Source: Paenibacillus sp. NAIST15-1 (lineage in GTDB: Bacteria > Bacillota > Bacilli > Paenibacillales > Paenibacillaceae). Taken from it: 64,000 nucleotides of DNA. A program made the position numbers and the translations under genes. The notes beneath the pieces are model-generated. The model had not been told where the DNA came from. It searched no databases and saw nothing but the letters and a program-made list of their open reading frames with translations. The stretch spans positions 62,001 to 126,000 of the forward strand of contig NZ_BBYF01000019.1 of assembly GCF_001894745.1 (NCBI RefSeq). Direction: 5' to 3'. Of the stretch, positions 1 to 64,000 are shown one piece after another (the first letter of the stretch is position 1; every line of letters begins with the position of its first letter).

Positions 1-922
1 CCTGCCGCCTGGTCACTACAGCAATGAGCTTGCGGTTGCGATCGACGATCGGGAGCAGTTCAACGCCCTCCCACACCATCGTATGCGCTGCCGAAGCGAG
101 CGTCGTCTGCAGCGTAGCCGTGATCGGACTCCGCGTATAGAGCTTTTCAATGCTCGTGTCTGGTTCAGCCCCCAGCACATCCTTGTATGTAATCATACCA
201 ATAACCCGGTACCACTCGTCTACGACGGGGAATCGAGTATGACTTGTCTCATCACGCAGTCGTTGGAAGTCGCCAACTGTGCTGGATGGACGCAGCACAA
301 TCATTTTGTCTTTCGCTGTAACGATGTCTTCAACGATCATAATCTTCTTCTTAATTAACCGGTCGAACAGCGCGCGGTTGATCATAGAGCCGACTGTAAA
401 TGTATCGTACTTCGAAGAGATAATTGGCAAGTCCAGCGCATCGGCCAGCAGCTTCACCTCTCGGCTTGTTCCGAATCCACCCGTTATAAGTACACCTGCT
501 CCATGCTGAAGCGCAAGACGATGAGCATCCTCGCGGTTCCCGACAATGAGCAAGCTCCCTGCATCAATATACCGAGCCATGGCATCCAGCTTCATCGCGC
601 CGATGACGTATTTGTTCAGCGTCTTCATCAGACCGCGGCTTCCGCCAAGAACATGACCGCCTAAAATATCGACAACTTCACCGAATGTCAGCTGTTCGGA
701 CATATTGCGCGGCTTCTTCTCTACCCGAACCGTGCCAATACGTTCCTTCGTGACGACGATCCCGATGCTCTCTGCTTCCTTCACGGCACGATAGGCGGTT
801 CCCTCACTAACGCCCATTTCCTTCGCCAACTTACGAACCGATATTTTCGTCCCCGGCTTCAAACTTTCAATATGCTGCAGCAATTGTTCGTGCTTCGTTA
901 GCGTCGCATCATGGCCATCCAT
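1..922 (-). CDS. ytoI: YtoI-like DRTGG/CBS-domain regulator, 3' end outside window
   Basis: The first about 307 residues are visible. An N-terminal winged-helix segment (about residues 1-65, with the helix-turn-helix-like stretch KLAKEMGVSEGTAYRAV) is followed by a DRTGG-like domain (about 70-185, GAGVLITGGFGTS) and a first CBS domain (TRFPVVDEWYRVIGMIT). A second CBS half begins before the sequence leaves the window. This order matches the YtoI family, in which a hotdog/thioesterase domain usually follows; that part cannot be seen here. The ATG at 920-922 is chosen because AGGGGTG precedes it at suitable distance. CBS and DRTGG domains normally sense adenine nucleotides, so a nucleotide-responsive regulator is likely, but the target is unknown. 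Confidence 0.85.
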   Translation of the reverse strand, partial: MDGHDATLTKHEQLLQHIESLKPGTKISVRKLAKEMGVSEGTAYRAVKEAESIGIVVTKERIGTVRVEKKPRNMSEQLTFGEVVDILGGHVLGGSRGLMKTLNKYVIGAMKLDAMARYIDAGSLLIVGNREDAHRLALQHGAGVLITGGFGTSREVKLLADALDLPIISSKYDTFTVGSMINRALFDRLIKKKIMIVEDIVTAKDKMIVLRPSSTVGDFQRLRDETSHTRFPVVDEWYRVIGMITYKDVLGAEPDTSIEKLYTRSPITATLQTTLASAAHTMVWEGVELLPIVDRNRKLIAVVTRRQ

Positions 923-990
923 CTGTTACACCCCTATATCCCGAACTGTTGTATTCTGTGCTTAGTTTACCATATATTTATAGGTAACTG

Positions 991-1035
991 CAAAATAAAC
1001 AAGCTGGCATCTGACGATTCAGATACCAGCTTGTT
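991..1035 (-). terminator. Rho-independent terminator of the yhgE-like gene
   Basis: A long hairpin at 998-1035 (arms AACAAGCTGG and CCAGCTTGTT plus an inner ATCTGA/TCAGAT) is followed on the minus strand by a T-rich stretch (991-998). It lies 28 bases after the stop codon of the YhgE-like gene. Confidence 0.8.
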
Positions 1036-1063
1036 AGCTAAGCATACGAGGGAATACACAGCC

Positions 1064-3739
1064 TTATCCCGCAATCACTGCGGATGAATCTGCCTTCTCC
1101 TTGTTCACCAGCTTGCGATAGAACATTTGGAACGACAAGCTGCTTGCTGCCAGTGCGAGTCCAATGTACACCGACAGGAATCCGAGATTCATCCATACAT
1201 AGCTCATATCACCTAGTGAGATAACACCACGGAAAGCCCGTATTGTGTACGTCATCGGAAGCCATGGATGAAGCATTTGGAAAAATGGCGGTGTCAGCTC
1301 AATTGGGAACGTTCCTGCCGTTGAAGACAACTGCAGCACGAGCAAAATAATAATGATAAACCGGCCTACATTGCCAAACGTCGTAATGAAAAATTGGATC
1401 AAGGCAAAGAAGGTTAAGCTCGTTGTCAAGCATACAAGGAAGAACATCGGTATATTGGTTACAGGCAGGGTAATGACCGTAAGTACAACTGTACCGCAGA
1501 TGATCACTTGCAGAATGCTCTCGACTGTCATAAAGCCAAATTTACTTACCATCCAAGCCATACCAGATGGGGGCCTCCCGCTTGTTTGTTTCAACGGATA
1601 GACCATGGAGAACATAAGTGCACCCACGAAGAATCCAAGCGATAAGAAATACGGGGCCATACCAACGCCATACGTTGTGACGTCATGATTATCCAGCTTG
1701 TCACTGCCTACCGGAGATGAGATCATCTCATACGTTTTGTCGGTCGGGTGCTGCATCGCCTTCTCTGCACCCTCTCTCAGCTTGTCGCGCAGCTCTGCGC
1801 CTCCATCTTGCAGTCGCTTCTGACCATCTAAAAGCATCGCAAATCCGTCGTTAATCGAGGCCTTGGCCTTCTCTACCTGATTCAGCATATTACTCATCTT
1901 CTGGAACATAACCTTCTGCACATGACTGGCTGCTTCATTCAGCTTCATATCCGCCAAATTATGCAGCATATCACGCGCCATAGGCTCCATCGCATTTACT
2001 TTGTCGTCCGCTGCCTTATGCAGCTTCTTCGTAATCTCTGGCGCCAATCGGTTCAACTCATCATTTACTTTATGATGAATGCCGTTAACGACTTTCGGCT
2101 CGTATTCCTTCCATTTCTCATCAACAAGCGTATGCAGCGTATCGACTAGCTGCTTCGACTTCTGCTGATACATATTTTCTGCAAGCTCATGCGCCTTGTC
2201 TCGCAGTTGAGGAGCCAATTCATTCGCCTTCGCAATCACCATGCGGTTCGCCATGGAGCGTATCTGTGGGAAGACTTCATCGAACTTCTGATCCGCTGCC
2301 TCGTGCAGCTTCTTCACAAGCGAACTTCCCACCTTGCTCAGCTCTCTATCCGCAAGCTCCGTTAGATCCTGCTTCACCTTATTCTTGAGCGCCAACAGAT
2401 TATCGCCGTTCAGCTGATCCCTGGCCTTCGCACGAGCATCCCCCAGTTTCTTCTTCAACTCATCCCACTGCGGTTTCATAGCAGGCGGAATCTGTTCTTC
2501 AAAGGGCTTAAGCTTCTCCTCAAGTATTTTCAAATCCTCGTGGATCTTGTTCATCTCATCCTTGCCACGCTGAATTGCACCGTCAAAGATCGCATCCACC
2601 TTCTCATCAATGTAGCGATGAATGGACGAACGAATCGTGCTGTCGAGCTTGCTGTACTCATTATCGATGATGGTATGCATCTTGGCACGAGCTGCAGGCT
2701 CCATCTTCGTTATCGAATCATCAAGCTCCTTGCTGATCTTCACCAATACATTGTTCAAGTTCGCTTCATAAGCATGATCAATTTCTTTATGCATATTCTC
2801 CCGAATTTGCTCACCATACTTGTTAGCTTGCAGATCAATTTGTTCATGTACTTTTTCCTTAGCCGGCATAGATTTGGTGCGAACAAGCTCGTCAATTTTG
2901 ATATGCAGCGAATCGTGCACGATATCATAATACTTATCAGATTGCGTATCAATTTCACGATGAATCTTATCCATCATCTTCGGTTTATTGCTGCGGATCG
3001 CTTCATCGATTTCCTTATGAATCATCTGATCAAGCTTCTCTTTGTTCTCCTCCAAGGCACGTTCCACCATCGTTCCAGCCTGAGAGGTCTTCGAATCGAC
3101 CGCCGCATTCAATTCATCGCGGAACCTCTCAATCCCCTCACCTAGCTGGCCTAAGCCTTGCTCAATTTGGCTCGCACCTTCACTAGCAGCATTCAATCCA
3201 TCCGCTACTTTGTCAATCGCATTGAACATTTGCTCAACATATGTTTCCGTTACCTTTCGCGACAATTCTGCCTTGATGTTCTGCACTACTTTATCTGAGA
3301 TCTGTCCCGAAATAAAGTTATAACTGCTGTTCTCTGTGTATATCAGGTTCATCGGCTGCGGGTGCGGATCAAGGATCGTCGTTGCATTATGCGACATTTG
3401 TTCAGGGATGCGGATCATCAAGTAGAACTTGTTCTCGCTTAATCCCCGTTCCGCTTCCTGCCTGCTTACAAAATGAAACTCTACCTTCTCATTATCGCGC
3501 AGCTTCTCGATCAGCTCTCTGCCGATGGCAATCTCTTTCCCTTCGTACATCACCGGTCGATCCTCGTTGACGACAGCGACAGGCATATGCTTGACATTGC
3601 TATAAGGATCCCAATTCGCAACCAGATATACGCCGCAATACAGCAGCGGGATAATGAGCAGGCCCAAAACGGGTACAAGCACATCTTTGGTACGGATATT
3701 CGCCACGAATTCCGACCAGAAAAAACGAATACTATTCAC
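1064..3739 (-). CDS. YhgE/Pip-family membrane protein with repetitive ectodomain
   Basis: This 891-residue protein has the YhgE/Pip layout: one N-terminal membrane helix (about residues 22-42), a large extracytoplasmic region, and about five C-terminal membrane helices (from about 695) of the ABC-2 permease type. Relatives include phage-infection protein Pip and ESX/type VII-linked YueB. The start is GTG at 3737-3739 behind GGAGGTG. The ectodomain (about 165-650) is almost wholly charged helix, built of roughly 20-residue repeats with a recurring His-x-x-x-Asp core (LHKAADDK, LHEAADQK, IHREIDTQ, MHKEIDHA). No ATPase gene is adjacent, so transport is not implied. A role as surface receptor, cell-envelope scaffold or secretion accessory is possible; none is shown. 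Confidence 0.85.
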   Translation of the reverse strand: MNSIRFFWSEFVANIRTKDVLVPVLGLLIIPLLYCGVYLVANWDPYSNVKHMPVAVVNEDRPVMYEGKEIAIGRELIEKLRDNEKVEFHFVSRQEAERGLSENKFYLMIRIPEQMSHNATTILDPHPQPMNLIYTENSSYNFISGQISDKVVQNIKAELSRKVTETYVEQMFNAIDKVADGLNAASEGASQIEQGLGQLGEGIERFRDELNAAVDSKTSQAGTMVERALEENKEKLDQMIHKEIDEAIRSNKPKMMDKIHREIDTQSDKYYDIVHDSLHIKIDELVRTKSMPAKEKVHEQIDLQANKYGEQIRENMHKEIDHAYEANLNNVLVKISKELDDSITKMEPAARAKMHTIIDNEYSKLDSTIRSSIHRYIDEKVDAIFDGAIQRGKDEMNKIHEDLKILEEKLKPFEEQIPPAMKPQWDELKKKLGDARAKARDQLNGDNLLALKNKVKQDLTELADRELSKVGSSLVKKLHEAADQKFDEVFPQIRSMANRMVIAKANELAPQLRDKAHELAENMYQQKSKQLVDTLHTLVDEKWKEYEPKVVNGIHHKVNDELNRLAPEITKKLHKAADDKVNAMEPMARDMLHNLADMKLNEAASHVQKVMFQKMSNMLNQVEKAKASINDGFAMLLDGQKRLQDGGAELRDKLREGAEKAMQHPTDKTYEMISSPVGSDKLDNHDVTTYGVGMAPYFLSLGFFVGALMFSMVYPLKQTSGRPPSGMAWMVSKFGFMTVESILQVIICGTVVLTVITLPVTNIPMFFLVCLTTSLTFFALIQFFITTFGNVGRFIIIILLVLQLSSTAGTFPIELTPPFFQMLHPWLPMTYTIRAFRGVISLGDMSYVWMNLGFLSVYIGLALAASSLSFQMFYRKLVNKEKADSSAVIAG

Positions 3740-3805
3740 GCTTTCACCTCCTTATTGACCGAATGACCATTTTGTTAATATGGTTCTCATTTGACAGATG
3801 TGAGT

Positions 3806-3834
3806 ATTATATCTTAGCCTTTTTCAAATTTCAA
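3806..3834 (-). promoter_or_regulatory. Sigma-A type promoter for the yhgE-like gene
   Basis: On the minus strand TTGAAA (3829-3834) and TATAAT (3806-3811) are separated by exactly 17 bases, about 65 bases before the GTG start. Between promoter and ribosome site lies the imperfect inverted repeat ACCAT-N9-ATGGT (about 3751-3785), a possible TetR-type operator. No TetR gene lies in the window next to it. Confidence 0.6.
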
Positions 3835-3980
3835 TTTTTAATTTTTTTCCCAATGAAACCCATTTAACATGACAAATACCCCAAATGCCAACTCAAAAAA
3901 CAATGCTGTTTCCAACACTTCAGCGATGCTTCTCTGCCCCACAATGTCACAATTATGACCGCAATCAGCGGTTCAGAACC

Positions 3981-4017
3981 AAAAAAATAGAGCCCCTCCT
4001 AATGGAGAGACTCTATT
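3981..4017 (-). terminator. Rho-independent terminator after small membrane protein
   Basis: The hairpin AATAGAG...CTCTATT with inner CTCC/GGAG at 3986-4017 is followed on the minus strand by seven T (3981-3987). It sits 15 bases past the stop of the gene ending at 4033. Confidence 0.8.
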
Positions 4018-4032
4018 CCTCAGCTATTATGC

Positions 4033-4338
4033 TTACTTCAACCTGGCTGGCTGCCGCTTCATACGCTCTTCCAGGCGTCTATATTTCTCACGCTTAATCT
4101 TCTGCAAACGCTGTTCCGTCTCCTCATCCACCCGCAGCAAGCGGTGCAAATGAGCAGCAACAATCAACAATGCAAACGCAATCCATACAACGCCGAACGT
4201 CGAAGCTGCTGTCCAGCCATCCTTGAAGCTCAATGTAGGCAATACATAAATCAGCATCGCTACAACCAGAATGATGGATATGACATGCTTCCAGTTATTC
4301 CGTGGTTTCACAATAGCCGTATGATGTTCCGTTTTCAT
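4033..4338 (-). CDS. Small two-helix membrane protein, function unknown
   Basis: A 101-residue protein begins MKTEHHTA, with AAGGAG nine bases before the ATG; a longer in-frame version from 4386 lacks a ribosome site. Two hydrophobic segments (about residues 17-36, IISIILVVAMLIYVLP, and 46-65, VVWIAFALLIVAAHL) are followed by a strongly basic, probably coiled tail (EQRLQKIKREKYRRLEERMKRQ) predicted to face the cytoplasm. I do not recognise the family. It has its own terminator, so it is probably a real single gene. Confidence 0.6.
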   Translation of the reverse strand: MKTEHHTAIVKPRNNWKHVISIILVVAMLIYVLPTLSFKDGWTAASTFGVVWIAFALLIVAAHLHRLLRVDEETEQRLQKIKREKYRRLEERMKRQPARLK

Positions 4339-4451
4339 CCCGTTACGCTCCTTACTTGAGACGAGCCGTGATATCTGAAGCATCATCTCTATTCTTGTCC
4401 TATACTAGAGCGTATGCCGGTTATATGAATCCCATGACTTCTTTCTTGTCC

Positions 4452-4790
4452 TTATTGATACAGGTGGCCTAGCGATTCAGAGACGATCTTATTCACATCT
4501 TGAATGACAACGGCAAGGCGGCGTTCAGCATCGAACAGCTTCGCAATATCCGCATTCATGCTGATCACTTGGAACAATTTCTCCATCTTTTCCATCTCTT
4601 CTTGATCTGGCATTTCACCTGTCATCATCTTTTGCTGCATATCCATCTGACGTGCACGGAAATCATCCAGCATCTGCTTGCCTTCAGGGTTCGCATCCAC
4701 TGCTATCATTGCTTCTTCTACAGCTTTGGCCTCTTCAGAGGACTGCAATGCACGTGCCAAGTCGTGCGCTTTGTCGTATACGCTCATCAT
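4452..4790 (-). CDS. yheA: YlbF/YmcA-family protein YheA
   Basis: A 112-residue, wholly alpha-helical protein of the YlbF/YmcA superfamily, the fold of the RicA/RicF partners of RNase Y in Bacillus. Family features are the N-terminal YDKAHDLARAL helix and the FQVISMNADIAKLF helix. GGAGGT ends five to eight bases before two alternative ATG codons (4790 and 4787). The neighbouring gene is YheB-like and the next cluster is YheC/YheD-like, reproducing the Bacillus yheA-yheB-yheC-yheD neighbourhood, so YheA is a better label than YlbF itself. Its function remains unproven. Confidence 0.8.
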   Translation of the reverse strand: MMSVYDKAHDLARALQSSEEAKAVEEAMIAVDANPEGKQMLDDFRARQMDMQQKMMTGEMPDQEEMEKMEKLFQVISMNADIAKLFDAERRLAVVIQDVNKIVSESLGHLYQ

Positions 4791-4865
4791 TCATTACCTC
4801 CCGCAAAAAATACAATCTTCAGCATATCATAGTTCCATATTACTGTCCTCATCCAAATATGACGT

Positions 4866-6044
4866 TTATCCGACAGCTAACAGAACAAAAGCCTGCACCA
4901 ATCCAATAATACCTCCAAGCAAAGCCCCCAGCCATGTAATTGCTCGGAACTCCTTGCCCGACACACTTAAAATGATCGTCTCCAGACGTTCAATCGGGAA
5001 TTGCTCCACCTGAGTGCGTACCACTTCCTGCAAGCGGGCTGCGCGAACAATAGCGTCCAGATTGCGATCCAATAGCGCAAATGCTGCCTCCACAGCTCGT
5101 GGAATATAGCCGCTCCACACTGCTTCATACTTGCCAACCAGATGCGCCGGCTGAATCTCGCCAAGTCGATCGATCCGCTTCGGCCACTGAATCATCGCAG
5201 CGGCTTGGCTCGCAATATAATCAAGGGAATTCGTCTCTTCGGGTATATCCGTCCACGAGCGAACAATCTGAGCAGGTGTCTCTTGTAGCCATTCACCAAG
5301 TTTCGATAAAATGAAACCTGCAACGGTCGCGCGAACTTTAGGCGAGCGAAGCTGTTCGACGAGCACAGGCATCATCTTGGTTACGAGCTTATCCTCATCC
5401 ACAAATATCGCTGCCATAGCGCCAAAGAAACCTGAGGCACGATCAATGACATCCTTCGCCAGCTTCGTCATGAGCAGTTGTCCCTGCAACGAGGTCAATT
5501 CCTTCTCGAACGATGACAGCATCACAGCTGCGGCTTTGTCTGCCCATTTCGCAGATGACTGCTCCCACCCTTCAGGAAGCCATTCAATCAGAGGGCGCTC
5601 ATCCCAGCCTTTCCCCTCGAGCCACTTCTTAACCCCATTTGCCGTCCATTCCTGCAATCGATGCGCAGATTGATCCCGAATCTCATCCCATTCCTTATCC
5701 GGAAACAACTTGACCGCCCACTCTTTGACCGTTCTGTCATCTTCCGACCAATTCTGAGTCATGCGCAGAACCGTTTCTGTCGCCTTCTCACGAGTATCGG
5801 GCCTATTCAGCATCGTACGGAGCCCATCACTTGTAACTAAATATTCGGCTACAACGTCACCGAAAGAAGCGGCAATATCCTCTCTGCGCTTCGGAATAAG
5901 TCCTGGTGTAAATGGTATGCGCCAGCGGCCAATATACATGGCTTTGCGCGGATGAAAAAGCATTTTGATCGCAAAATGGTTGGTAACCCCACCTACGATA
6001 GCAGCAACGACAACACTAAAACTGATAAACAGCCATACCGGCAT
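4866..6044 (-). CDS. yheB: DUF445 membrane protein YheB
   Basis: A 392-residue DUF445 protein. The N-terminal membrane segment (about residues 3-22) leads into the family signature GGVTNHFAIKMLFHPRKAMYIG and PFTPGLIPKRREDIA. A long helical middle follows, and a C-terminal hydrophobic segment (about 372-390, LGALLGGIIGLVQAFVLLAVG) closes it. The start follows GGGGGAATAGAC. It lies upstream of yheA in the same direction with 75 bases between, so co-transcription is likely. It is divergent from the five YheC/YheD genes, with 152 bases between. In Bacillus these genes are associated with spores; the molecular role is not known. Confidence 0.85.
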   Translation of the reverse strand: MPVWLFISFSVVVAAIVGGVTNHFAIKMLFHPRKAMYIGRWRIPFTPGLIPKRREDIAASFGDVVAEYLVTSDGLRTMLNRPDTREKATETVLRMTQNWSEDDRTVKEWAVKLFPDKEWDEIRDQSAHRLQEWTANGVKKWLEGKGWDERPLIEWLPEGWEQSSAKWADKAAAVMLSSFEKELTSLQGQLLMTKLAKDVIDRASGFFGAMAAIFVDEDKLVTKMMPVLVEQLRSPKVRATVAGFILSKLGEWLQETPAQIVRSWTDIPEETNSLDYIASQAAAMIQWPKRIDRLGEIQPAHLVGKYEAVWSGYIPRAVEAAFALLDRNLDAIVRAARLQEVVRTQVEQFPIERLETIILSVSGKEFRAITWLGALLGGIIGLVQAFVLLAVG

Positions 6045-6196
6045 GTCTATTCCCCCTTTTTATTTCCTTCAATAGGTCAATCACCAAGGGAAATATGTCC
6101 TCATATGATGAATTAACGTATACGGTCTATCTGTATCGACCCATGCAGATGGGATCGTATGAATGACTGCAAGTTGTTGTTGGAAGGAGAACCTCC

Positions 6197-7564
6197 ATGT
6201 CTAAATCAAAAGTGACGCTCCAGTTGATCAGCTCCAGCCTCTTGCAAGACGATGTGCTCATGTTGGGAGAGGCTTATGTCAAGCTGTGGAAGGTTCCTGT
6301 CAACCAGCCGCTGACTCTGAAGTTCGGTTCCTTCAAGCAGCGCGTGACAGTAATATCCGTCTCCCGCTTCGACGGGCTACGAATGAATCACTCACTTGCA
6401 CGAAAGATGGGGCTGACGAACGGCCAGTCACTGCGTGCGGCCTACAAGACATCGAGCCAAATCTTGAGCCTTGGACCGCTTATTGGTGTATTAGTAAGCC
6501 GTGATTATCCGAGCATGCCGGATAAGCCATTCGGTTCTATTACCTCTTTCTGCAAGGAATTGGTCGATGCATGCCAGCTCCAAGGAGCATGGGTATGCTT
6601 CTTCACACCCGATCATATCCAAGACCTCCACAACGTCAAAGCGTGGGTCAATACCAATGGTAGCTGGCAACGAGTTACGATGCCGATACCGGATATTATC
6701 AACAACCGATTGACGTCACGCAAGCTGGAGAACAAACCTAGCGTACAGCATTTTATGAAAGAAGTAAAATCGCGATATCAGTCCGTTGTCTTCAATGAAA
6801 AATTCTTGGATAAAACAGAAGTGTTCGAAGCACTCAGACCTCATGCAGAGCTATCCAAGTATTTGCCGGAGTCTTACTCGCTCCGTACCTTCTCCACCTT
6901 AAAAAGCATGTGCAGCCGTTATACCACTGTGTTCTTAAAGCCCGCACGCGGCAGCCTTGGCAAAGGCATTATTCGCATCACTCGGCTCCCGGATCACAGT
7001 TATCAAGCCTTATATTCCACCTTAAACGGAACAAAACGACAGCAGTTTAGCAGTCTTACTAAGGTCTTCTCCAGCTTATCTGGCAAGTTGAAAACGAACC
7101 ACTACCAAATTCAGCAGGGACTGACGCTAATCGATCATAGTAGGCGTCCGGTGGATTTCCGAGCACTCGTCCAGAAGAACGCTTCCGGCAAATGGACGAT
7201 CACTTCGATCGTCGCCCGCATTGCGAGCAATCAGCACTTTGTATCCAACCTGGCACGCGGCGGCTCACTCAGTACCGTGAAGGAAGCCATATTCCGTACG
7301 AACCTGCCTCCTTCGGTGAAGAATGATGTAAGTGCACGGCTGAGGCGAGCTGCACTTGACATCGCTCAAGGTGTAGACACTTATATTCCCGCTCATTTCG
7401 GTGAGCTCGGCATCGATCTTGCTGTAGATAACTCGGGGAAGGTCTGGCTCCTCGAGGTCAATTCCAAACCATCCAAAAACGACAACACGCCTTTAGGCGA
7501 TCGAAAAATACGGCCCTCTGTGCGCAAAATCGTGGATTACTCTCGATTTCTAACCGGGATCTAA
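6197..7564 (+). CDS. YheC/YheD-family ATP-grasp protein 1 (long form)
   Basis: A 455-residue protein, first of five tandem paralogues. It has an N-terminal beta-rich extension (about residues 1-95, ending SLGPLIGVLVS), a middle segment with the conserved PDIINNRL, and an ATP-grasp fold (about 190-450) with the glycine-rich GSLGKGIIRI loop, QQGLTLID, the VDFRALVQKN strand and the metal-binding EVNSKP motif near the end. ATP-grasp enzymes join a carboxylate to an amine or thiol. YheC and YheD are known as spore-associated proteins in Bacillus, but no substrate is established. GGAGAACCTCC precedes the ATG. It probably starts the operon. Confidence 0.85.
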   Translation: MSKSKVTLQLISSSLLQDDVLMLGEAYVKLWKVPVNQPLTLKFGSFKQRVTVISVSRFDGLRMNHSLARKMGLTNGQSLRAAYKTSSQILSLGPLIGVLVSRDYPSMPDKPFGSITSFCKELVDACQLQGAWVCFFTPDHIQDLHNVKAWVNTNGSWQRVTMPIPDIINNRLTSRKLENKPSVQHFMKEVKSRYQSVVFNEKFLDKTEVFEALRPHAELSKYLPESYSLRTFSTLKSMCSRYTTVFLKPARGSLGKGIIRITRLPDHSYQALYSTLNGTKRQQFSSLTKVFSSLSGKLKTNHYQIQQGLTLIDHSRRPVDFRALVQKNASGKWTITSIVARIASNQHFVSNLARGGSLSTVKEAIFRTNLPPSVKNDVSARLRRAALDIAQGVDTYIPAHFGELGIDLAVDNSGKVWLLEVNSKPSKNDNTPLGDRKIRPSVRKIVDYSRFLTGI

Positions 7565-7577
7565 GGAGGTGGCAGCA

Positions 7578-8744
7578 ATGAACATGTCAGAACCTTCTGC
7601 GCTGACGCTTGGCGTTCTGCAATGTGAAGGCACAGGAACGCTGCCATTTGCGGAAGCGGACTACTGCCGCAAACTTTGTATTGCCGGTCGTAAGCACGGT
7701 ATCCGTGTTATCGTGTTCTCCCCGTTATGGATACATTGGGGTGACTGCACCGTTCATGCATTTGTATATGGGAAGTCAGGATGGGAACGGCGTACATTCC
7801 CCCTTCCCCGGCTCGCTTATGACAGATGCTCCTACAGCAATCCGCAGCAATACCGTAAAACACAAGCTGCCATCACCCGTATGAAGCAGTTGGCGAACGT
7901 CACGCTTCTCGGCATCGGCTTACGAGGAAAATGGGATATCTATCGTTCAATGCGCAAGGATTCATCCCTGTCTCCTATACTGCCTCCCACTCGGTTGTTC
8001 GTAGGCATCTCCAGTCTCGCAGCTCTGTTGAATCGTTATCATGGCGGCCTATTTCTGAAGCCACATGGCGGCACTCATGGAAAGTCTACACTGCATGTTC
8101 GCTACCGCGACAACGATAAGGAGAAGACTGATTCGATATCAACTGCTCTTCCCGGCACTTTGGAGCTTCGTGGAAGGGACGACGATAATCATCCCATACA
8201 ACACAGCTTCTCCCGGCCTCAGGAAGGATTCGCTTGGATCGAACAATTTGTCGGCAAGCGCAGATTTGTCATACAACCCTATTTATCATTGGTTACCCAA
8301 GAAGGAGAGCCGTTCGATGTCCGTGTTCTTATGCAAAAAAACGGAAACGGCCGTTGGGTTCTAACCGGTATGGCAGCAAGGGTCGGCCAGCCTGACAGCG
8401 TCACATCTAATCTGCACGGAGGCGGTCGCGCCGTCTCGGTCATACCATTCTTGGAAAGCCAATTCGAACCGAATCATGTTCATCGGCTTATAGAACAACT
8501 GAGTACGTACAGCGAATACATTCCACCGCTTCTGGAAGCCCAATATGGGCGAATAAGCGAGATCGGCCTCGACTATGGAATTGACCTCAAGGCTCGCCCT
8601 TGGCTGCTCGAGGTCAATTCCAAACCTGGCAGATCCGTATTCAGACACACCGGAGAATACGAAGCTGCCCTGCAATCAGTGGAAAATCCCATCTTGTACG
8701 CACGCCATGTGTTGGTTCGGTACCTTAGGAGGGTCAGTTCATGA
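7578..8744 (+). CDS. YheC/YheD-family ATP-grasp protein 2 (short form)
   Basis: A 388-residue paralogue lacking the N-terminal beta extension; it begins directly at the LTLGVLQCE strand. The ATP-grasp motifs are KPHGGTHGKST, FVIQPYLSLV, FDVRVLMQKN and LEVNSKPGRS, so the ATP and metal sites look intact. The GTG at 7569 is rejected as start because it overlaps AAGGAGGT, which serves the ATG at 7578. That ribosome site overlaps the stop codon of the gene before, so the two are translationally coupled. The middle of the protein (after KEKTDSIS) is the least like the other four copies. Confidence 0.83.
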   Translation: MNMSEPSALTLGVLQCEGTGTLPFAEADYCRKLCIAGRKHGIRVIVFSPLWIHWGDCTVHAFVYGKSGWERRTFPLPRLAYDRCSYSNPQQYRKTQAAITRMKQLANVTLLGIGLRGKWDIYRSMRKDSSLSPILPPTRLFVGISSLAALLNRYHGGLFLKPHGGTHGKSTLHVRYRDNDKEKTDSISTALPGTLELRGRDDDNHPIQHSFSRPQEGFAWIEQFVGKRRFVIQPYLSLVTQEGEPFDVRVLMQKNGNGRWVLTGMAARVGQPDSVTSNLHGGGRAVSVIPFLESQFEPNHVHRLIEQLSTYSEYIPPLLEAQYGRISEIGLDYGIDLKARPWLLEVNSKPGRSVFRHTGEYEAALQSVENPILYARHVLVRYLRRVSS

Positions 8745-10117
8745 GTTTGACGGTATGCAACGTCCATTTGACGCCAAATTCCGAAAAAATTTTATATGTA
8801 TCCAACTCCTTATTAAAACAGCTCAAACTTGCCGGCAAAAGATCGGTACGGCTCAGGCTCGGAAAGACGATCATTCCAGCTTCAGTCAGACCGATCCAGA
8901 AGCCCGGCAAGCATCTCTATGTAACGGCAGGATTACGCTCAGCCGTACGCGTCCCTAAATCTGGATCTGTATATCTGCTGAATGAAGCTGAAGGCGACAT
9001 TCATATCGGCCCTCTCATTGGCATAATGTCTGACGGAACGTCCCGCTCATCTTCAACTCCCTTCGGCAGCCGTACAGGATTTATTAGACAGATCCTTCGC
9101 ACAGGCAATAAGAAAGCATATGTGTTCGCATTCGCTCCCCGCGACATTAATTGGAATAACGATACGGTGCTTGGCTATTTTCTTGGTCCTTCGGGGGGCT
9201 GGATAAGGCGAACCGTACCGCTGCCTGATGTCGTATACAACCGCTTGCCTAGCAGACGTGCCGAAACATCCGGCTCTTACAATACGCTTCGTGAACGGTT
9301 CACACGCAAAAAAATCCCGTTCTTCAACTGGAGCTTCTTCAATAAATCGGATGTATATGCCCTGCTCAAGAATGAATTAGAAGCCAATCAGCATGTTCCT
9401 GAATCCATCATGAATCCATCATCAGACACAATCCGAACCATGCTGGAACGACATCAGTTTGCGTATTATAAGCCTTCTGGAGGCAGTCTTGGCATCGGTA
9501 TCTATCGGCTGACCTACTTGCCGAAGAAGGGGTTCTTCGCCCGGTATACTTCAAATGGCAAGAACGTACTCCTTCGCTTCCGCTCCTTCTCCAGTCTGAT
9601 GCGCATGCTCGAAGCGAGACACGGACGCAGCCTACGCAATTATGTCATTCAACAGGGCGTTCGTCTCATCGAGATCGACGGATGTCCGATTGATTTCCGC
9701 TTCCATATGCATAAGAACGGAGATAACAAGTGGGCGGTGGTGGGCATAGGCGCCAAGAAGGCCGGCAAAGGCAGTGTAACCACTCACGTCAAAAATGGCG
9801 GTAGACTCATGACTCCTTCCCAGGCACTTCAACGTGCATTCGGAGAACGCTCAGACGAAGTGCTCGACAAGGCGAGGAAGATCGCCATCCAGTTGGCGGA
9901 AGCAATTGAGCGCAATCATCCGCATTTGATCGGAGAGCTTGGCTTCGATATTGGGATTGACCGTGATGAGCAGGTCTGGATGTTCGAGGCAAATGCGAAG
10001 CCGGGACGCTCGATATTCAAGCACCCTTCCCTTAAGAATGAAGGGCAAGCTTCCATTGAACATATTTTGGATCACTGCCTGTACCTAAGCAAATTCCGCA
10101 GGGGGGAGATCACGTGA
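8741..10117 (+). CDS. YheC/YheD-family ATP-grasp protein 3 (long form)
   Basis: A 458-residue paralogue with the N-terminal beta extension (about residues 1-95, ending HIGPLIGIMSD), like protein 1. Motifs are PDVVYNRLPSR, the glycine-rich GGSLGIGIYRL, YVIQQGVRLIE, IDFRFHMHKN, GELGFDIGID and FEANAKPGRS, with the Glu-x-Asn metal pair preserved. Its ATG overlaps the stop of the preceding gene by four bases (ATGA), indicating coupled translation. Long and short forms occur in the order long-short-long-short-short, which suggests duplication of a long-short pair followed by a further copy. Confidence 0.84.
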   Translation: MSLTVCNVHLTPNSEKILYVSNSLLKQLKLAGKRSVRLRLGKTIIPASVRPIQKPGKHLYVTAGLRSAVRVPKSGSVYLLNEAEGDIHIGPLIGIMSDGTSRSSSTPFGSRTGFIRQILRTGNKKAYVFAFAPRDINWNNDTVLGYFLGPSGGWIRRTVPLPDVVYNRLPSRRAETSGSYNTLRERFTRKKIPFFNWSFFNKSDVYALLKNELEANQHVPESIMNPSSDTIRTMLERHQFAYYKPSGGSLGIGIYRLTYLPKKGFFARYTSNGKNVLLRFRSFSSLMRMLEARHGRSLRNYVIQQGVRLIEIDGCPIDFRFHMHKNGDNKWAVVGIGAKKAGKGSVTTHVKNGGRLMTPSQALQRAFGERSDEVLDKARKIAIQLAEAIERNHPHLIGELGFDIGIDRDEQVWMFEANAKPGRSIFKHPSLKNEGQASIEHILDHCLYLSKFRRGEIT

Positions 10118-11220
10118 GTGGGAACGAACAAACAGCACAAACACCTGTCATTGCAATTCTAACGATGGATGATGACAGAGAGTACTTCCGCGGCAACCGA
10201 GATAATTTTGCCGATATTATCAAAAAGGGGAGAGAAATGGGGTTTACTGTTTTTCTTCTAACAGTTCGGGATTTGAAGCTTCACGCGAAGCGTGTCATCG
10301 GTTATTCCTATGAGAATAATGTGTGGAAGCAGGAGTGGTTCCCGCTTCCGCACGTTATCTATAATCGCATCCCCCTTCGTGAGGATGAGAGTCTTCCAGC
10401 GGTTCGCAGCAAGATTAAAGAGGTGCTCGCACATCCTTCGATCAAGTTGTTCAACCCATACTTTTTCAATAAATGGCACTTATTCGAATGGCTGAAAAAA
10501 TCAAAAATTACGAAAAAGTATATCCCTTCAACCAGACGGCTGAAAACCTCGGCCGCATTAGGTAAAATGCTGCATAAACATCCTTACTTGTTCTTGAAGC
10601 CGGAATCCGGCAAAGCAGGCGCAGGGATTATGACTCTTCGCGTGAATCATACCAAGGCACTCAAGTACCGTCTGAAGATCCAGGAAAAAAAGAAGAGCGT
10701 ATCGTATAAATGCGCTACAATCTCAAAGCTTTGGAGCCGTATCCGTAAGGAAGCCGGCGCTCACGACTATATTGTGCAACAAGGCATTCCACTTGCTGCC
10801 AGCAATCGTCGCCCCTTCGACCTTCGTGTCCTGATTCAGAAGAACGGCCGGGGACAATGGGAGGTTACAGGCGTGGGCGCACGTGTCGCAGGTACAATGA
10901 GCATTACGACACATGTGCCTCGCGGCGGTAGTATAGACGACCCGGAGAAGCTCTTAATCTCTGTGTTCGGTAATGAGCAATCTAAGCGCATCATGATTCG
11001 TGCCAGACATGCTTCGCTGATTATCGCAAGACAGATCGAGCGTGCATCCGGGCATCTACATGGAGAGATGTCTATGGATTTAGGTGTCGATGCTGGCGGA
11101 AGCATTTGGTTCTTCGAAGCAAATGCCAAACCGATGAAGTTCGATGAGCCTCATATCCGCCAACGTTCGCTCGAGCGTATATTTCAATACTGCCAATATC
11201 TTGCCAAATTAGGCGGATAA
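10114..11220 (+). CDS. YheC/YheD-family ATP-grasp protein 4 (short form)
   Basis: A 368-residue short-form paralogue beginning near the IAILTMDDD strand. It keeps PHVIYNRIP, KPESGKAGAGIM, YIVQQGIPLA, FDLRVLIQKN, GEMSMDLGVD and FEANAKPMK. The start is GTG at 10114, overlapping the stop of gene 3 (GTGA), with GGGGGAG upstream. Proteins 3 and 4 share the Ala in EANAKP where 1, 2 and 5 have Ser or Pro, a hint that 3 and 4 are closer to each other. Confidence 0.84.
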   Translation: MSGNEQTAQTPVIAILTMDDDREYFRGNRDNFADIIKKGREMGFTVFLLTVRDLKLHAKRVIGYSYENNVWKQEWFPLPHVIYNRIPLREDESLPAVRSKIKEVLAHPSIKLFNPYFFNKWHLFEWLKKSKITKKYIPSTRRLKTSAALGKMLHKHPYLFLKPESGKAGAGIMTLRVNHTKALKYRLKIQEKKKSVSYKCATISKLWSRIRKEAGAHDYIVQQGIPLAASNRRPFDLRVLIQKNGRGQWEVTGVGARVAGTMSITTHVPRGGSIDDPEKLLISVFGNEQSKRIMIRARHASLIIARQIERASGHLHGEMSMDLGVDAGGSIWFFEANAKPMKFDEPHIRQRSLERIFQYCQYLAKLGG

Positions 11221-11244
11221 GGGACGGGAAGAAGGTGATACAGC

Positions 11245-12411
11245 TTGAGTCAACCGACACTCGGTATATTGACGCTATACTTGAATGAACGAAAGCATCT
11301 GGAAGAGCGCCTCATCTATCAGCGCATGATCACAGCCGGCAAAAAAATAGGACTCGACGTATATGTGTTCACACCACAGGATGTTGATGACCAACATCGA
11401 CGCATTCACGCGATGTGTTATCATCCAGAAACGAGGCGCTGGACACGGAAATGGACGCGTTTTCCGAATATGATATTTGATCGATGCCGTCTCCAAAACA
11501 GCCATCGCTTCACTCAGCTTCGCCGATTCCGCAGCAAGTACAATCACCTGCTGTTCTTAAATCGGCCGCTGCGCAACAAATGGACGATTCACCAGGTGCT
11601 GTCGACCGTCCCTTCGGTCAAGGGGCACTTGCCAACTACCCGCTTATATCAGTCAATGCAGGATCTGCAGAGTATGCTGCGCTCTCATTCCTTAATCTAT
11701 TTAAAGCCGATAAACGGTACAGGTGGAAGGGGCATTATGCGTATCGAGCGTTCGTCTCTCAATCCCACCACCGTATTCGTACAAGGGCGTGATCATCAGC
11801 GCCGGATTATTCGTCCGCAGAAGCTCACGATTGGCCAACTAGCAAGGAAACTGGCTGCCTGGAGAGCTAGAGACCGTTATCTCGTCCAACAAGGGATTGC
11901 ATTGAAGCTGCCGAACGGACGCGTGCATGATTATCGCATGCTCGTGCAAAAAAATGGCGAAGGCAAATGGGAAGTGACAGGCTGTGCGGGTCGGGTTGGA
12001 GCAAATAAAAGCATCACGTCCAACCTGCATGGCGGCGGCGAGGCGGTTCGGATGGATGAACTGCTCCGCAGATGGATAGGCGATGAGCATCGAATTGCAG
12101 AAGTGAAGGATGACGCAGAGAGGATCAGTCTCGAGATCGCACAGTTCCTAGAAGAGAAATATGGAGCCTTATGTGAATTGGCACTGGATCTCGCGATCGA
12201 CCGCAAGGGGCAAGTATGGCTGCTCGAAGTAAATCCGAAGCCTGCACGGGAAGTGTTCCATCGAATCGGGGATCGGGATACTTATCGGAATGCAATCGCA
12301 CGGCCAATGGAATATGCATCATGGCTATATCGCCAGAAGGGGAAGCGCCAAGGAGATGCGGCTATCTCCATTGTTGAAGGAGCACTCTCATCCGGTAAAG
12401 ACCAGAAATAA
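11245..12411 (+). CDS. YheC/YheD-family ATP-grasp protein 5 (short form)
   Basis: A 388-residue short-form paralogue starting at TTG behind AGAAGGTGAT, 24 bases after gene 4. Motifs include FPNMIFDRCR, LKPINGTGGRGIMRI, YLVQQGIALK, HDYRMLVQKN, LALDLAIDRKG and LEVNPKPARE. The metal-binding Glu-x-Asn is present. A C-terminal tail of about 20 residues beyond the usual end (RQGDAAISIVEGALSS) is not seen in the others. It is the last gene of the operon, and a hairpin follows directly. Confidence 0.84.
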   Translation: MSQPTLGILTLYLNERKHLEERLIYQRMITAGKKIGLDVYVFTPQDVDDQHRRIHAMCYHPETRRWTRKWTRFPNMIFDRCRLQNSHRFTQLRRFRSKYNHLLFLNRPLRNKWTIHQVLSTVPSVKGHLPTTRLYQSMQDLQSMLRSHSLIYLKPINGTGGRGIMRIERSSLNPTTVFVQGRDHQRRIIRPQKLTIGQLARKLAAWRARDRYLVQQGIALKLPNGRVHDYRMLVQKNGEGKWEVTGCAGRVGANKSITSNLHGGGEAVRMDELLRRWIGDEHRIAEVKDDAERISLEIAQFLEEKYGALCELALDLAIDRKGQVWLLEVNPKPAREVFHRIGDRDTYRNAIARPMEYASWLYRQKGKRQGDAAISIVEGALSSGKDQK

Positions 12412-12423
12412 AATAATAGCGCT

Positions 12424-12466
12424 CAACCCACATCGCGCGTACCTATGGATACGGTGATGTGGGTTG
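12424..12466. terminator. Hairpin between convergent genes
   Basis: Perfect 11-base arms CAACCCACATC and GATGTGGGTTG lie between the end of the YheC/D cluster (plus) and the end of the S66 peptidase gene (minus). There is no clear T-run on either side, so it is a probable but not typical bidirectional terminator. Confidence 0.55.
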
Positions 12467-12473
12467 TTCGCAT

Positions 12474-13523
12474 CTAGTCACGAAATGGGTTTTCGAGAAG
12501 CACTACCTCATTGGTATGAGGGCGAAGCTCCACTCTTCCGCCTAATGGCAAGATAAGCTTCGGATCCGTATGGCCGAAGTCGAAGTTCACAACAATTGGC
12601 AGATCTCCGGCACCGAATTCCCCTTCTACAATATTGACGATAATGTCGTACAATTGTTTATTTTCTTCCTCACTATAGTCCTTGGCTCTACCGAATATAA
12701 TTCCCTTCACCTTCTCATACACACCCTGCATCCCATAGTTGCGCAGCATGTAGCCTACATGCATCGGTGAAGGCTTCTCCTCAGAAGTTTCGAAGCAGAG
12801 AATCTTATTGTCCCAGAACGATGGATCAGGCCAGTACGTTGTCGATTTCATAAATTCCAGTACTTCAATACAGCCGCCCCATACTTCACCCTGCTGGACA
12901 GAACTTCCTTGCAAGAACCTCCATCCATCCCCATTAGGGTAAAATTCCTGGCACTCTCCAAGTGTATCGAGATTGCCCCAATCCTTGTATCCGTTGATCC
13001 ACCGACGATATGGAGCATAGTTGTAGGGAAATTGATCCGAGAAGAAGAAATCACGAAGATGCTCTGAATACGCTTCAGGCAGATGCTTCAATTGGGCTAT
13101 TCCCGCCAATATTGATGGGCCGTAGAAGGTGATCATTCCGAGCTGATTCAAGTACGAGAGGAACGTTGTTGCATCGGAAAATCCCATAATGAACTTTGGA
13201 TTGTTCATGATGATTTCAGTATCCAAATAGGGCAATATTCGAATTGATTCATAACCGCCAATGGAACAAATGATGCCGTCGATGCTTGAATCACCGAAGC
13301 ATCGGTTGATATCCTGCGCTCGCAGCTCTGGATAGCGATACAATTCAGTCGGCTCCATCCTAGCTGTCGGCATTTCGATGATGTCAAATCCGAACATCTC
13401 CCGCAGGTTGCTCAGCCCAAGCTCGAAGGTTTCTGGAAATAAGTATGGGAGTCCACTCGATGGAGATATCACCGCAATTTTCGAGCCTTGCTTCAATCTT
13501 TTGGGTTTCATCATACGAATCAT
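12474..13523 (-). CDS. S66 family peptidase (LD-carboxypeptidase / MccF-like)
   Basis: A 349-residue protein of the S66 serine peptidase family, whose members cleave L,D bonds in muropeptides or, as MccF, inactivate microcin C-type compounds. The N-terminal strand GSKIAVISPSSG, the nucleophile elbow GFSDATT (Ser about 117), and the acid/His part with FETSEE and NFDFGHTDPK (His about 320) show the complete Ser-Glu-His set. The insertion around GWRFLQGSSV and the Trp-rich middle resemble the MccF branch more than LdcA, so self-immunity or detoxification is as likely as cell-wall recycling. There is no signal peptide, so it is cytoplasmic. Confidence 0.82.
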   Translation of the reverse strand: MIRMMKPKRLKQGSKIAVISPSSGLPYLFPETFELGLSNLREMFGFDIIEMPTARMEPTELYRYPELRAQDINRCFGDSSIDGIICSIGGYESIRILPYLDTEIIMNNPKFIMGFSDATTFLSYLNQLGMITFYGPSILAGIAQLKHLPEAYSEHLRDFFFSDQFPYNYAPYRRWINGYKDWGNLDTLGECQEFYPNGDGWRFLQGSSVQQGEVWGGCIEVLEFMKSTTYWPDPSFWDNKILCFETSEEKPSPMHVGYMLRNYGMQGVYEKVKGIIFGRAKDYSEEENKQLYDIIVNIVEGEFGAGDLPIVVNFDFGHTDPKLILPLGGRVELRPHTNEVVLLENPFRD

Positions 13524-13610
13524 TCATCCCCGCCTCCCTAAAGTTTTCCATCCATCTTACCCCTACTCACCACTTGGGTCAACCCTATTTATGTTCACAT
13601 ACATAGCAAA

Positions 13611-13634
13611 GATGCCGCACAAGTGTGCGGCATC
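13611..13634 (-). terminator. Hairpin terminator after CHAT-like gene
   Basis: Perfect ten-base arms GATGCCGCAC and GTGCGGCATC with a four-base loop lie 8 bases after the stop of the gene ending at 13642. The T-run on the minus side is short (TTTGCTATG). Confidence 0.6.
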
Positions 13635-13641
13635 TCCTCTC

Positions 13642-14193
13642 TTACTTCGTATACAGTTGATACATCATCGTATCTTCGTCCGCGGCACGAGCGAGTTCAT
13701 AAGCCTGCTGAACGCTTCGTTTGTTCTGGATCAGTTCATAACAGAAACGGGTGACGAACATCAACGTGCTGTTCCCATATGGATAATCATCAGGCCCAAT
13801 ATAAGTCTGGCAGCCACCATCCAAGAATGCCTCGGCCATCTCCTTATTGCCCAGATCACATCCGTTGCAGACGACCGTCCGGCCATCGAGCTTGGCAAAT
13901 TGCCTAACTGCCTCGCTGCCGAAATCACCACGCGGCTCCCCTTCCTCATATACCTCGTCCCCAATCTCAGGCATCACAAAGCGGCCCTCGTCGCCATGAA
14001 AGTTCAAAATGACGAGATCCGTATTAGGGAACAGATCCTTGCCGGATAATACATCGATAAAGTCATTCGGTCTTCCTACCCAATACATGAACACCCGAGC
14101 TCCAAAGTACTCCAAGGTAGCTCGAAGCGCTTGCGTCTCCATATCACAATCCGGTCCACATACGATAGCAACATTCATCTCAGGTTTACTCAT
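13642..14193 (-). CDS. Stand-alone caspase/CHAT-like (clan CD) small protein
   Basis: A 183-residue cytoplasmic protein without a signal or membrane segment. The layout resembles a minimal CHAT/caspase-haemoglobinase fold: a first strand MNVAIVCGPDCD, a candidate catalytic His in LVILNFHGDEG (about residue 65), a candidate catalytic Cys in VVCNGCDLG (about 111-114), and then the typical helix-strand-helix end FLDGGCQTYIGPDD...FCYELIQ...SVQQAYELARA. In CHAT proteins the matching stretch is an Ala-Cys followed by a gain-of-position Gly, an F-Y-x-x-L helix and an A-L-x-x-A-R helix. This is my motif reading and not a database match. Whether it is an active protease is unknown. Confidence 0.55.
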   Translation of the reverse strand: MSKPEMNVAIVCGPDCDMETQALRATLEYFGARVFMYWVGRPNDFIDVLSGKDLFPNTDLVILNFHGDEGRFVMPEIGDEVYEEGEPRGDFGSEAVRQFAKLDGRTVVCNGCDLGNKEMAEAFLDGGCQTYIGPDDYPYGNSTLMFVTRFCYELIQNKRSVQQAYELARAADEDTMMYQLYTK

Positions 14194-14346
14194 TCCAATC
14201 AGCCTCCATATTGTTTAAATAGTAGTTACGCGCGAACGCATTGTTGGTTCAACTACTATGAACAATGGAGGCGGCCTGGCCCACCACGGTACATGCTTAC
14301 GTTACTTCTTCATTATTGTCTTCCCTTCAGTAATTGTTAATTGTTG

Positions 14347-15057
14347 TTATTGTTCCGATGAAGCATACAATTCCAGCAACTCATCGAAGTTATGGATAAG
14401 AACGTCCGAGCCCTTCAACTCTTCGTCCGCACCGAAACCTGCATATTGACAGCCGATAACCGTCTGTCCATTTTCTTTGCCGGCCTCCACGTCTGAAGAG
14501 CGATCACCAACCATCCATGCTGAGGAGATACCATGCTCCTTCAACAGAAGCTCTACAAGCTCCACCTTCGTCGAAGTCTGCCGGCCTCCAGCACTATACA
14601 GCTCCGTGAATAGCTCGGTCAATCCGTGCGCAGCAGCTACACCTTGCACATATTCTTCCAACCCATTACTTGCCACAAATAACTTTACACCAGCTTCTCG
14701 CAATTTGGCAAGTGTTTCCTCCACTTGCGGGTACAGCTCCGTCCCACCCTCTTGCAAGCCCTTCAACTCATTTTCGAGCAGCAGATCATCTGCGCGCAGT
14801 CTTGCCTCTTCGCTGGACTCTGGCATAACCCGCTCCCAAATATCTGCAAGCAGCATACCAAGAGAGCTTAAGATGCGCTCCTCCGGCGGGGTTGGCCCTT
14901 CGAACAGTCCCTCATTGCGAAGCTGGTCAAATGTTCTGTGGTACGCCGGAATCAACAACGTCTCTGTCTTGAACAGCGTTCCATCCATATCAAAAATCAT
15001 CGCCTCCGGGCGCTTCAAAGTACTCGCAGTACGAGATACGTCAGAAATTGTAGTCAT
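14347..15057 (-). CDS. HAD-family phosphatase
   Basis: A 236-residue haloacid-dehalogenase hydrolase of the phosphoglycolate phosphatase/beta-phosphoglucomutase type. Motif I is DMDGTLFKTE (nucleophile Asp), with a helical cap after it, motif II VASNGLEEY, and motif III/IV Lys and MVGDRSSDVEAGKENG. The ATG at 15055-15057 follows GGAGGGAAAGTA; longer in-frame starts have no ribosome site. The substrate cannot be told from the sequence. It is divergent from ypdA with about 215 bases between. Confidence 0.85.
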   Translation of the reverse strand: MTTISDVSRTASTLKRPEAMIFDMDGTLFKTETLLIPAYHRTFDQLRNEGLFEGPTPPEERILSSLGMLLADIWERVMPESSEEARLRADDLLLENELKGLQEGGTELYPQVEETLAKLREAGVKLFVASNGLEEYVQGVAAAHGLTELFTELYSAGGRQTSTKVELVELLLKEHGISSAWMVGDRSSDVEAGKENGQTVIGCQYAGFGADEELKGSDVLIHNFDELLELYASSEQ

Positions 15058-15272
15058 TACTTTCCCTCCAATTCTATGGTTGACATTGCACAGACTATAC
15101 ATCATTGTACACAACATCGATCGTCGAATCATTAGTAATATTGTAAATGTTTTGTAATCAATATGTCAGGATGAGGATAGCCAATTCTCTTCACGTTCGA
15201 TATGATAAGGATGTTGAATATACTAGGCACTGGATTATACAGCAACCAACTAGTCATACGGAGGCGAATCAA

Positions 15273-16253
15273 TTGGAACAGGCGATCATCATCGGCGCGG
15301 GTCCATGTGGACTGTCCGCTGCTATAGAATTACAACGGATTGGTATGAATCCGCTCATCATTGAGAAGCACTGTGTTGTGAACTCAATATATCGTTATCC
15401 TACCCATTTGCAATTTTTCAGTACACCGGAAATGCTCGAGATCGGCGGCATGCCATTCGCCAGCCCGCACGACAAGCCCTACCGGGATGAAGCACTTGTC
15501 TACTACCGCAAAGTTGCGGAGCGATATCAGCTGCGAATTCGATCTTATGAAGAAGTAAAGCACGTTCACAAAGAAGAGGATGGCACGTTCACCGTCCATT
15601 CTACGACACGCAGCGGCTTATCCAGCTCGCACCGCGCGCGTTATGTAGTCATTGCAACAGGGTATTTTGATCATCCGAACATGCTTGGGATCCCAGGAGA
15701 GACACTTCCGCATGTATCGCACTATTTCCAAGAAGCTCACCCTTATGCCGGGATGAATGTTGTTATTATTGGCGGCAACAATTCAGCCGTTGATGCTGCA
15801 CTTGAACTTATGCGAGTTGGAGCTAAGGTGACGGTTGTATACCGCGGTGATGAGTTAACTGCTCATATTAAGCCATGGGTACGTCCCATTTTCGAGAGTA
15901 TGATCGCGAAGGGACATATTGACATGCACTATCATTCTCGAGTTGTAGGCATCGAACCTGATAAGGTTCATATTGAGCGTAATGAGGGGGGCACGGATGT
16001 CATCGCAAGCGACTTCGTCCTCGCCTTGACCGGATTCAGACCGGATCGAACGATGCTGACTGCTAGCGGAATTGAGCTGCAGAGCGATCGCGAGAAACCG
16101 ATATTCGATCCTGATACGATGGAGACGAATGTCCCTGGATTGTATGTAGCTGGAGTCATCTCATCAGGCCGGGATGCCAATGAGATATTTATAGAGTCTG
16201 GCCGCCATCATGGTAAGCTGATTGCGAATCATTTGGAGCAGCAATCCCGTTAA
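15273..16253 (+). CDS. ypdA: Bacillithiol disulfide reductase YpdA (Bdr)
   Basis: A 326-residue FAD/NAD(P)-dependent oxidoreductase of the YpdA family, which reduces oxidised bacillithiol (BSSB) with NADPH. The FAD loop GAGPCGLSAA carries the single conserved Cys typical of Bdr (here about residue 13). The NAD(P) loop is GGNNSAVDAALELM, and the FAD-closing VPGLYVAG comes near the end. The start is TTG at 15273 with GGAGG eight bases upstream, giving the usual MEQAIIIG beginning; a longer frame back to 15147 has no ribosome site and no family similarity. It indicates that this organism makes bacillithiol. Confidence 0.9.
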   Translation: MEQAIIIGAGPCGLSAAIELQRIGMNPLIIEKHCVVNSIYRYPTHLQFFSTPEMLEIGGMPFASPHDKPYRDEALVYYRKVAERYQLRIRSYEEVKHVHKEEDGTFTVHSTTRSGLSSSHRARYVVIATGYFDHPNMLGIPGETLPHVSHYFQEAHPYAGMNVVIIGGNNSAVDAALELMRVGAKVTVVYRGDELTAHIKPWVRPIFESMIAKGHIDMHYHSRVVGIEPDKVHIERNEGGTDVIASDFVLALTGFRPDRTMLTASGIELQSDREKPIFDPDTMETNVPGLYVAGVISSGRDANEIFIESGRHHGKLIANHLEQQSR

Positions 16254-16255
16254 GA

Positions 16256-16288
16256 GAAGCGGGTGGGTACAATGAACCCACCCGCTTC
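16256..16288. terminator. Bidirectional hairpin between ypdA and yfkAB
   Basis: Perfect 13-base arms GAAGCGGGTGGGT and ACCCACCCGCTTC start three bases after the ypdA stop and end 12 bases before the stop of the convergent yfkAB gene. The T content on both sides is modest. Confidence 0.7.
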
Positions 16289-16300
16289 CTTATGGATGAA

Positions 16301-17464
16301 CTAAGACATCACCGCTGTCCGTTCTTTGAAATTAACACCTCGATAGTACATATCCGCAACGAGCAAGTTCGGCCCGCAGCAGGATGCTTGCGGACAATGG
16401 CAATCCACCGTTCTGGAGAGCGGATGTTCATTCAGCCAAGCATTGAATGTATCGTCAAGCTTGCCTGAGTAGATGCTGCCGAACGCTGGAATATCTGCAA
16501 AGTCCGTAACATAGATATCCCCGCTAAACAAGTTGACATTCAATCGATTGCGGCCATCCGGATCGTTGCGCACAGTCACCATTGGTTCCCTATGGAGGCG
16601 GCGGAGCAGCGCTTGATCCTCCTCATTCGAATTACAGGAGAAGAACGGCAGCGTGCCGAACAACATCCACATGTCCTTATTGCGAGTATCCAGCAACCGA
16701 TGAATAGAGGTACGCAATTGTTCGATTGGAAGCACCGGCAAGTTCTCCGCGAAGGAGCTCGGGTACATCGGGTGAACCTCATGTCGCTTGCATCCCATTT
16801 CATCGATGATCTGATGAATTTCGCTTAACTTGTCATGCGTCCGATAGTTGACCATCGATTCCGCGGAAATATACATGCCTGCCTCACTCAGCTTGCGTGT
16901 ATTCTCGATCATGCGCTCATACAGTCGACCTGCGGCTCCAGATTTGACTTCGTGGCTGCTGTGCGTAAAGCCGACTGCATGGAAGTCCTCCATACATGTG
17001 TAGTTGAATGAAATATGCATGACATCCAAATAGGGAGCAACCATCTCGTATCTGCGCATGTCCATCGTCAAGTTCGAGTTGATCTGGGAACGTACCCCGC
17101 GCTCACGTGCGTATTTTAACAGAGGAACGATATACTCCTTGACCGTCTTCTCGTGGAACATCGGCTCACCGCCGGTAATGCTTATCGTCTCCAAGTGCTC
17201 AACCTCTTCAAGACGTTGAAGCATTAGATCAAGCGGCAGCTTGGGAGGCTCATTTGCGACGAGTGTGTGTCCTACCGCGCAATGCTCGCAGCGCATATTG
17301 CATGCCTGGGCCACAGTCATTTCCACACTCGTCAATAGATGACGGCCATATTGCTGCAAAGAGCGAATCGGATCCCATGGATCGTAGGCTGGACTAATTG
17401 TTTTAAGACCTACTGTTCCTCTTTGCTCCGTATTCGCTGCCTTCTCCGCTTGCAATTGATTCAT
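16301..17464 (-). CDS. yfkAB: Radical SAM/CxCxxxxC protein YfkAB
   Basis: A 387-residue radical-SAM protein. The 4Fe-4S/SAM motif CNMRCEHC (a CxxxCxxC variant) lies at about residues 56-63, the SAM-binding GGEP at about 99-102, and a C-terminal Cys cluster DCHCPQASCCG at about 355-365 has the CxCxxxxC spacing that defines the YfkAB family. It therefore probably binds an additional cluster. AGGTGG precedes the ATG. The reaction of YfkAB is not known to me. It is the full-length fused form. Confidence 0.9.
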   Translation of the reverse strand: MNQLQAEKAANTEQRGTVGLKTISPAYDPWDPIRSLQQYGRHLLTSVEMTVAQACNMRCEHCAVGHTLVANEPPKLPLDLMLQRLEEVEHLETISITGGEPMFHEKTVKEYIVPLLKYARERGVRSQINSNLTMDMRRYEMVAPYLDVMHISFNYTCMEDFHAVGFTHSSHEVKSGAAGRLYERMIENTRKLSEAGMYISAESMVNYRTHDKLSEIHQIIDEMGCKRHEVHPMYPSSFAENLPVLPIEQLRTSIHRLLDTRNKDMWMLFGTLPFFSCNSNEEDQALLRRLHREPMVTVRNDPDGRNRLNVNLFSGDIYVTDFADIPAFGSIYSGKLDDTFNAWLNEHPLSRTVDCHCPQASCCGPNLLVADMYYRGVNFKERTAVMS

Positions 17465-17533
17465 GATTCATTCCACCTAACTTTCTAGTTGCCTGCTTAC
17501 AATCTTTATTGCAGAAAATAATTGCTTACTTAT

Positions 17534-19780
17534 TTATAGCATACTTCGCCGTTCCTTGCGTCGAAACATGCTTGGGACCCACCAATTGGCATGCCCCATC
17601 AGCTTCATAAATGCAGGAACGAGCAGAACACGTATGAGTGTTGCATCCAAAAATACAGATACTGCAAGCCCAAGCCCGATAGCCTTCATCATCTCGTTAT
17701 CGGTGAAAATAAACGCACCAACAACAACAATCAAGATGAAAGCAGCACTTGTAATAATACTGCCTGTCTTCATCAGCCCTTGAGCGGTGCTGTGCTCATT
17801 GTCCTTCGTTCGATCATACTCTTCCGCAATCCGTGACAGCAAGAACACCTCATAATCCATAGATATGCCGAACACGACACAAAAAATGATGACAGGAAGC
17901 ATCGCCACCACCATTCCTGTTGACGTTACATGCAATAGATCAGCTAAATAGCCATGCTGGAAGACAAGGACGACAATGCCAAGACTTGCGCCAAGGCTCA
18001 GCATGTTCATGATGACCGCCTTCAGCGGCAGAAGAACCGAGCGGAATGCGACGAAGAGCACGATGTAGGTCACGATAAGAATAAACGCGATCACATACGG
18101 AAGCGCAGCCGTGATGCGTTCAATGATATCATGCTGAACCGCTGGCCCTCCGGTTACATACTTCCTGCTCAATCCCGAACCTGAATCTATCTGACGCAGC
18201 TCGTCCACTACCTTGAACGCAGCATCACCCTTCATGTCAGGCCTCAGAATCACTTGCACCACAAGCATCTTGTCACGAAGCGGCAGCTTCGCCTCCATCT
18301 GTGTGCGAACTTCTGGGCGGGACAACGCCGCTGCCTGCGCTTCAGCTCCTGTAATATTCAACTGAGCTAATGCATCCACATAGCTATCAACACGCTGTAC
18401 ACCCTCTATAAGTTGAATACGGGATGCTAGCCCTTGAATCGCTTGTATCGTCTCGATAGAAGAATAGGGCTTGTCCGCCTCCACAACGATTTGAATTGGA
18501 TTCAACGCCTGCTCATCATAAGCTTCTCTCATCAATTCTGCACCGTAGCGCGATTCGTACTTCGGCGGCAGCATCTCTGCATCCGGTATCCCAATCTTCA
18601 TGCTGCCTATCGGCCATGCACAAGCAGCCAATGCAGTTGTGAGCAGCAGAACGATCCCTACGGGATGCTTCATCACACCATGCGCAATACGGCTCCATAG
18701 TTCACTGCCACTCGTCTTCTCCGCACTTCTCCACCGGGCAGGAATGATAGGGAACTTGTTCACCTTATCGCCGAGTACACTTAATAGTGACAGAAGAAGC
18801 GTGTTCCCCGCTATAACTGACATCATGACGACGATAACTCCACCAATGCACAACGAGCGGAACAAGGATAAATCAATAAACAGCATAGCAATTAAGCCGA
18901 TCAGCACCGCAACACCAGAAAATAAAATGGACTGGCCCGCGGTCTGCGCCGTCATGGCGACAGCCTGCTCAACAGAAGATTGCTTGGCAAGTTCCTCTCG
19001 GAACCTGCTTACAATGAAGAGCGCATAATCAATGCCAACAGCTAGTCCCAACATGGACACCATATTCGGCAAAAAATTGCTTAACGTATCTGTTAGCTGA
19101 GCAATTCCATAAATAATCCCGAGCGTAGTTGTCACACTGAACAGCCCGATAATGAGCGGAAGGAATCCCGCAAGCCATGTTCCGAAGACGAACAATAAGA
19201 CGATCAGCGCGATTGGCAATCCGATTAGTTCCGACTTCACAATATCGTTCTTGCTCGCAGTCTGAATATCATAGTAGACCGGTGTCGCACCAGTCACATA
19301 GGCCTTCGCGAACGGGATGTCGGAAATAAGCTTACGCAGATCGGTATATCGATCCAGCGCTTCATCCGTATCCATATTAAGACGGACATGTGCAGCAACT
19401 ACATCGCTACGCACTCCCGTTCTATCCTGAGTCCGCAGCTGAACGTCACCGACGGATGAATTCTGCTTCAATTCAGTAAGGGAACGTTCAATCTGCTGTA
19501 TCGATTCTTTCGTCAATAGCGACCTGCCGTCGCTGCTCTCATAGACAATATCCATCGTCGTAGAAGAGAGACCAAGCCCATCACGCAGCAGCTCATATCC
19601 TACATAAGATTCGCTTCCTGTCGGCGTAAACCCATTATCCTTAAGCATGGAAGGCACTTGTATAGCCAATATCGAAGCCATTGCAAATAGAAGCGTCCAT
19701 ATGATCAATACCCCATGACGCCAACGATACATCCACTTTCCCCAGTGCCACAACCAACCTGTTCTGGCTGTTTCCCTCAC
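17534..19780 (-). CDS. MMPL-family RND exporter
   Basis: A 748-residue membrane protein with the MMPL pattern: membrane helix 1 (about residues 22-42), a large extracytoplasmic loop, five helices (about 180-330), a second loop and five helices (about 550-730). The duplicated SMLGLAVGIDYALFIVSRFREE and VFGISMDYEVFLLSRIAEEY segments are the proton-relay signatures. Members export lipids, drugs or haem precursors by proton motive force. The start is GTG behind GGGGG. No TetR regulator or accessory gene is adjacent, so the cargo cannot be inferred. Confidence 0.87.
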   Translation of the reverse strand: MRETARTGWLWHWGKWMYRWRHGVLIIWTLLFAMASILAIQVPSMLKDNGFTPTGSESYVGYELLRDGLGLSSTTMDIVYESSDGRSLLTKESIQQIERSLTELKQNSSVGDVQLRTQDRTGVRSDVVAAHVRLNMDTDEALDRYTDLRKLISDIPFAKAYVTGATPVYYDIQTASKNDIVKSELIGLPIALIVLLFVFGTWLAGFLPLIIGLFSVTTTLGIIYGIAQLTDTLSNFLPNMVSMLGLAVGIDYALFIVSRFREELAKQSSVEQAVAMTAQTAGQSILFSGVAVLIGLIAMLFIDLSLFRSLCIGGVIVVMMSVIAGNTLLLSLLSVLGDKVNKFPIIPARWRSAEKTSGSELWSRIAHGVMKHPVGIVLLLTTALAACAWPIGSMKIGIPDAEMLPPKYESRYGAELMREAYDEQALNPIQIVVEADKPYSSIETIQAIQGLASRIQLIEGVQRVDSYVDALAQLNITGAEAQAAALSRPEVRTQMEAKLPLRDKMLVVQVILRPDMKGDAAFKVVDELRQIDSGSGLSRKYVTGGPAVQHDIIERITAALPYVIAFILIVTYIVLFVAFRSVLLPLKAVIMNMLSLGASLGIVVLVFQHGYLADLLHVTSTGMVVAMLPVIIFCVVFGISMDYEVFLLSRIAEEYDRTKDNEHSTAQGLMKTGSIITSAAFILIVVVGAFIFTDNEMMKAIGLGLAVSVFLDATLIRVLLVPAFMKLMGHANWWVPSMFRRKERRSML

Positions 19781-19882
19781 GTGTTGAACCCCCTGCTCAC
19801 TTGTAGACTGAATAAAGGGAATATGATAATAATGAATAAGTGCTGAGCTTACTTGCTTCGTTGTGTGTTGCCTACGCGCTCA

Positions 19883-20977
19883 TTAATCAGCTGCGTGATA
19901 GCCCACGATCATAACGTGGAGTTTCTTGGATAGATCGATCTCATGAGGGGTCTTCAATGGATTGCCATCAGCGTCGTACAGTACTCTTACAACTGGTCGT
20001 TGTGGACACTCAGCATGAATGCGGGCAACAACGCATGTCTCGCCTGTATTCAAATGAATGGACATTCCTATCGGATAGACAGCCATACGGTCTCTGAACA
20101 ATTCCAGCATACCTTGCTCGTATTGTGTCCCTGATCCGGTATACAAAATTTCAAGTGCTTCATGTGGAAGCATTGCCTTACGGTATACACGATGGGTTGT
20201 CATCGCATCATATGAATCCGTAATCCCAATCCACTTCGCATATTCATGAATATCCGGCGACTTAATGCCGCGCGGATAGCCAGAACCGTTCAACCGCTCA
20301 TGGTGCTGATAAGCACAGTGCGCTGCCAGAAGCGGAATGTTCGGCTCATCCTTCAACATGCGGTATCCTATCTCCGCATGCTGCTTCATATGTGCAAATT
20401 CAGCATCAGACAACGAACCTGGCTTGTTCAATACTTCGAGATTAATCTGCGTCTTGCCAATGTCATGAAGGAGCGCCCCCATGCTCAATGTCCGCAGTTC
20501 ATTGCGGGGATATCCGTGATGAAGTCCTAGCAGGGTCGTATATACACACACATTAAGGGAATGTCGAAACAAATAATGATCAGTTGTCTGCATATCATTC
20601 AGCATTACCATCGCCTTATGGTTGCCATACAAATCGCCAATGATGGCATCCAATACATCGAAAAACTCGCGATTCAATGTAGAATTCGAGGCAGCACGCT
20701 TCCGTGTCATGGCTTCATCAATCAATTGCTTGAATTGCTTGCGAATCGTCATATTAGCCAGCCTTCGTGTCTCATCGCTCAACACATCCGGCGCATGAAT
20801 ACCTTCTGTCCGATCATCTTCTACATATACGTATGATACGCCCATCGCTTCCAAGCGCTGAATATACGCGGTATTAAGCTCTACTTGCTCCTTGAGCAGC
20901 ACTAGACCTTCTTCATTATATATTTGTTTTGCTAATCGCATGCCAGCTCGGCACGCTTGTATAGGTACCCATCGCAA
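19883..20977 (-). CDS. HD-GYP domain phosphodiesterase 1
   Basis: A 364-residue protein. An N-terminal sensing part (about residues 1-115) is followed by an HD-GYP domain with HDIGKTQINLEVLNKPG and HHERLNGSGYPRG, so the metal ligands and the GYP triplet are intact. Such domains hydrolyse c-di-GMP or related dinucleotides. The start is TTG at 20975-20977 (M-R-W-V-P), by comparison with the paralogue at 22353 (M-R-I-H-V); the ribosome site AGGGG is about 11 bases away, so the start is moderately sure. No membrane segment, so soluble. A perfect inverted repeat lies 70 bases upstream. Confidence 0.85.
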   Translation of the reverse strand: MRWVPIQACRAGMRLAKQIYNEEGLVLLKEQVELNTAYIQRLEAMGVSYVYVEDDRTEGIHAPDVLSDETRRLANMTIRKQFKQLIDEAMTRKRAASNSTLNREFFDVLDAIIGDLYGNHKAMVMLNDMQTTDHYLFRHSLNVCVYTTLLGLHHGYPRNELRTLSMGALLHDIGKTQINLEVLNKPGSLSDAEFAHMKQHAEIGYRMLKDEPNIPLLAAHCAYQHHERLNGSGYPRGIKSPDIHEYAKWIGITDSYDAMTTHRVYRKAMLPHEALEILYTGSGTQYEQGMLELFRDRMAVYPIGMSIHLNTGETCVVARIHAECPQRPVVRVLYDADGNPLKTPHEIDLSKKLHVMIVGYHAAD

Positions 20978-21046
20978 GCAGAGTCAACCCCTGAAGTTAT
21001 GATATTTACATTCACTTAAAATGCATCGAATTAATCATATCAAATT

Positions 21047-21063
21047 CTCGCTAGACTAGCGAG
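21047..21063. promoter_or_regulatory. Perfect 8+8 inverted repeat upstream of HD-GYP 1
   Basis: CTCGCTAG, one central base, CTAGCGAG. With such a short centre it cannot form a good RNA hairpin, so a DNA-binding site for a dimeric regulator is more likely. The regulator is unknown. Confidence 0.45.
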
Positions 21064-21260
21064 TCACTACCGTACATTCCTTTGTTTACGTAGAAAATAT
21101 GGCAGATTTCACTCCCGCCCTTCTCCACCTTCCAAGTAATTTGGATGAATAAAAGCACACAACTGTTGCATACTTCTGAAATTTACTGGCATTCTAAATG
21201 CCTCGAAATGATCCTATCAGAAATACTCAGTACTTCACACAGAGATATTCATTAATGTTC

Positions 21261-21295
21261 AATATCTAATATCTAATATCTAATATCTAATATCT
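21261..21295. repeat. Five perfect tandem copies of AATATCT
   Basis: Seven-base unit AATATCT repeated five times without error, ending one base before the stop codon of uppP (21297-21299 on the minus strand). It lies in the 3' untranslated part of uppP. Confidence 0.9.
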
Positions 21296-21296
21296 A

Positions 21297-22121
21297 CTAC
21301 ATCATGAAGTACCAGAACAAAGCTGCGAGAACAAAGCGATATATCGCAAAGTGACGAAGCTTAATCCGCTGAATATGCTTGAGGAAGGCAACAACAATCA
21401 CATAGGCTACAACAAAGGATACTAAGAAACCAAGTACAAAAAAAGCGAAAATATCGAGTGTAAACATCTTATAATTTTGGAGCAGTTCATAGCCGCTTGC
21501 CGCACACATAATGGGAATCGCAATGAGAAAGGAAAAATCAGCAGACGCCCGGTAGCTGACACCGCTCAGCATACCACCTGACATGGTAGAGCCTGATCGG
21601 GAAAACCCTGGCCACAGCACAGACAATATTTGAAAGAGTCCTATTGAAAAGGCCTGCTTATAACTAATTTCATCGATCGTGTTCGCCGAGGGTTGTCTGC
21701 GAGACCCATACCATTCTGCGAACCACATAAATGCACCGCCGACTACAAGAGCCCATAACACCGCTTCCGTACTGTCAAATAATTGCTTAATATGGTCTTT
21801 CGCTACATAGGCCACCGCTAATGCAGGTGCTATTGCAATAATGACATGGAGCAGATTCAGACGAGGACAGATGACATGTCCTTGCTGTACGGTTCGCTTG
21901 CGCAATCCCAGCATCTCCAATATGCGATTCCAATACACAACCGTCATGGCTAAGGTCGCCCCCAGTTGAATGACAATTTCGAATGTCTTGAGCCAGTTGG
22001 CCTGCTCCTCAATCCCCATCAGCTTCGTCGTCAATATCATATGACCTGTTGATGAGACAGGTATGAATTCTGTCAGTCCCTCCACGATGCCCAGTACAAT
22101 TGCAACAATGACATAGAACAT
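21297..22121 (-). CDS. uppP: Undecaprenyl-diphosphatase UppP/BacA
   Basis: A 274-residue integral membrane enzyme that recycles undecaprenyl diphosphate to the monophosphate for cell-wall synthesis and gives bacitracin tolerance. The signature regions are GIVEGLTEFIPVSSTGHMIL near the N-terminus and the second LWPGFSRSGSTMSGG around residue 160, with the catalytic Glu, Ser and Arg residues present. About eight membrane helices. The start at 22121 is preferred because GAGGGG is seven bases upstream; a version from 22145 has no site. Confidence 0.93.
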   Translation of the reverse strand: MFYVIVAIVLGIVEGLTEFIPVSSTGHMILTTKLMGIEEQANWLKTFEIVIQLGATLAMTVVYWNRILEMLGLRKRTVQQGHVICPRLNLLHVIIAIAPALAVAYVAKDHIKQLFDSTEAVLWALVVGGAFMWFAEWYGSRRQPSANTIDEISYKQAFSIGLFQILSVLWPGFSRSGSTMSGGMLSGVSYRASADFSFLIAIPIMCAASGYELLQNYKMFTLDIFAFFVLGFLVSFVVAYVIVVAFLKHIQRIKLRHFAIYRFVLAALFWYFMM

Positions 22122-22352
22122 GGCTAAACCCCTCATTTCCCCCATACGTAGAAATACTCAGCATGATGATTTGAATGATTGCGAGCATTACACGTTCGGA
22201 CAAAGTATCTTGTTCTTTGTATACGAGCAGAGGGAACATTTCAGCACCAATTCTTCACATTTTCCTGGAAAATGTTACTGTTATCTTGTGGCTGGCTTTG
22301 ATATGATAAATGATACATGTAGTACAAAATGACTAGAAGGGTGAGACATTTG

Positions 22353-23423
22353 GTGCGGATTCATGTCACGCAAATTCACGAAGGAGACACTCTCACGAAG
22401 GATATTTTCAATGATAGAGGGCTGTTGGTTCTGTCTGCTGGAACCGTTATGAAGCATAGGGACATCGCCCTACTTATTCGTCATCACATGGATATGGTAG
22501 ACATCGAAGCAAGACCACTCACCGATGAAGAGGCTGTATCCCCATCCCAGATCAATGTGCCGCTAAGTTCAAATCATATCGTTCATGAGGAAATGCAGAA
22601 AGGCTACATGGAGGCAACTCGAAATGTGGAAAGCATCTTTCAGGATGTTATCCAGCACGGATTTCTGCGGGATGAGCTTGTACAATCGTCCATCACACCG
22701 CTTATTCAACAGATGGAGAAGCAGCGTGATGTTGTATCCCTCTTGCTTCTGCTGGACTCGAAGGATAATTATACGTACCAGCATTCCGTACAGGTCGGCA
22801 TGCTGTCTTACTATTTGGCCAAGTGGATGCATTACGGAGAAGAGGATGCGGAGCGCATATGCAAGGCAGGATTTCTGCATGACATTGGCAAGAGTCGCAT
22901 TCACAAGTCGATCCTACTCAAGCCTGGACAGCTGACGAGCTCGGAGTTCGTAGAGATGAAGTCGCATACTGTGATCGGCTATGAAATCATCCGTTCCTCC
23001 TATAGCGACAATTGGCTCGCGATGGCGGCCCTCCAGCATCATGAACGCTTAGATGGAAGCGGTTACCCTTATGGTGCTGCTGAGCAGGAGATCCATCCGA
23101 CAGCACGTATCATCGCAGTTGCTGATGTGTATAGCTCCATGACGTCTACACGAATTTATCGGGACAAGCAGGATTTATTTACGGTTCTGAAAGAGCTTGA
23201 TTCGATGAGCTACAGCGGACTTGATCCCCACATTGTTCATACCTTCATTCGCCATATGCTGCCTAACTTCATCCATAAGCAGGCACGCCTAAGCGACGGG
23301 CGAACCGGAACAATCATCATGAATCATCAGACTGAATTTTTCCGGCCGCTCGTGCAAATTGATAATCGTTTCGTTGATTTGACACAATGCCGCGATCTTC
23401 ATATTGAAGAGGTGTGCATGTAA
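22353..23423 (+). CDS. HD-GYP domain phosphodiesterase 2
   Basis: A 356-residue paralogue of the HD-GYP protein at 19883. The N-terminal part (IHEGDTLTKDIFNDRGLLVL) matches the paralogue's sensing domain. The HD-GYP domain carries HDIGKSRIHKSILLKPG and HHERLDGSGYPYG, so it is probably catalytic. The likely start is GTG 22353 or TTG 22350; AGAAGGGTGAG lies 9-12 bases before. It is divergent from uppP, with the two HD-GYP genes on either side of it. Confidence 0.85.
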   Translation: MRIHVTQIHEGDTLTKDIFNDRGLLVLSAGTVMKHRDIALLIRHHMDMVDIEARPLTDEEAVSPSQINVPLSSNHIVHEEMQKGYMEATRNVESIFQDVIQHGFLRDELVQSSITPLIQQMEKQRDVVSLLLLLDSKDNYTYQHSVQVGMLSYYLAKWMHYGEEDAERICKAGFLHDIGKSRIHKSILLKPGQLTSSEFVEMKSHTVIGYEIIRSSYSDNWLAMAALQHHERLDGSGYPYGAAEQEIHPTARIIAVADVYSSMTSTRIYRDKQDLFTVLKELDSMSYSGLDPHIVHTFIRHMLPNFIHKQARLSDGRTGTIIMNHQTEFFRPLVQIDNRFVDLTQCRDLHIEEVCM

Positions 23424-23520
23424 CCTGCTGTGTGCCTGATGTGTGCTCAATGATGCGCACACTTACGGCGTTTTTCTCGCTGGGTATGAACCCTTCTAGC
23501 CTGACAGGCACAAAATGAAC

Positions 23521-24354
23521 TTAGGAAGTCTTCGCCTTGACACGGTGCGCCATTAATTCAGAAACGGTGACAAATGAATAGCCCCGCCGCTTCAATTCGG
23601 GCAGTATTTTCTTCAGTGCCTGAATGGTCTGTGTGCTTCCTTCTACTAAGTCGTGCATCAGTACGATGTCACCGTTTCTTGCATGCCCAAGCACCTTATT
23701 GACAATTCGATCTACTCCTGGAGAACGCCAATCCTTCGTATCCTGATGCCACGACCATAAAATAACGCGGTACCCCTTCTCCCGTGCAATTTCTACTAGC
23801 CGCTCATTATAATACCCGCCAGGTGGCCGGAACAATTGAGGCGGCGTACCTGTTACCTCTTCAATCACTCGATGCGCCTTCATAATTTCCTCTTCAATCT
23901 CGGCCTTCGTTACACCTTTGCGAAAATATTTATGATGATACGTATGGTTCGCAATTTCATGTCCTTCACGAACTGTGCGCTTCACTAATTCTTGGTGCGA
24001 CTTTACCCTCCATCCTACGACGAAGAAGGTAGCCTTGGCATTATACTGCTTTAACAGGTCTAAGATAACCGGAGTGCGGGTTGGATCAGGACCATCATCA
24101 AAGGTGAGTGCAATCCGCTTGCCGGCAGACGGCACTTCCCAGACGATATCTCCTCGCCCTTCATAATAGGCACGATCTCTGCGAGCTGGCGCACTCTCAT
24201 GATAGGCGTCGATTTGTGATGCTACGGACATGGAATGTGCATTGGCTGGTGCAAGCAGACATACTACCATACCGCCTAATAACATCATGATACGGAATCT
24301 GTGCTTGCGACGAATGTGCCGCAACTTTCGCTCCTGTTGGATAGGGTCCACCAT
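23521..24354 (-). CDS. Membrane-anchored polysaccharide deacetylase (CE4)
   Basis: A 277-residue protein with a basic N-terminus, one membrane helix or signal (about residues 22-40, MMLLGGMVVCLLAPANA) and a NodB/CE4 domain. Motif 1 is TFDDGPD, motif 2 the metal-binding NHTYHH, motif 3 RPPGGYYN, motif 4 LWSWHQDTKDW and motif 5 IVLMHD, all complete. It would deacetylate an N-acetylated cell-wall or surface glycan outside the membrane, as the PdaA/PdaB group does in sporulation. GGAGG is seven bases before the chosen ATG. The TFDDGPD-to-end part fits the PdaB/CDA length class. Confidence 0.88.
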   Translation of the reverse strand: MVDPIQQERKLRHIRRKHRFRIMMLLGGMVVCLLAPANAHSMSVASQIDAYHESAPARRDRAYYEGRGDIVWEVPSAGKRIALTFDDGPDPTRTPVILDLLKQYNAKATFFVVGWRVKSHQELVKRTVREGHEIANHTYHHKYFRKGVTKAEIEEEIMKAHRVIEEVTGTPPQLFRPPGGYYNERLVEIAREKGYRVILWSWHQDTKDWRSPGVDRIVNKVLGHARNGDIVLMHDLVEGSTQTIQALKKILPELKRRGYSFVTVSELMAHRVKAKTS

Positions 24355-24520
24355 TTCCAATCCTCCTGTTGCGTAGTGAAATACATAGATGCGAACCCGC
24401 TGCAAGCAAGTTGAACATCACCATAGGGATTAGTATGCCATATTTGGGGTGTACCATGCGGATGCAGCAAAAACGGGAACAGACAATGAGGAATGAAACG
24501 CAATAAGGCCGATCAGCACA

Positions 24521-24578
24521 CAAAAAAATACGTGCTCTTGCCTGCTGTACCATGTACAGCAAACAAATGAGCACGTAT
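24521..24578 (-). terminator. Terminator of the suf operon
   Basis: A two-part hairpin (outer ATACGTGCTC/GAGCACGTAT, inner GCTGTAC/GTACAGC) at 24528-24578 is followed on the minus strand by seven T (24522-24528). It lies 54 bases after the sufB stop. Confidence 0.85.
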
Positions 24579-24631
24579 CTGACTACAATCTTATGAAGGT
24601 TAGGTCGATTGGCAGACTGCAGAAGCAGTCA

Positions 24632-26029
24632 TTAACCGATAGAGCCTTCCATTTCGAACTTGATCAATCTATTCATCTCAACGGCATATTCCATTGGGAG
24701 CTCCTTCGTGAACGGCTCGATGAAGCCCATAACGATCATTTGAGTCGCTTCATCTTCAGACAAGCCGCGGCTCATCAGATAGAAGAGCTGATCCTCAGAT
24801 ACCTTGGATACAGTCGCTTCATGCTCCAATTGGATATTGTCATTGCGAATCTCGTTGTATGGAATCGTATCGGACGTAGACTCGTTATCCAAGATCAACG
24901 TATCACATTTTACGTTTGATTTTGCACCATCAGAATCACGACCGAACGAAGTCAAGCCGCGATACGAAACCTTACCGCCATGCTTCGAGATGGATTTCGA
25001 GATGATTGTTGACGTTGTATCTGGAGCCAAGTGAATCATCTTCGCACCCGCATCCTGATGCTGGCCTTTACCTGCTACCGCAATGGACAACACAGAGCCT
25101 TTTGCCCCGCGGCCTTTCAAGATGACAGCTGGGTATTTCATAGTCAGCTTGGAGCCGATGTTGCCGTCAACCCACTCCATGTTCGCATTTTCTTCCGCAA
25201 CGGCACGCTTTGTAACCAGGTTGTAGATGTTTGGCGCCCAGTTTTGGATTGTTGTATAACGAACACGCGCATTTTTCTTCACGATAATCTCAACAACCGC
25301 ACTATGAAGGGAATTCGTGCTGTAGATAGGCGCTGTACAGCCTTCAACGTAGTGCACGAAGCTGTCTTCATCAGCGATAATCAGCGTACGCTCGAACTGA
25401 CCCATGTTCTCGGAGTTGATACGGAAGTAAGCTTGCAACGGAATTTCACACTTCACGCCTTTAGGCACGTAGATGAAGCTTCCGCCCGACCATACTGCAC
25501 TGTTCAATGCAGCGAACTTGTTGTCCGCTGGAGGAACAACAGATGCGAAGTGCTCGCGGAAGATCTCCGGATGCTCACGAAGCGCTGTGTCCGTATCCAT
25601 AAAGATTACGCCCTGCTCTTCGAGATCCTTCTGCATGCTGTGATAGACAACCTCAGATTCATACTGAGCAGATACACCGGCAAGGAACTTCTGTTCCGCT
25701 TCCGGAATACCGAGCTTATCGAATGTTTCTTTAATTTCAGTCGGTACTTCTTCCCATGTCTTTCCTTGCTTCTCAGAAGGACGCACATAGTATTGAATGT
25801 CGTTGAAGTCCAGCTCATCCAAATCGCCGCCCCAACGAGGCATTGTCATTTTGTTAAATTGCTCAAGCGACTTCAAGCGGAATTCCAGCATCCAGTCAGG
25901 CTCACCCTTAATACGGGAGATCTCGGTAACGATCTCCGGCGTCAGCCCTTTACCGGATTGGAAGACTGCTTGGTGATTATCGCGAAAGCCATACTTGTAT
26001 TCTTCCATTTCAGGCATTTTCTTCGCCAT
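24632..26029 (-). CDS. sufB: Fe-S cluster scaffold subunit SufB
   Basis: A 465-residue SufB, scaffold subunit of the SufBCD Fe-S assembly complex. The family core [23 protein letters not shown], the [10 protein letters not shown] segment with its conserved Cys, and the C-terminal [20 protein letters not shown] are present. AAGGAGGT lies nine bases before ATG 26029; a longer frame is not supported. It is the last gene of the operon, 41 bases after sufU. Length and motifs are ordinary. Confidence 0.96.
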
Positions 26030-26070
26030 TGTTGTTGTACCTCCTTCGTGCGAACCTCGCACTTTATCGC

Positions 26071-29019
<2,949 letters not shown>

Positions 29020-29059
29020 CGGTCTATCGCTCCTCCTGTCAATCGTTTGCTAGAATGAA

Positions 29060-29842
29060 TTACTCGTCTTGTCCAACTGTTTCGTCTGTAATGCCGAGTT
29101 CTTCCTTCACCCAGTCGTAGCCTTCTGCCTCAAGGCGCTCAGCCAGTTCAGGTCCGCCGGATTTCACGATGCGGCCTTGCATCATAACGTGTACGAAATC
29201 AGGCTTCACATAGTTCAGCAAACGTTGATAGTGCGTAATAACCAAGAATCCGCGTTCTTCGCTGCGCATCGCATTTACACCATTTGCAACGATCTTCAAG
29301 GCGTCGATATCCAAACCAGAGTCGATTTCATCCAATACTACGATTTTCGGATCGAGCATCATCATTTGCAAGATTTCGTTACGCTTCTTCTCCCCGCCGG
29401 AGAAGCCTTCGTTCAAGTAACGATGAGCGAACTCTTCGTTCATCTCAAGTTCTTTCATTTTGCCTTCCATTTGGCGAATGAACTTGATCAAGGAGATTTC
29501 GTTGCCTTCGCCGCGGCGTGCATTGATGGCACTGCGCAAGAAGTCAGAGTTCGTTACACCTGCGATCTCGCTTGGATATTGCATAGCAAGGAACAGACCT
29601 GCGCGAGCGCGCTCGTCAACTTCCATCTCAAGCAAATCTTCACCGTTCAATGTAGCAGAACCTTCTGTTACTTCATATTTTGGATGCCCCATCAAAGCAG
29701 AAGCGAGTGTACTTTTACCAGTTCCGTTAGGACCCATGATAGCATGTACCTCGCCGCCCTTCATTTCAAGGTTGATTCCTTTCAGAATCTCTTTACCTTC
29801 AATGGTCGCCTTCAAACCATTAATGACGAATTGAGTTGACAT
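29060..29842 (-). CDS. sufC: Fe-S assembly ATPase SufC
   Basis: A 260-residue ABC-type ATPase of the cytosolic SufBCD complex. Walker A is GPNGTGKST (about residues 36-44), the signature FSGGEKKRNEILQM, Walker B VVLDEIDSGLD, and the switch His VITHYQR. GGAGG lies nine bases before ATG 29842. It is the first gene of the operon and follows a promoter with a Fur-like site. Confidence 0.96.
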   Translation of the reverse strand: MSTQFVINGLKATIEGKEILKGINLEMKGGEVHAIMGPNGTGKSTLASALMGHPKYEVTEGSATLNGEDLLEMEVDERARAGLFLAMQYPSEIAGVTNSDFLRSAINARRGEGNEISLIKFIRQMEGKMKELEMNEEFAHRYLNEGFSGGEKKRNEILQMMMLDPKIVVLDEIDSGLDIDALKIVANGVNAMRSEERGFLVITHYQRLLNYVKPDFVHVMMQGRIVKSGGPELAERLEAEGYDWVKEELGITDETVGQDE

Positions 29843-29940
29843 TGTGTTGTAACCTCCAGATTGATGGATTTGTAGAAAAGATGTATACTGAAAGAACAAG
29901 TAATCTTTATCCACGCTATAAGATTTATCACATTATAATC

Positions 29941-29969
29941 ATTATAAAATGATTATCATTGATTCTCAA
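29941..29969 (-). promoter_or_regulatory. Promoter of sufCDSUB
   Basis: On the minus strand TTGAGA (29964-29969), a 17-base spacer and TATAAT (29941-29946) lie about 95 bases before the sufC start. The spacer is filled by a Fur-box-like palindrome. Confidence 0.7.
29945..29963. promoter_or_regulatory. Fur-box-like operator in the suf promoter
   Basis: The 13-base core AATGATAATCATT (minus strand; 29948-29960) is identical to the centre of the 19-base Fur consensus. An overlapping inverted repeat ATAATCATT-N4-AATGATTAT spans 29935-29956. The position between -35 and -10 would give iron-dependent repression. This is sequence matching by eye only. Confidence 0.65.
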
Positions 29970-30111
29970 TATAATTTTAAAACAATCATTTGTATAAATC
30001 AACCAGCGCCCTGTCCTCTCTCTTTATACCTCTTGCATAACAGCCCCCTATTTCTATAGAAAAGCGCCCTATTAGCTAGAGCATCATCGTTTTACCAATT
30101 TATATATAATT

Positions 30112-30145
30112 TCAGTAAAAAGCGCACCCTTTTCAGGATGCGCTT
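30112..30145 (-). terminator. Terminator of dps
   Basis: Arms AAGCGCA/TGCGCTT with an inner CCT/AGG at 30120-30145 are followed by TTTTTA on the minus strand. It lies 44 bases after the dps stop. Confidence 0.75.
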
Positions 30146-30188
30146 ATATGATTTTCATTTACGTATCGAAATTTGTATCCGCCATTCC

Positions 30189-30632
30189 TTATGCAAGGAA
30201 TGCATTCAACATCCATACATGCTTCTCTAGGTCAGATTGAATGCCGATGAACAAGTCATTTGTAGGCTCGTCCCCAGCAGCTTGCGCTGCTTCTTGTGCT
30301 TCGCCGCATTCTGCTATCAATTGATTGAAGTCTTTAACAAGCTGCTTCACCATTTCTTCTGCTGTTTCGCTGCCTGTCGCTTCTTGCAATGTTGTATGCT
30401 CCAAATACTGCTTCACAGTAGCATATGGTCTGCCCCCAATTGTAAGTAAGCGTTCCGCAACATCATCCATTTTCGCTGTGATTTCATTATAGAACTCTTC
30501 GAACTTCTCATGCAGCGTGAAGAACAGAGGACCTTTTACATACCAATGGTAGTTATGAAGTTTCACATACAATACGTTCAAGTTCGCTACTTGCTGATTC
30601 AACAGAGTTTGAAGTTTTTCGTTATTTGCCAT
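30189..30632 (-). CDS. dps: Dps-family ferritin-like protein (MrgA type)
   Basis: A 147-residue DNA-protecting/iron-storage protein that forms twelve-subunit shells and oxidises Fe(II) with peroxide. The ferroxidase ligands are seen in LHNYHWYVKGPLFFTLHEKFEEFY (His and Asp/Glu pattern) and KMDDVAERLLTIGGRP. GGAGGCG precedes ATG 30632; TTG 30638 is less likely. A PerR-like box covers its promoter, as for Bacillus mrgA. Confidence 0.93.
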   Translation of the reverse strand: MANNEKLQTLLNQQVANLNVLYVKLHNYHWYVKGPLFFTLHEKFEEFYNEITAKMDDVAERLLTIGGRPYATVKQYLEHTTLQEATGSETAEEMVKQLVKDFNQLIAECGEAQEAAQAAGDEPTNDLFIGIQSDLEKHVWMLNAFLA

Positions 30633-30668
30633 GATCAAAACGCCTCCTAATTGATATCAATTTCTTAT

Positions 30669-30683
30669 TAATAATAATTCTAA
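30669..30683. promoter_or_regulatory. PerR-box-like operator over the dps -10 region
   Basis: TTAGAATTATTATTA (minus strand) matches the 15-base PerR consensus TTATAATNATTATAA at all but two places. It overlaps the -10 hexamer of the predicted dps promoter, 37-51 bases before the start codon, a position that would repress. Confidence 0.65.
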
Positions 30684-30705
30684 ATTAATATTAACTATTT
30701 TTCAA
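30677..30705 (-). promoter_or_regulatory. Promoter of dps
   Basis: TTGAAA (30700-30705), 17-base spacer and TAGAAT (30677-30682) on the minus strand. From 30706 to 30974 no gene or convincing RNA structure was seen. Confidence 0.65.
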
Positions 30706-30974
30706 GTCTTTCTTGTACAAATGTTGATTGCCAATCTTTTCTACCCTATTTCTCATCGATTCCTTGCAACTTTATTCTGCTGGCCTACTATATATATGTA
30801 CCCGTGTCCACGTGAAATGAATCATCGCAACACGGCGTCCCATAAGGACTAGAGGTCATAAGTGTAACGCAAGCTGCTTCAAATCAACTATGACGCTTGA
30901 TACATAAAACATCGGAATACTTCAATATTATGCGTCCCCTGCGCATTGATCATACAGCTGAATTTAGAAGTGCC

Positions 30975-31277
30975 TTAGAACATGAGGTTCAAAGCATCGC
31001 TGCCCTTCATGCCAACTGTAATACCGAGACGCTCAGCTTCGTGAGTGATGGATTCAAGCGGAGCTTCAAGCAACTGCTCCAGTGTCCGTACCCCGACTGC
31101 GCGTCCTGCGATGATCCCTCGATCATGCAGCTTCGTATTGAGCAGCCCTACATCAAGCGCACCGCACATAATATAGCCTTTATCGGTGGAGATCGATAGA
31201 AGTGTCGTTTTGGGCAGCAGCACTTCAACGCCTAGCACGGTTCTCTCACCAATTTTCATGGGTATTAACCGTATCAC
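30975..31277 (-). CDS. yunC: DUF1805 protein YunC
   Basis: A 100-residue protein of the DUF1805/YunC family, with the characteristic LLPKTTLLSISTDKGYIMCGALDVGLLN and the ALDVGL-x-R-x-x-IAGRAVGVRTLE stretch. GTG 31277 lies eight bases after GGAGG. YunC has a known structure but no assigned function. It is divergent from the next gene, with 177 bases between. Confidence 0.88.
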   Translation of the reverse strand: MIRLIPMKIGERTVLGVEVLLPKTTLLSISTDKGYIMCGALDVGLLNTKLHDRGIIAGRAVGVRTLEQLLEAPLESITHEAERLGITVGMKGSDALNLMF

Positions 31278-31454
31278 TTTGAATGCCTCCTTCTGACTTA
31301 CAGGATGGTATCATCTTATGCAATCGCCGTCTTTTTGGCGCGTATGTGCCCGCAAAACGATATTTAGTTCTAAAGAACTATATTTGTCGGAATTTATACC
31401 GTATTATAATGTATTTATCTAGGCAAAATGTCCAGGTTGGAGGAATTACTGACA

Positions 31455-32081
31455 ATGCTTTATCCTACTTCATCTCAACAATCCGTCTTCAAGTTCAATG
31501 TTGACATCCTTGTACAAGGCGAATCCAACGTGGCTGCGCTAGAAGCTTTGCTGCAATTGCTGCATCAACACCCCGACGTACTGGACGCACGCGTTCAATC
31601 CGGTAATGAGCTCGGTTCCTTGTTGGAGCTTGCCGAAGCCATGCAGCAGCGCAATATCAAGCAGTCACCGTTTGGCAAGCTGGCAGTTCGCGCAGCCCAT
31701 TCAAGCTCCGCAGCTGCTGATCACCGTGTGGATAATTCCTCACCGAGAACAAATAACAAGCGGGGTGCGACCGCACAATCACCAGAATCAATGGCAACTA
31801 TGAACAAGCCAGCACGCACCGCAGCTGCCGAATATACGGAGCCAAGCCAACAGCAATCCAATGATGCCCGGCTTCAAGATGTCGAGAATCAGCTCCGAAG
31901 CTACATCGAACAGAATCGTTTATTACGTTTGCGCATTAACAAAGGAAAAGGCATCACATTGAATCTCCCCTGCCGTATCCTCAATTATGACGCCTCAAAT
32001 CAGCTGCTGAACGTATACCATGTTGATGAGAAGCAAGTGTACGCATTCAACCTGAATGAGATCGAAGATATGCAGCCCTAA
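31455..32081 (+). CDS. Unrecognised protein with disordered linker and basic C-terminal domain
   Basis: A 208-residue soluble protein I do not recognise. It has three parts: an N-terminal alpha/beta domain (about residues 1-75, VFKFNVDILVQGESNVAALEAL...VQSGNELGSLLELAEAM), a Ser/Ala/Asn/Gln-rich linker likely to be disordered (about 80-145), and a C-terminal helix plus small beta domain (INKGKGITLNLPCRILNYDASNQLLNVYHVDEKQVYAFNLNEI) that resembles an Sm-like or WYL-like barrel. The ATG at 31455 follows TTGGAGGA; an upstream ATG at 31428 has no ribosome site. It is probably a real gene because a hairpin follows it. Confidence 0.6.
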   Translation: MLYPTSSQQSVFKFNVDILVQGESNVAALEALLQLLHQHPDVLDARVQSGNELGSLLELAEAMQQRNIKQSPFGKLAVRAAHSSSAAADHRVDNSSPRTNNKRGATAQSPESMATMNKPARTAAAEYTEPSQQQSNDARLQDVENQLRSYIEQNRLLRLRINKGKGITLNLPCRILNYDASNQLLNVYHVDEKQVYAFNLNEIEDMQP

Positions 32082-32105
32082 ACTCAATAACACATGAACA
32101 AACAA

Positions 32106-32153
32106 CAACAGCCGCAATGAAGTCAGATCAGTCGACTCCTATTGCGGCTGTTG
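32106..32153. terminator. Bidirectional hairpin between convergent genes
   Basis: Perfect 13-base arms CAACAGCCGCAAT and ATTGCGGCTGTTG separate the 208-residue protein gene (plus) from the GGDEF-EAL gene (minus). A weak T content follows on both sides. Confidence 0.7.
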
Positions 32154-32169
32154 CATATCTGTTATTCAC

Positions 32170-34143
32170 TTATGTACGAAGCATTGCATCGCTTCCTGAT
32201 TGCAGCGAATATCTGCGGAACAGAGATTCGAACCCACTGCGTGGCAGCGGAGGGCTGAAGTAATAGCCCTGTATATTGTCACATTGATTATTTTGCAAGA
32301 AGACAAGCTGTTCCTTCGTCTCTACACCTTCTGCAATAACTTGCATATTCATATTGTGCCCGAGTGCAATAATCGCCGATACGATGGCAGCATCATTCGG
32401 ATCTTGCTGCAAATCACGCACAAAGGAGCGATCAATCTTGAGGCGGTGTATCGGAAAGTTCTTCAAATAATGCAGTGAGCTGTAACCCGTTCCGAAATCA
32501 TCAATACTAATCGCTACGCCCATATCTTTCAACTTGCGCAAGGTCTGTGACGCACGCGATACTTCCATCGTCATGCTCTCCGTAATTTCCAGGTCAAGGT
32601 ATTGCGGTTCCAGCCCTGTTCGCTGCAGTACCTCCTGTACCGTCTCCGTCAAATTGTTCATTTCGAACTGCCTTACTGACAAATTAACGGATACCGGTAT
32701 ACGTTCAAGGCCTTTATCTTGCCACTGCTTATTCTGTCTGCAGGCTTCTTCCATAATCCATGTCCCGAGGGCTACAATGAAGCCATTCTCTTCAGCCAAG
32801 GAGATAAATTCTCCTGGCGGAATGAGACCTCGCTCCGGATGGTTCCAGCGCACAAGTGCCTCCATCCCGACAATTCGGTAGGTCGACATATCTACCTGCG
32901 GCTGGTAATAGAGCTCGAATTCCCCTCTTGTCAGCGCCTTGCGCATGTCATGCTCCAGTGTAATACGCTCAAGCGGACGATCATTCATCTCTGGAACGAA
33001 GAATAGATATCCGTTCTTCCCCAGTTCCTTCACCCGAGACAAAGCGTAGTCTGCCTGCTGAACGGCCAGACCTGCATCATGAATGCGCATATCTTCATGA
33101 ATAAGCTTCACGCCTATGCTCATCGTCACATGAACGGGGATATCGTTCAATTCGAACGGCTCCTCAAACACCGACAACAGTTGGCGTACACGCTCCTTCA
33201 CTTCCTCCTCTGATCCTGCGTTCGTCATGAAGCAGATGAATTCATCCCCCTCCATGCGAGCAATGACATCATTCTCAGTCATCGAGCGCAGCAGTCTGTC
33301 GGCAATCTGCATGAGGAGCATATCGCCAAAATCAGTACCAAATGTATCGTTAATGCGCTTAAACCGATCAAGATCCATGTACAGCACCGCAATAGAAAAC
33401 GAGGCATGAGCAGCCATCTCTAGCGATTCTTCCAGCCGTTGCATGAACATTCGACGATTCGGCAAGCCGGTCATATCATCATAATAGGCCATGTAGCGAA
33501 TCCGTTCTTCCATATATCGATTTGGACTCGCGTCTCGAAGACTTACTGAGAAAATGGCTTCCTCTTCTGGGCAATGAGTCAGTCCCGGAAGCTGCGTCAT
33601 TCGAATGAGCCAGTCTTGCGGGAAGCCATCCTTCGAGCATCCGACCAATTCCAGCTCGATCTCGCCCCCGCTTGTTACTTGATCCATGGCCTGAATCAGC
33701 TTCGAGCAAGCTTGTTCCTCCATCCATTGTCCGATAGTGATGAGCGAGCCATCGAACCCGGTTACCTCTTGGAACGCTGGGTTCATGCCGACAACCTTGC
33801 CATCGTGACGGACAAACAGCATAGGAACAGGCAGGTGATCGTAATAAGACTTCCATGTTGGCTGAACAGAGACAGCTGGGGGCTCAATCGTACTAATCGG
33901 ATTATGTGCTACTCCAAACCGTTGATAGTGTGAGGATCTAATCTTAGCAGCTGCAGCATATCCAAGCATCGCTGTAAGCAGAATCAGCACCCACAATCGC
34001 GCCAATCCCTCCAACTGCAGCACAGCCCACCCTGTACATACGATTGCCGTAATTAAAGAGACAGCCATTACATATAAAGCATATCGAATTGAGCGATCCC
34101 GCTTCTGCAATTGCCGTTCATTCTGTACCTTACGGTCACTCAC
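32170..34143 (-). CDS. Membrane PAS-GGDEF-EAL protein, c-di-GMP turnover
   Basis: A 657-residue protein with two N-terminal membrane helices (about residues 22-42 and 50-68), a PAS domain (about 90-205), a GGDEF domain (about 215-385) and an EAL domain (about 395-640). The EAL part is complete: EALVRW, NLSVRQF, EITES, IDDFGTGYSSL, KIDRSF and EGVET, so c-di-GMP hydrolysis is likely. The GGDEF signature is MEGDEF, with Glu in place of the first Gly, so cyclase activity is doubtful. GTG 34143 is chosen for GGAAGGAAG six bases upstream; GTG 34182, abutting the upstream gene, is the alternative. Confidence 0.9.
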   Translation of the reverse strand: MSDRKVQNERQLQKRDRSIRYALYVMAVSLITAIVCTGWAVLQLEGLARLWVLILLTAMLGYAAAAKIRSSHYQRFGVAHNPISTIEPPAVSVQPTWKSYYDHLPVPMLFVRHDGKVVGMNPAFQEVTGFDGSLITIGQWMEEQACSKLIQAMDQVTSGGEIELELVGCSKDGFPQDWLIRMTQLPGLTHCPEEEAIFSVSLRDASPNRYMEERIRYMAYYDDMTGLPNRRMFMQRLEESLEMAAHASFSIAVLYMDLDRFKRINDTFGTDFGDMLLMQIADRLLRSMTENDVIARMEGDEFICFMTNAGSEEEVKERVRQLLSVFEEPFELNDIPVHVTMSIGVKLIHEDMRIHDAGLAVQQADYALSRVKELGKNGYLFFVPEMNDRPLERITLEHDMRKALTRGEFELYYQPQVDMSTYRIVGMEALVRWNHPERGLIPPGEFISLAEENGFIVALGTWIMEEACRQNKQWQDKGLERIPVSVNLSVRQFEMNNLTETVQEVLQRTGLEPQYLDLEITESMTMEVSRASQTLRKLKDMGVAISIDDFGTGYSSLHYLKNFPIHRLKIDRSFVRDLQQDPNDAAIVSAIIALGHNMNMQVIAEGVETKEQLVFLQNNQCDNIQGYYFSPPLPRSGFESLFRRYSLQSGSDAMLRT

Positions 34144-34182
34144 TAAGTATCTTCCTTCCAGCATTGGAGTCAGTACGAACAC

Positions 34183-34551
34183 TCATCGACGAGCAGCAAG
34201 AGCAAGCATCAACCAACCAGCGATGAATGCCACTCCTCCAATCGGTGTAATCGCTCCTAACATTTTAATTCCTGTGAAGCACAGCAGATACAAGCTTCCA
34301 GAGAACACAATAATACCGATCCATATCAGCCGAGCTGACAATGCGACCTTCTTCTGATCCGCCAATTTATCCGCCAATATCGCAATAAGAAGCAATCCAA
34401 GCGCGTGCGCCATATGGTATTGAACAGCTGTTTCAAAAGTAGCCATCCGCTCAGGTGTCAACAACCCCTTCATGACATGCGCTCCGAATGCACCGAGAGC
34501 GACGGATAACAGCATATTTATACTTCCTATAATCGTATAGCGTCGCAACAT
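34183..34551 (-). CDS. DUF423 small membrane protein
   Basis: A 122-residue protein with four hydrophobic segments and the DUF423 pattern (ALGAFGAHVMKGLLTPERMATFETAVQYHMAHALGLL, then FSGSLYLLCFTGIKMLGAITPIGG). GAAGGAG is eight bases before the ATG. It relates to YwdK of Bacillus and YgdD of Escherichia; the function is unknown. It ends directly at the GGDEF-EAL gene, so the two may share a transcript. Confidence 0.85.
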   Translation of the reverse strand: MLRRYTIIGSINMLLSVALGAFGAHVMKGLLTPERMATFETAVQYHMAHALGLLLIAILADKLADQKKVALSARLIWIGIIVFSGSLYLLCFTGIKMLGAITPIGGVAFIAGWLMLALAARR

Positions 34552-34680
34552 GATGTTCGCTCCTTCAAGCCACATTTCGGCAATTTTTAACTATATTCGA
34601 TACGATTATATATTATCTGAATTATTGCTGTTTTTCCACTTACAAATATGATCCTATAGAGCATTCTGAGATGGGGGATT

Positions 34681-35103
34681 TTATTTACCACCTTCAGGGG
34701 CGCGAAGGTTATCCCATACATGACGGAATGCAACAATCGGATGCTTAACCAGCATTTTAGGGCCTACTTCCCGCATGACGAGTTTGATGGCATCACGCTT
34801 GTCTTGCTTATAGCAATGAACAGCACACCGTTCACATGTCGTCTTGCGCTCTCCGAAGCGGCAATAGGTAAGACGCTTCCAAGCATAGGCAAGCAAATCA
34901 GCGCAGCTAGGGCATAATCCGTATTGCTCTGAACGGTTCTCGGAATGTGGATTCAGCTCCAGTGTATGATGATGACAATATATGCGGAGCATGAGCAGAA
35001 CAGTCCGTTTTTCTCGTTTGATTCTTGGCCCTTCCTGCTTGTGGTTCTCTTTACGGCGCGAGGGTGATGGCAGCATTTCACCTTGCCCTTGTTTTGTTTC
35101 CAT
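34681..35103 (-). CDS. Nitrous-oxide-stimulated-promoter family protein
   Basis: A 140-residue Cys-rich protein. After a basic N-terminus (about 1-25) comes the family core: RIKREKRTVLLMLRIYCHHHH-like helix, LCPSCADLLAYAWKRL, CRFGERKTTCERCAVHCY and YKQDKRDAIKLVMREVGPKML. The four Cys pairs suggest a metal-binding fold. The family name comes from a domain description and says nothing certain about function. Start 35103 is chosen for GAGGT nine bases upstream; the frame is open to 35274 but the extra part looks unlike the family. Confidence 0.75.
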   Translation of the reverse strand: METKQGQGEMLPSPSRRKENHKQEGPRIKREKRTVLLMLRIYCHHHTLELNPHSENRSEQYGLCPSCADLLAYAWKRLTYCRFGERKTTCERCAVHCYKQDKRDAIKLVMREVGPKMLVKHPIVAFRHVWDNLRAPEGGK

Positions 35104-35457
35104 CTCAATCAACCTCATCATTAATGATGTAATCATATCGAGAAGCAGGAATGCCGGATATGACTTTGATAACAGAACATCCAGCACAGTACCCACATCC
35201 ACAAGATAACGATCCATGTAAATGAATCGCTCCCATTGGGACAAAAATAAGTGCACACCACCCCTCAAAGTCATACATTGTATATATCGGTTATTTTCAA
35301 ATTTTTGTTAGAAAAAGTCTATTTTAGATTGTCAACAAAAAAATAACCGCAGCATCCTGCTCGCTACTTAGCAGGTCACTGCGGTTGATGATGTCCTTTC
35401 CTTCATGCAGAAATTACTTGTAAGGAATATCCTGCATTAGCGATCTAACCAATAGTA
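35104..35457. other. Intergenic region with terminator
   Basis: No gene is supported. The left part (35104-35336) is the AT-rich upstream region of the preceding minus-strand gene. The right part holds a strong minus-strand terminator. Confidence 0.6.
35337..35386 (-). terminator. Terminator of the SRPBCC-ArsR operon
   Basis: Arms AACCGCAG/CTGCGGTT with inner CCTGCT/AGCAGG at 35345-35386, followed on the minus strand by seven T (35337-35343). Confidence 0.85.
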
Positions 35458-35841
35458 TTATTCCTCACTGCTGTCTGATCGCTCCTGCATTCCGACATTA
35501 CCTTCAGAGCGACCTGAATCACCTGAGCTTTCCACATAATGCTGGAGCATAGACAGCTTGTTATCCCAATAACGATCATAATAGGCTAGCCAACGCTTCA
35601 ATTCCAGCAGTGGATCCGGATCCAGCCGGTATCTAACCTCTCTGCCAATTTTCCGATCCTTAACGAGTCCCGCTTCGGCCAGAATACGCAAATGCTTGGA
35701 TACGGCAGTCCGGCTCATCGGGAAATGTCCGCTAATCACCGTGACAGGAAGTTCCTGATCTGCGAGCAGCTGCAGCAGCTTGCGGCGTGTAGGATCAGCA
35801 ATCGCTTGGAACACATCATGCTTCGGTGCAGATGACCCCAT
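35458..35841 (-). CDS. ArsR-family transcriptional repressor
   Basis: A 127-residue winged-helix regulator: IADPTRRKLLQLLADQELPVTVISGHFPMSRTAVSKHLRILAEAGLV is the typical ArsR DNA-binding part. It lacks the metal-binding ELCVC Cys box, so it is of the non-metal type often paired with SRPBCC proteins. The ATG lies one base after the SRPBCC stop, with GAGGC upstream, so it is coupled. The C-terminal 35 residues are acidic and Ser-rich. It probably represses its own operon through the repeated ATGAAACCAA sites. Confidence 0.88.
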   Translation of the reverse strand: MGSSAPKHDVFQAIADPTRRKLLQLLADQELPVTVISGHFPMSRTAVSKHLRILAEAGLVKDRKIGREVRYRLDPDPLLELKRWLAYYDRYWDNKLSMLQHYVESSGDSGRSEGNVGMQERSDSSEE

Positions 35842-35842
35842 C

Positions 35843-36268
35843 TTACGCCTCGATGATGGAACGAAGCTTCTGAACCAATCCGTCCCAGCCATTGTTCATG
35901 CGCTCGCGTACAACGGTATGCGTCTCGCCGAACTCCGTAATCCCCTCCGGATCCCATCCAGAATGAATGAGCGTAAATTCCGTCTTCCCATCAACTTCAG
36001 CCAAGGCAAATGTCAATGTCCAATCCTTCCCCCAGCGGAATGACAAGCGGTTCGGAGGATCGAGTTCTGTAACCTTGCATGGCGAGTTTCCAAAGGGGCC
36101 CGCATTCAGGTGAAATTCGTAGCCAAGCTCAGGCTGGAAATCATTCGGCATGAACCAGGCTGCAATGCCTTCCGAAGTAGCTACCGCATCCCATACCTTC
36201 TGGATCGGTGCTTGCAACGTAATTGTTTTTTGAATATCGAGAGATGATTGAGAAGCATGATTTGTCAT
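35843..36268 (-). CDS. SRPBCC/AHSA1-domain protein
   Basis: A 141-residue START/Bet v1-like protein of the activator of Hsp90 (AHSA1) group: KTITLQAPIQKVWDAVATSEGIAAWFMPNDF, then GWDPEGITEFGETHTVVRERMNNGWDGLV. It should form a hydrophobic pocket for a small ligand. GGAGG precedes the ATG by about ten bases. It forms a two-gene operon with the ArsR gene, the usual arrangement, with SRPBCC first here. Confidence 0.87.
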   Translation of the reverse strand: MTNHASQSSLDIQKTITLQAPIQKVWDAVATSEGIAAWFMPNDFQPELGYEFHLNAGPFGNSPCKVTELDPPNRLSFRWGKDWTLTFALAEVDGKTEFTLIHSGWDPEGITEFGETHTVVRERMNNGWDGLVQKLRSIIEA

Positions 36269-36331
36269 AGATGTTATTCCTCCAACTATTCGATATCTGT
36301 CAGCATGTGCTAACGAGATCGACATTATTAC

Positions 36332-36386
36332 GAAACCATTTGGTTTCATGTTAGTATTCATTATATGACACCTGTTGGTTTCATGT
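36332..36386. promoter_or_regulatory. Operators of the SRPBCC-ArsR operon
   Basis: The twelve-base site ACATGAAACCAA (minus strand) occurs twice, 35 bases apart (36340-36351 and 36375-36386). The copy nearer the genes extends to the inverted repeat GAAACCA-TT-TGGTTTC (36332-36347). One site overlaps the -35 and spacer, the other lies downstream of the -10, as expected of an autorepressor. Confidence 0.65.
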
Positions 36387-36389
36387 CAA
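36360..36389 (-). promoter_or_regulatory. Promoter of the SRPBCC-ArsR operon
   Basis: A perfect TTGACA (36384-36389) and perfect TATAAT (36360-36365) are separated by 18 bases on the minus strand, about 95 bases before the SRPBCC start. Confidence 0.75.
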
Positions 36390-36463
36390 ACACGCCTTCC
36401 TTGTCCTGCTCCCCCTCTTCTTGAAAAACACGGATTGTATCACAGTCAGGATCTACTCAACGA

Positions 36464-36518
36464 GTAAAAAAATACGATCCAGAACTATCGTCCTCTTACC
36501 GGACGAAAGTCTAGATCG
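36464..36518 (-). terminator. Terminator of the methionine aminopeptidase gene
   Basis: A two-part hairpin at 36475-36518 (CGATC.AGA/TCT.GATCG with one mismatch, inner TCGTCC/GGACGA) is followed by seven T on the minus strand. It starts 12 bases after the map stop. Confidence 0.8.
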
Positions 36519-36529
36519 TTCTGATGCTT

Positions 36530-37273
36530 CTATGCAACTGTGATAATGATCGGATCTTGCTTCGTAATAATAATCGTATGCTCGAATTGCGCAGCTACAC
36601 TGCCATCAGGCGTGCTTAATGTCCAGCCGTCTGCCTGCTTCACCGCATAGTCCGCGCCTGTAGAAAGGAATGGCTCGATCGTAATAACCATGCCTTCCTT
36701 CAGGATTCTTGTATCGAGTCGATTGTAAATCGGCAGAATACTTGGCTCTTCATGCACAGCTCTCCCCACACCATGGGAGCACAAGTTTTGAATTACGGTA
36801 TATCCGCCTTGGTCAGCAGCTTCCTCGAACATTTTCCCAATCGTGTTCAGCTTTACTCCATGCTTCAATGAAGAGATGACCTTCATCATCGTATCATGCG
36901 TGTATTGACACAGTTCCGTAATTTCCGTGCTGTGAGGAGCAAGTTGGAACGACTGGCCCGAATCCGCAACATAGCCGTTCTTTTCTGCGCATACATCTAC
37001 ATTAATTAAATCACCAGGCCGCAGCACTTTCTTGCCTGGAATCCCATGGGCAACCTCTGTATTCACACTGATGCAAGAATGCCCAGGAAATTTAAAAGCC
37101 TTCATCGGTGCGGATACAGCACCATGGCGCTTCAGCACTTCCCCACCTATCTCATCCAGTTGCTTTGTCGTCATGCCCGCACGTGCATTCTTCTTCATCT
37201 CTTGGATGGTCAATGCTACAATCCTTCCAATCTCCTTCAGTCCTTCTACGTCTTCCTTGGAGCCTGCTGTCAT
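36530..37273 (-). CDS. map: Methionine aminopeptidase, type I
   Basis: A 247-residue cytoplasmic metallopeptidase that removes the initiator Met. The metal ligands are Asp in NVDVCAEKNGY, Asp in VADSGQSF, His in CSHGVGRAVHEEP, Glu in MVITIEPFL and Glu in AQFEHTIII. It is away from secY-adk-infA, where the housekeeping map usually sits, so it is likely the second copy (MapB/YflG type). GGGAGGT is six bases before ATG 37273. The usual Thr/Ser-Arg after the second Asp is Ser-Gly here. Confidence 0.9.
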   Translation of the reverse strand: MTAGSKEDVEGLKEIGRIVALTIQEMKKNARAGMTTKQLDEIGGEVLKRHGAVSAPMKAFKFPGHSCISVNTEVAHGIPGKKVLRPGDLINVDVCAEKNGYVADSGQSFQLAPHSTEITELCQYTHDTMMKVISSLKHGVKLNTIGKMFEEAADQGGYTVIQNLCSHGVGRAVHEEPSILPIYNRLDTRILKEGMVITIEPFLSTGADYAVKQADGWTLSTPDGSVAAQFEHTIIITKQDPIIITVA

Positions 37274-37491
37274 CGCATGCACCTCCCTTTCTACTTCCTC
37301 AAGTTACTCATGAAATAAGAATTAAGTACCTTGTATTGTATCACATCCTGCTTGCCAGACCTCAATCATAAGTGAATGAGCCGATCCTCAATCTGCTTCC
37401 TCAGTTCAATGAACGCGTGCATCTCTCGTTTCATTATCCTAGCAACCCGTGAATATATTGATCATAACAAGCAGCAAAGGTCATTAGAGGT

Positions 37492-37661
37492 TGTTCAAAA
37501 AGTCCGCTTTTGATCACGAAGCAAATCATGAAGTGGACTCGGCATCGAATCTTGAATTCAGCCGGACCTTCCGGTGCTCATGTACCCAAAACGTACGCTC
37601 CGCTCCTCAGGCCCTAGCTTCATCCAACTTTCTCGTTGCTGAAAACCGGCCTTTTTGAACA
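37492..37661. mobile_element. MITE-like element with 20-base terminal inverted repeats
   Basis: A 170-base stretch is bounded by TGTTCAAAAAGTCCGCTTTT (37492-37511) and, inverted, a copy agreeing in 18 of 20 places (37642-37661). It has no coding capacity. ATTAG occurs outside both ends (37483-37487 and 37668-37672) and may be a target duplication, though four to six bases separate it from the inverted repeats. It ends 40 bases before yhbH. The rest of the 37274-37701 gap shows no gene. Only one copy is present in this window. Confidence 0.6.
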
Positions 37662-37701
37662 CGAACTATTAGTTAATACGTCCAACAGGAGGTGTCAGCC
37701 A

Positions 37702-38856
37702 TTGAACGAACGGACGTTCATTGTGTCCCGCGAGGACTGGTCGCTCCATCGCAAAGGCTATCAAGATCAAGCACGCCATCAGCAGAGGGTGCGTGAAGCG
37801 ATAAAGCAGAATCTGCCCGATCTCGTTACTGAAGAGAATATTATTATGTCAGATGGCAAACAAATCATTAAAGTCCCTATTCGCAGTCTGGACGAATTCC
37901 GATTCGTCTATAACTTCAATAAGAAGAAGCACGTCGGTCAAGGGGACGGAGACAGTCAGGTTGGGGATGTGCTCGGCACGGACAGCAGCTCACAAGGGCA
38001 AGGCAAGGGCAAGCAGGCAGGAGATCAAGCCGGTGCCGACATCATTGAAGCGGAGATCAGTATCGAAGATCTCGAAAACCTGCTGTTCGATGAATTGGAG
38101 CTGCCCAACTTGCAGCAGAAGGATAAGGAGGAAGTCGAGGTTACCGACATTCGATTCAATGACATTCGCAAGAAGGGCATCATGTCCAACATTGACAAGA
38201 AGCGGACGATCCTCGAAAATTTGCGGCGCAACGCGCTCACTGGCAAGCCTGGCATTCATCACATTAGTCCTGACGATCTGCGGTACAAGACATGGGAGGA
38301 AATTATTAAGCCTCAATCAAGCGCCGTTATTATTGCGATGATGGACACCTCGGGATCGATGGGCAGCTTCGAGAAATATTGTGCGCGCAGCTTCTTCTTC
38401 TGGATGACACGCTTCTTGCGCAAGCAGTACGAGAAGGTCGAACTAGTATTCATCGCTCACCATACTGAGGCTAAGGAAGTAACCGAGGATGAATTCTTTA
38501 CACGCGGAGAGAGCGGCGGCACGATCTGTTCATCCGCTTATGTGAAGGCGCTTGAGATTATCGATACACGCTATCCACCATCCAGCTACAATATTTATCC
38601 GTTTCACTTCTCAGACGGTGACAACTTGACGAGCGATAACGATCGCTGTGTGAAGCTGATTGGCCAAATATTAAAGAAGGCCAACATGTTCGGATACGGT
38701 GAGGTAAACCAATACAACCGCAGCAGCACCCTAATGTCGGCTTACCGCAATATCCAGCTGCCCAATTTTATGCACTACGTCATTAAGGAAAAGGGAGAGG
38801 TGTACCGGGCACTGAAGCACTTTTTCAAAAAACAGCCGGGAGGTAGCCGTACATGA
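37702..38856 (+). CDS. yhbH: Sporulation protein YhbH (DUF444)
   Basis: A 384-residue DUF444 protein. The N-terminus ([29 protein letters not shown]) is typical; a Gly/Asp/Gln-rich linker (about 85-115) precedes a von Willebrand A-like half with the metal site [10 protein letters not shown] (about 215) and HTEAKEV...ESGGT. In many spore formers it is made with the kinase PrkA and SpoVR in the mother cell. The TTG start at 37702 has AGGAGGTG seven bases upstream. The frame is open further upstream, but that part falls inside the mobile element. Confidence 0.92.
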
Positions 38857-40301
38857 GTGCAAATAACATGCGGGAGCTGGAGTATGCCATCGACGAAATT
38901 ACTGAAATCGCCGAAGGCTTCGGGCTCGATTTCTATCCGATGCGCTATGAAATCTGCCCGGCCGACATCATATATACCTTTGGAGCATACGGTATGCCCA
39001 CACGCTTCAGCCACTGGAGCTTCGGCAAGACTTTTCACAAGATGAAAATGCAATACGACTTCGGGTTAAGCAAAATCTACGAGCTCGTCATTAATTCCAA
39101 TCCGTGCTACGCCTTCCTGCTGGAAGGCAATTCACTTATCCAAAACAAGCTGATCGTAGCGCATGTGCTTGCCCACTGTGACTTCTTCAAAAATAATGCC
39201 CGGTTCTCAGCCACGAACCGCAATATGGTAGACAGCATGTCCGTCACGGCTGAACGTGTCAATCAATATGAAATAGAGTATGGCACCCAGGCGGTTGAGA
39301 GCTTCATCGACGCGGTACTCGGCATTCAGGAGCATATCGATCCAAATGTCATCAAGCCGCGCAATCTGGATAAGGAACGCTATATGGAGGCGAAGCTGCG
39401 CGAACTGCGCGAGGCACAGCCAAGCGAGCCTGGACGGTACGATGACCTGTGGGAATTAGACAAACGAAGCCAAGCCTCCAAGTCATCCAAGTTCAGCCTG
39501 CATGACATGTCAAATCGCCCCTTCCCTCCGGAGCCGGAGAAGGATATCATCTGGTTCATACAGCAATTCTCGTCTGTGCTTGAGGATTGGCAGCGCGATA
39601 TTATGTCCATGCTGCGCGACGAGATGCTCTACTTCTGGCCGCAGATCGAGACGAAGATTATGAACGAGGGCTGGGCTTCCTATTGGCATCAGCGAATTAT
39701 ACGAGAGCTGGATCTAACTAGCGAAGAAACAGTCGAGTATGCGAAGCTGAACAGTTCTGTCGTACAGCCATCGCGTCATAGCTTGAACCCTTATTACCTT
39801 GGCATCAAACTGTTCGAGGATATTGAGAAGCGCTGGGATGAGCCAACGAAGGAAGAGCAAGAGCGGTATGGACGTCAACCTGGTCAGGGCCGGGCCAAAA
39901 TATTTGAAGTGCGTGAACTGGAATCGGATCAGTCATTCCTTCGCAATTATTTGACGAAGAAGCTGACCGAGGAGCTGGATCTGTACATTTTTGAGAAAAA
40001 GGGGCCGGAGTGGAAAATTACCGACAAGTCGTGGCAGAACATCCGCGATCAGCTCGTCTATTCACGCGTCAACGGCGGCTTCCCCTACATTACAGTTGAG
40101 GATGGCGATTACCAGCGCTCTGGCGAGCTCTATCTCGTACACCAATATGAAGCCGTGGAGCTGGATTTGAAATACGTCGAACGTACCCTGCCTTATGTAT
40201 ATACCCTGTGGGGCAAGCCGGTTCACGTCGAGACGACCGTCGATGACAAGCAAGTCCTGTTCACCTACGATGGCAAGAAGGTTTCACGGAAGTTTATTTA
40301 G
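38853..40301 (+). CDS. spoVR: SpoVR-family protein
   Basis: A 482-residue SpoVR protein, linked to spore cortex formation in Bacillus. Family marks are [36 protein letters not shown] near the start, [25 protein letters not shown] and the C-terminal YITVEDGDY...[21 protein letters not shown]. The ATG overlaps the yhbH stop by four bases. PrkA, usually before yhbH, is not in this window. Confidence 0.93.
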
Positions 40302-40333
40302 AAATTGAGGTTGAAAATAGCCTGCTAAGAACA

Positions 40334-40378
40334 AAGAAGCTGGCCCTCCTTCTTCAAGGGGGTCAGCTTCTTTCCTTG
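40334..40378. terminator. Terminator after spoVR, probably bidirectional
   Basis: The hairpin GAAGCTGGCCC/GGGGTCAGCTTC at 40336-40370 is followed by TTTCCTT on the plus strand and by TTTGTT on the minus strand, so it may also end the minus-strand catabolic operon that stops at 40449. Confidence 0.75.
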
Positions 40379-40448
40379 TATCATCTGTAGCTGAACAGTT
40401 GATGTAATGGAATCTGAAATTCACGAAAAAGAATCGGCTACCTAGACT

Positions 40449-41201
40449 CTAGTCAATCAAATCCAGCATCGGCAGCTCATCCAGCGGCAGTGCCGTCTTC
40501 TTCTGTCTAGGCTGACCGTTCTCGCGAACTAACGTATAAAATTCATAATTGCAAATGACGGAATAATCATCCTCCATAACGCCTGGATAGGCGCGGTTCA
40601 CAGAGTAAATCTGGCTGCGATATGCCTGCAGCGCCTTCCCTTTATGCCCGCGATAATCGCTAATATCAATCCGTGCTGAAATGGGGCACTTGTCCTTCGG
40701 ACCCGAATCCTTGCAGTAATCGTAATAATGCGGGATTGACGTATAATAGAGCGATGGCTGCTTATCCACTGGATAATGCGCCTCCGCCAGTTCCGCCGAA
40801 ATAAGCGTCGCTGCGGATATCGCGATATGGTCGGGATGTCCTGTGACTCCATCAGGCGGGAAGGTCACGATTGCGTCCGGCCGCAGCTCCACAATCGTCG
40901 AAGCGATACGCTCCGCCAACTTCCTCGGCTCTATCTCCTGCAGTCCGCCGTCAGGATAACGATACAGCGTAATATCGGCTACACCCAAAATCGAGCAGGC
41001 ACTGCGCATCTCCTGTTCTCTAAACCGGGCAAGTTCTTCGCGGGAAGAAAAATGGAATTCGCCGGATTTTCCCTTGCATCCCGATGTGGCGCATGCCAAA
41101 TATACCTCATGACCTGTACTGCTAAGCTTGGCAATCGTCCCACCTGCTGCGAAGGTCTCATCGTCGGGATGGGCGAAAACGAATAGCCATCTTTTCTTCA
41201 T
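40449..41201 (-). CDS. Cytosolic PIG-L/LmbE-family deacetylase
   Basis: A 250-residue zinc-dependent N-deacetylase of the PIG-L/LmbE superfamily, which acts on GlcNAc conjugates. The zinc motif AHPDDE (about residues 10-15) and second ligand GHPDH (about 123-127) are present. YRYPDGGLQEI is typical of the BshB/YojG branch. There is no signal peptide. It lies 31 bases after the BadF-type kinase at the end of an eight-gene set. It may be the second bacillithiol deacetylase BshB2 or a specific enzyme of this pathway; the operon context favours the second. Confidence 0.85.
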   Translation of the reverse strand: MKKRWLFVFAHPDDETFAAGGTIAKLSSTGHEVYLACATSGCKGKSGEFHFSSREELARFREQEMRSACSILGVADITLYRYPDGGLQEIEPRKLAERIASTIVELRPDAIVTFPPDGVTGHPDHIAISAATLISAELAEAHYPVDKQPSLYYTSIPHYYDYCKDSGPKDKCPISARIDISDYRGHKGKALQAYRSQIYSVNRAYPGVMEDDYSVICNYEFYTLVRENGQPRQKKTALPLDELPMLDLID

Positions 41202-41232
41202 GTTCCTTCAGCCCCTTGCTGTTCAAATCTTC

Positions 41233-42225
41233 CTATGTTCGGGCAAGCATCTTCTTCTGCAAATAGGTAACACCCATAGAAGCTACGCCGTCAATAGGCT
41301 CCTTGCATGCTTCATGAAAGGATACCTTCGGTGCATATGCTTCTATCTTATGCATAAGGCGATTGCGAACGTGTCCCTCATGTCGCAGAACACCACCCTG
41401 TAGAATCATTGTAAACGGAGTATCCACCAAGGACAAGTGGTTCATGACTGCTGCTGCACCATGAAATAATTCATCACCTGCCGCTACGAGAATTCGTGAC
41501 GCTTCCCGATTGCCGGCAATGGCAGCACGGGTTACAACTTCAGCCAGTCCACTTACCCTATCAACGGAATACTCTTCGCCGTACGTCCAATTATACAGTT
41601 CTTCTTCATTGCTCAATCCCAGATGAAGAAGAATCCATTCCCCGAGTCTCGTTCGTTCCTCTCTGCCATCATACCCCTTCATGATTGCTCGCAATGCTTC
41701 CTTGCCGATCCAGTACCCGCTTCCTTCGTCCCCAATTCGGTGGCCCCATCCCCCAGCTCTAGCTGTCTGTCCGTAAGCATTCATCCCGAATATAATGGAG
41801 CCTGTCCCGGCAATCACCAACAACCCAGGCTGCCCTCCTGTTGCTCCGAGCAGGGCAGCATAGCCATCGTTCTCCACAATGACATGTTCTGCTTCGATGT
41901 GAAGCTGCTTCAATACCTCGTGTACAAGGCCCGTGATGATATGACGGTCATGCTCCGTATCTAATCCAGCAAGTGCAAATACGGCACATTCGATTGCAAT
42001 TGCCTCATAAGTCGCACTACACTCCTGCTTGCGGCAGTAGTCACGCAGTGCCGCTTCAATCCCTTGAGACAGCGCTCGTACAACTTCATCCACACCGACT
42101 CCCTGATAGTTCGAAGATCCTCCCTTTCCCTCCCCAAGCGTAGTTCCTTCACTATCGAGCAGCCTAACGAGACATTTCGTACCTCCACCATCAATCGCAA
42201 GCAGAGGAATGCTGTAGGTTCCCAT
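41233..42225 (-). CDS. BadF/BadG-type kinase, N-acetylglucosamine kinase-like
   Basis: A 330-residue sugar kinase of the ASKHA superfamily, BadF/BadG/BcrA/BcrD group, whose sugar members phosphorylate GlcNAc or glucosamine. Phosphate 1 motif LLAIDGGGTKCLVRL is at the N-terminus, followed by NDGYAALLGATGG, the phosphate 2 loop VIAGTGSIIFG and the family's GGWGHRIGDEGSGYWIG. The ATG shares one base with the upstream stop (TGATG), with GGAG upstream, so the genes are coupled. Confidence 0.87.
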   Translation of the reverse strand: MGTYSIPLLAIDGGGTKCLVRLLDSEGTTLGEGKGGSSNYQGVGVDEVVRALSQGIEAALRDYCRKQECSATYEAIAIECAVFALAGLDTEHDRHIITGLVHEVLKQLHIEAEHVIVENDGYAALLGATGGQPGLLVIAGTGSIIFGMNAYGQTARAGGWGHRIGDEGSGYWIGKEALRAIMKGYDGREERTRLGEWILLHLGLSNEEELYNWTYGEEYSVDRVSGLAEVVTRAAIAGNREASRILVAAGDELFHGAAAVMNHLSLVDTPFTMILQGGVLRHEGHVRNRLMHKIEAYAPKVSFHEACKEPIDGVASMGVTYLQKKMLART

Positions 42226-43733
42226 CAACACCCGCTCCACTCTGTTATGACTTGATCCAGATGCTTCATTGCTGCCTGTATGCTGCCTTCCGCTTGTCCC
42301 AGCCAGCTCACAAATCCGCTGTGATCCTTCATTCGCACTTCGATCATGCGGCTGATCTCCTTCGGACTCGGCCCGCCCGGCAAGGAACGAATCTCGACGA
42401 AATGCACCGGGTCTAGCGCTTCACGCAGCGTCTGCTCTGTGAGCGATGTAACCCTACCAATATGTTGACGGGCGCTCTCATTGACAATAGACAGTGTGAT
42501 CTCATTGGCCGCCAACCCTTGCGCCAAGGAATGCTTCACGACATCGCTGACAATATGATGAGCCTTGCGGAATGATAAGCCATCGACTCGAACAAGTGTA
42601 TCCGCAAGCTCAGTTACGGTTGCGAAGCTGCCCTGCGTCCGTTCACGCAGCATCTCCTTGTTGACGTCCATTGTACCGATGACCGCAGCGAACAAACGGT
42701 ACATTTTATCCATAATCGCAAGACTTCTCCACGCATAAGGCTGCATATCATCTTCCGTATCGACGATGTCTCCGAATGGCGTATTATGAATCATCGACAG
42801 CACCGTATTCGTATTCCCTACGCAGCTCGACAATAGAGCCCGCATATGCTCGAACGACACGGGATTGCGCTTCTGCGGCATGATAGAGCTAATCTGTACA
42901 TAAGGTGCAGCTACCTTCAGCGCACCGAACTCTTGTGTGCACCACAGCAGCATATCCTGAACGACACGACCCAAATTGATTGCCGCAAGCTGGATAGCTG
43001 TCGCCACTTCGCCCAAGTAATCAGCTCCACCGATTGCATCATAGGAGTTATCGATAAGCTCGTCGAATGCGAGCAGCTCCATCATCTGCTCCCTGCTAAC
43101 AGCGAAGCCCGATGTCGTAAGCGCCGCAGCCCCCATGCTGCTCCGATTGCAGTTCTTGTAGGCCGCAATCATTCGCCGAATATCGCGGTTAAGCGAATCG
43201 ACGACGGCCATGAAGTAATGTGCGAGTGTCGTTGGCTGCGCCTGCTGCGTATGTGTATAGCCGATCATGAGCGTATCCTGATGCGCCTTCGCGAACAACA
43301 GCAGCTGTTCATTGAGCTGGAGTGCCGAAGATAACGTGACGATCAGCTTCTCCCGCAGCACCATTCGATAGATTGCAATCCCCATATCATTACGGCTGCG
43401 GGCCAAGTGCAGGTTGCCAGCGATATCGCCGGCATGCTCTAGCAGCTGATGCTCCACCTGAAAGAACAAATCTTCAAACTGACCAGTATAGCTTGCTTGC
43501 TTAAGCGCTTCAAGGTCAAGAGCACGGATGGCTTGCGCAATGGTCTCCGCTTGCTCATGTGTAATAAGTTCCTGCCTCTCCAGCATGATTAGATGTGCCT
43601 TATTGATTGCCATCATCGGGCTAAGCAGATGCGCCTTCGCTTCATTAAATGCAGGCTCAAGCACAACCTCCGTATAGGTCTTGCCGGGGAAAGTAGTTCC
43701 TTCCGTTTCCATCCATTTCTCACGATATCCCAT
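42225..43733 (-). CDS. Argininosuccinate-lyase-like enzyme in a catabolic operon
   Basis: A 502-residue protein of the fumarase/aspartase superfamily, ArgH branch. It keeps HLARSRNDMG, the catalytic His loop GYTHTQQAQPTTLAHY and the flexible Ser loop SSIMPQKRNP. The Thr before Ala-Arg-Ser-Arg-Asn-Asp and the RNDQ Gln of true ArgH are replaced (Leu and Met), so the amino-acid side of the substrate probably differs. No argG is near. Location between a creatininase homologue and an amino-sugar kinase suggests C-N bond cleavage in a breakdown pathway. Confidence 0.82.
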   Translation of the reverse strand: MGYREKWMETEGTTFPGKTYTEVVLEPAFNEAKAHLLSPMMAINKAHLIMLERQELITHEQAETIAQAIRALDLEALKQASYTGQFEDLFFQVEHQLLEHAGDIAGNLHLARSRNDMGIAIYRMVLREKLIVTLSSALQLNEQLLLFAKAHQDTLMIGYTHTQQAQPTTLAHYFMAVVDSLNRDIRRMIAAYKNCNRSSMGAAALTTSGFAVSREQMMELLAFDELIDNSYDAIGGADYLGEVATAIQLAAINLGRVVQDMLLWCTQEFGALKVAAPYVQISSIMPQKRNPVSFEHMRALLSSCVGNTNTVLSMIHNTPFGDIVDTEDDMQPYAWRSLAIMDKMYRLFAAVIGTMDVNKEMLRERTQGSFATVTELADTLVRVDGLSFRKAHHIVSDVVKHSLAQGLAANEITLSIVNESARQHIGRVTSLTEQTLREALDPVHFVEIRSLPGGPSPKEISRMIEVRMKDHSGFVSWLGQAEGSIQAAMKHLDQVITEWSGC

Positions 43734-43736
43734 AGC

Positions 43737-44501
43737 TTAGTAAGCCTCCTTGTTCGACTTCATTCTCATATCCAGCCATTCTTGAATGAGCTGGTTCATA
43801 TTCCGGCTTGCTTCCTCAACGATCAACTGCCCCGCTTCCATGGAGGTCTGACGAATATGTCCGGTATATCCATCCCATCCCTGAGGGGACCCTTCCACAA
43901 GTACATATGGCAGCGAAGATAAAGGAGGGCACGAATCTAATTCCAAGTCCGTATCCTGCACCGATACCAGGTCTGGACGCAGCGCCTTCACGGCTGACAT
44001 CTCATAAGGACCGCCATGCCCTCTTCCAGCCTGCCCCCCGAATAAGCCGTGCCGCTGCGTGAACTCAACACTCGCCATCTGCCACCAATTAATAAGAAGG
44101 AAGCTGGCGTCCGTGTAGGCTCCAGTCACGGATTCAGCAACAGTTCGGGAAGGGCCCATATTGGCATCATGAGCGTTCAGCAGGACAATGTTGCGGATCC
44201 CAAGCCTACATATCCCCAGAACAATATCGGTAAGATAATCGATATAAATGGAGGGGCGAACCGAGATCGTTCCAGGATAATGCTGTGTCTTCCCCGGGCA
44301 TGCCGAGAACGGAACTGCCGGATACACGAGCGGTTGAAGGGAGGATTCAATCCTCCAAGCGAAGCCTTCCGCCAATATGATATCTGTCCCGAGTGGAGAG
44401 TGTGGGCCATGGTATTCGACCGATCCGAGAGGAACAACGGCGAACTGCGTATCCCCGATCACTTGATCTAGCTCCCGTCCGTGAACTCCGATTACATTCA
44501 T
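43737..44501 (-). CDS. Creatininase-family amidohydrolase
   Basis: A 254-residue metal-dependent amidohydrolase. Signature parts are VVPLGSVEYHGPHSPLGTDIILAEG (Glu and His metal ligands), the NIVLLNAHDANMG loop with the His/Asp equivalent, and GRGHGGPYEMSAVKALRPDLV with the late His and Glu. The family includes creatininase, formamide hydrolases of riboflavin/F420 synthesis and MftE; it opens cyclic amides or clips small amides. AAGGAG sits just before the ATG, with GGAGG further up. It is three bases from the ArgH-like gene. Confidence 0.87.
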   Translation of the reverse strand: MNVIGVHGRELDQVIGDTQFAVVPLGSVEYHGPHSPLGTDIILAEGFAWRIESSLQPLVYPAVPFSACPGKTQHYPGTISVRPSIYIDYLTDIVLGICRLGIRNIVLLNAHDANMGPSRTVAESVTGAYTDASFLLINWWQMASVEFTQRHGLFGGQAGRGHGGPYEMSAVKALRPDLVSVQDTDLELDSCPPLSSLPYVLVEGSPQGWDGYTGHIRQTSMEAGQLIVEEASRNMNQLIQEWLDMRMKSNKEAY

Positions 44502-44638
44502 ATACTCCTTATACCTCCGCTTCTCCATCGATTGGGGAGACGTCCCGAAGGAGCCCCCCACCGATGTTCTGATGTGCAAGGCACTTGATGAATCTAGATG
44601 AATCTATCCAACTGAACAATTGCGACTAAGTAATGCCA

Positions 44639-47179
44639 TTATTGATGCTGGCTGATCATGTTCACGAACATGCGGATCGATCCCGGAACCAGTGCCGGAA
44701 TCTCGCGATACCACACGAGTGAACTGTACGTATATACACCCTTGCCGTAGTTCGCAGTCAGGAAGGTGCCTGTGAACTCCTTCTCGCCCGGATCGCCGTT
44801 GGAAATGAGCTCCGTATACTCCTTGCCCCACTCCGACGGGTTATAAGCCGAGCGATCTTGAATCCAATTGTTCCAGTCCTGATCTGTAATCTTATTCGGA
44901 GCGTTGAACATTGGATGCTCCGGTGCAAGTGTTGTGACTTTGGAATTCTCGTCCGTTACCCGCCATTGAATGAGCGGCGAGCCAATCTTAATTGGATACG
45001 GCGCGAGATCTGGCGACCATTTATCCTCTGGCTTATGATACTGAACGACCAGATTGCCGCCGTTCTTCACATAATTCAATAAACGCTGGTTGCTCGGGAT
45101 CAATTCTGGACGGAACGCATAGGCACGAATGCCAAGCACAATTGCGTTGTACTGAGAGAGATCTCCCGACTCAATTTCCTTCGCATCCAAATTGACCACG
45201 TTGACGCCTACTTGACGCAAATATTGATCGATGTTGTCAAAGCCGCTAGACACATAGCCGACCTTCCACTTCTCCGGTGTCTTCAAGTCGAAGGCTTGAA
45301 TCTGGAGCTCTGCCGGCTGCACGATGTAGGTCTTCCCGATGTGCGGGTATTGAATAACCTGCGTCCCGTGCATGCTCTGTACATCGCCGTTCTTCGCAAC
45401 CGCTGTAACCGTGAACTTGCCTGGGTTTACGTTAGACGCTGCCTTAACAGAGAAAGCAACAGACTTCGTCTCCCCCTTCGCTGCAAAGCTAAGTTCCTCA
45501 GCAGCAGGCTCGGCTTTCCATCCCTCTGGAACCTGCAGTGAAATCGACGCCTTGGATGCTCCTGGCGTATAATTCTTCACCGTTACTTTCACCGGAATTG
45601 GCTCGCCTGGCTTGAGCGTATTCAGAATCGTAGCGCTCGGGCTGAGCGTCATCGAGTACGGAGGCAGTACCGCCACTGCATTTTGTGGTGTCTCTTGCAA
45701 GGACGTCACAGTACGGAATGCCTCATATACTACCTTCGCGTTGAATACCGAAGCTTCGTATGGCTTGAATAACGGTGCATCTGCCGGAACCTTGACCTCG
45801 AATACAGCTGAAGCTGTCTCGTTATAGCCAAGCTGCCCAAAGCTTGTCGTACCCACAGGTGCCGCTATCCAGCCAGCAGGCACGCTCAGGCTAAGCTTCA
45901 CGTTGTCTAATTTCGTAGAACCGCCATTAAATGCCGTTACGGTTACCTTCGTCGGCTGTCCAGCCACAAGTTCGTTGGCATCTGGCTTAACCTTCACTAC
46001 AACAGATGCCGCTTCCATACTCGCCTTGTTCAACTGCTCTTCCTTCACGTGCAGGCGATGGAGCAAATCGTCCTTCGTTGCTGAATCCAAGCTGGATTTC
46101 TTCACATCGGCAAGTGCAGTCTGAACGTCTGCCTTCATGCCGTGGACTTCCTTCAAGACATTGGCGAAGCTTGGGTAAGCCGCTACAATCCTGTCTGCAT
46201 CCTGCTGCAGAGCTTGCAAATCCTTCGCAATCTTATCGTCCTTGCCCTTCACACTAATTTCCTTCGCCAAATCTGCAAAGGTGAATGCGATGCCGTCGAA
46301 GAGGTCTTGCTCCTTCTCCTTCGTCTTTACCGTGCTCAGGTCAAGCTTATAGTAGCTGTCCCCCTGAGCAGGCCCTTCGTCATACACTCTTCCCATCCCT
46401 TGGCTCTTGTGCATGAAGCGCGACTCTTCCCCAAGCTGCAGGTAAGAGGCCCCATAGATGGAGTTGTACTCCCCAATTGGCGCTCTCACGGTGTAATCCC
46501 TGTTATTCGCCGGCAAATACAATTTCTTGATCTGCCATGGCTGAAGTCCCTGCTTCAGGTGCTCAGGATATACTTCAGGATCCGCTGCGTCCTTGAACGC
46601 ACGCACCGTAAGTACGTTAATCGTCCGATGATGACCATGTGTAGAGTTTTCATTCAAGAATGCAGGAATGATGACATCTGGGCGAAGCTCGCGTATTTTG
46701 CGAATTAAGCGCTCGTACGCAACAGATTCTCCCCATTTCTCCAGCGTTTCCTCTACACTCTTCGAGAACCCGAAGTCGAAGATTGGATCATTCAGCTGCT
46801 CGCCGAGTATCCCCAATGTCACATTCGTGATCTTGGATGCTTCCTGCAGTTCCCGAGTTCGTATGACCCCAAGGCCCGCTCCGAGCTCACTTCCAATCTC
46901 GTTCTGTCCGCCTTCTCCTCTCACAGCGATCACGCTTGACGTATTGACTCCTCTTCCCAGGGAAAGGTACGCCAATGTCGCGCTGTGCTCATCATCAGGG
47001 TGAGCTCCCGTGTTCATCGCACTTGCGATCGTCGTCAGCGGCTTAATCGACTTCCATAAATCAACAATTCCCCGATCCGCTGATACGGTCTCGGCTTGCG
47101 TGGACAGCAGTACACTGCTTGCCAATACAACGCTTAATACGATGGAACAGAACTTTGAGGCCGACTTACCTTTGATCAT
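44639..47179 (-). CDS. Secreted PIG-L hydrolase with NEW3-like domains
   Basis: An 846-residue exported protein. A signal peptide (about residues 10-33, FCSIVLSVVLASSVLLSTQA) precedes a PIG-L/LmbE domain (about 40-260) with the zinc motif TGAHPDDEH and a second ligand in THGHHRT. A helical region (300-390) follows, then two Ig-like NEW3-type repeats (about 395-620, LSLSVPAGWIAAP and ISLQVPEGWKAEP) and a C-terminal glutamine-amidotransferase-like domain (about 640-846, YNAIVLGIRAYAFRPEL). It probably deacylates a large or polymer-linked amino sugar outside the cell and feeds the importer. Confidence 0.85.
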   Translation of the reverse strand: MIKGKSASKFCSIVLSVVLASSVLLSTQAETVSADRGIVDLWKSIKPLTTIASAMNTGAHPDDEHSATLAYLSLGRGVNTSSVIAVRGEGGQNEIGSELGAGLGVIRTRELQEASKITNVTLGILGEQLNDPIFDFGFSKSVEETLEKWGESVAYERLIRKIRELRPDVIIPAFLNENSTHGHHRTINVLTVRAFKDAADPEVYPEHLKQGLQPWQIKKLYLPANNRDYTVRAPIGEYNSIYGASYLQLGEESRFMHKSQGMGRVYDEGPAQGDSYYKLDLSTVKTKEKEQDLFDGIAFTFADLAKEISVKGKDDKIAKDLQALQQDADRIVAAYPSFANVLKEVHGMKADVQTALADVKKSSLDSATKDDLLHRLHVKEEQLNKASMEAASVVVKVKPDANELVAGQPTKVTVTAFNGGSTKLDNVKLSLSVPAGWIAAPVGTTSFGQLGYNETASAVFEVKVPADAPLFKPYEASVFNAKVVYEAFRTVTSLQETPQNAVAVLPPYSMTLSPSATILNTLKPGEPIPVKVTVKNYTPGASKASISLQVPEGWKAEPAAEELSFAAKGETKSVAFSVKAASNVNPGKFTVTAVAKNGDVQSMHGTQVIQYPHIGKTYIVQPAELQIQAFDLKTPEKWKVGYVSSGFDNIDQYLRQVGVNVVNLDAKEIESGDLSQYNAIVLGIRAYAFRPELIPSNQRLLNYVKNGGNLVVQYHKPEDKWSPDLAPYPIKIGSPLIQWRVTDENSKVTTLAPEHPMFNAPNKITDQDWNNWIQDRSAYNPSEWGKEYTELISNGDPGEKEFTGTFLTANYGKGVYTYSSLVWYREIPALVPGSIRMFVNMISQHQ

Positions 47180-47214
47180 CAAATCCCTCCTCGAATGGTG
47201 GAATAGTGTTGTTT

Positions 47215-47241
47215 CAGCTGGAAATGGCCATTTTCCAGCTG
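47215..47241. other. Intra-operon hairpin between permease and secreted hydrolase genes
   Basis: Ten-base arms CAGCTGGAAA and TTTCCAGCTG flank a seven-base centre, in the 117-base gap after the permease gene. Without a T-run it is more likely an mRNA-stability or processing element than a full terminator. Confidence 0.5.
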
Positions 47242-47296
47242 TATATCATAACGTGGTTGATGAACCCCTAGGCGGTTCCCACGCAATGACCAATGA

Positions 47297-49045
47297 TTAT
47301 ATAGCCGTGTTGTCGCCCGTTATTTTGCGGGATACGAACAGTACGATGATGATCAATGTAATTTGCAGAACGCCATAAGCACATGCTGTGCCGAATTCGA
47401 ACGAATACATCCGTTGGAAAATTTCGACCGAGAGCGGTGTGCTCTTGGCAGTAAAGAGCAGTATGGAGGATACGAATTCCCCAATCCCCTGTACAAAGGC
47501 GAGCAGCGTACCCGCCAATATCCCGCTTAATGCCATCGGGAACACAACTCTGCGGAAGCTGTACCACCACGATGCGCCTAGATTGCGTGCCGCCTCCTCC
47601 ACAGATGCATCCATCTGCACCAAGGTTGCCGAAGTAGAACGGAACACAAGCGGCAGGTGGCGCACGAAATAAGCTAGCGGCAAAATCCAGAAACTGCCGA
47701 TCAGCACTTGATTGAAGCTGAATACATTGGGCTCGCTGAAGGCTGCAATCAAGTTGACCGCAACGACAGTACCTGGCAGCGCCCATGGGAGCATAATTAA
47801 GACATCAAGCAGCGTCTTCCCTTTAAACTTCAAGCGAACCATCGCATAAGCAGCTGCCACGCCGAAGATGACATTCCCGATTGTTGCGACGAAGCTCATC
47901 TGGAAGCTGTTTGCAATAGGCCGCCATGTTTTGCTGTCCGTGAACAGCTTGATATAATGCTCCAATGTATATTCAGGCGGCAATACTTGCGTCGTCCAAG
48001 TGCCGTTCGTAGACAATGAAATCAACACCAGCACGAAGATGGGAAGCAGCAAAATAATGACGCCGATAATAGACAAAATCATTGCAACATATTTGCCGAC
48101 TGCACTCTTGACCTCTGTGCGATGGACACTGATGCCCTTGCTCATGTTCTGGTAGTTGCGAAGCCCTTGATACCAGCGCATCACGAGCAAGAATACAATC
48201 GACACAACCGATAGAATCGTCGACTGGGCAGCAGCCATATCCAAATTGCCATTCGTACGCGACAAATAAATCTGCATCGTCATCGTCCGTTCGATGCCGA
48301 AGATAAGCGGAGCCGTATATGATGCCATCGCAATCATGAATACAAGCAGTGACGAGGCCACAAGCGCTGGAGTCAGCATCGGCAGAATCACTCGCCGCCA
48401 GATGTACAATCTGCCTGCACCTAAACTTGCAGCGGCTTCTTCAAGCGAAGGATCGAGACCCCGAATCGCAGACGACGCCGTCATATAGAAATAGGTATAC
48501 ATCGTAAACGTATGTACGACCAGGACGCCCCATATCCCTTTTAAATAAAATGGTACTTGTTCGAGATGAAGCAGTTCCTTAAGCGCCCGTGGAATGATAC
48601 CGCTCTCGCCATACAAGAACGTGAACGACAGTACGCCGACAAGCGGAGGCAGTGCCATTGGAACGAGAACGAGGACAGCCAGCACCTTCCTGCCGGGAAA
48701 TTCGTAGCGCTCCAACAGAAATGCCATGGCTACACCCACGATTGCACACGTAATCACACTTAAGACGGAAATATAAATGCTGGTCCACAGTGCTTCCAGA
48801 TTGGATGTATGCTCTAGGCTGAAAAATCGCGCGTAGTTCGTAAGTGAGAATTGATCCTCGACTTGAATACTTTGTACGAATGTTTGAAATAGCGGATAAA
48901 CGACATATGCCAACAGTATGAGAAAAAGCGGCGCTACGAGCACATAGACGAAGTAAGGCGATTGCGTAATGGGCCCCGAGCGGCGGGGCAAGCCCATGCG
49001 TGGCTTCGATGGCCGTGGCGCGTTAGGTGTGTTCGTTATCATCAT
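47297..49045 (-). CDS. Fused ABC permease, iron/thiamine (FbpB/ThiP) type
   Basis: A 582-residue permease with about twelve membrane helices, formed by two tandem copies of the binding-protein-dependent permease unit. Each copy has an EAA loop for the ATPase: LEEAAASLGAGRLYIWRRVILPM (about 210) and VEEAARNLGASWWYSFRRVVFPM (about 500). This fused form is typical of ferric-iron, thiamine and 2-aminoethylphosphonate importers. It lies 11 bases after the ATPase gene. Confidence 0.9.
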   Translation of the reverse strand: MMITNTPNAPRPSKPRMGLPRRSGPITQSPYFVYVLVAPLFLILLAYVVYPLFQTFVQSIQVEDQFSLTNYARFFSLEHTSNLEALWTSIYISVLSVITCAIVGVAMAFLLERYEFPGRKVLAVLVLVPMALPPLVGVLSFTFLYGESGIIPRALKELLHLEQVPFYLKGIWGVLVVHTFTMYTYFYMTASSAIRGLDPSLEEAAASLGAGRLYIWRRVILPMLTPALVASSLLVFMIAMASYTAPLIFGIERTMTMQIYLSRTNGNLDMAAAQSTILSVVSIVFLLVMRWYQGLRNYQNMSKGISVHRTEVKSAVGKYVAMILSIIGVIILLLPIFVLVLISLSTNGTWTTQVLPPEYTLEHYIKLFTDSKTWRPIANSFQMSFVATIGNVIFGVAAAYAMVRLKFKGKTLLDVLIMLPWALPGTVVAVNLIAAFSEPNVFSFNQVLIGSFWILPLAYFVRHLPLVFRSTSATLVQMDASVEEAARNLGASWWYSFRRVVFPMALSGILAGTLLAFVQGIGEFVSSILLFTAKSTPLSVEIFQRMYSFEFGTACAYGVLQITLIIIVLFVSRKITGDNTAI

Positions 49046-49056
49046 TCATCCCCTCT

Positions 49057-50136
49057 CTATCCTAAGAAGTAAATGCTTTCTTTCGGAATGAACAGGGAGA
49101 TTGCTTCCCCTCGTCCGCGAACCCGATGCCCTTGATTGACGAACATCGCCTTCAACTGCTGATCTGCCACCTGCGACACATAGTTCACGCTAACTCCTGT
49201 AAATTCAGAAATGACTACACTGCCTGTAACGATATTGTCCCCCGTCTCTTCTCCGCCAGCCTCCCTAATCGATTCAGGACGTATCGACAGTGATACCTTC
49301 TTGCCTGCTTCCAGTGAACAGTCGGCAGAAGCATTCGCTGTCAGCCCTCTTAGACGGAGATCTGGCGCTACGCGAATGACGGCTTCGCCGTCTTCGATTC
49401 GTTCCACCGTTCCTTCCCACAGGTTCGACTCGCCAATGAAGGAGGCGACAAATCGATTAACGGGTCGATTATATATTTCTTCAGGACTTCCAATCTGCTG
49501 TACAACCCCGCCCTGCATGACCATAATGCGGTCAGACATCGCCATCGCCTCCGCCTGATCATGGGTGACGTATATCGTTGTAATTCCCAGCTCTAATTGA
49601 AGTCTCTTAATTTCGATCCTTGTCTCCTCGCGGAGCTTCGCATCCAGATTGGACAACGGCTCATCGAGAAGCAGTATTTTCGGCTCTATCACGAGTGCAC
49701 GAGCCAAGGCAACCCGCTGCTGCTGTCCGCCGGACAATTGGTCAATTCTACGGCTTCCATACCCATCCAAGTGAACCTGCTTCAGCGCGAGATGGGCGCG
49801 CTCTATCATTTCTGACTTCGGAACCTTGCGCACCTGCAAACCAAATGCGACATTTTCAAATACGGTCATGTGCGGAAATAAAGCATAATTCTGAAAAACC
49901 ATGCCGGTATTGCGTTTATTCGGTGGGAGTGTCGTGACATCTTGATCACCGAACACGATTCGGCCTTCGCTTGGAAAATAAAATCCTGCAATCATCCGCA
50001 GTGTCGTCGTTTTGCCACAGCCGCTAGGGCCGAGGAAGGTAAAGAATTCACCCGGTTGAATCCGGATGTTTACGTCGGTAACTCCCTTGACGTTCCCGAA
50101 TTGCTTGCTAACATGATCTAGTGCTACCTCTATCAA
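49057..50136 (-). CDS. ABC importer ATPase with TOBE domain
   Basis: A 359-residue ATPase of the FbpC/PotA group. Walker A GPSGCGKTTTLRM (about residues 38-46), Q-loop VFQNYALFPHMTV, signature LSGGQQQRVALARAL, Walker B ILLLDEPLSNLD and switch VTHDQAEAM are complete. A C-terminal TOBE domain (about 280-355) follows. The start is TTG 50136 behind AGGAGGG. Confidence 0.92.
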   Translation of the reverse strand: MIEVALDHVSKQFGNVKGVTDVNIRIQPGEFFTFLGPSGCGKTTTLRMIAGFYFPSEGRIVFGDQDVTTLPPNKRNTGMVFQNYALFPHMTVFENVAFGLQVRKVPKSEMIERAHLALKQVHLDGYGSRRIDQLSGGQQQRVALARALVIEPKILLLDEPLSNLDAKLREETRIEIKRLQLELGITTIYVTHDQAEAMAMSDRIMVMQGGVVQQIGSPEEIYNRPVNRFVASFIGESNLWEGTVERIEDGEAVIRVAPDLRLRGLTANASADCSLEAGKKVSLSIRPESIREAGGEETGDNIVTGSVVISEFTGVSVNYVSQVADQQLKAMFVNQGHRVRGRGEAISLFIPKESIYFLG

Positions 50137-50169
50137 GCTGGCTCCCTCCTGCCTCTGAAATGATCATAA

Positions 50170-50197
50170 TCAGGCGAAGGGCATAGCCTCCGCCTGA
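50170..50197. other. Intergenic hairpin after the binding-protein gene
   Basis: TCAGGCG/CGCCTGA arms lie between the binding-protein and ATPase genes. Such hairpins often protect the upstream message, so that the binding protein is made in excess over the membrane parts. Confidence 0.55.
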
Positions 50198-50206
50198 AAG
50201 AACCTA

Positions 50207-51304
50207 TTATTTTGCGCCTTTCCCCTTGATGTTCTCATCCCAATGCTGCATCCACTCTTTTTCCTTCTGCGCCATTACCGTCCAATCAATGTCAAGCGGC
50301 TTCAGCTCCAATCCCTTCAGCCAAGCAGGAAGCGTATCCTTGCTGATGTCTGTCCGTGTTGGAATCTGGAACAGCTTATCCGCGAGCTCTACCCGCAAAT
50401 TAGAATCGAAGAGGAATTCATAGAACTTCATTGCCGACTCCTTATTTTTCGCACCCTTCACGACACCGACGCCATCAACTAGGATTGGCGCACCGCTAGC
50501 CGGGTAGATAAAGTCGAACGGCTGCTTCTGCAATTCCTTCTGAATCATAATGTCCTGCAAGTTCCACAGGGACAATGTGCCTTCCTCACGAGCCAGCTTC
50601 AAATACAGGTTAGTCGGATCCTGTGCGTATTCCTTCGTGTTGGCATCCAGCTTCTTCAGCCAGTCGAAGCCCTTCGTTGGATCACTCGCATCCTGCTTAT
50701 AAATCATGGAAGAATAGATCGTTCTCATCGTTCCGGAAGCAAGCACCCCACGAATGATGATTTTGTCCTTGTATTTCGGATCAAGAAGATCGTCCCAATC
50801 TTTCGGTGCATCTTCTTGTTTCAGCGCGTGAGAATTGTACATAATGACCTCAGGCAGCAGCATTTCCCCATACCAGCGGTCTTGACTGTCTTTGTACAAT
50901 GCCGGAATGCTGTCCGCGAAGCTTGGCTTCACGCTTTCCAGCAAGTCTTCATCTGCCGCAGTCATCAGTGACGACTGTGTGCCGCCCCACCAGAAGTCCG
51001 CTTGTGGATTCGCCTTCTCCCCACGTACGCGCTCCAAGATTTGCTGTGCGCCCATCGTGAGCACTTCGACTTCCATGTTCGGGTATTTCGCCTCGAATTT
51101 TGGGATAATCTCATCGACGACGTTCTTGTCTCTCGCTGTGTAGATAACCAGCTTTTCTTTACCCGATGATGACTTCTCCCCGGATTGCTGTCCACCCTCG
51201 GATGCAGTCCCACCGCCGCCTCCACAAGCAGTCACTGCCAGCATCGCAAGGACAAGCATAGAGCTCATCAACCATGTTTTTGCTTTCCCCTTTACCTGTT
51301 TCAT
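50207..51304 (-). CDS. Extracellular solute-binding lipoprotein, iron/thiamine/AEP class
   Basis: A 365-residue lipoprotein. The signal (about residues 8-25) ends in the lipobox VTAC followed by a Gly/Ser-rich tether. The mature part starts LVIYTARDKNVVDEIIPKFEAKYPNMEVEVL and has ADFWWGGTQS, marks of the ferric-iron/thiamine/phosphonate binding-protein class. I cannot locate the paired Tyr ligands of true ferric-binding proteins, so the cargo is probably organic. GGGGG lies before ATG 51304; a longer frame to 51439 has no ribosome site. Confidence 0.87.
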   Translation of the reverse strand: MKQVKGKAKTWLMSSMLVLAMLAVTACGGGGGTASEGGQQSGEKSSSGKEKLVIYTARDKNVVDEIIPKFEAKYPNMEVEVLTMGAQQILERVRGEKANPQADFWWGGTQSSLMTAADEDLLESVKPSFADSIPALYKDSQDRWYGEMLLPEVIMYNSHALKQEDAPKDWDDLLDPKYKDKIIIRGVLASGTMRTIYSSMIYKQDASDPTKGFDWLKKLDANTKEYAQDPTNLYLKLAREEGTLSLWNLQDIMIQKELQKQPFDFIYPASGAPILVDGVGVVKGAKNKESAMKFYEFLFDSNLRVELADKLFQIPTRTDISKDTLPAWLKGLELKPLDIDWTVMAQKEKEWMQHWDENIKGKGAK

Positions 51305-52040
51305 GACGTTCCCCCTACCATAAATTTTTGATTCGTGTTTCGCGCTGTATCGGATGAATTCATCTTCAATAGACGAAATGAATCTGAGTTGATATGTTGC
51401 TAAGCAGCATCCCACAAAAACGTAGTGGTCCTTCAACAACAGCCCGTTCGTTGGTTATATGGATCAAAGCTATGCTGAAGTTCAGGACAATAGCCCTTAT
51501 TTAGACCAACTAAACAACCGTGCATACTTGGTCATTGAGTTGCAGGAAATCGTTATGCTATGTACGGTTTGCCACTAGGAATTGCATACAGTTCTATATC
51601 GTTCTGAGATGATATTGTGAAATGATTAGCTATGATAGTTCTGAGGTGATATTGTGAAATGATTAGCTGTGATCGTTCTGTGCTGCTATAGTGAAATGAT
51701 TAGCTGTGATCGTTCTGTGCTGCTATAGTGAAATGATTAACATTTTACAATCTGATGAGTGTGGTATGAGTGTATGTGTGATTGTGATTGTCATACGATT
51801 TTGAGTATATTCGTTGTATTTGATGGGAAAGATGTGTAGGTTGAATTTGTCGTGTGAGTATCAATAGTAAGTAGTAGAACTCCATAATTGTTGTCGTATG
51901 TGTGAGCAGCTGCATCTATCTTGTTGGATCTCTGCGCTGTAGAAGAATTGACCTGAAGGTGTTGTGCTGGTTGCGAATATGGCCACATCCGTAGTTGTCA
52001 TTGTCTGAGAAGCAATTCATGCTGGAGAAATGATCATTGT
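51305..52040. other. Long intergenic region between ROK and importer genes
   Basis: A 736-base gap. A 65-codon open frame on the minus strand (51791-51988) has no family likeness and no ribosome site, so no gene is called. The visible structure is a block of four 37-base tandem repeats. The region should hold the promoter of the importer operon. Confidence 0.6.
51598..51745. repeat. Four tandem copies of a 37-base repeat
   Basis: Units begin at 51598, 51635, 51672 and 51709. Copies 1 and 2 carry TGATATTGTGAAATGATTAG, copies 3 and 4 carry TGCTATAGTGAAATGATTA; GTTCTG and GTGAAATGATTA are in all four. They lie about 290-440 bases upstream of the binding-protein start. There are no spacers, so this is not a CRISPR array. 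Confidence 0.9.
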
Positions 52041-53219
52041 TTACCTTTGAAATTTAGCCGTGGAGGGGAATGCCTCCAATGTACAGTGAATGGCTCCTAT
52101 CAAGCCCGCCTGATCGCCAAGCGTGGCCATCTTAATGATTGGGACAGATGGAACCCATTCATTCAGCCAATATTGTATTTTGCGAATGCCTTCGTCCCCG
52201 ATATGCAGCATTTCACCGCTAAGGATGAGCAGCGCCGGATCCATGACGCTCGTGACATTGGCGATCCCATAAGTCCAGTGCCGGCATATATCGTCGAATA
52301 GCCTTTGAGCCTCGTCGCTGCCGAGGTTGGCCAGCTCAACAATCTGCTGAATAATGCTTCTGTCTGGGCCAATGGATGGGAGAATGCGAATGGCTTTCTC
52401 GTAGATGGCTCTCACCGAGTAGTTGCGCTCGAACACCCCATACTCGCCTTTGACCTGATTGCCGATTGGGCCAATCATCATATAGCCGATCTCACCGCTT
52501 GCCTCATTGGCTCCCCGATACAGCTGTCCGTCAATAATCATGCCTGCGCCGATTCCTGTCCCCGCGTACATGTAGACGAGATTCGAATGGCCGACGCCGA
52601 TGCCTTTATGAAATTCGCCTAGCGTCATCAGATTCACGTCGTTCTCGATAACGACAGGCAATCCCAGTGCTTCTTCAATTTCCTTCTGTACCGGTAGCCC
52701 CATCCACCCTGTGCTGGGAGCGTAGCTGACCGTTCCTGCACTGCGCTGCGTAATCCCCGGAAGTCCCAGACCCATGCCAAGCAACCGTTCCTTCGGAAAC
52801 CCGCTGGCAGTGAGAAGAGTGTCCAATCCCTGTTCAATGCTGCGAATTGCCATCTCGCCATCCATAGGATGCGGCAAATTCGTCGTGCGCGAGACGAGCA
52901 GCTCCCCCTTCAGGTTCGCAATCGCCAATTGCAAAGTGCTTCCTTCGAATACTGCGCCAATGACACCATACGCATCAAAGTTATATTCCAGAAGAATCGG
53001 CTTCCTGCCGCCCTTCGATTCACCGTATCCGACCTCGCTGATTAAGCCTTCCATAATCATCTCATCGACGAGCGCTGAGACGCATGGCCGGCTTAACTCT
53101 GTTAACTTCGCCAAATCGGCTCTCGAAACCCGAGGATTATCGCGCAATTGATGGAGGATTCCCTCACGGTTAATATGCTTCACCAATTTTGCGTTTCCCG
53201 TCTGGCCTCTGCCAATCAA
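52041..53219 (-). CDS. ROK-family transcriptional regulator
   Basis: A 392-residue XylR/NagC-type regulator. A winged-helix domain (about residues 12-70, VSRADLAKLTELSRPCVSALVDEMIMEGLI) precedes a ROK sugar-binding domain (about 78-385, MGLGLPGITQ, VIENDVNLMTLGEF, MYAGTGIGAGMIIDG, GANEASGEIGYM). The ATP loop D-x-G-x-T is absent (AVFEGSTLQ) and the CxCGxxGC zinc motif is lost (GNQVKGEYGVFER), so it is a regulator and not a kinase. TTG 53219 follows GGAGGGAGG. It probably senses the sugar moved or broken down by the downstream operon. Confidence 0.88.
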   Translation of the reverse strand: MIGRGQTGNAKLVKHINREGILHQLRDNPRVSRADLAKLTELSRPCVSALVDEMIMEGLISEVGYGESKGGRKPILLEYNFDAYGVIGAVFEGSTLQLAIANLKGELLVSRTTNLPHPMDGEMAIRSIEQGLDTLLTASGFPKERLLGMGLGLPGITQRSAGTVSYAPSTGWMGLPVQKEIEEALGLPVVIENDVNLMTLGEFHKGIGVGHSNLVYMYAGTGIGAGMIIDGQLYRGANEASGEIGYMMIGPIGNQVKGEYGVFERNYSVRAIYEKAIRILPSIGPDRSIIQQIVELANLGSDEAQRLFDDICRHWTYGIANVTSVMDPALLILSGEMLHIGDEGIRKIQYWLNEWVPSVPIIKMATLGDQAGLIGAIHCTLEAFPSTAKFQR

Positions 53220-53249
53220 TCCGTCATCCTCCCTCCACAATCTAAGTTA

Positions 53250-53264
53250 GTTAAAATTATTAAC
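53250..53264. promoter_or_regulatory. Inverted repeat, possible ROK autoregulatory operator
   Basis: GTTAA-N5-TTAAC, 31-45 bases upstream of the ROK start, just downstream of the predicted -10. AT-rich palindromes with GTTA/TAAC arms are common for ROK repressors of the XylR type. Confidence 0.45.
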
Positions 53265-53281
53265 AAAGTCTTGTTGGAGAT

Positions 53282-53311
53282 AGTTTATTGTATACGCTTA
53301 CAAATTGTCAA
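53282..53311 (-). promoter_or_regulatory. ROK gene promoter containing a cre-like site
   Basis: TTGACA (53306-53311) and TAAACT (53282-53287) are 18 bases apart on the minus strand. The spacer contains TGTATACGCTTACA (53289-53302, plus strand), which matches the CcpA cre consensus TGWAANCGNTNWCA in 13 of 14 positions. This predicts carbon-catabolite repression. Confidence 0.55.
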
Positions 53312-53371
53312 CATGAATTTTTTCTATTCAGCACTCCTCCTTGTTTTTAATTTGGCTTCAAAAATAATAAG

Positions 53372-53405
53372 AAAAAGTCTATCTCTTTGGGAGGCTAGAC
53401 TTTTT
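53372..53405 (-). terminator. Terminator after the DUF2326 remnant
   Basis: Perfect ten-base arms AAAAAGTCTA and TAGACTTTTT give a hairpin that carries its own T-run on either strand. It lies 36 bases after the remnant's stop. Confidence 0.7.
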
Positions 53406-53441
53406 AAAATAATCACATATTTAAAAATTACATAACGAGCG

Positions 53442-54640
53442 TTATATTTTGAATAATTTATCCTCTTTAGATAATCTCAAAATTTTATCATTCTCATTAA
53501 TAAATTGATATTTTTGTATTTTCTCATTTAATATTGCAAAAATAAATTGACTTTCATTTTCATTAATGAAAGAAACTATTTTTTCAAGGTTATGTTTAGC
53601 TACTGTTTCTAATACATCATGTACAAAAAACCTTGGAAAATCCAATTTCAATTCCTTAATAAAAGAAACATAAGCGATATCCAATAATAATGTTATAGAC
53701 TTTCTATGACCAGTACCCAATCCATCATCAACATTCGAAAGTTTTAATGGGAAAGTATCTGCGCGGGTTAAGTACAAACGTTGACCAAAAGTCTCATAGC
53801 TTATTTTTGTTAAATATTCATTGAATTTAGATAAATTGTCCATAACTATGGATCCATCATTAATTGTTCCATATTCATTAGTCTTCTTGTTTAGATCTTC
53901 AGTTAACTCATTGTAAATATCTAAAATCTTTGTTAACTGTCCAAGTTGCTCACTCTGTGATATTAGTTCTTTGTGTATTTTCTCAAAATTTTTGAAGTTA
54001 TCTTGATCAATAATACTAATAATTTTTTTATTCTCATTTATTATTGATTCACGCGAATAATTCATGTTACTAATATCAAGATTAATTTCATTTAATCTAT
54101 TCCTATAATAAGTAAGCTTGTTTTTCTTTATACTATTGTTAAACTCAATTAGCTCTTGAAATTCCTTATCTATATTTCCTAAATAATGTTCTACATCTTT
54201 ATAAAACTCATAAAGTATTGATTCGTCCAATGTATCTTGATCATCTGATTCTTTTGAAAGTATTTCTTCTATTTTATTTTTTTTAAATAAAGCCGTCTCA
54301 ATAGCATCATTGTACCTATTTATTTCATTCTTTACTCGTGATATTTCTTGAATATTTTTCTCGTAGTCCCCAATATTAATCATAGAACTTACTTTATTTT
54401 CTAATTCAACAACAGAAGAACGCACTATTCTTATTCTTTCATTTAAATCATCGATGTTTGAAAATTTGTGCAACTTTATTATCTGATTGATATCTTTTTT
54501 TATTTCCTATATTTCATTATATAGCTCTAGCTTCCTTTTACTTATCTCTTGAGACGACAACCCAAATAAAAAACATTTTGATAATCCATTAGGTAAATAG
54601 AGCGGAGTACTGGAGTATATGCTTTTAATTAAAATCCCCC
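53442..54640 (-). pseudogene. Decayed DUF2326 (ABC-3C/YydD-like) ATPase remnant
   Basis: A 343-codon open frame (53442-54473) encodes a coiled-coil-rich protein ending in LDFPRFFVHDVLETVAKHNLEKIVSFIN, the C-terminal DUF2326 region of SMC-like ATPases such as YydD and ABC-3C components. The same frame continues upstream through a TAG stop at 54507-54509 into family-like sequence (LYLPNGLSKCFLFGLSSQEISKRKLELYN) as far as about 54640. The N-terminal Walker A part is missing. The stretch is strongly AT-rich, unlike its neighbours, which indicates horizontal origin. The remnant might still be translated from TTG 54473, but no good ribosome site is seen. Confidence 0.7.
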
Positions 54641-54752
54641 AGTTTCCCCGCCAGCAACTTGTATGCGTAGTAGACAACACAGTTGAATATGAATGATAAT
54701 AGCGTTACAGCACAGACATTCATCCTTGTCAAATAAAGTGAGGAGGAGGCAG

Positions 54753-55997
54753 ATGCAGCGAAGACTCGTTATTCCACGATTATCATTCATGATGTTCATG
54801 CAGTTTTTCGTATGGGGGGCTTGGTACGCCACTGCGGGGCTTACACTCAGCAAATATGGCTTGTCATCCATTATTGGAACCGCTTACTCCGTTGGAGCGA
54901 TTGCATCCATTATTGCTCCTTTCTTCCTCGGCATGGTAGTTGACCGCTTCTTCGCCTCTGAGAAAGTGATGGGCCTCCTTCATCTTGCAGGCAGTGCACT
55001 TCTATGGATGGTCGGCAGGCAAGTCGAGGCAGGCAGCGGAACAACGCTGTTGTGGACGCTTTTTCTGTATATGCTGTGTTATATGCCTACACTGGCACTA
55101 AGCAACAATGTAGCTTTTCACCATATTGCGGATGCTGCAAAGACATTCCCGATGATTCGTGTGTTCGGCACAATCGGATGGATCGTGGCAGGCGTCCTTA
55201 TCGGCCAACTGGGCTACTCCGACAGTTCCGTCATCTTCTACATCTCTGCTATTGCATCCCTCTTGCTCGGTATATTCAGCTTCACTCTGCCCAATACGCC
55301 CGCTCCCGCCAGAGGAAAGCCTCTCTCTGTTCGCGACCTGCTCTGTCTTGACGCGCTGCAGATGCTTAAGGAGCGAAGCTATTGTGTTTTCATCATCTGC
55401 TCGATGCTTATTTGCATCCCACTTGCAGCCTATTATTCGTTTGCGTCACCCTTCTTAGAGGCTGCTGGGTTCGCCAATGTAGGCAGCGTGATGACGATCG
55501 GCCAGATGTCGGAAATCGCTTTTATGCTGCTTATCCCGTTCTTCTTCCGCCGCTTAGGCATCAAAATCATGCTCCTGATCGGCATGCTTGCTTGGACACT
55601 TCGTTATGTCCTATTCGCCTTCGGTGCGCCTGATCAGATTGGATCACTCATGATCGTAGGCATCGCTCTCCATGGCATCTGTTATGATTTTTTCTTTGTA
55701 ACCGGATTCATCTATGCCGAGCAGCAAGCAGACAGCCAAGTAAAGGGGCAGGCACAAAGCTTGCTGCTCCTGTTCACGCAGGGAATCGGCATCTACTTCG
55801 GCTCACTTATCGCCGGCAGTCTGTTCAACGATACCGTGACAGCTAGCGGAACTGCTGCGCTTGCACAATGGAAGAGCTTCTGGCTGTACCCGGCAGGCGC
55901 TGCGCTTGTCGTGGCACTGTTGTTCCTGCTGCTGTTCAAATCGAAACCATCCACACATGCTGTTCACCAGCATGATGCGGCATTTGAAAGGAGATAA
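54753..55997 (+). CDS. MFS transporter, nucleoside:H+ symporter/LacY-like
   Basis: A 414-residue permease with about twelve membrane helices. LSFMMFMQFFVWGAWYATAGLTL at the start and LPNTPAPARGKPLSVRDLL at the central loop resemble the nucleoside:proton symporter (NupG/XapB) branch. GGAGGAGGC lies directly before ATG 54753; upstream in-frame starts run into the remnant boundary and are rejected. It is five bases from the oxidoreductase gene, which suggests sugar or cyclitol uptake. Confidence 0.83.
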   Translation: MQRRLVIPRLSFMMFMQFFVWGAWYATAGLTLSKYGLSSIIGTAYSVGAIASIIAPFFLGMVVDRFFASEKVMGLLHLAGSALLWMVGRQVEAGSGTTLLWTLFLYMLCYMPTLALSNNVAFHHIADAAKTFPMIRVFGTIGWIVAGVLIGQLGYSDSSVIFYISAIASLLLGIFSFTLPNTPAPARGKPLSVRDLLCLDALQMLKERSYCVFIICSMLICIPLAAYYSFASPFLEAAGFANVGSVMTIGQMSEIAFMLLIPFFFRRLGIKIMLLIGMLAWTLRYVLFAFGAPDQIGSLMIVGIALHGICYDFFFVTGFIYAEQQADSQVKGQAQSLLLLFTQGIGIYFGSLIAGSLFNDTVTASGTAALAQWKSFWLYPAGAALVVALLFLLLFKSKPSTHAVHQHDAAFERR

Positions 55998-56002
55998 GCG
56001 TA

Positions 56003-57091
56003 ATGAATCGTACGAAAGTAGCCATTTGCGGCGCTGGCTTCGTGGCCGACATTCATATGGAGTCCTTTACCCGATTCGTTCCAGAGGCAGAGGTAGTCGC
56101 TGTCTATGCCCGCAATCGTGAGAAAGGAGAAGCATTCGCTGCACGGCATGGAATACCGCAAGTGTATACAGACATGGATGAGCTGTTGGTGCATTCCGGT
56201 TGTGAGGTTGTGGACATCTGCCTGCCGAACTTCCTCCATCACCGCGTATGTATTGCGGCTGCGCAAGCGGGCAAGCACGTTATCGTAGAGAAGCCGCTAT
56301 GCGTTACCTTGGAAGAGGCCGACGAGATGATCGAGACATGCCGCAGCGCAGAAGTGAAGCTCATGTATGCGGAAGAGCTCTGCTTCGCACCGAAGTTCGA
56401 GCGGGTACGCAAGCTGATCGAGCTGGGAGCCGTCGGCGATGTGTATATGCTGAAGCAGGCAGAGAAGCATTCTGGTCCGCACAGTGATTGGTTCTATGAC
56501 ATCAAGCAGGCTGGCGGTGGCGTGCTCATGGATCTGGGCTGCCATGCGCTGCAATGGTTCCGCTGGATGATGGGCGGCGCCAAAGTGAAAAGCGTATATG
56601 CGACAATGTCTACTGTACTGCATGGCGAGATAACGAATGGCGAAGATAATGCGGTTACGATCGTAGAGTTCGAGAATGGTGTAACGGCAATCGCGGAGGA
56701 CAGCTGGGCGAAGCCTGGCGGGATGACAGACAACATAGAAGTATACGGTACGAAGGGAGTAAGCTATGCGGACCTCTTTCAAGGCAACGCTGCTCTGACC
56801 TATAGCGAACATGGCTATGATTATGCGATGGAGAAGGCAGGCTCCACCCAAGGGTGGTCGTTCACCATCTATGAAGAAGCATTCAATCAAGGATATCCAC
56901 AGGAATTGAAGCACTTCATTACCTGTGTCCGGCAAAATCTAGAGCCTTGCGTAACAGGCGAGGACGGGCGTGCCGTACTCGAAATCATCTACGCAGCATA
57001 TGCCTCCGCCCGATTAGGGCGCAAGATTGAGCTGCCATTCCACGCAGCCGTACAGCGACCGATTGATTTATGGCTGGGTACGGAGAACTAG
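56003..57091 (+). CDS. Gfo/Idh/MocA-family oxidoreductase
   Basis: A 362-residue NAD(P)-dependent sugar or cyclitol dehydrogenase. The Rossmann start VAICGAGFVADIHMESF, the catalytic Lys motif VEKPLCVTLEEADEM (about residue 97) and GGGVLMDLGCHALQWFRWM are typical. AAAGGAG precedes the ATG. It forms a two-gene operon with the MFS transporter. Confidence 0.9.
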   Translation: MNRTKVAICGAGFVADIHMESFTRFVPEAEVVAVYARNREKGEAFAARHGIPQVYTDMDELLVHSGCEVVDICLPNFLHHRVCIAAAQAGKHVIVEKPLCVTLEEADEMIETCRSAEVKLMYAEELCFAPKFERVRKLIELGAVGDVYMLKQAEKHSGPHSDWFYDIKQAGGGVLMDLGCHALQWFRWMMGGAKVKSVYATMSTVLHGEITNGEDNAVTIVEFENGVTAIAEDSWAKPGGMTDNIEVYGTKGVSYADLFQGNAALTYSEHGYDYAMEKAGSTQGWSFTIYEEAFNQGYPQELKHFITCVRQNLEPCVTGEDGRAVLEIIYAAYASARLGRKIELPFHAAVQRPIDLWLGTEN

Positions 57092-57133
57092 GTCAGATCG
57101 TAAATCATGAATTCCCTTGTGGCAACGAGAAGA

Positions 57134-57178
57134 AGGCTAGTACCTCCCGATTAGGGATGTACTAGCCTATTAGTTGAC
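57134..57178 (+). terminator. Terminator of the MFS-oxidoreductase operon
   Basis: Perfect arms AGGCTAGTAC/GTACTAGCCT with inner TCCC/GGGA at 57134-57178, 43 bases past the stop; the T-run after it is weak (ATTAGTT). Confidence 0.7.
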
Positions 57179-57269
57179 TCAATAAATGGCCCACCGTAAG
57201 CTAAATTAGGTTGATCCTTTAGATCTTTAAGACCGGCCACATCAATGTATAAAATCCCCATACTTTCCC

Positions 57270-57458
57270 CTAACTTTTATCGTCATTTTTCAAGATTTTT
57301 TTTGAAATTAAGATACCAACAAAAGCAGAAAAAACTATAACAGGGGTCATAAATAGCATTTTATATTGATTCCAAGGTGTTGCGATAGCAACAACGATTG
57401 ATACTACAAAAACAATAAAGGAAGCCAATAATTGCTGTTTTACACTTAATTTCGCCAC
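57270..57458 (-). CDS. Small two-helix membrane protein
   Basis: A 62-residue protein starting at GTG behind GGGGGATGATTA. Two hydrophobic stretches (about residues 11-27, LASFIVFVVSIVVAIAT, and 34-53, MLFMTPVIVFSAFVGILIS) are followed by a charged tail (KKILKNDDKS). I do not recognise it. The region is AT-richer than its surroundings. A good ribosome site and clean amphipathic pattern support a real gene. Confidence 0.55.
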   Translation of the reverse strand: MAKLSVKQQLLASFIVFVVSIVVAIATPWNQYKMLFMTPVIVFSAFVGILISKKILKNDDKS

Positions 57459-57580
57459 TAATCATCCCCCACATCCTATAAATGAAAATATAGCATTCAA
57501 AATAGTGTTAGCTTGTTCTTCCTATATTAAAAGATCAATGAATATGTGTTCCAATCCAGATACCCAAATACAAGTACATC

Positions 57581-58108
57581 TTAGGTAAGTGTAATTTCTT
57601 TCATTTCGAGTGGCATCGATTGCTCCGCGGCCTCTACCTTGCCTTGAACAGCCTTCTGATGCCGCTTCAATTGGATCCTCCAATCGTTCATCTCCTGATC
57701 CGTCAATGCATGGAACGTCTCAACCTTCCTGCTCGTTCCGTCCTTAAGAACGACAACGAACTTGGGGAATACCGGGACGAACAAGATGCCCACTCGACCT
57801 TGCTCGACACGAATATCGACTACATCTACCCATGCTGCGCGGAGCCCATATTCATTCCATATTGTCTCCTGATCATAGGTCAGTAGGATATTGGTTCCTG
57901 CTGTTAAGGCACGCACGGATACGACGAGATTGCTCCCGCAATAAGCGAATCCAATGCACGCAGCCGCTGCCAGGGCAATTCGCAAGCTGAGCGGCAATTT
58001 GAAATCGAGCACGGCCAGAACGATAAGGCCCGCCGAGAATAGGATACAAATGAATGCAATGAACAATCGGGCTGCTGCTTTCTGTTTCTGATATACGACA
58101 TGATGCAT
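57581..58108 (-). CDS. Membrane protein with PH-like C-terminal domain, unknown
   Basis: A 175-residue protein. Two membrane helices (about residues 13-32 and 38-58) precede a soluble part (about 65-150) rich in beta strands, TILLTYDQETIWNEYGLRAAWVDVVDIRVEQGRVGI, which looks like a bacterial PH or YcxB-like domain. The tail after residue 150 is helical and charged. GGGAG precedes ATG 58108. The family is not recognised with certainty. Confidence 0.65.
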   Translation of the reverse strand: MHHVVYQKQKAAARLFIAFICILFSAGLIVLAVLDFKLPLSLRIALAAAACIGFAYCGSNLVVSVRALTAGTNILLTYDQETIWNEYGLRAAWVDVVDIRVEQGRVGILFVPVFPKFVVVLKDGTSRKVETFHALTDQEMNDWRIQLKRHQKAVQGKVEAAEQSMPLEMKEITLT

Positions 58109-58218
58109 AGCGCATTTCTCCCTTTCCCACAGGTTGTTCAGTAGCTTTATTCCCACTTCGACGAGCTGTACCGATTCCCCTTCCTACTCCATTCGACAAT
58201 ATGCCATTATTATTCTAA

Positions 58219-59133
58219 TTATGCACCTGCACGCTCTATCTTCTCTCTTGTGCTCGTCTTCTTCTGATTCACCAGAGTCAGCTGCGGCAAACAGATGCCT
58301 CCTAAAATCAGTACGATTCCTGCCCACTGCAACATCGTAACTTGTTCCCGGAGAACAAGTACAGACATCACTACCGCTGCCGGCAGCTCAGCCGCTCCTA
58401 AAATCGTGCCTAGTCCAGAACCAATCTTCGGGACACCTATTCCGAAGAAAATGACCGGGATAATAATGCCCAGCAGCCCCATAGGCAATCCGAACTTCCA
58501 CAGTCCATCTACCAAGGTGCCATCCATAATGAATACTGGCGGGAACATGAGGAATACAACTACCATAGCTCCCGTAATCATGGATAAGCTCTTCGTCAAA
58601 ATAGGCACATCGGTTGCAACACGCCCACTCACAAAAATATATATCGCAAACGATATTGCGGAAATCATTCCGAACACCGCCCCTTTCCAGCTCAATCCGG
58701 ACAATCCATGATCAGCAAGACCGCCCGCGAAGACAGTACCTACGAGCAGGATGATAACCGAAATGATCTTCATCGGTTCAGGGCGCGTGCGCGTAACAAC
58801 CGCTTCCAGCAATACACCAATCCACGTAAATTGGAATAGAAATACAACTGCTATGGAGGCTGGCAATTCTCCTACGGCAAGGCCGTACGTAATCGATGTG
58901 CAGCTCACAGACAATCCGCAAGCGAGCAGCACAGCGGCTTGCTTCCAGCGCAGCTTATGCCGTGAGAAGAGTAGTGTCATAACCACAAGCATCAGCCACC
59001 CAAAGAAATATTGTCCGCCTACAATCTCTGGAACGGTAAACCCTTCTCCGATCCCGAGCTTCATTATGGAAGACAGAGTTCCATAGCTGCAAGCCCCAAG
59101 GAATACAAGCAAAGCATACTGAAGTAATTTCAT
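58219..59133 (-). CDS. EamA/DMT-family permease
   Basis: A 304-residue transporter of the drug/metabolite superfamily with ten membrane helices arranged as two EamA repeats (about residues 5-140 and 150-290; VFLFQFTWIGVLLEAV and ELPAAVVMSVLVLREQVTMLQWAGIVLILGGI). The start is ATG 59133, with AGGAG twelve bases before. An attenuator-like leader precedes it, so its expression probably depends on a signal tied to the exported or imported metabolite, which is unknown. Confidence 0.87.
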   Translation of the reverse strand: MKLLQYALLVFLGACSYGTLSSIMKLGIGEGFTVPEIVGGQYFFGWLMLVVMTLLFSRHKLRWKQAAVLLACGLSVSCTSITYGLAVGELPASIAVVFLFQFTWIGVLLEAVVTRTRPEPMKIISVIILLVGTVFAGGLADHGLSGLSWKGAVFGMISAISFAIYIFVSGRVATDVPILTKSLSMITGAMVVVFLMFPPVFIMDGTLVDGLWKFGLPMGLLGIIIPVIFFGIGVPKIGSGLGTILGAAELPAAVVMSVLVLREQVTMLQWAGIVLILGGICLPQLTLVNQKKTSTREKIERAGA

Positions 59134-59165
59134 ATTGATGTCAAGCTCCTCTCGCTTATACACGC

Positions 59166-59316
59166 AAAAAAGCCCCCTGCGTTCTATAGCAGGGGGCGAA
59201 CGAAACCAAGCGCTGTGGCAATACAAAGCTGTGCGTTCTTCTACCGAACGCGGCCACTCACACGCCTTTGCAAAATTTCGCCTCTCTATTCACACCTTCA
59301 GACACTGTGAATAGAG
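59166..59316 (-). promoter_or_regulatory. Structured attenuator-type leader of the EamA gene
   Basis: In the direction of transcription: a long hairpin (59284-59316, arms CTCTATTCACA/TGTGAATAGAG); a nested element with outer GTGGC/GCCAC (59253-59257 with 59215-59219) and inner GCGTTC/GAACGC (59246-59251 with 59233-59238); and a strong terminator GCCCCCTGC/GCAGGGGGC (59172-59197) with a six-T run (59166-59171), 33 bases before the EamA start. GAACGC occurs again in the terminator loop and arm (59179-59184), so GCGTTC could pair with either. I could not fit it to a known riboswitch or to the T-box motif. Confidence 0.55.
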
Positions 59317-59489
59317 TTTGGTGCATGCCGTTCTATTTATGCCCTTCCATTGTAGTAAGCTTCCTTCACGCTGTCAATGAATAGATTCATTCGGGCAGCA
59401 GCAGAATCCAAGTAGTTCCTCCAACGACCGGCGCAACTTGTGTTACAATATAAGCATCATACGCTGTCAATAAAGATAGGAGCGGCACC

Positions 59490-60161
59490 ATGTTAGCAAT
59501 TATTTATGATTTGGAAATGACCGTAAAGCGCAAAAAAGGGGCGTTTGCCGAAATCATTGAAATTGGGGCGGTGAAAGTGACGGAGAACGAGGGAACATTC
59601 GCCGTTGCTGACACGTTTCAAGCGTTCGTCAAACCGACTCTTTCCCCCAAGTTAACAGATGATACTGTTAATTTTACCGGTATTACACAAGAGGATATTA
59701 CACATGCCTCCACCCTGCAGGATGTCCTTGATCAATTCATCGCGTGGATTGATACGGATGACTATGCACTATGTTCCTGGGGGCCGGATGATAAATCCCA
59801 ATTCCTAAAGGAATGCCGCCAGAAGAAGATTCCACTGTACTGGCTTCGCAATCATAACAATTTGCAAAAGCAAGTATCTACTGCCCTGAAACGTGAGCAT
59901 AATCAGCAGATTGGACTTAAGGCAGCGCTGGAAGCACTGGACGTCCCGTTCGTCGGGAATCAGCACCGGGCACTGGATGATGCCTACAACACAGCACTCG
60001 TATATATACAGATGCAGGAGCACATTCAGTTGACTCGCAATGAGGTTCAAGAACATCCGAGCTATGAGAGCAATGTTGTATATCGAGATGATACAAGCAA
60101 TGAGGATCGAGACAATCCATTCGCAGCGCTTGCCAATTGGAATATGGACGAAGACAAATAG
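59490..60161 (+). CDS. DEDDh 3'-5' exonuclease, KapD-like
   Basis: A 223-residue nuclease of the DnaQ superfamily. Motif I is YDLEMT (Asp and Glu), ending in EIIEIGAVKV; motif II CSWGPDDKSQFL has the second Asp; motif III GNQHRALDDAYNTALVY has the His and last Asp of the DEDDh type. The variant DLEMT and the Trp-Gly-Pro-Asp-Asp motif match the KapD/ERI-1-like group, acting on RNA or DNA ends. AGGAG lies before the ATG. The last 45 residues are acidic and probably disordered. Confidence 0.85.
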   Translation: MLAIIYDLEMTVKRKKGAFAEIIEIGAVKVTENEGTFAVADTFQAFVKPTLSPKLTDDTVNFTGITQEDITHASTLQDVLDQFIAWIDTDDYALCSWGPDDKSQFLKECRQKKIPLYWLRNHNNLQKQVSTALKREHNQQIGLKAALEALDVPFVGNQHRALDDAYNTALVYIQMQEHIQLTRNEVQEHPSYESNVVYRDDTSNEDRDNPFAALANWNMDEDK

Positions 60162-60207
60162 AACACGGTTTGTCCCGAGATGGGGCAAACCGTGTTCTAT
60201 TTACTTT
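60158..60207 (+). terminator. Terminator of the exonuclease gene
   Basis: A 15-base perfect stem (ATAGAACACGGTTTG/CAAACCGTGTTCTAT) begins inside the stop codon and is followed by TTACTTT. Confidence 0.85.
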
Positions 60208-60247
60208 CACATTCTATATCAGGGTTGCAACGAACGAATAATTGCGG

Positions 60248-61072
60248 TTACGTAACTGCGAATTCATCCGGGTTCGGACCAACTCGCTTATCTTCATTAA
60301 GTGCATCGATGCTGCTCAGCTCAGTACTGCTCAACTCGAAATCAAATACATTGAAGTTCTCGCGTATGCGCGATGGTGTAATCGACTTCGGAATGACGAC
60401 ATGGCCATGCTGCAAGTGCCAGCGAATAACCACTTGAGCTGATGTCTTGCCGTGTGCGGCCGCGATCGCAGCGATCTCTTCATTCTGCAAAATATCCCCA
60501 CCCTGCATCAGCGGGCTCCAAGCTTCCAAATAAATATCATGGCGCTGGCAATATTCACGCAGCTCGTTCTGAGCCAAGCGCGGATGGCATTCCACCTGAT
60601 TCACAACCGGCTTCACGCTGCATTCCTGCGCCAAACGCTCCAAGTGAGGAATATGGAAGTTGGATACGCCAATCGAACGCACGCGTCCGTCTGCGTAGAG
60701 CTTCTCCAATGCTTTGTATGTGTCCACATACAAATCCCGGGAAGGAACTGGCCAATGAATCAAATACAAATCGAGATAGTCGGTCCCCAACTTATGTAAG
60801 CTCTCATCGAACGCCTTCAGGGTAGCATCATATCCTTGCTCGGAATTCCATACTTTCGTCGTCAAGAATATATCTTCACGCTTCACGCCTGACTCTTTAA
60901 TGGCTTCGCCAACGCCTGCTTCATTCTGATAAATAGCTGCTGTATCGATTAAGCGATAGCCCGTCTCCAATGCAGTCTTCACTGCATCCTTCACCTGCTG
61001 TCCCTCTTCAACGCGCCATACCCCAAGACCTAGCTGCGGCATGCTCAAGCCATTGTTCAACGTAATTTGCAT
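60248..61072 (-). CDS. Aldo/keto reductase
   Basis: A 274-residue NADPH-dependent aldo/keto reductase with the catalytic tetrad visible: Asp and Tyr in LIDTAAIYQNE, Lys in TTKVWNS and His in LIHWPVP. The phosphate-binding end IPKSITPSRIRENFNVFDF is also present. It fits the YtbE/YvgN (2,5-diketogluconate reductase or methylglyoxal reductase) group. GGAGG is eight bases before ATG 61072. Confidence 0.92.
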   Translation of the reverse strand: MQITLNNGLSMPQLGLGVWRVEEGQQVKDAVKTALETGYRLIDTAAIYQNEAGVGEAIKESGVKREDIFLTTKVWNSEQGYDATLKAFDESLHKLGTDYLDLYLIHWPVPSRDLYVDTYKALEKLYADGRVRSIGVSNFHIPHLERLAQECSVKPVVNQVECHPRLAQNELREYCQRHDIYLEAWSPLMQGGDILQNEEIAAIAAAHGKTSAQVVIRWHLQHGHVVIPKSITPSRIRENFNVFDFELSSTELSSIDALNEDKRVGPNPDEFAVT

Positions 61073-61246
61073 GTTCATTGCCTCCTTCATAAATGTAGCA
61101 ACAATTTCAGTATAGTCGTAAACGGCAGTCTGGTGCAAACCATCTGTCCTACCTCATAACAAAGCTATTGTAAACGCGTTTCGGGCAAGCACATTTCACG
61201 ATTTCCCAGAACTTAATATAACTTTGGAAATAAGTGGGCAGCTGCA

Positions 61247-61275
61247 TTGACTTCCTATCCGGTTGCTGATATCAT
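61247..61275 (+). promoter_or_regulatory. Promoter of the yezD-sulfate uptake operon
   Basis: TTGACT (61247-61252), 17-base spacer and TATCAT (61270-61275). It would give a leader of about 160 bases before the yezD start. The rest of the 61073-61444 gap shows no gene. Confidence 0.6.
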
Positions 61276-61355
61276 ACTGCCATAACACCAATACCTTAGT
61301 TATCTTATAGGAAATATAATGATTAATCAACTATGAACAACGACTCATGACTTCT

Positions 61356-61417
61356 GTCGACCGGATCACCGGAGACGCATACCTAACTGCATGTTTAGGG
61401 GTGTCTTCGGTTTTTTT
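61356..61417 (+). promoter_or_regulatory. Attenuator-type leader of the sulfate operon
   Basis: A strong terminator (61369-61410: CCGGAGACGC pairing with GTGTCTTCGG through two G-U pairs, inner CCTAA/TTAGG) is followed by seven T (61411-61417), 28 bases before yezD. An alternative small stem (61356-61376: GTC.CCGG-ATCA-CCGG.GAC) uses the same CCGG-GAC bases and would exclude the terminator. No S-box or T-box consensus was found upstream. Confidence 0.6.
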
Positions 61418-61444
61418 GCATTCATGTTCAAGGGAGGAACGTAT

Positions 61445-61642
61445 ATGAGCAGTCAACCAACGCAAATCGGGTTAGATACCATCCATCCGAAGTGGCTGGA
61501 GCGAATCGCAGAACAATTGAAAGGACTCAACTATGGATCACTGACCATCACGATCCATGACGGCCACATTGTACAGCTGGAGCGGACAGAACGCACCCGC
61601 TTCGAGCTGGAAGGCGCAAAAGAAAGGAGACAATCCAGATGA
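61445..61642 (+). CDS. yezD: YezD-family small protein (DUF2292)
   Basis: A 65-residue protein of the DUF2292/YezD family: [33 protein letters not shown] is the whole conserved domain. GGGAGGAACGTAT precedes the ATG. It overlaps the sulfate-binding-protein gene by four bases. YezD-type genes often accompany sulfur-uptake genes; a regulatory or accessory role is inferred from this only. Confidence 0.85.
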
Positions 61643-62718
61643 AAGTACAACGTCGTTTACCTGTACGTATCATCATCCTGCTTTCTATGTTGACGCTCGC
61701 CTTGATGGCCTCCTGCGGACGCAGCGATTCAGGTTCAGGCAAGCAGGGAGAAGCAGAAGGAGCTAAGCCAAATACGGCTTCTGAAGAGACTGTGGAACTG
61801 CAGAACGTGTCCTATGACCCAACCCGTGAGCTGTACGCTGATTACAACAAGGCATTCGCCGCACACTGGAAAGAAACGGCCGGACAGAATGTCACTGTGA
61901 AGCAATCACATGGCGGCAGCGGCAAGCAAGCACGCGCTGTCATCGACGGCTTGAAGGCCGATGTCGTTACCCTCGCCCTTGCATACGATATTGATGCGAT
62001 TCGCAAGGCTGGCTTGATTCAAGAGGACTGGCAGACACGCTTTGAGCATAATAGCGCCCCTTACTACTCCACGATCGTGTTTCTTGTGCGCAAGGGCAAC
62101 CCCAAGGGAATCCATGATTGGAACGATCTCATCAAGCCCGGTATTCAAGTCATTACACCGAACCCCAAAACTTCCGGAGGCGCCCGCTGGAATTATCTCG
62201 CCGCTTGGGGGTACGCCCTCTCTGAGAACAAACAAGATGAAGAGAAGGCAAAGCAATTCCTCTCCGCCCTCTATGCCAATGTCCCCGTACTCGATTCAGG
62301 CGCGCGCGGAGCAACGACAACCTTCGTGGAGCGAGGAATCGGTGATGTACTCATCTCTTGGGAAAATGAAGCTTTCCTTGCCACAAACGAGCTTGGGCAG
62401 GATAAATTCGAAATTGTCGTTCCTAAGCTAAGCATATTGGCGGAACCGCCTGTCTCGGTCGTCGACAAAACGGTGGATAAGCGAGGAACCCGCAAAGTCG
62501 CCGAAGCTTACTTATCCTATCTGTATTCAGAGGAAGGACAAGAGATTGCAGCAAAGCACTATTACCGCCCACGCTTAGAAGCCGTTGCGGCCAAGCACAA
62601 GGCACAATTCCCCGAACTTAAGCTGCTCACCATTCAGGATGACTTCGGCGGATGGGAAGCCGCGCATCAGAAGCACTTCGCTGATGGAGCATTATTTGAT
62701 CAAATTTATAAAAAGTAG
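61639..62718 (+). CDS. sbp: Sulfate/thiosulfate-binding lipoprotein
   Basis: A 359-residue binding protein. The signal peptide with lipobox LMASC (Cys about residue 27) is followed by a Gly/Ser tether. The mature domain has the Sbp/CysP marks [48 protein letters not shown] and [18 protein letters not shown]. The ATG overlaps the yezD stop (ATGA). It delivers sulfate to CysTW. Confidence 0.93.
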
Positions 62719-62736
62719 AAGGGAGCACGGGATATC

Positions 62737-63609
62737 ATGACCACACAATCCGCTCATCTTGGCCGTTCTCCCATCAAGCCGAGGAAGGCATCGTATTCGG
62801 TGCTTCCCGGCTTCCGCTTCACACTAGGCTATACGCTGATTTATATGTCTCTCCTCGTACTCATTCCACTGTCAGCCATCGTCTTGAAATCATCCGAATT
62901 AACCTGGGGCGAGTTTTGGAGCACGGTGCTGGATGACCGTGTCATCGCAGCGTATCGGATCAGCTTTATCGTCTCCTGTGCCGCGGGACTCCTCAATGTC
63001 TGTTTTGGACTGATTGTCGCTTGGGTGCTTGTCCGTTATTCATTTCCAGGAAAGCGATGGATAGACGGCTTGATTGATCTGCCATTCGCACTCCCTACTG
63101 CTGTCGCAGGCATTGCTCTGACCTCCATCTATGCAGAGAACGGCTGGATTGGACAGCTGTTGTATCCGCTTGGCATACAGAGCGCCTATTCACAGGTTGG
63201 CATCATGATCGCGCTGACCTTTATTGGCTTCCCCTTCGTGGTGCGAACCGTTCAGCCAATCTTAGAGCAATGGAGCACGGAAGTTGAGGAAGCAGCGGCA
63301 ACCTTGGGTGCCAAGCGTTGGGCGGTATTCTCCAGAATCATCTTTCCCGAACTCATACCGCCGCTACTGACAGGCTTTGCGCTTGCCTTTGCACGCGGAA
63401 TTGGCGAATATGGTTCCGTTGTATTTATTTCCGGCAACATGCCTTATAAGACTGAGATTGCACCGTTGCTTATTATGACGAAGCTGGAGCAATATGAATA
63501 TGCCGCAGCCACGGCTATTGCACTTGTATTGCTTGTTATATCTTTTGTCCTGCTGTTTATCATCAATTTCATTCAATGGAGAATGGGCAGACGCGTTATG
63601 CCCCATTAG
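62737..63609 (+). CDS. cysT: Sulfate ABC transporter permease CysT
   Basis: A 290-residue permease with six membrane helices and the EAA loop [67 protein letters not shown] are typical of CysT/CysU. AGGGAG lies upstream of the ATG. It follows the binding protein by 18 bases. Confidence 0.93.
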
Positions 63610-63688
63610 AGCGAATGAAGGATGAAACTGCACTCTGATTCACCCCATCAACAATACTTGAAAACGCGAAAACAAGGAGATTACCCGT

Positions 63689-64000
63689 ATGACCGATACC
63701 TCATTGCTTACGGAACAACCTAAATTCCCCCCTCATACTAGGCGCAAGTCAATGGGAGGCGGACTTCCGCCATCAGCGCCGCAATCTCGCGCATGTACAA
63801 CGGAATCCCCCTATGTCCGATACCTGCTCATTGCCGTTGCTCTTGGCTTTATTGCGCTCGTCATTCTGCTCCCACTTGCGGCCGTGTTCGTGCAAGCATT
63901 CAAGCGCGGAGCTGATGTCTATCTGGCAGCACTTGTTGACCCAGATGCCTTAGCAGCGATCCGGCTCACGTTTGTCACTGCATCAATCGCCGTGCCTTTA
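63689..64000 (+). CDS. cysW: Sulfate ABC transporter permease CysW, 3' end outside window
   Basis: The first 104 codons are visible. A long hydrophilic N-terminus (about 45 residues) precedes the first membrane helix (YLLIAVALGFIALVILLPLAAVFVQAF) and the start of the second (IRLTFVTASIAVPL), with ADVYLAALVDPDALAAIRLT typical of CysW. AAGGAG precedes the ATG at 63689. Partner of CysT; a CysA-type ATPase may follow outside the window. Confidence 0.9.
   Translation, partial: MTDTSLLTEQPKFPPHTRRKSMGGGLPPSAPQSRACTTESPYVRYLLIAVALGFIALVILLPLAAVFVQAFKRGADVYLAALVDPDALAAIRLTFVTASIAVPL

What the first reader, a model, noticed from the sequence alone, without database searches (positions are those of the whole stretch)
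59166..59316. Possible new riboswitch-like attenuator before an EamA permease
Three hairpins end in a classical terminator 33 bases before the start codon. The strand GCGTTC (59251-59246) can pair either with its own partner (59238-59233) or with the identical GAACGC inside the terminator (59184-59179), which gives a simple on/off switch. It did not fit the riboswitch or T-box consensus sequences I know.
Basis: partly seen in the sequence, partly recalled or inferred. Interest (0 to 1): 0.65.

Follow-up and report, generated by a model that had tools for sequence, protein, structure and literature searches.

The report
Candidate riboswitch controlling an EamA exporter
Ahead of a membrane-exporter gene in Paenibacillus-type bacteria lies a conserved, probably knotted RNA element that very likely decides whether the gene's transcript is cut short or completed; it matches no catalogued RNA family tested, and what it senses is unknown.

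Summary
The leader (minus strand, about 59342-59166) follows a near-perfect promoter and ends in an intrinsic terminator 32 bases before an EamA gene. Covariance searches found 49 copies in 48 genomes (three families, two orders of one class). 48 of 49 lie directly before an orthologue of this gene; the other is cut off from it by a group II intron. Core: XAAA, hairpin P1, GRCGR-AAY-UUUY', hairpin P3, RUU-UCRN-UCGYC, terminator. P1, P3 and the terminator covary. P2a (GRCGR:UCGYC) pairs in 47 of 47 rows, with one compensatory change, and its 3' strand is the foot of the terminator in 44 of 44 copies examined, so the two exclude each other. XAAA:UUUY' is a likely pseudoknot (X:Y' standard in 40 of 47). 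No Rfam family reached its threshold. Most likely it is an undescribed ON riboswitch: a ligand holds P2a together, blocks the terminator and switches on the exporter. The ligand is unknown; a protein sensor is not excluded.

The parts
59349..59377 (-). Sigma-A-type promoter TTGACA-17-TACAAT; predicted transcription start near 59342 (inferred from spacing)
   Evidence: 11 of 12 consensus positions. A promoter-like site with 9 or more of 12 lies within 140 bases upstream of the motif in 48 of 49 copies, against 43 of 391 control stretches from the same loci; with 10 or more, 44 of 49 against 4 of 391.
59317..59320 (-). XAAA (here CAAA): 5' strand of the proposed pseudoknot
   Evidence: AAA in 47 of 47 rows; X:Y' standard in 40 of 47 (C-G 20, U-A 14, G-C 4, U-G 2; C.U 4, C.A 3).
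59284..59316 (-). Hairpin P1
   Evidence: Outer six pairs canonical in 79.4% of cells, tree-based null mean 60.5%, 3 of 2000 as high.
59278..59282 (-). P2a 5' strand GGCGA (consensus GRCGR): antiterminator strand
   Evidence: Pairs with 59199-59195 in 47 of 47 rows; one compensatory event G-C to A-U.
59275..59277 (-). P2b 5' strand AAU (consensus AAY)
   Evidence: Pairs with RUU 59206-59204; two of three pairs invariant, third U-G 35, C-G 3, U-A 1, not standard or gapped in 8 of 47; no support beyond the null (921 of 2000).
59271..59274 (-). Bulge UUUG (consensus UUUY'): 3' strand of the proposed pseudoknot
   Evidence: UUU in 47 of 47 rows; Y' covaries with X (76 of 2000 nulls as high).
59207..59270 (-).
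   Evidence: Helix canonical in 93.5% of cells, null mean 65.8%, 0 of 2000 as high. In the window copy itself two of the first six pairs are mismatched.
59204..59206 (-). P2b 3' strand GUU (consensus RUU)
   Evidence: Alignment of 44 copies.
59200..59203 (-). Conserved 3' bulge UCGU (consensus UCRN)
   Evidence: UC in 44 of 44 anchored copies, partly required by the anchor pattern.
59195..59199 (-). P2a 3' strand UCGCC (consensus UCGYC), overlapping the terminator foot by 3 bases here
   Evidence: Overlap of 3 bases in 40 and 5 bases in 4 of 44 copies.
59166..59197 (-). Intrinsic terminator: stem 59197-59189/59180-59172 and U tract 59171-59166
   Evidence: the inner seven pairs covary, 99.0% of cells paired, five pairs with two-sided changes.
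59146..59150 (-). Shine-Dalgarno-like AGGAG
   Evidence: Read from the sequence.
58219..59133 (-). EamA-family exporter gene, 304 aa
   Evidence: Pfam EamA, E 3e-20; NCBIfam only below its cut-off (TIGR00950, 70.2 of 230.2 bits).

Best explanation
The leader is a conserved cis-regulatory RNA that controls transcription termination, most likely an undescribed riboswitch that turns the exporter ON. Shown by sequence comparison: promoter, covarying P1, P3 and terminator, an always-kept P2a pairing that overlaps the terminator foot, and linkage to one orthologous EamA gene. Inferred: while RNA polymerase is still in the terminator 5' arm, P2a forms and closes a core of conserved internal-loop bases, with XAAA docked on the UUUY' bulge as a pseudoknot. 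If a ligand (plausibly the exporter's substrate or a relative) stabilises this core, the foot of the terminator stem is unavailable and transcription runs into the gene. Without ligand the terminator, calculated to be 1-9 kcal/mol more stable, displaces P2a and transcription stops.
For: 49 copies in 48 genomes; 48 of 49 directly before the same EamA orthologue. Covariation: score 0.284 against at most 0.112 for slid partners, 0 of 500 shuffles; P3 0 of 2000 and P1 3 of 2000 tree-based nulls as high. P2a: GGCG:CGCC becomes GACG:CGUC in one clade. Pseudoknot pair X:Y' standard in 40 of 47, four pair types. P2a and terminator share 3 or 5 bases in 44 of 44. Transcripts cut in the terminator 5' arm form P2a with probability above 0.5 in 48 of 48, and the full leader favours the non-P2a fold by a median of 4.85 kcal/mol. 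Promoter upstream in 48 of 49. No Rfam family at threshold.
Against: No ligand, no binding and no expression data. In an R-scape-like null no single pair is significant. P2a's support by change rests on one event (166 of 2000 nulls reach its pairing); P2b has no support beyond the null (921 of 2000); X:Y' is mismatched in 7 of 47 and reaches only 76 of 2000. The window's own P3 has two mismatches, and its predicted lowest-energy fold uses another register that coexists with the terminator. The hand-made alignment was built with the structure in mind. Narrow distribution: 2 of 104 genomes in the second family, no new genome in a sample of 189 of the phylum.
Confidence: 0.65

Rival explanations
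1. The same attenuator RNA, but the sensor is a protein: an RNA-binding regulator recognises the conserved core and prevents or favours the terminator.
For: Conserved unpaired bases and helices could equally be a protein-binding site; covariation and the P2a/terminator overlap say nothing about the kind of sensor.
Against: No regulator gene accompanies the RNA in the 12 contexts looked at by eye from translated frames (neighbours were not searched for domains). A distant, unlinked regulator would not be seen.
Confidence: 0.2
2. A riboswitch that works as an OFF switch: the ligand stabilises the alternative register (GRAAY:RUUUC plus pseudoknot), which coexists with the terminator.
For: This register is in the lowest-energy fold of most of the nine first copies and shares P2b and P3 with the other fold.
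Against: Its extension beyond P2b is broken (C.A) in 19 of 47 rows, whereas P2a is kept in 47 of 47. An exporter is more usefully induced than repressed by its substrate (general knowledge).
Confidence: 0.15
3. Ribosome-dependent attenuation: translation of a short leader peptide decides which hairpins form (in the window TTG-CAA-AGG-CGT-GTG-AGT-GGC-CGC-GTT-CGG-TAG, four Arg codons).
For: The window frame has an SD-like sequence before it.
Against: No frame is shared: 19 of 49 leaders have no candidate by the same rule, the other peptides differ between clades, and part of those listed are artefacts of a script edge effect that over-reports.
Confidence: 0.02
4. A DNA-level element (operator or plain terminator of an upstream transcript) without regulatory RNA folding.
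For: Terminator-like sites are common (mean 1.0 in shuffles of 801 bases), and P1 is also an inverted repeat in DNA.
Against: Compensatory changes in P3, P1 and terminator, and a position between promoter and gene in 48 of 49 copies.
Confidence: 0.02

Closest known systems
Guanidine-IV riboswitch (GGAM-1) and its Gd4v variant
   Same: Short ON-type leader with a pseudoknot and a terminator before exporter genes (PMC7736828 passages; PMC9788692 Results part 1)
   Different: There: two hairpins joined by a pseudoknot, the 3' one being the terminator, before sugE, MATE, GNAT or transaminase genes. Here: three hairpins, the proposed pseudoknot does not involve the terminator, the terminator foot competes with P2a, and 48 of 49 copies precede an EamA gene.
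ykkC subtype 2d orphan riboswitch candidates
   Same: Precede genes annotated as EamA (PMC7266159 passages)
   Different: No ykkC-type match was listed in the window or in the copies scanned against Rfam.
PyrG_leader (RF02371)
   Same: Best sub-threshold Rfam match of one copy (L063: 40.5 bits, gathering 65; 19.2 and 19.8 bits in L110 and L094)
   Different: The only helix in that model is the terminator; the match starts inside P2a, and the gene is not pyrG.
PyrR binding site (RF00515)
   Same: Antiterminator/terminator leader; sub-threshold matches of 18.9-27.2 bits, gathering 54
   Different: Far below threshold; the alignment shown rests on generic stem-loops and the terminator; no pyrimidine gene.
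Classical ON riboswitches with an intrinsic terminator
   Different: The core sequence and the XAAA/UUUY' contact match no family found in Rfam at threshold.

Membership tests
Any Rfam 15 family | Score at or above the family's gathering threshold | tested here: not met
   0 matches in the window and in 7 loci that hold diverse copies; in L033 only group II intron matches. Other copies were not scanned.
Transcription-terminating attenuator | Promoter, leader, intrinsic terminator before the gene | tested here: met
   promoter in 48 of 49 copies; U-rich tail after the terminator stem in the copies listed
Transcription-terminating attenuator | Mutually exclusive, conserved alternative helix that uses terminator bases | tested here: met
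   Overlap of 3 or 5 bases in 44 of 44; P2a paired in 47 of 47
Riboswitch | Direct, specific binding of a small ligand by the RNA | not testable with these tools
   Needs in-line probing or binding assays
Riboswitch | Conserved structured aptamer with covariation | tested here: met
   for the helices as a set; no single pair significant
Guanidine-IV riboswitch | Two hairpins joined by a pseudoknot, the 3' hairpin being the terminator | tested here: not met
   Architecture from PMC9788692 compared; whether Rfam 15 holds this family was not checked
T-box | Match to the Rfam T-box model | tested here: not met
   No match at gathering
Leader-peptide attenuator | Conserved short reading frame overlapping the switch | tested here: not met
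   19 of 49 leaders have no candidate frame; the others differ between clades
PyrG_leader | Gathering score and pyrG downstream | tested here: not met
   40.5 of 65 bits at best in three copies scanned; the gene is EamA

The most novel reading that the evidence does not exclude
A new riboswitch class: a compact pseudoknotted aptamer (XAAA docking on a UUUY' bulge between P2 and P3) that senses the substrate of one EamA exporter subfamily and acts as a genetic ON switch in two orders of Bacilli-type bacteria, so that its ligand would reveal a metabolite these bacteria must expel.
Probability: 0.65. Interest if true: 0.72.

Novelty: new variant of a known kind. Interest (0 to 1): 0.62.

Why it matters
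EamA-type exporters are widespread, yet what most of them export and what induces them is unknown; in B. subtilis most of their genes are among the least expressed, and they were called 'sleeping beauty' exporters (PMC11005379, passages read). A dedicated RNA switch in front of one such exporter gives a direct handle: whatever binds the RNA is probably the signal, and perhaps the cargo or its relative. It would also add an uncatalogued, probably pseudoknotted regulatory fold with a testable antiterminator/terminator logic.

Tried and rejected
Leader peptide: no shared frame. T-box and other Rfam families: no match at threshold; sub-threshold lists for the window and three copies. PyrG and PyrR leaders: sub-threshold. 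XAAA pairing instead with the RUUUC strand: possible in most copies but C.A in L041 (read); left as an alternative contact. A U.A-U triple between AAA and both U-rich strands: attractive, not testable here. Neighbouring genes as a ligand clue: none shared between genera in 12 contexts looked at by eye; the two contexts of one genus (L132, L133) do share neighbours; no domain search of neighbours was made. The 191-aa gene downstream has no Pfam or NCBIfam match. PDB sequences: no match to the exporter. Weak covariance-model hits: 11 inspected (L042, L049-L052, L074, L075; L098-L101), none has the core; the other hits with E above 1e-4 were not inspected and are taken as chance. R-scape-like test: no single pair significant.

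Literature: text searches showed no description of this element; only open-licence papers are held, and the paper that I asked for by DOI as the 2017 survey of candidate RNAs (DOI recalled) is not held. PMC8632094, PMC11109978, PMC6429828 and PMC5670726 were searched for words only; no supplements were read.

Rows dropped: L097 (P2a degenerate, does not fit the anchors) from the hand-made alignment, from the tree-based test and from the state energies; L082 (exporter frame broken early) from the tree-based test and the protein tree; three of 45 rows collapsed as identical by the tool; one search used 43 rows, before the four copies of the third family were found.

Full report
WHAT IS THERE. 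On the minus strand a near-perfect promoter (TTGACA-17-TACAAT, 59377-59349) is followed by a leader of about 176 nt (start site inferred) that ends in a 9-pair GC-rich terminator and six U, 32 bases before the ATG of a 304-residue EamA protein. The divergent neighbour is an RNase_T exonuclease gene (from 59490). The 180-nt leader folds 3.5 standard deviations better than its shuffles.

CONSERVATION. Blast with the leader matched 8 of 98 genomes, the window's own included. Relatives of the protein were found in 18 of 19 genomes of the genus. Nine of the ten close ones (67-100% identity, window included) share a leader with long invariant blocks. In the tenth (G015) the RNA lies on another contig, followed by a group II intron. 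A covariance model from nine leaders found 12 further copies in four other genera among 295 genomes (E at or below 2.2e-7). Models from 22 and 45 copies were run over 394 genomes of the family (42 with E at or below 2e-7), a sample of 392 of the order (adding 2 genomes with 3 places in a second family), 104 of that second family (the same 2), a sample of 250 of the class (adding 3 genomes of another order), 39 of that order (4) and a sample of 189 of the phylum (only two already known). Together: 49 copies in 48 genomes. The large scans used Infernal's stricter filters, so weak copies may have been missed. Two carriers bear names: Paenibacillus dendritiformis and Paenibacillus sp. 2.1. That the third family is Brevibacillus-like is my guess from memory, not a call.

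LINKAGE. 48 of 49 copies lie directly before an orthologue of the same EamA gene (in L082 the frame is broken early); genome G460 has two paralogues, each with its own copy. In 187 genomes of the family (of 394) the protein search listed 51 places at E 1e-60 or better. Of the 20 with 46% identity or more, 19 carry the RNA; the exception (G207, L122) is a gene that has lost about 42 N-terminal codons and the leader. Of the 31 with 45% or less, none has a covariance match at E 2e-7 or better. In a protein tree of 59 sequences (48 motif-bearing, 9 without, 2 more distant) the 48 fall in one clade that also holds L122 (support 0.861). Neighbouring genes are not shared between genera in the 12 contexts looked at; two contexts of one genus share theirs. 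The RNA has therefore travelled with this one gene, as a cis-acting control would.

STRUCTURE. 44 of 45 copies fit the anchors and give 5'-XAAA-[P1]-N-GRCGR-AAY-UUUY'-(N)-[P3]-RUU-UCRN-UCGYC-terminator. On the model-fitted alignment (45 rows, 42 distinct) 94.9% of cells pair and 17 of 30 pairs have two-sided changes (shuffles 10.2 +/- 1.6, 0 of 500). The covariation score is 0.284, against at most 0.112 when partners are slid by 1-3 columns. That alignment leans to its model, so I also made one by hand (48 rows; 47 with a protein were used) and compared it with nulls in which each column keeps its changes but on random branches of the protein tree. P3 is canonical in 93.5% of cells (null mean 65.8%, 0 of 2000 as high) and P1 in 79.4% (60.5%, 3 of 2000). 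P2a is canonical in 100%, but its columns hardly vary (166 of 2000 reach this); its one two-sided event is in the clade L094-L096 and L106, where GGCG:CGCC became GACG:CGUC. P2b has no support beyond the null (921 of 2000). The pseudoknot pair X:Y' is standard in 40 of 47 (null mean 36%, 76 of 2000), with C-G 20, U-A 14, U-G 2 and, in the third family, G-C 4; it is C.U in 4 and C.A in 3. In a stricter R-scape-like null on 43 rows no single pair reaches significance, with 160 substitutions on a few clades. The hand-made alignment was built with the structure in mind. In the window's own copy P3 has two mismatches among its first six pairs.

THE SWITCH. The terminator 5' arm uses 3 (40 copies) or 5 (4 copies) of the five bases of the P2a 3' strand in 44 of 44 copies. 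The four with 5 are those where P2a changed to GACG:CGUC; their terminators have 13 pairs. In transcripts cut within the terminator 5' arm the central P2a pair has probability above 0.5 in 48 of 48 (median 0.995). In the complete motif the best fold is more stable than the best fold with P2a forced by a median of 4.85 kcal/mol (1.2 to 9.2; window 5.1; pseudoknot not modelled). So by calculation P2a forms first and is lost to the terminator unless something adds a few kcal/mol, which is the energy scale of ligand binding. The alternative register GRAAY:RUUUC, seen in the lowest-energy folds of most of the first nine copies, shares AAY:RUU with the P2a fold, but its extension is broken (C.A) in 19 of 47.

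INTERPRETATION. I hold a transcription attenuator to be about 95% likely on this evidence. The most economical sensor is the RNA itself: a compact, probably pseudoknotted core with conserved unpaired bases, no accompanying regulator gene seen, and no shared leader peptide. Exporter genes are usefully induced by what they export, and the overlap of P2a with the terminator foot predicts an ON switch. These last steps are inference. A protein sensor (0.2) and an OFF switch (0.15, overlapping) remain open.

KNOWN OR NEW. No Rfam 15 family reaches its gathering score in the window or in seven loci with diverse copies. Without the score limit the best match is PyrG_leader in one copy (40.5 of 65 bits), whose only helix is the terminator; in two other copies it scores 19-20 bits. 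Guanidine-IV differs in architecture (PMC9788692, Results part 1 of 3). ykkC 2d RNAs also precede EamA genes (PMC7266159 passages), but no ykkC match was listed. The text searches named in Tried and rejected found no report of this element; subscription papers and supplements were not covered. I therefore call it an apparently undescribed class within a known kind, riboswitch-like attenuators.

WHAT WOULD SETTLE IT. In vitro termination with P2a and XAAA/UUUY' mutants and rescues, then ligand screening by in-line probing and an exporter-deletion reporter strain.

Noticed in passing
L033 532-829 (G015 contig C247): A group II intron (Rfam E 5.2e-32 and 7.8e-12) follows the attenuator on the same strand, its sequence seeming to start 1-2 bases after the U tract; it separates the RNA from its exporter gene, which lies on another contig.
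   Followed up: partly
L122 around 1449-2270 (G207): The EamA orthologue has lost about 42 N-terminal codons, and the region before it lacks the attenuator.
   Followed up: partly
L107 and L108 (G460): One genome carries two EamA paralogues, each with its own copy of the RNA.
   Followed up: partly
L082 (G413): The exporter frame is broken after about 62 residues behind an intact-looking attenuator; a real decay or a sequencing error.
   Followed up: no
window 60159-60198: A long inverted repeat with flanking A/T runs lies between the ends of the aldo-keto reductase gene and the exonuclease gene; it looks like a bidirectional terminator.
   Followed up: no
window 57581-58156: A gene of 191 aa lies directly downstream of the EamA gene on the same strand, without a Pfam or NCBIfam match.
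   Followed up: partly
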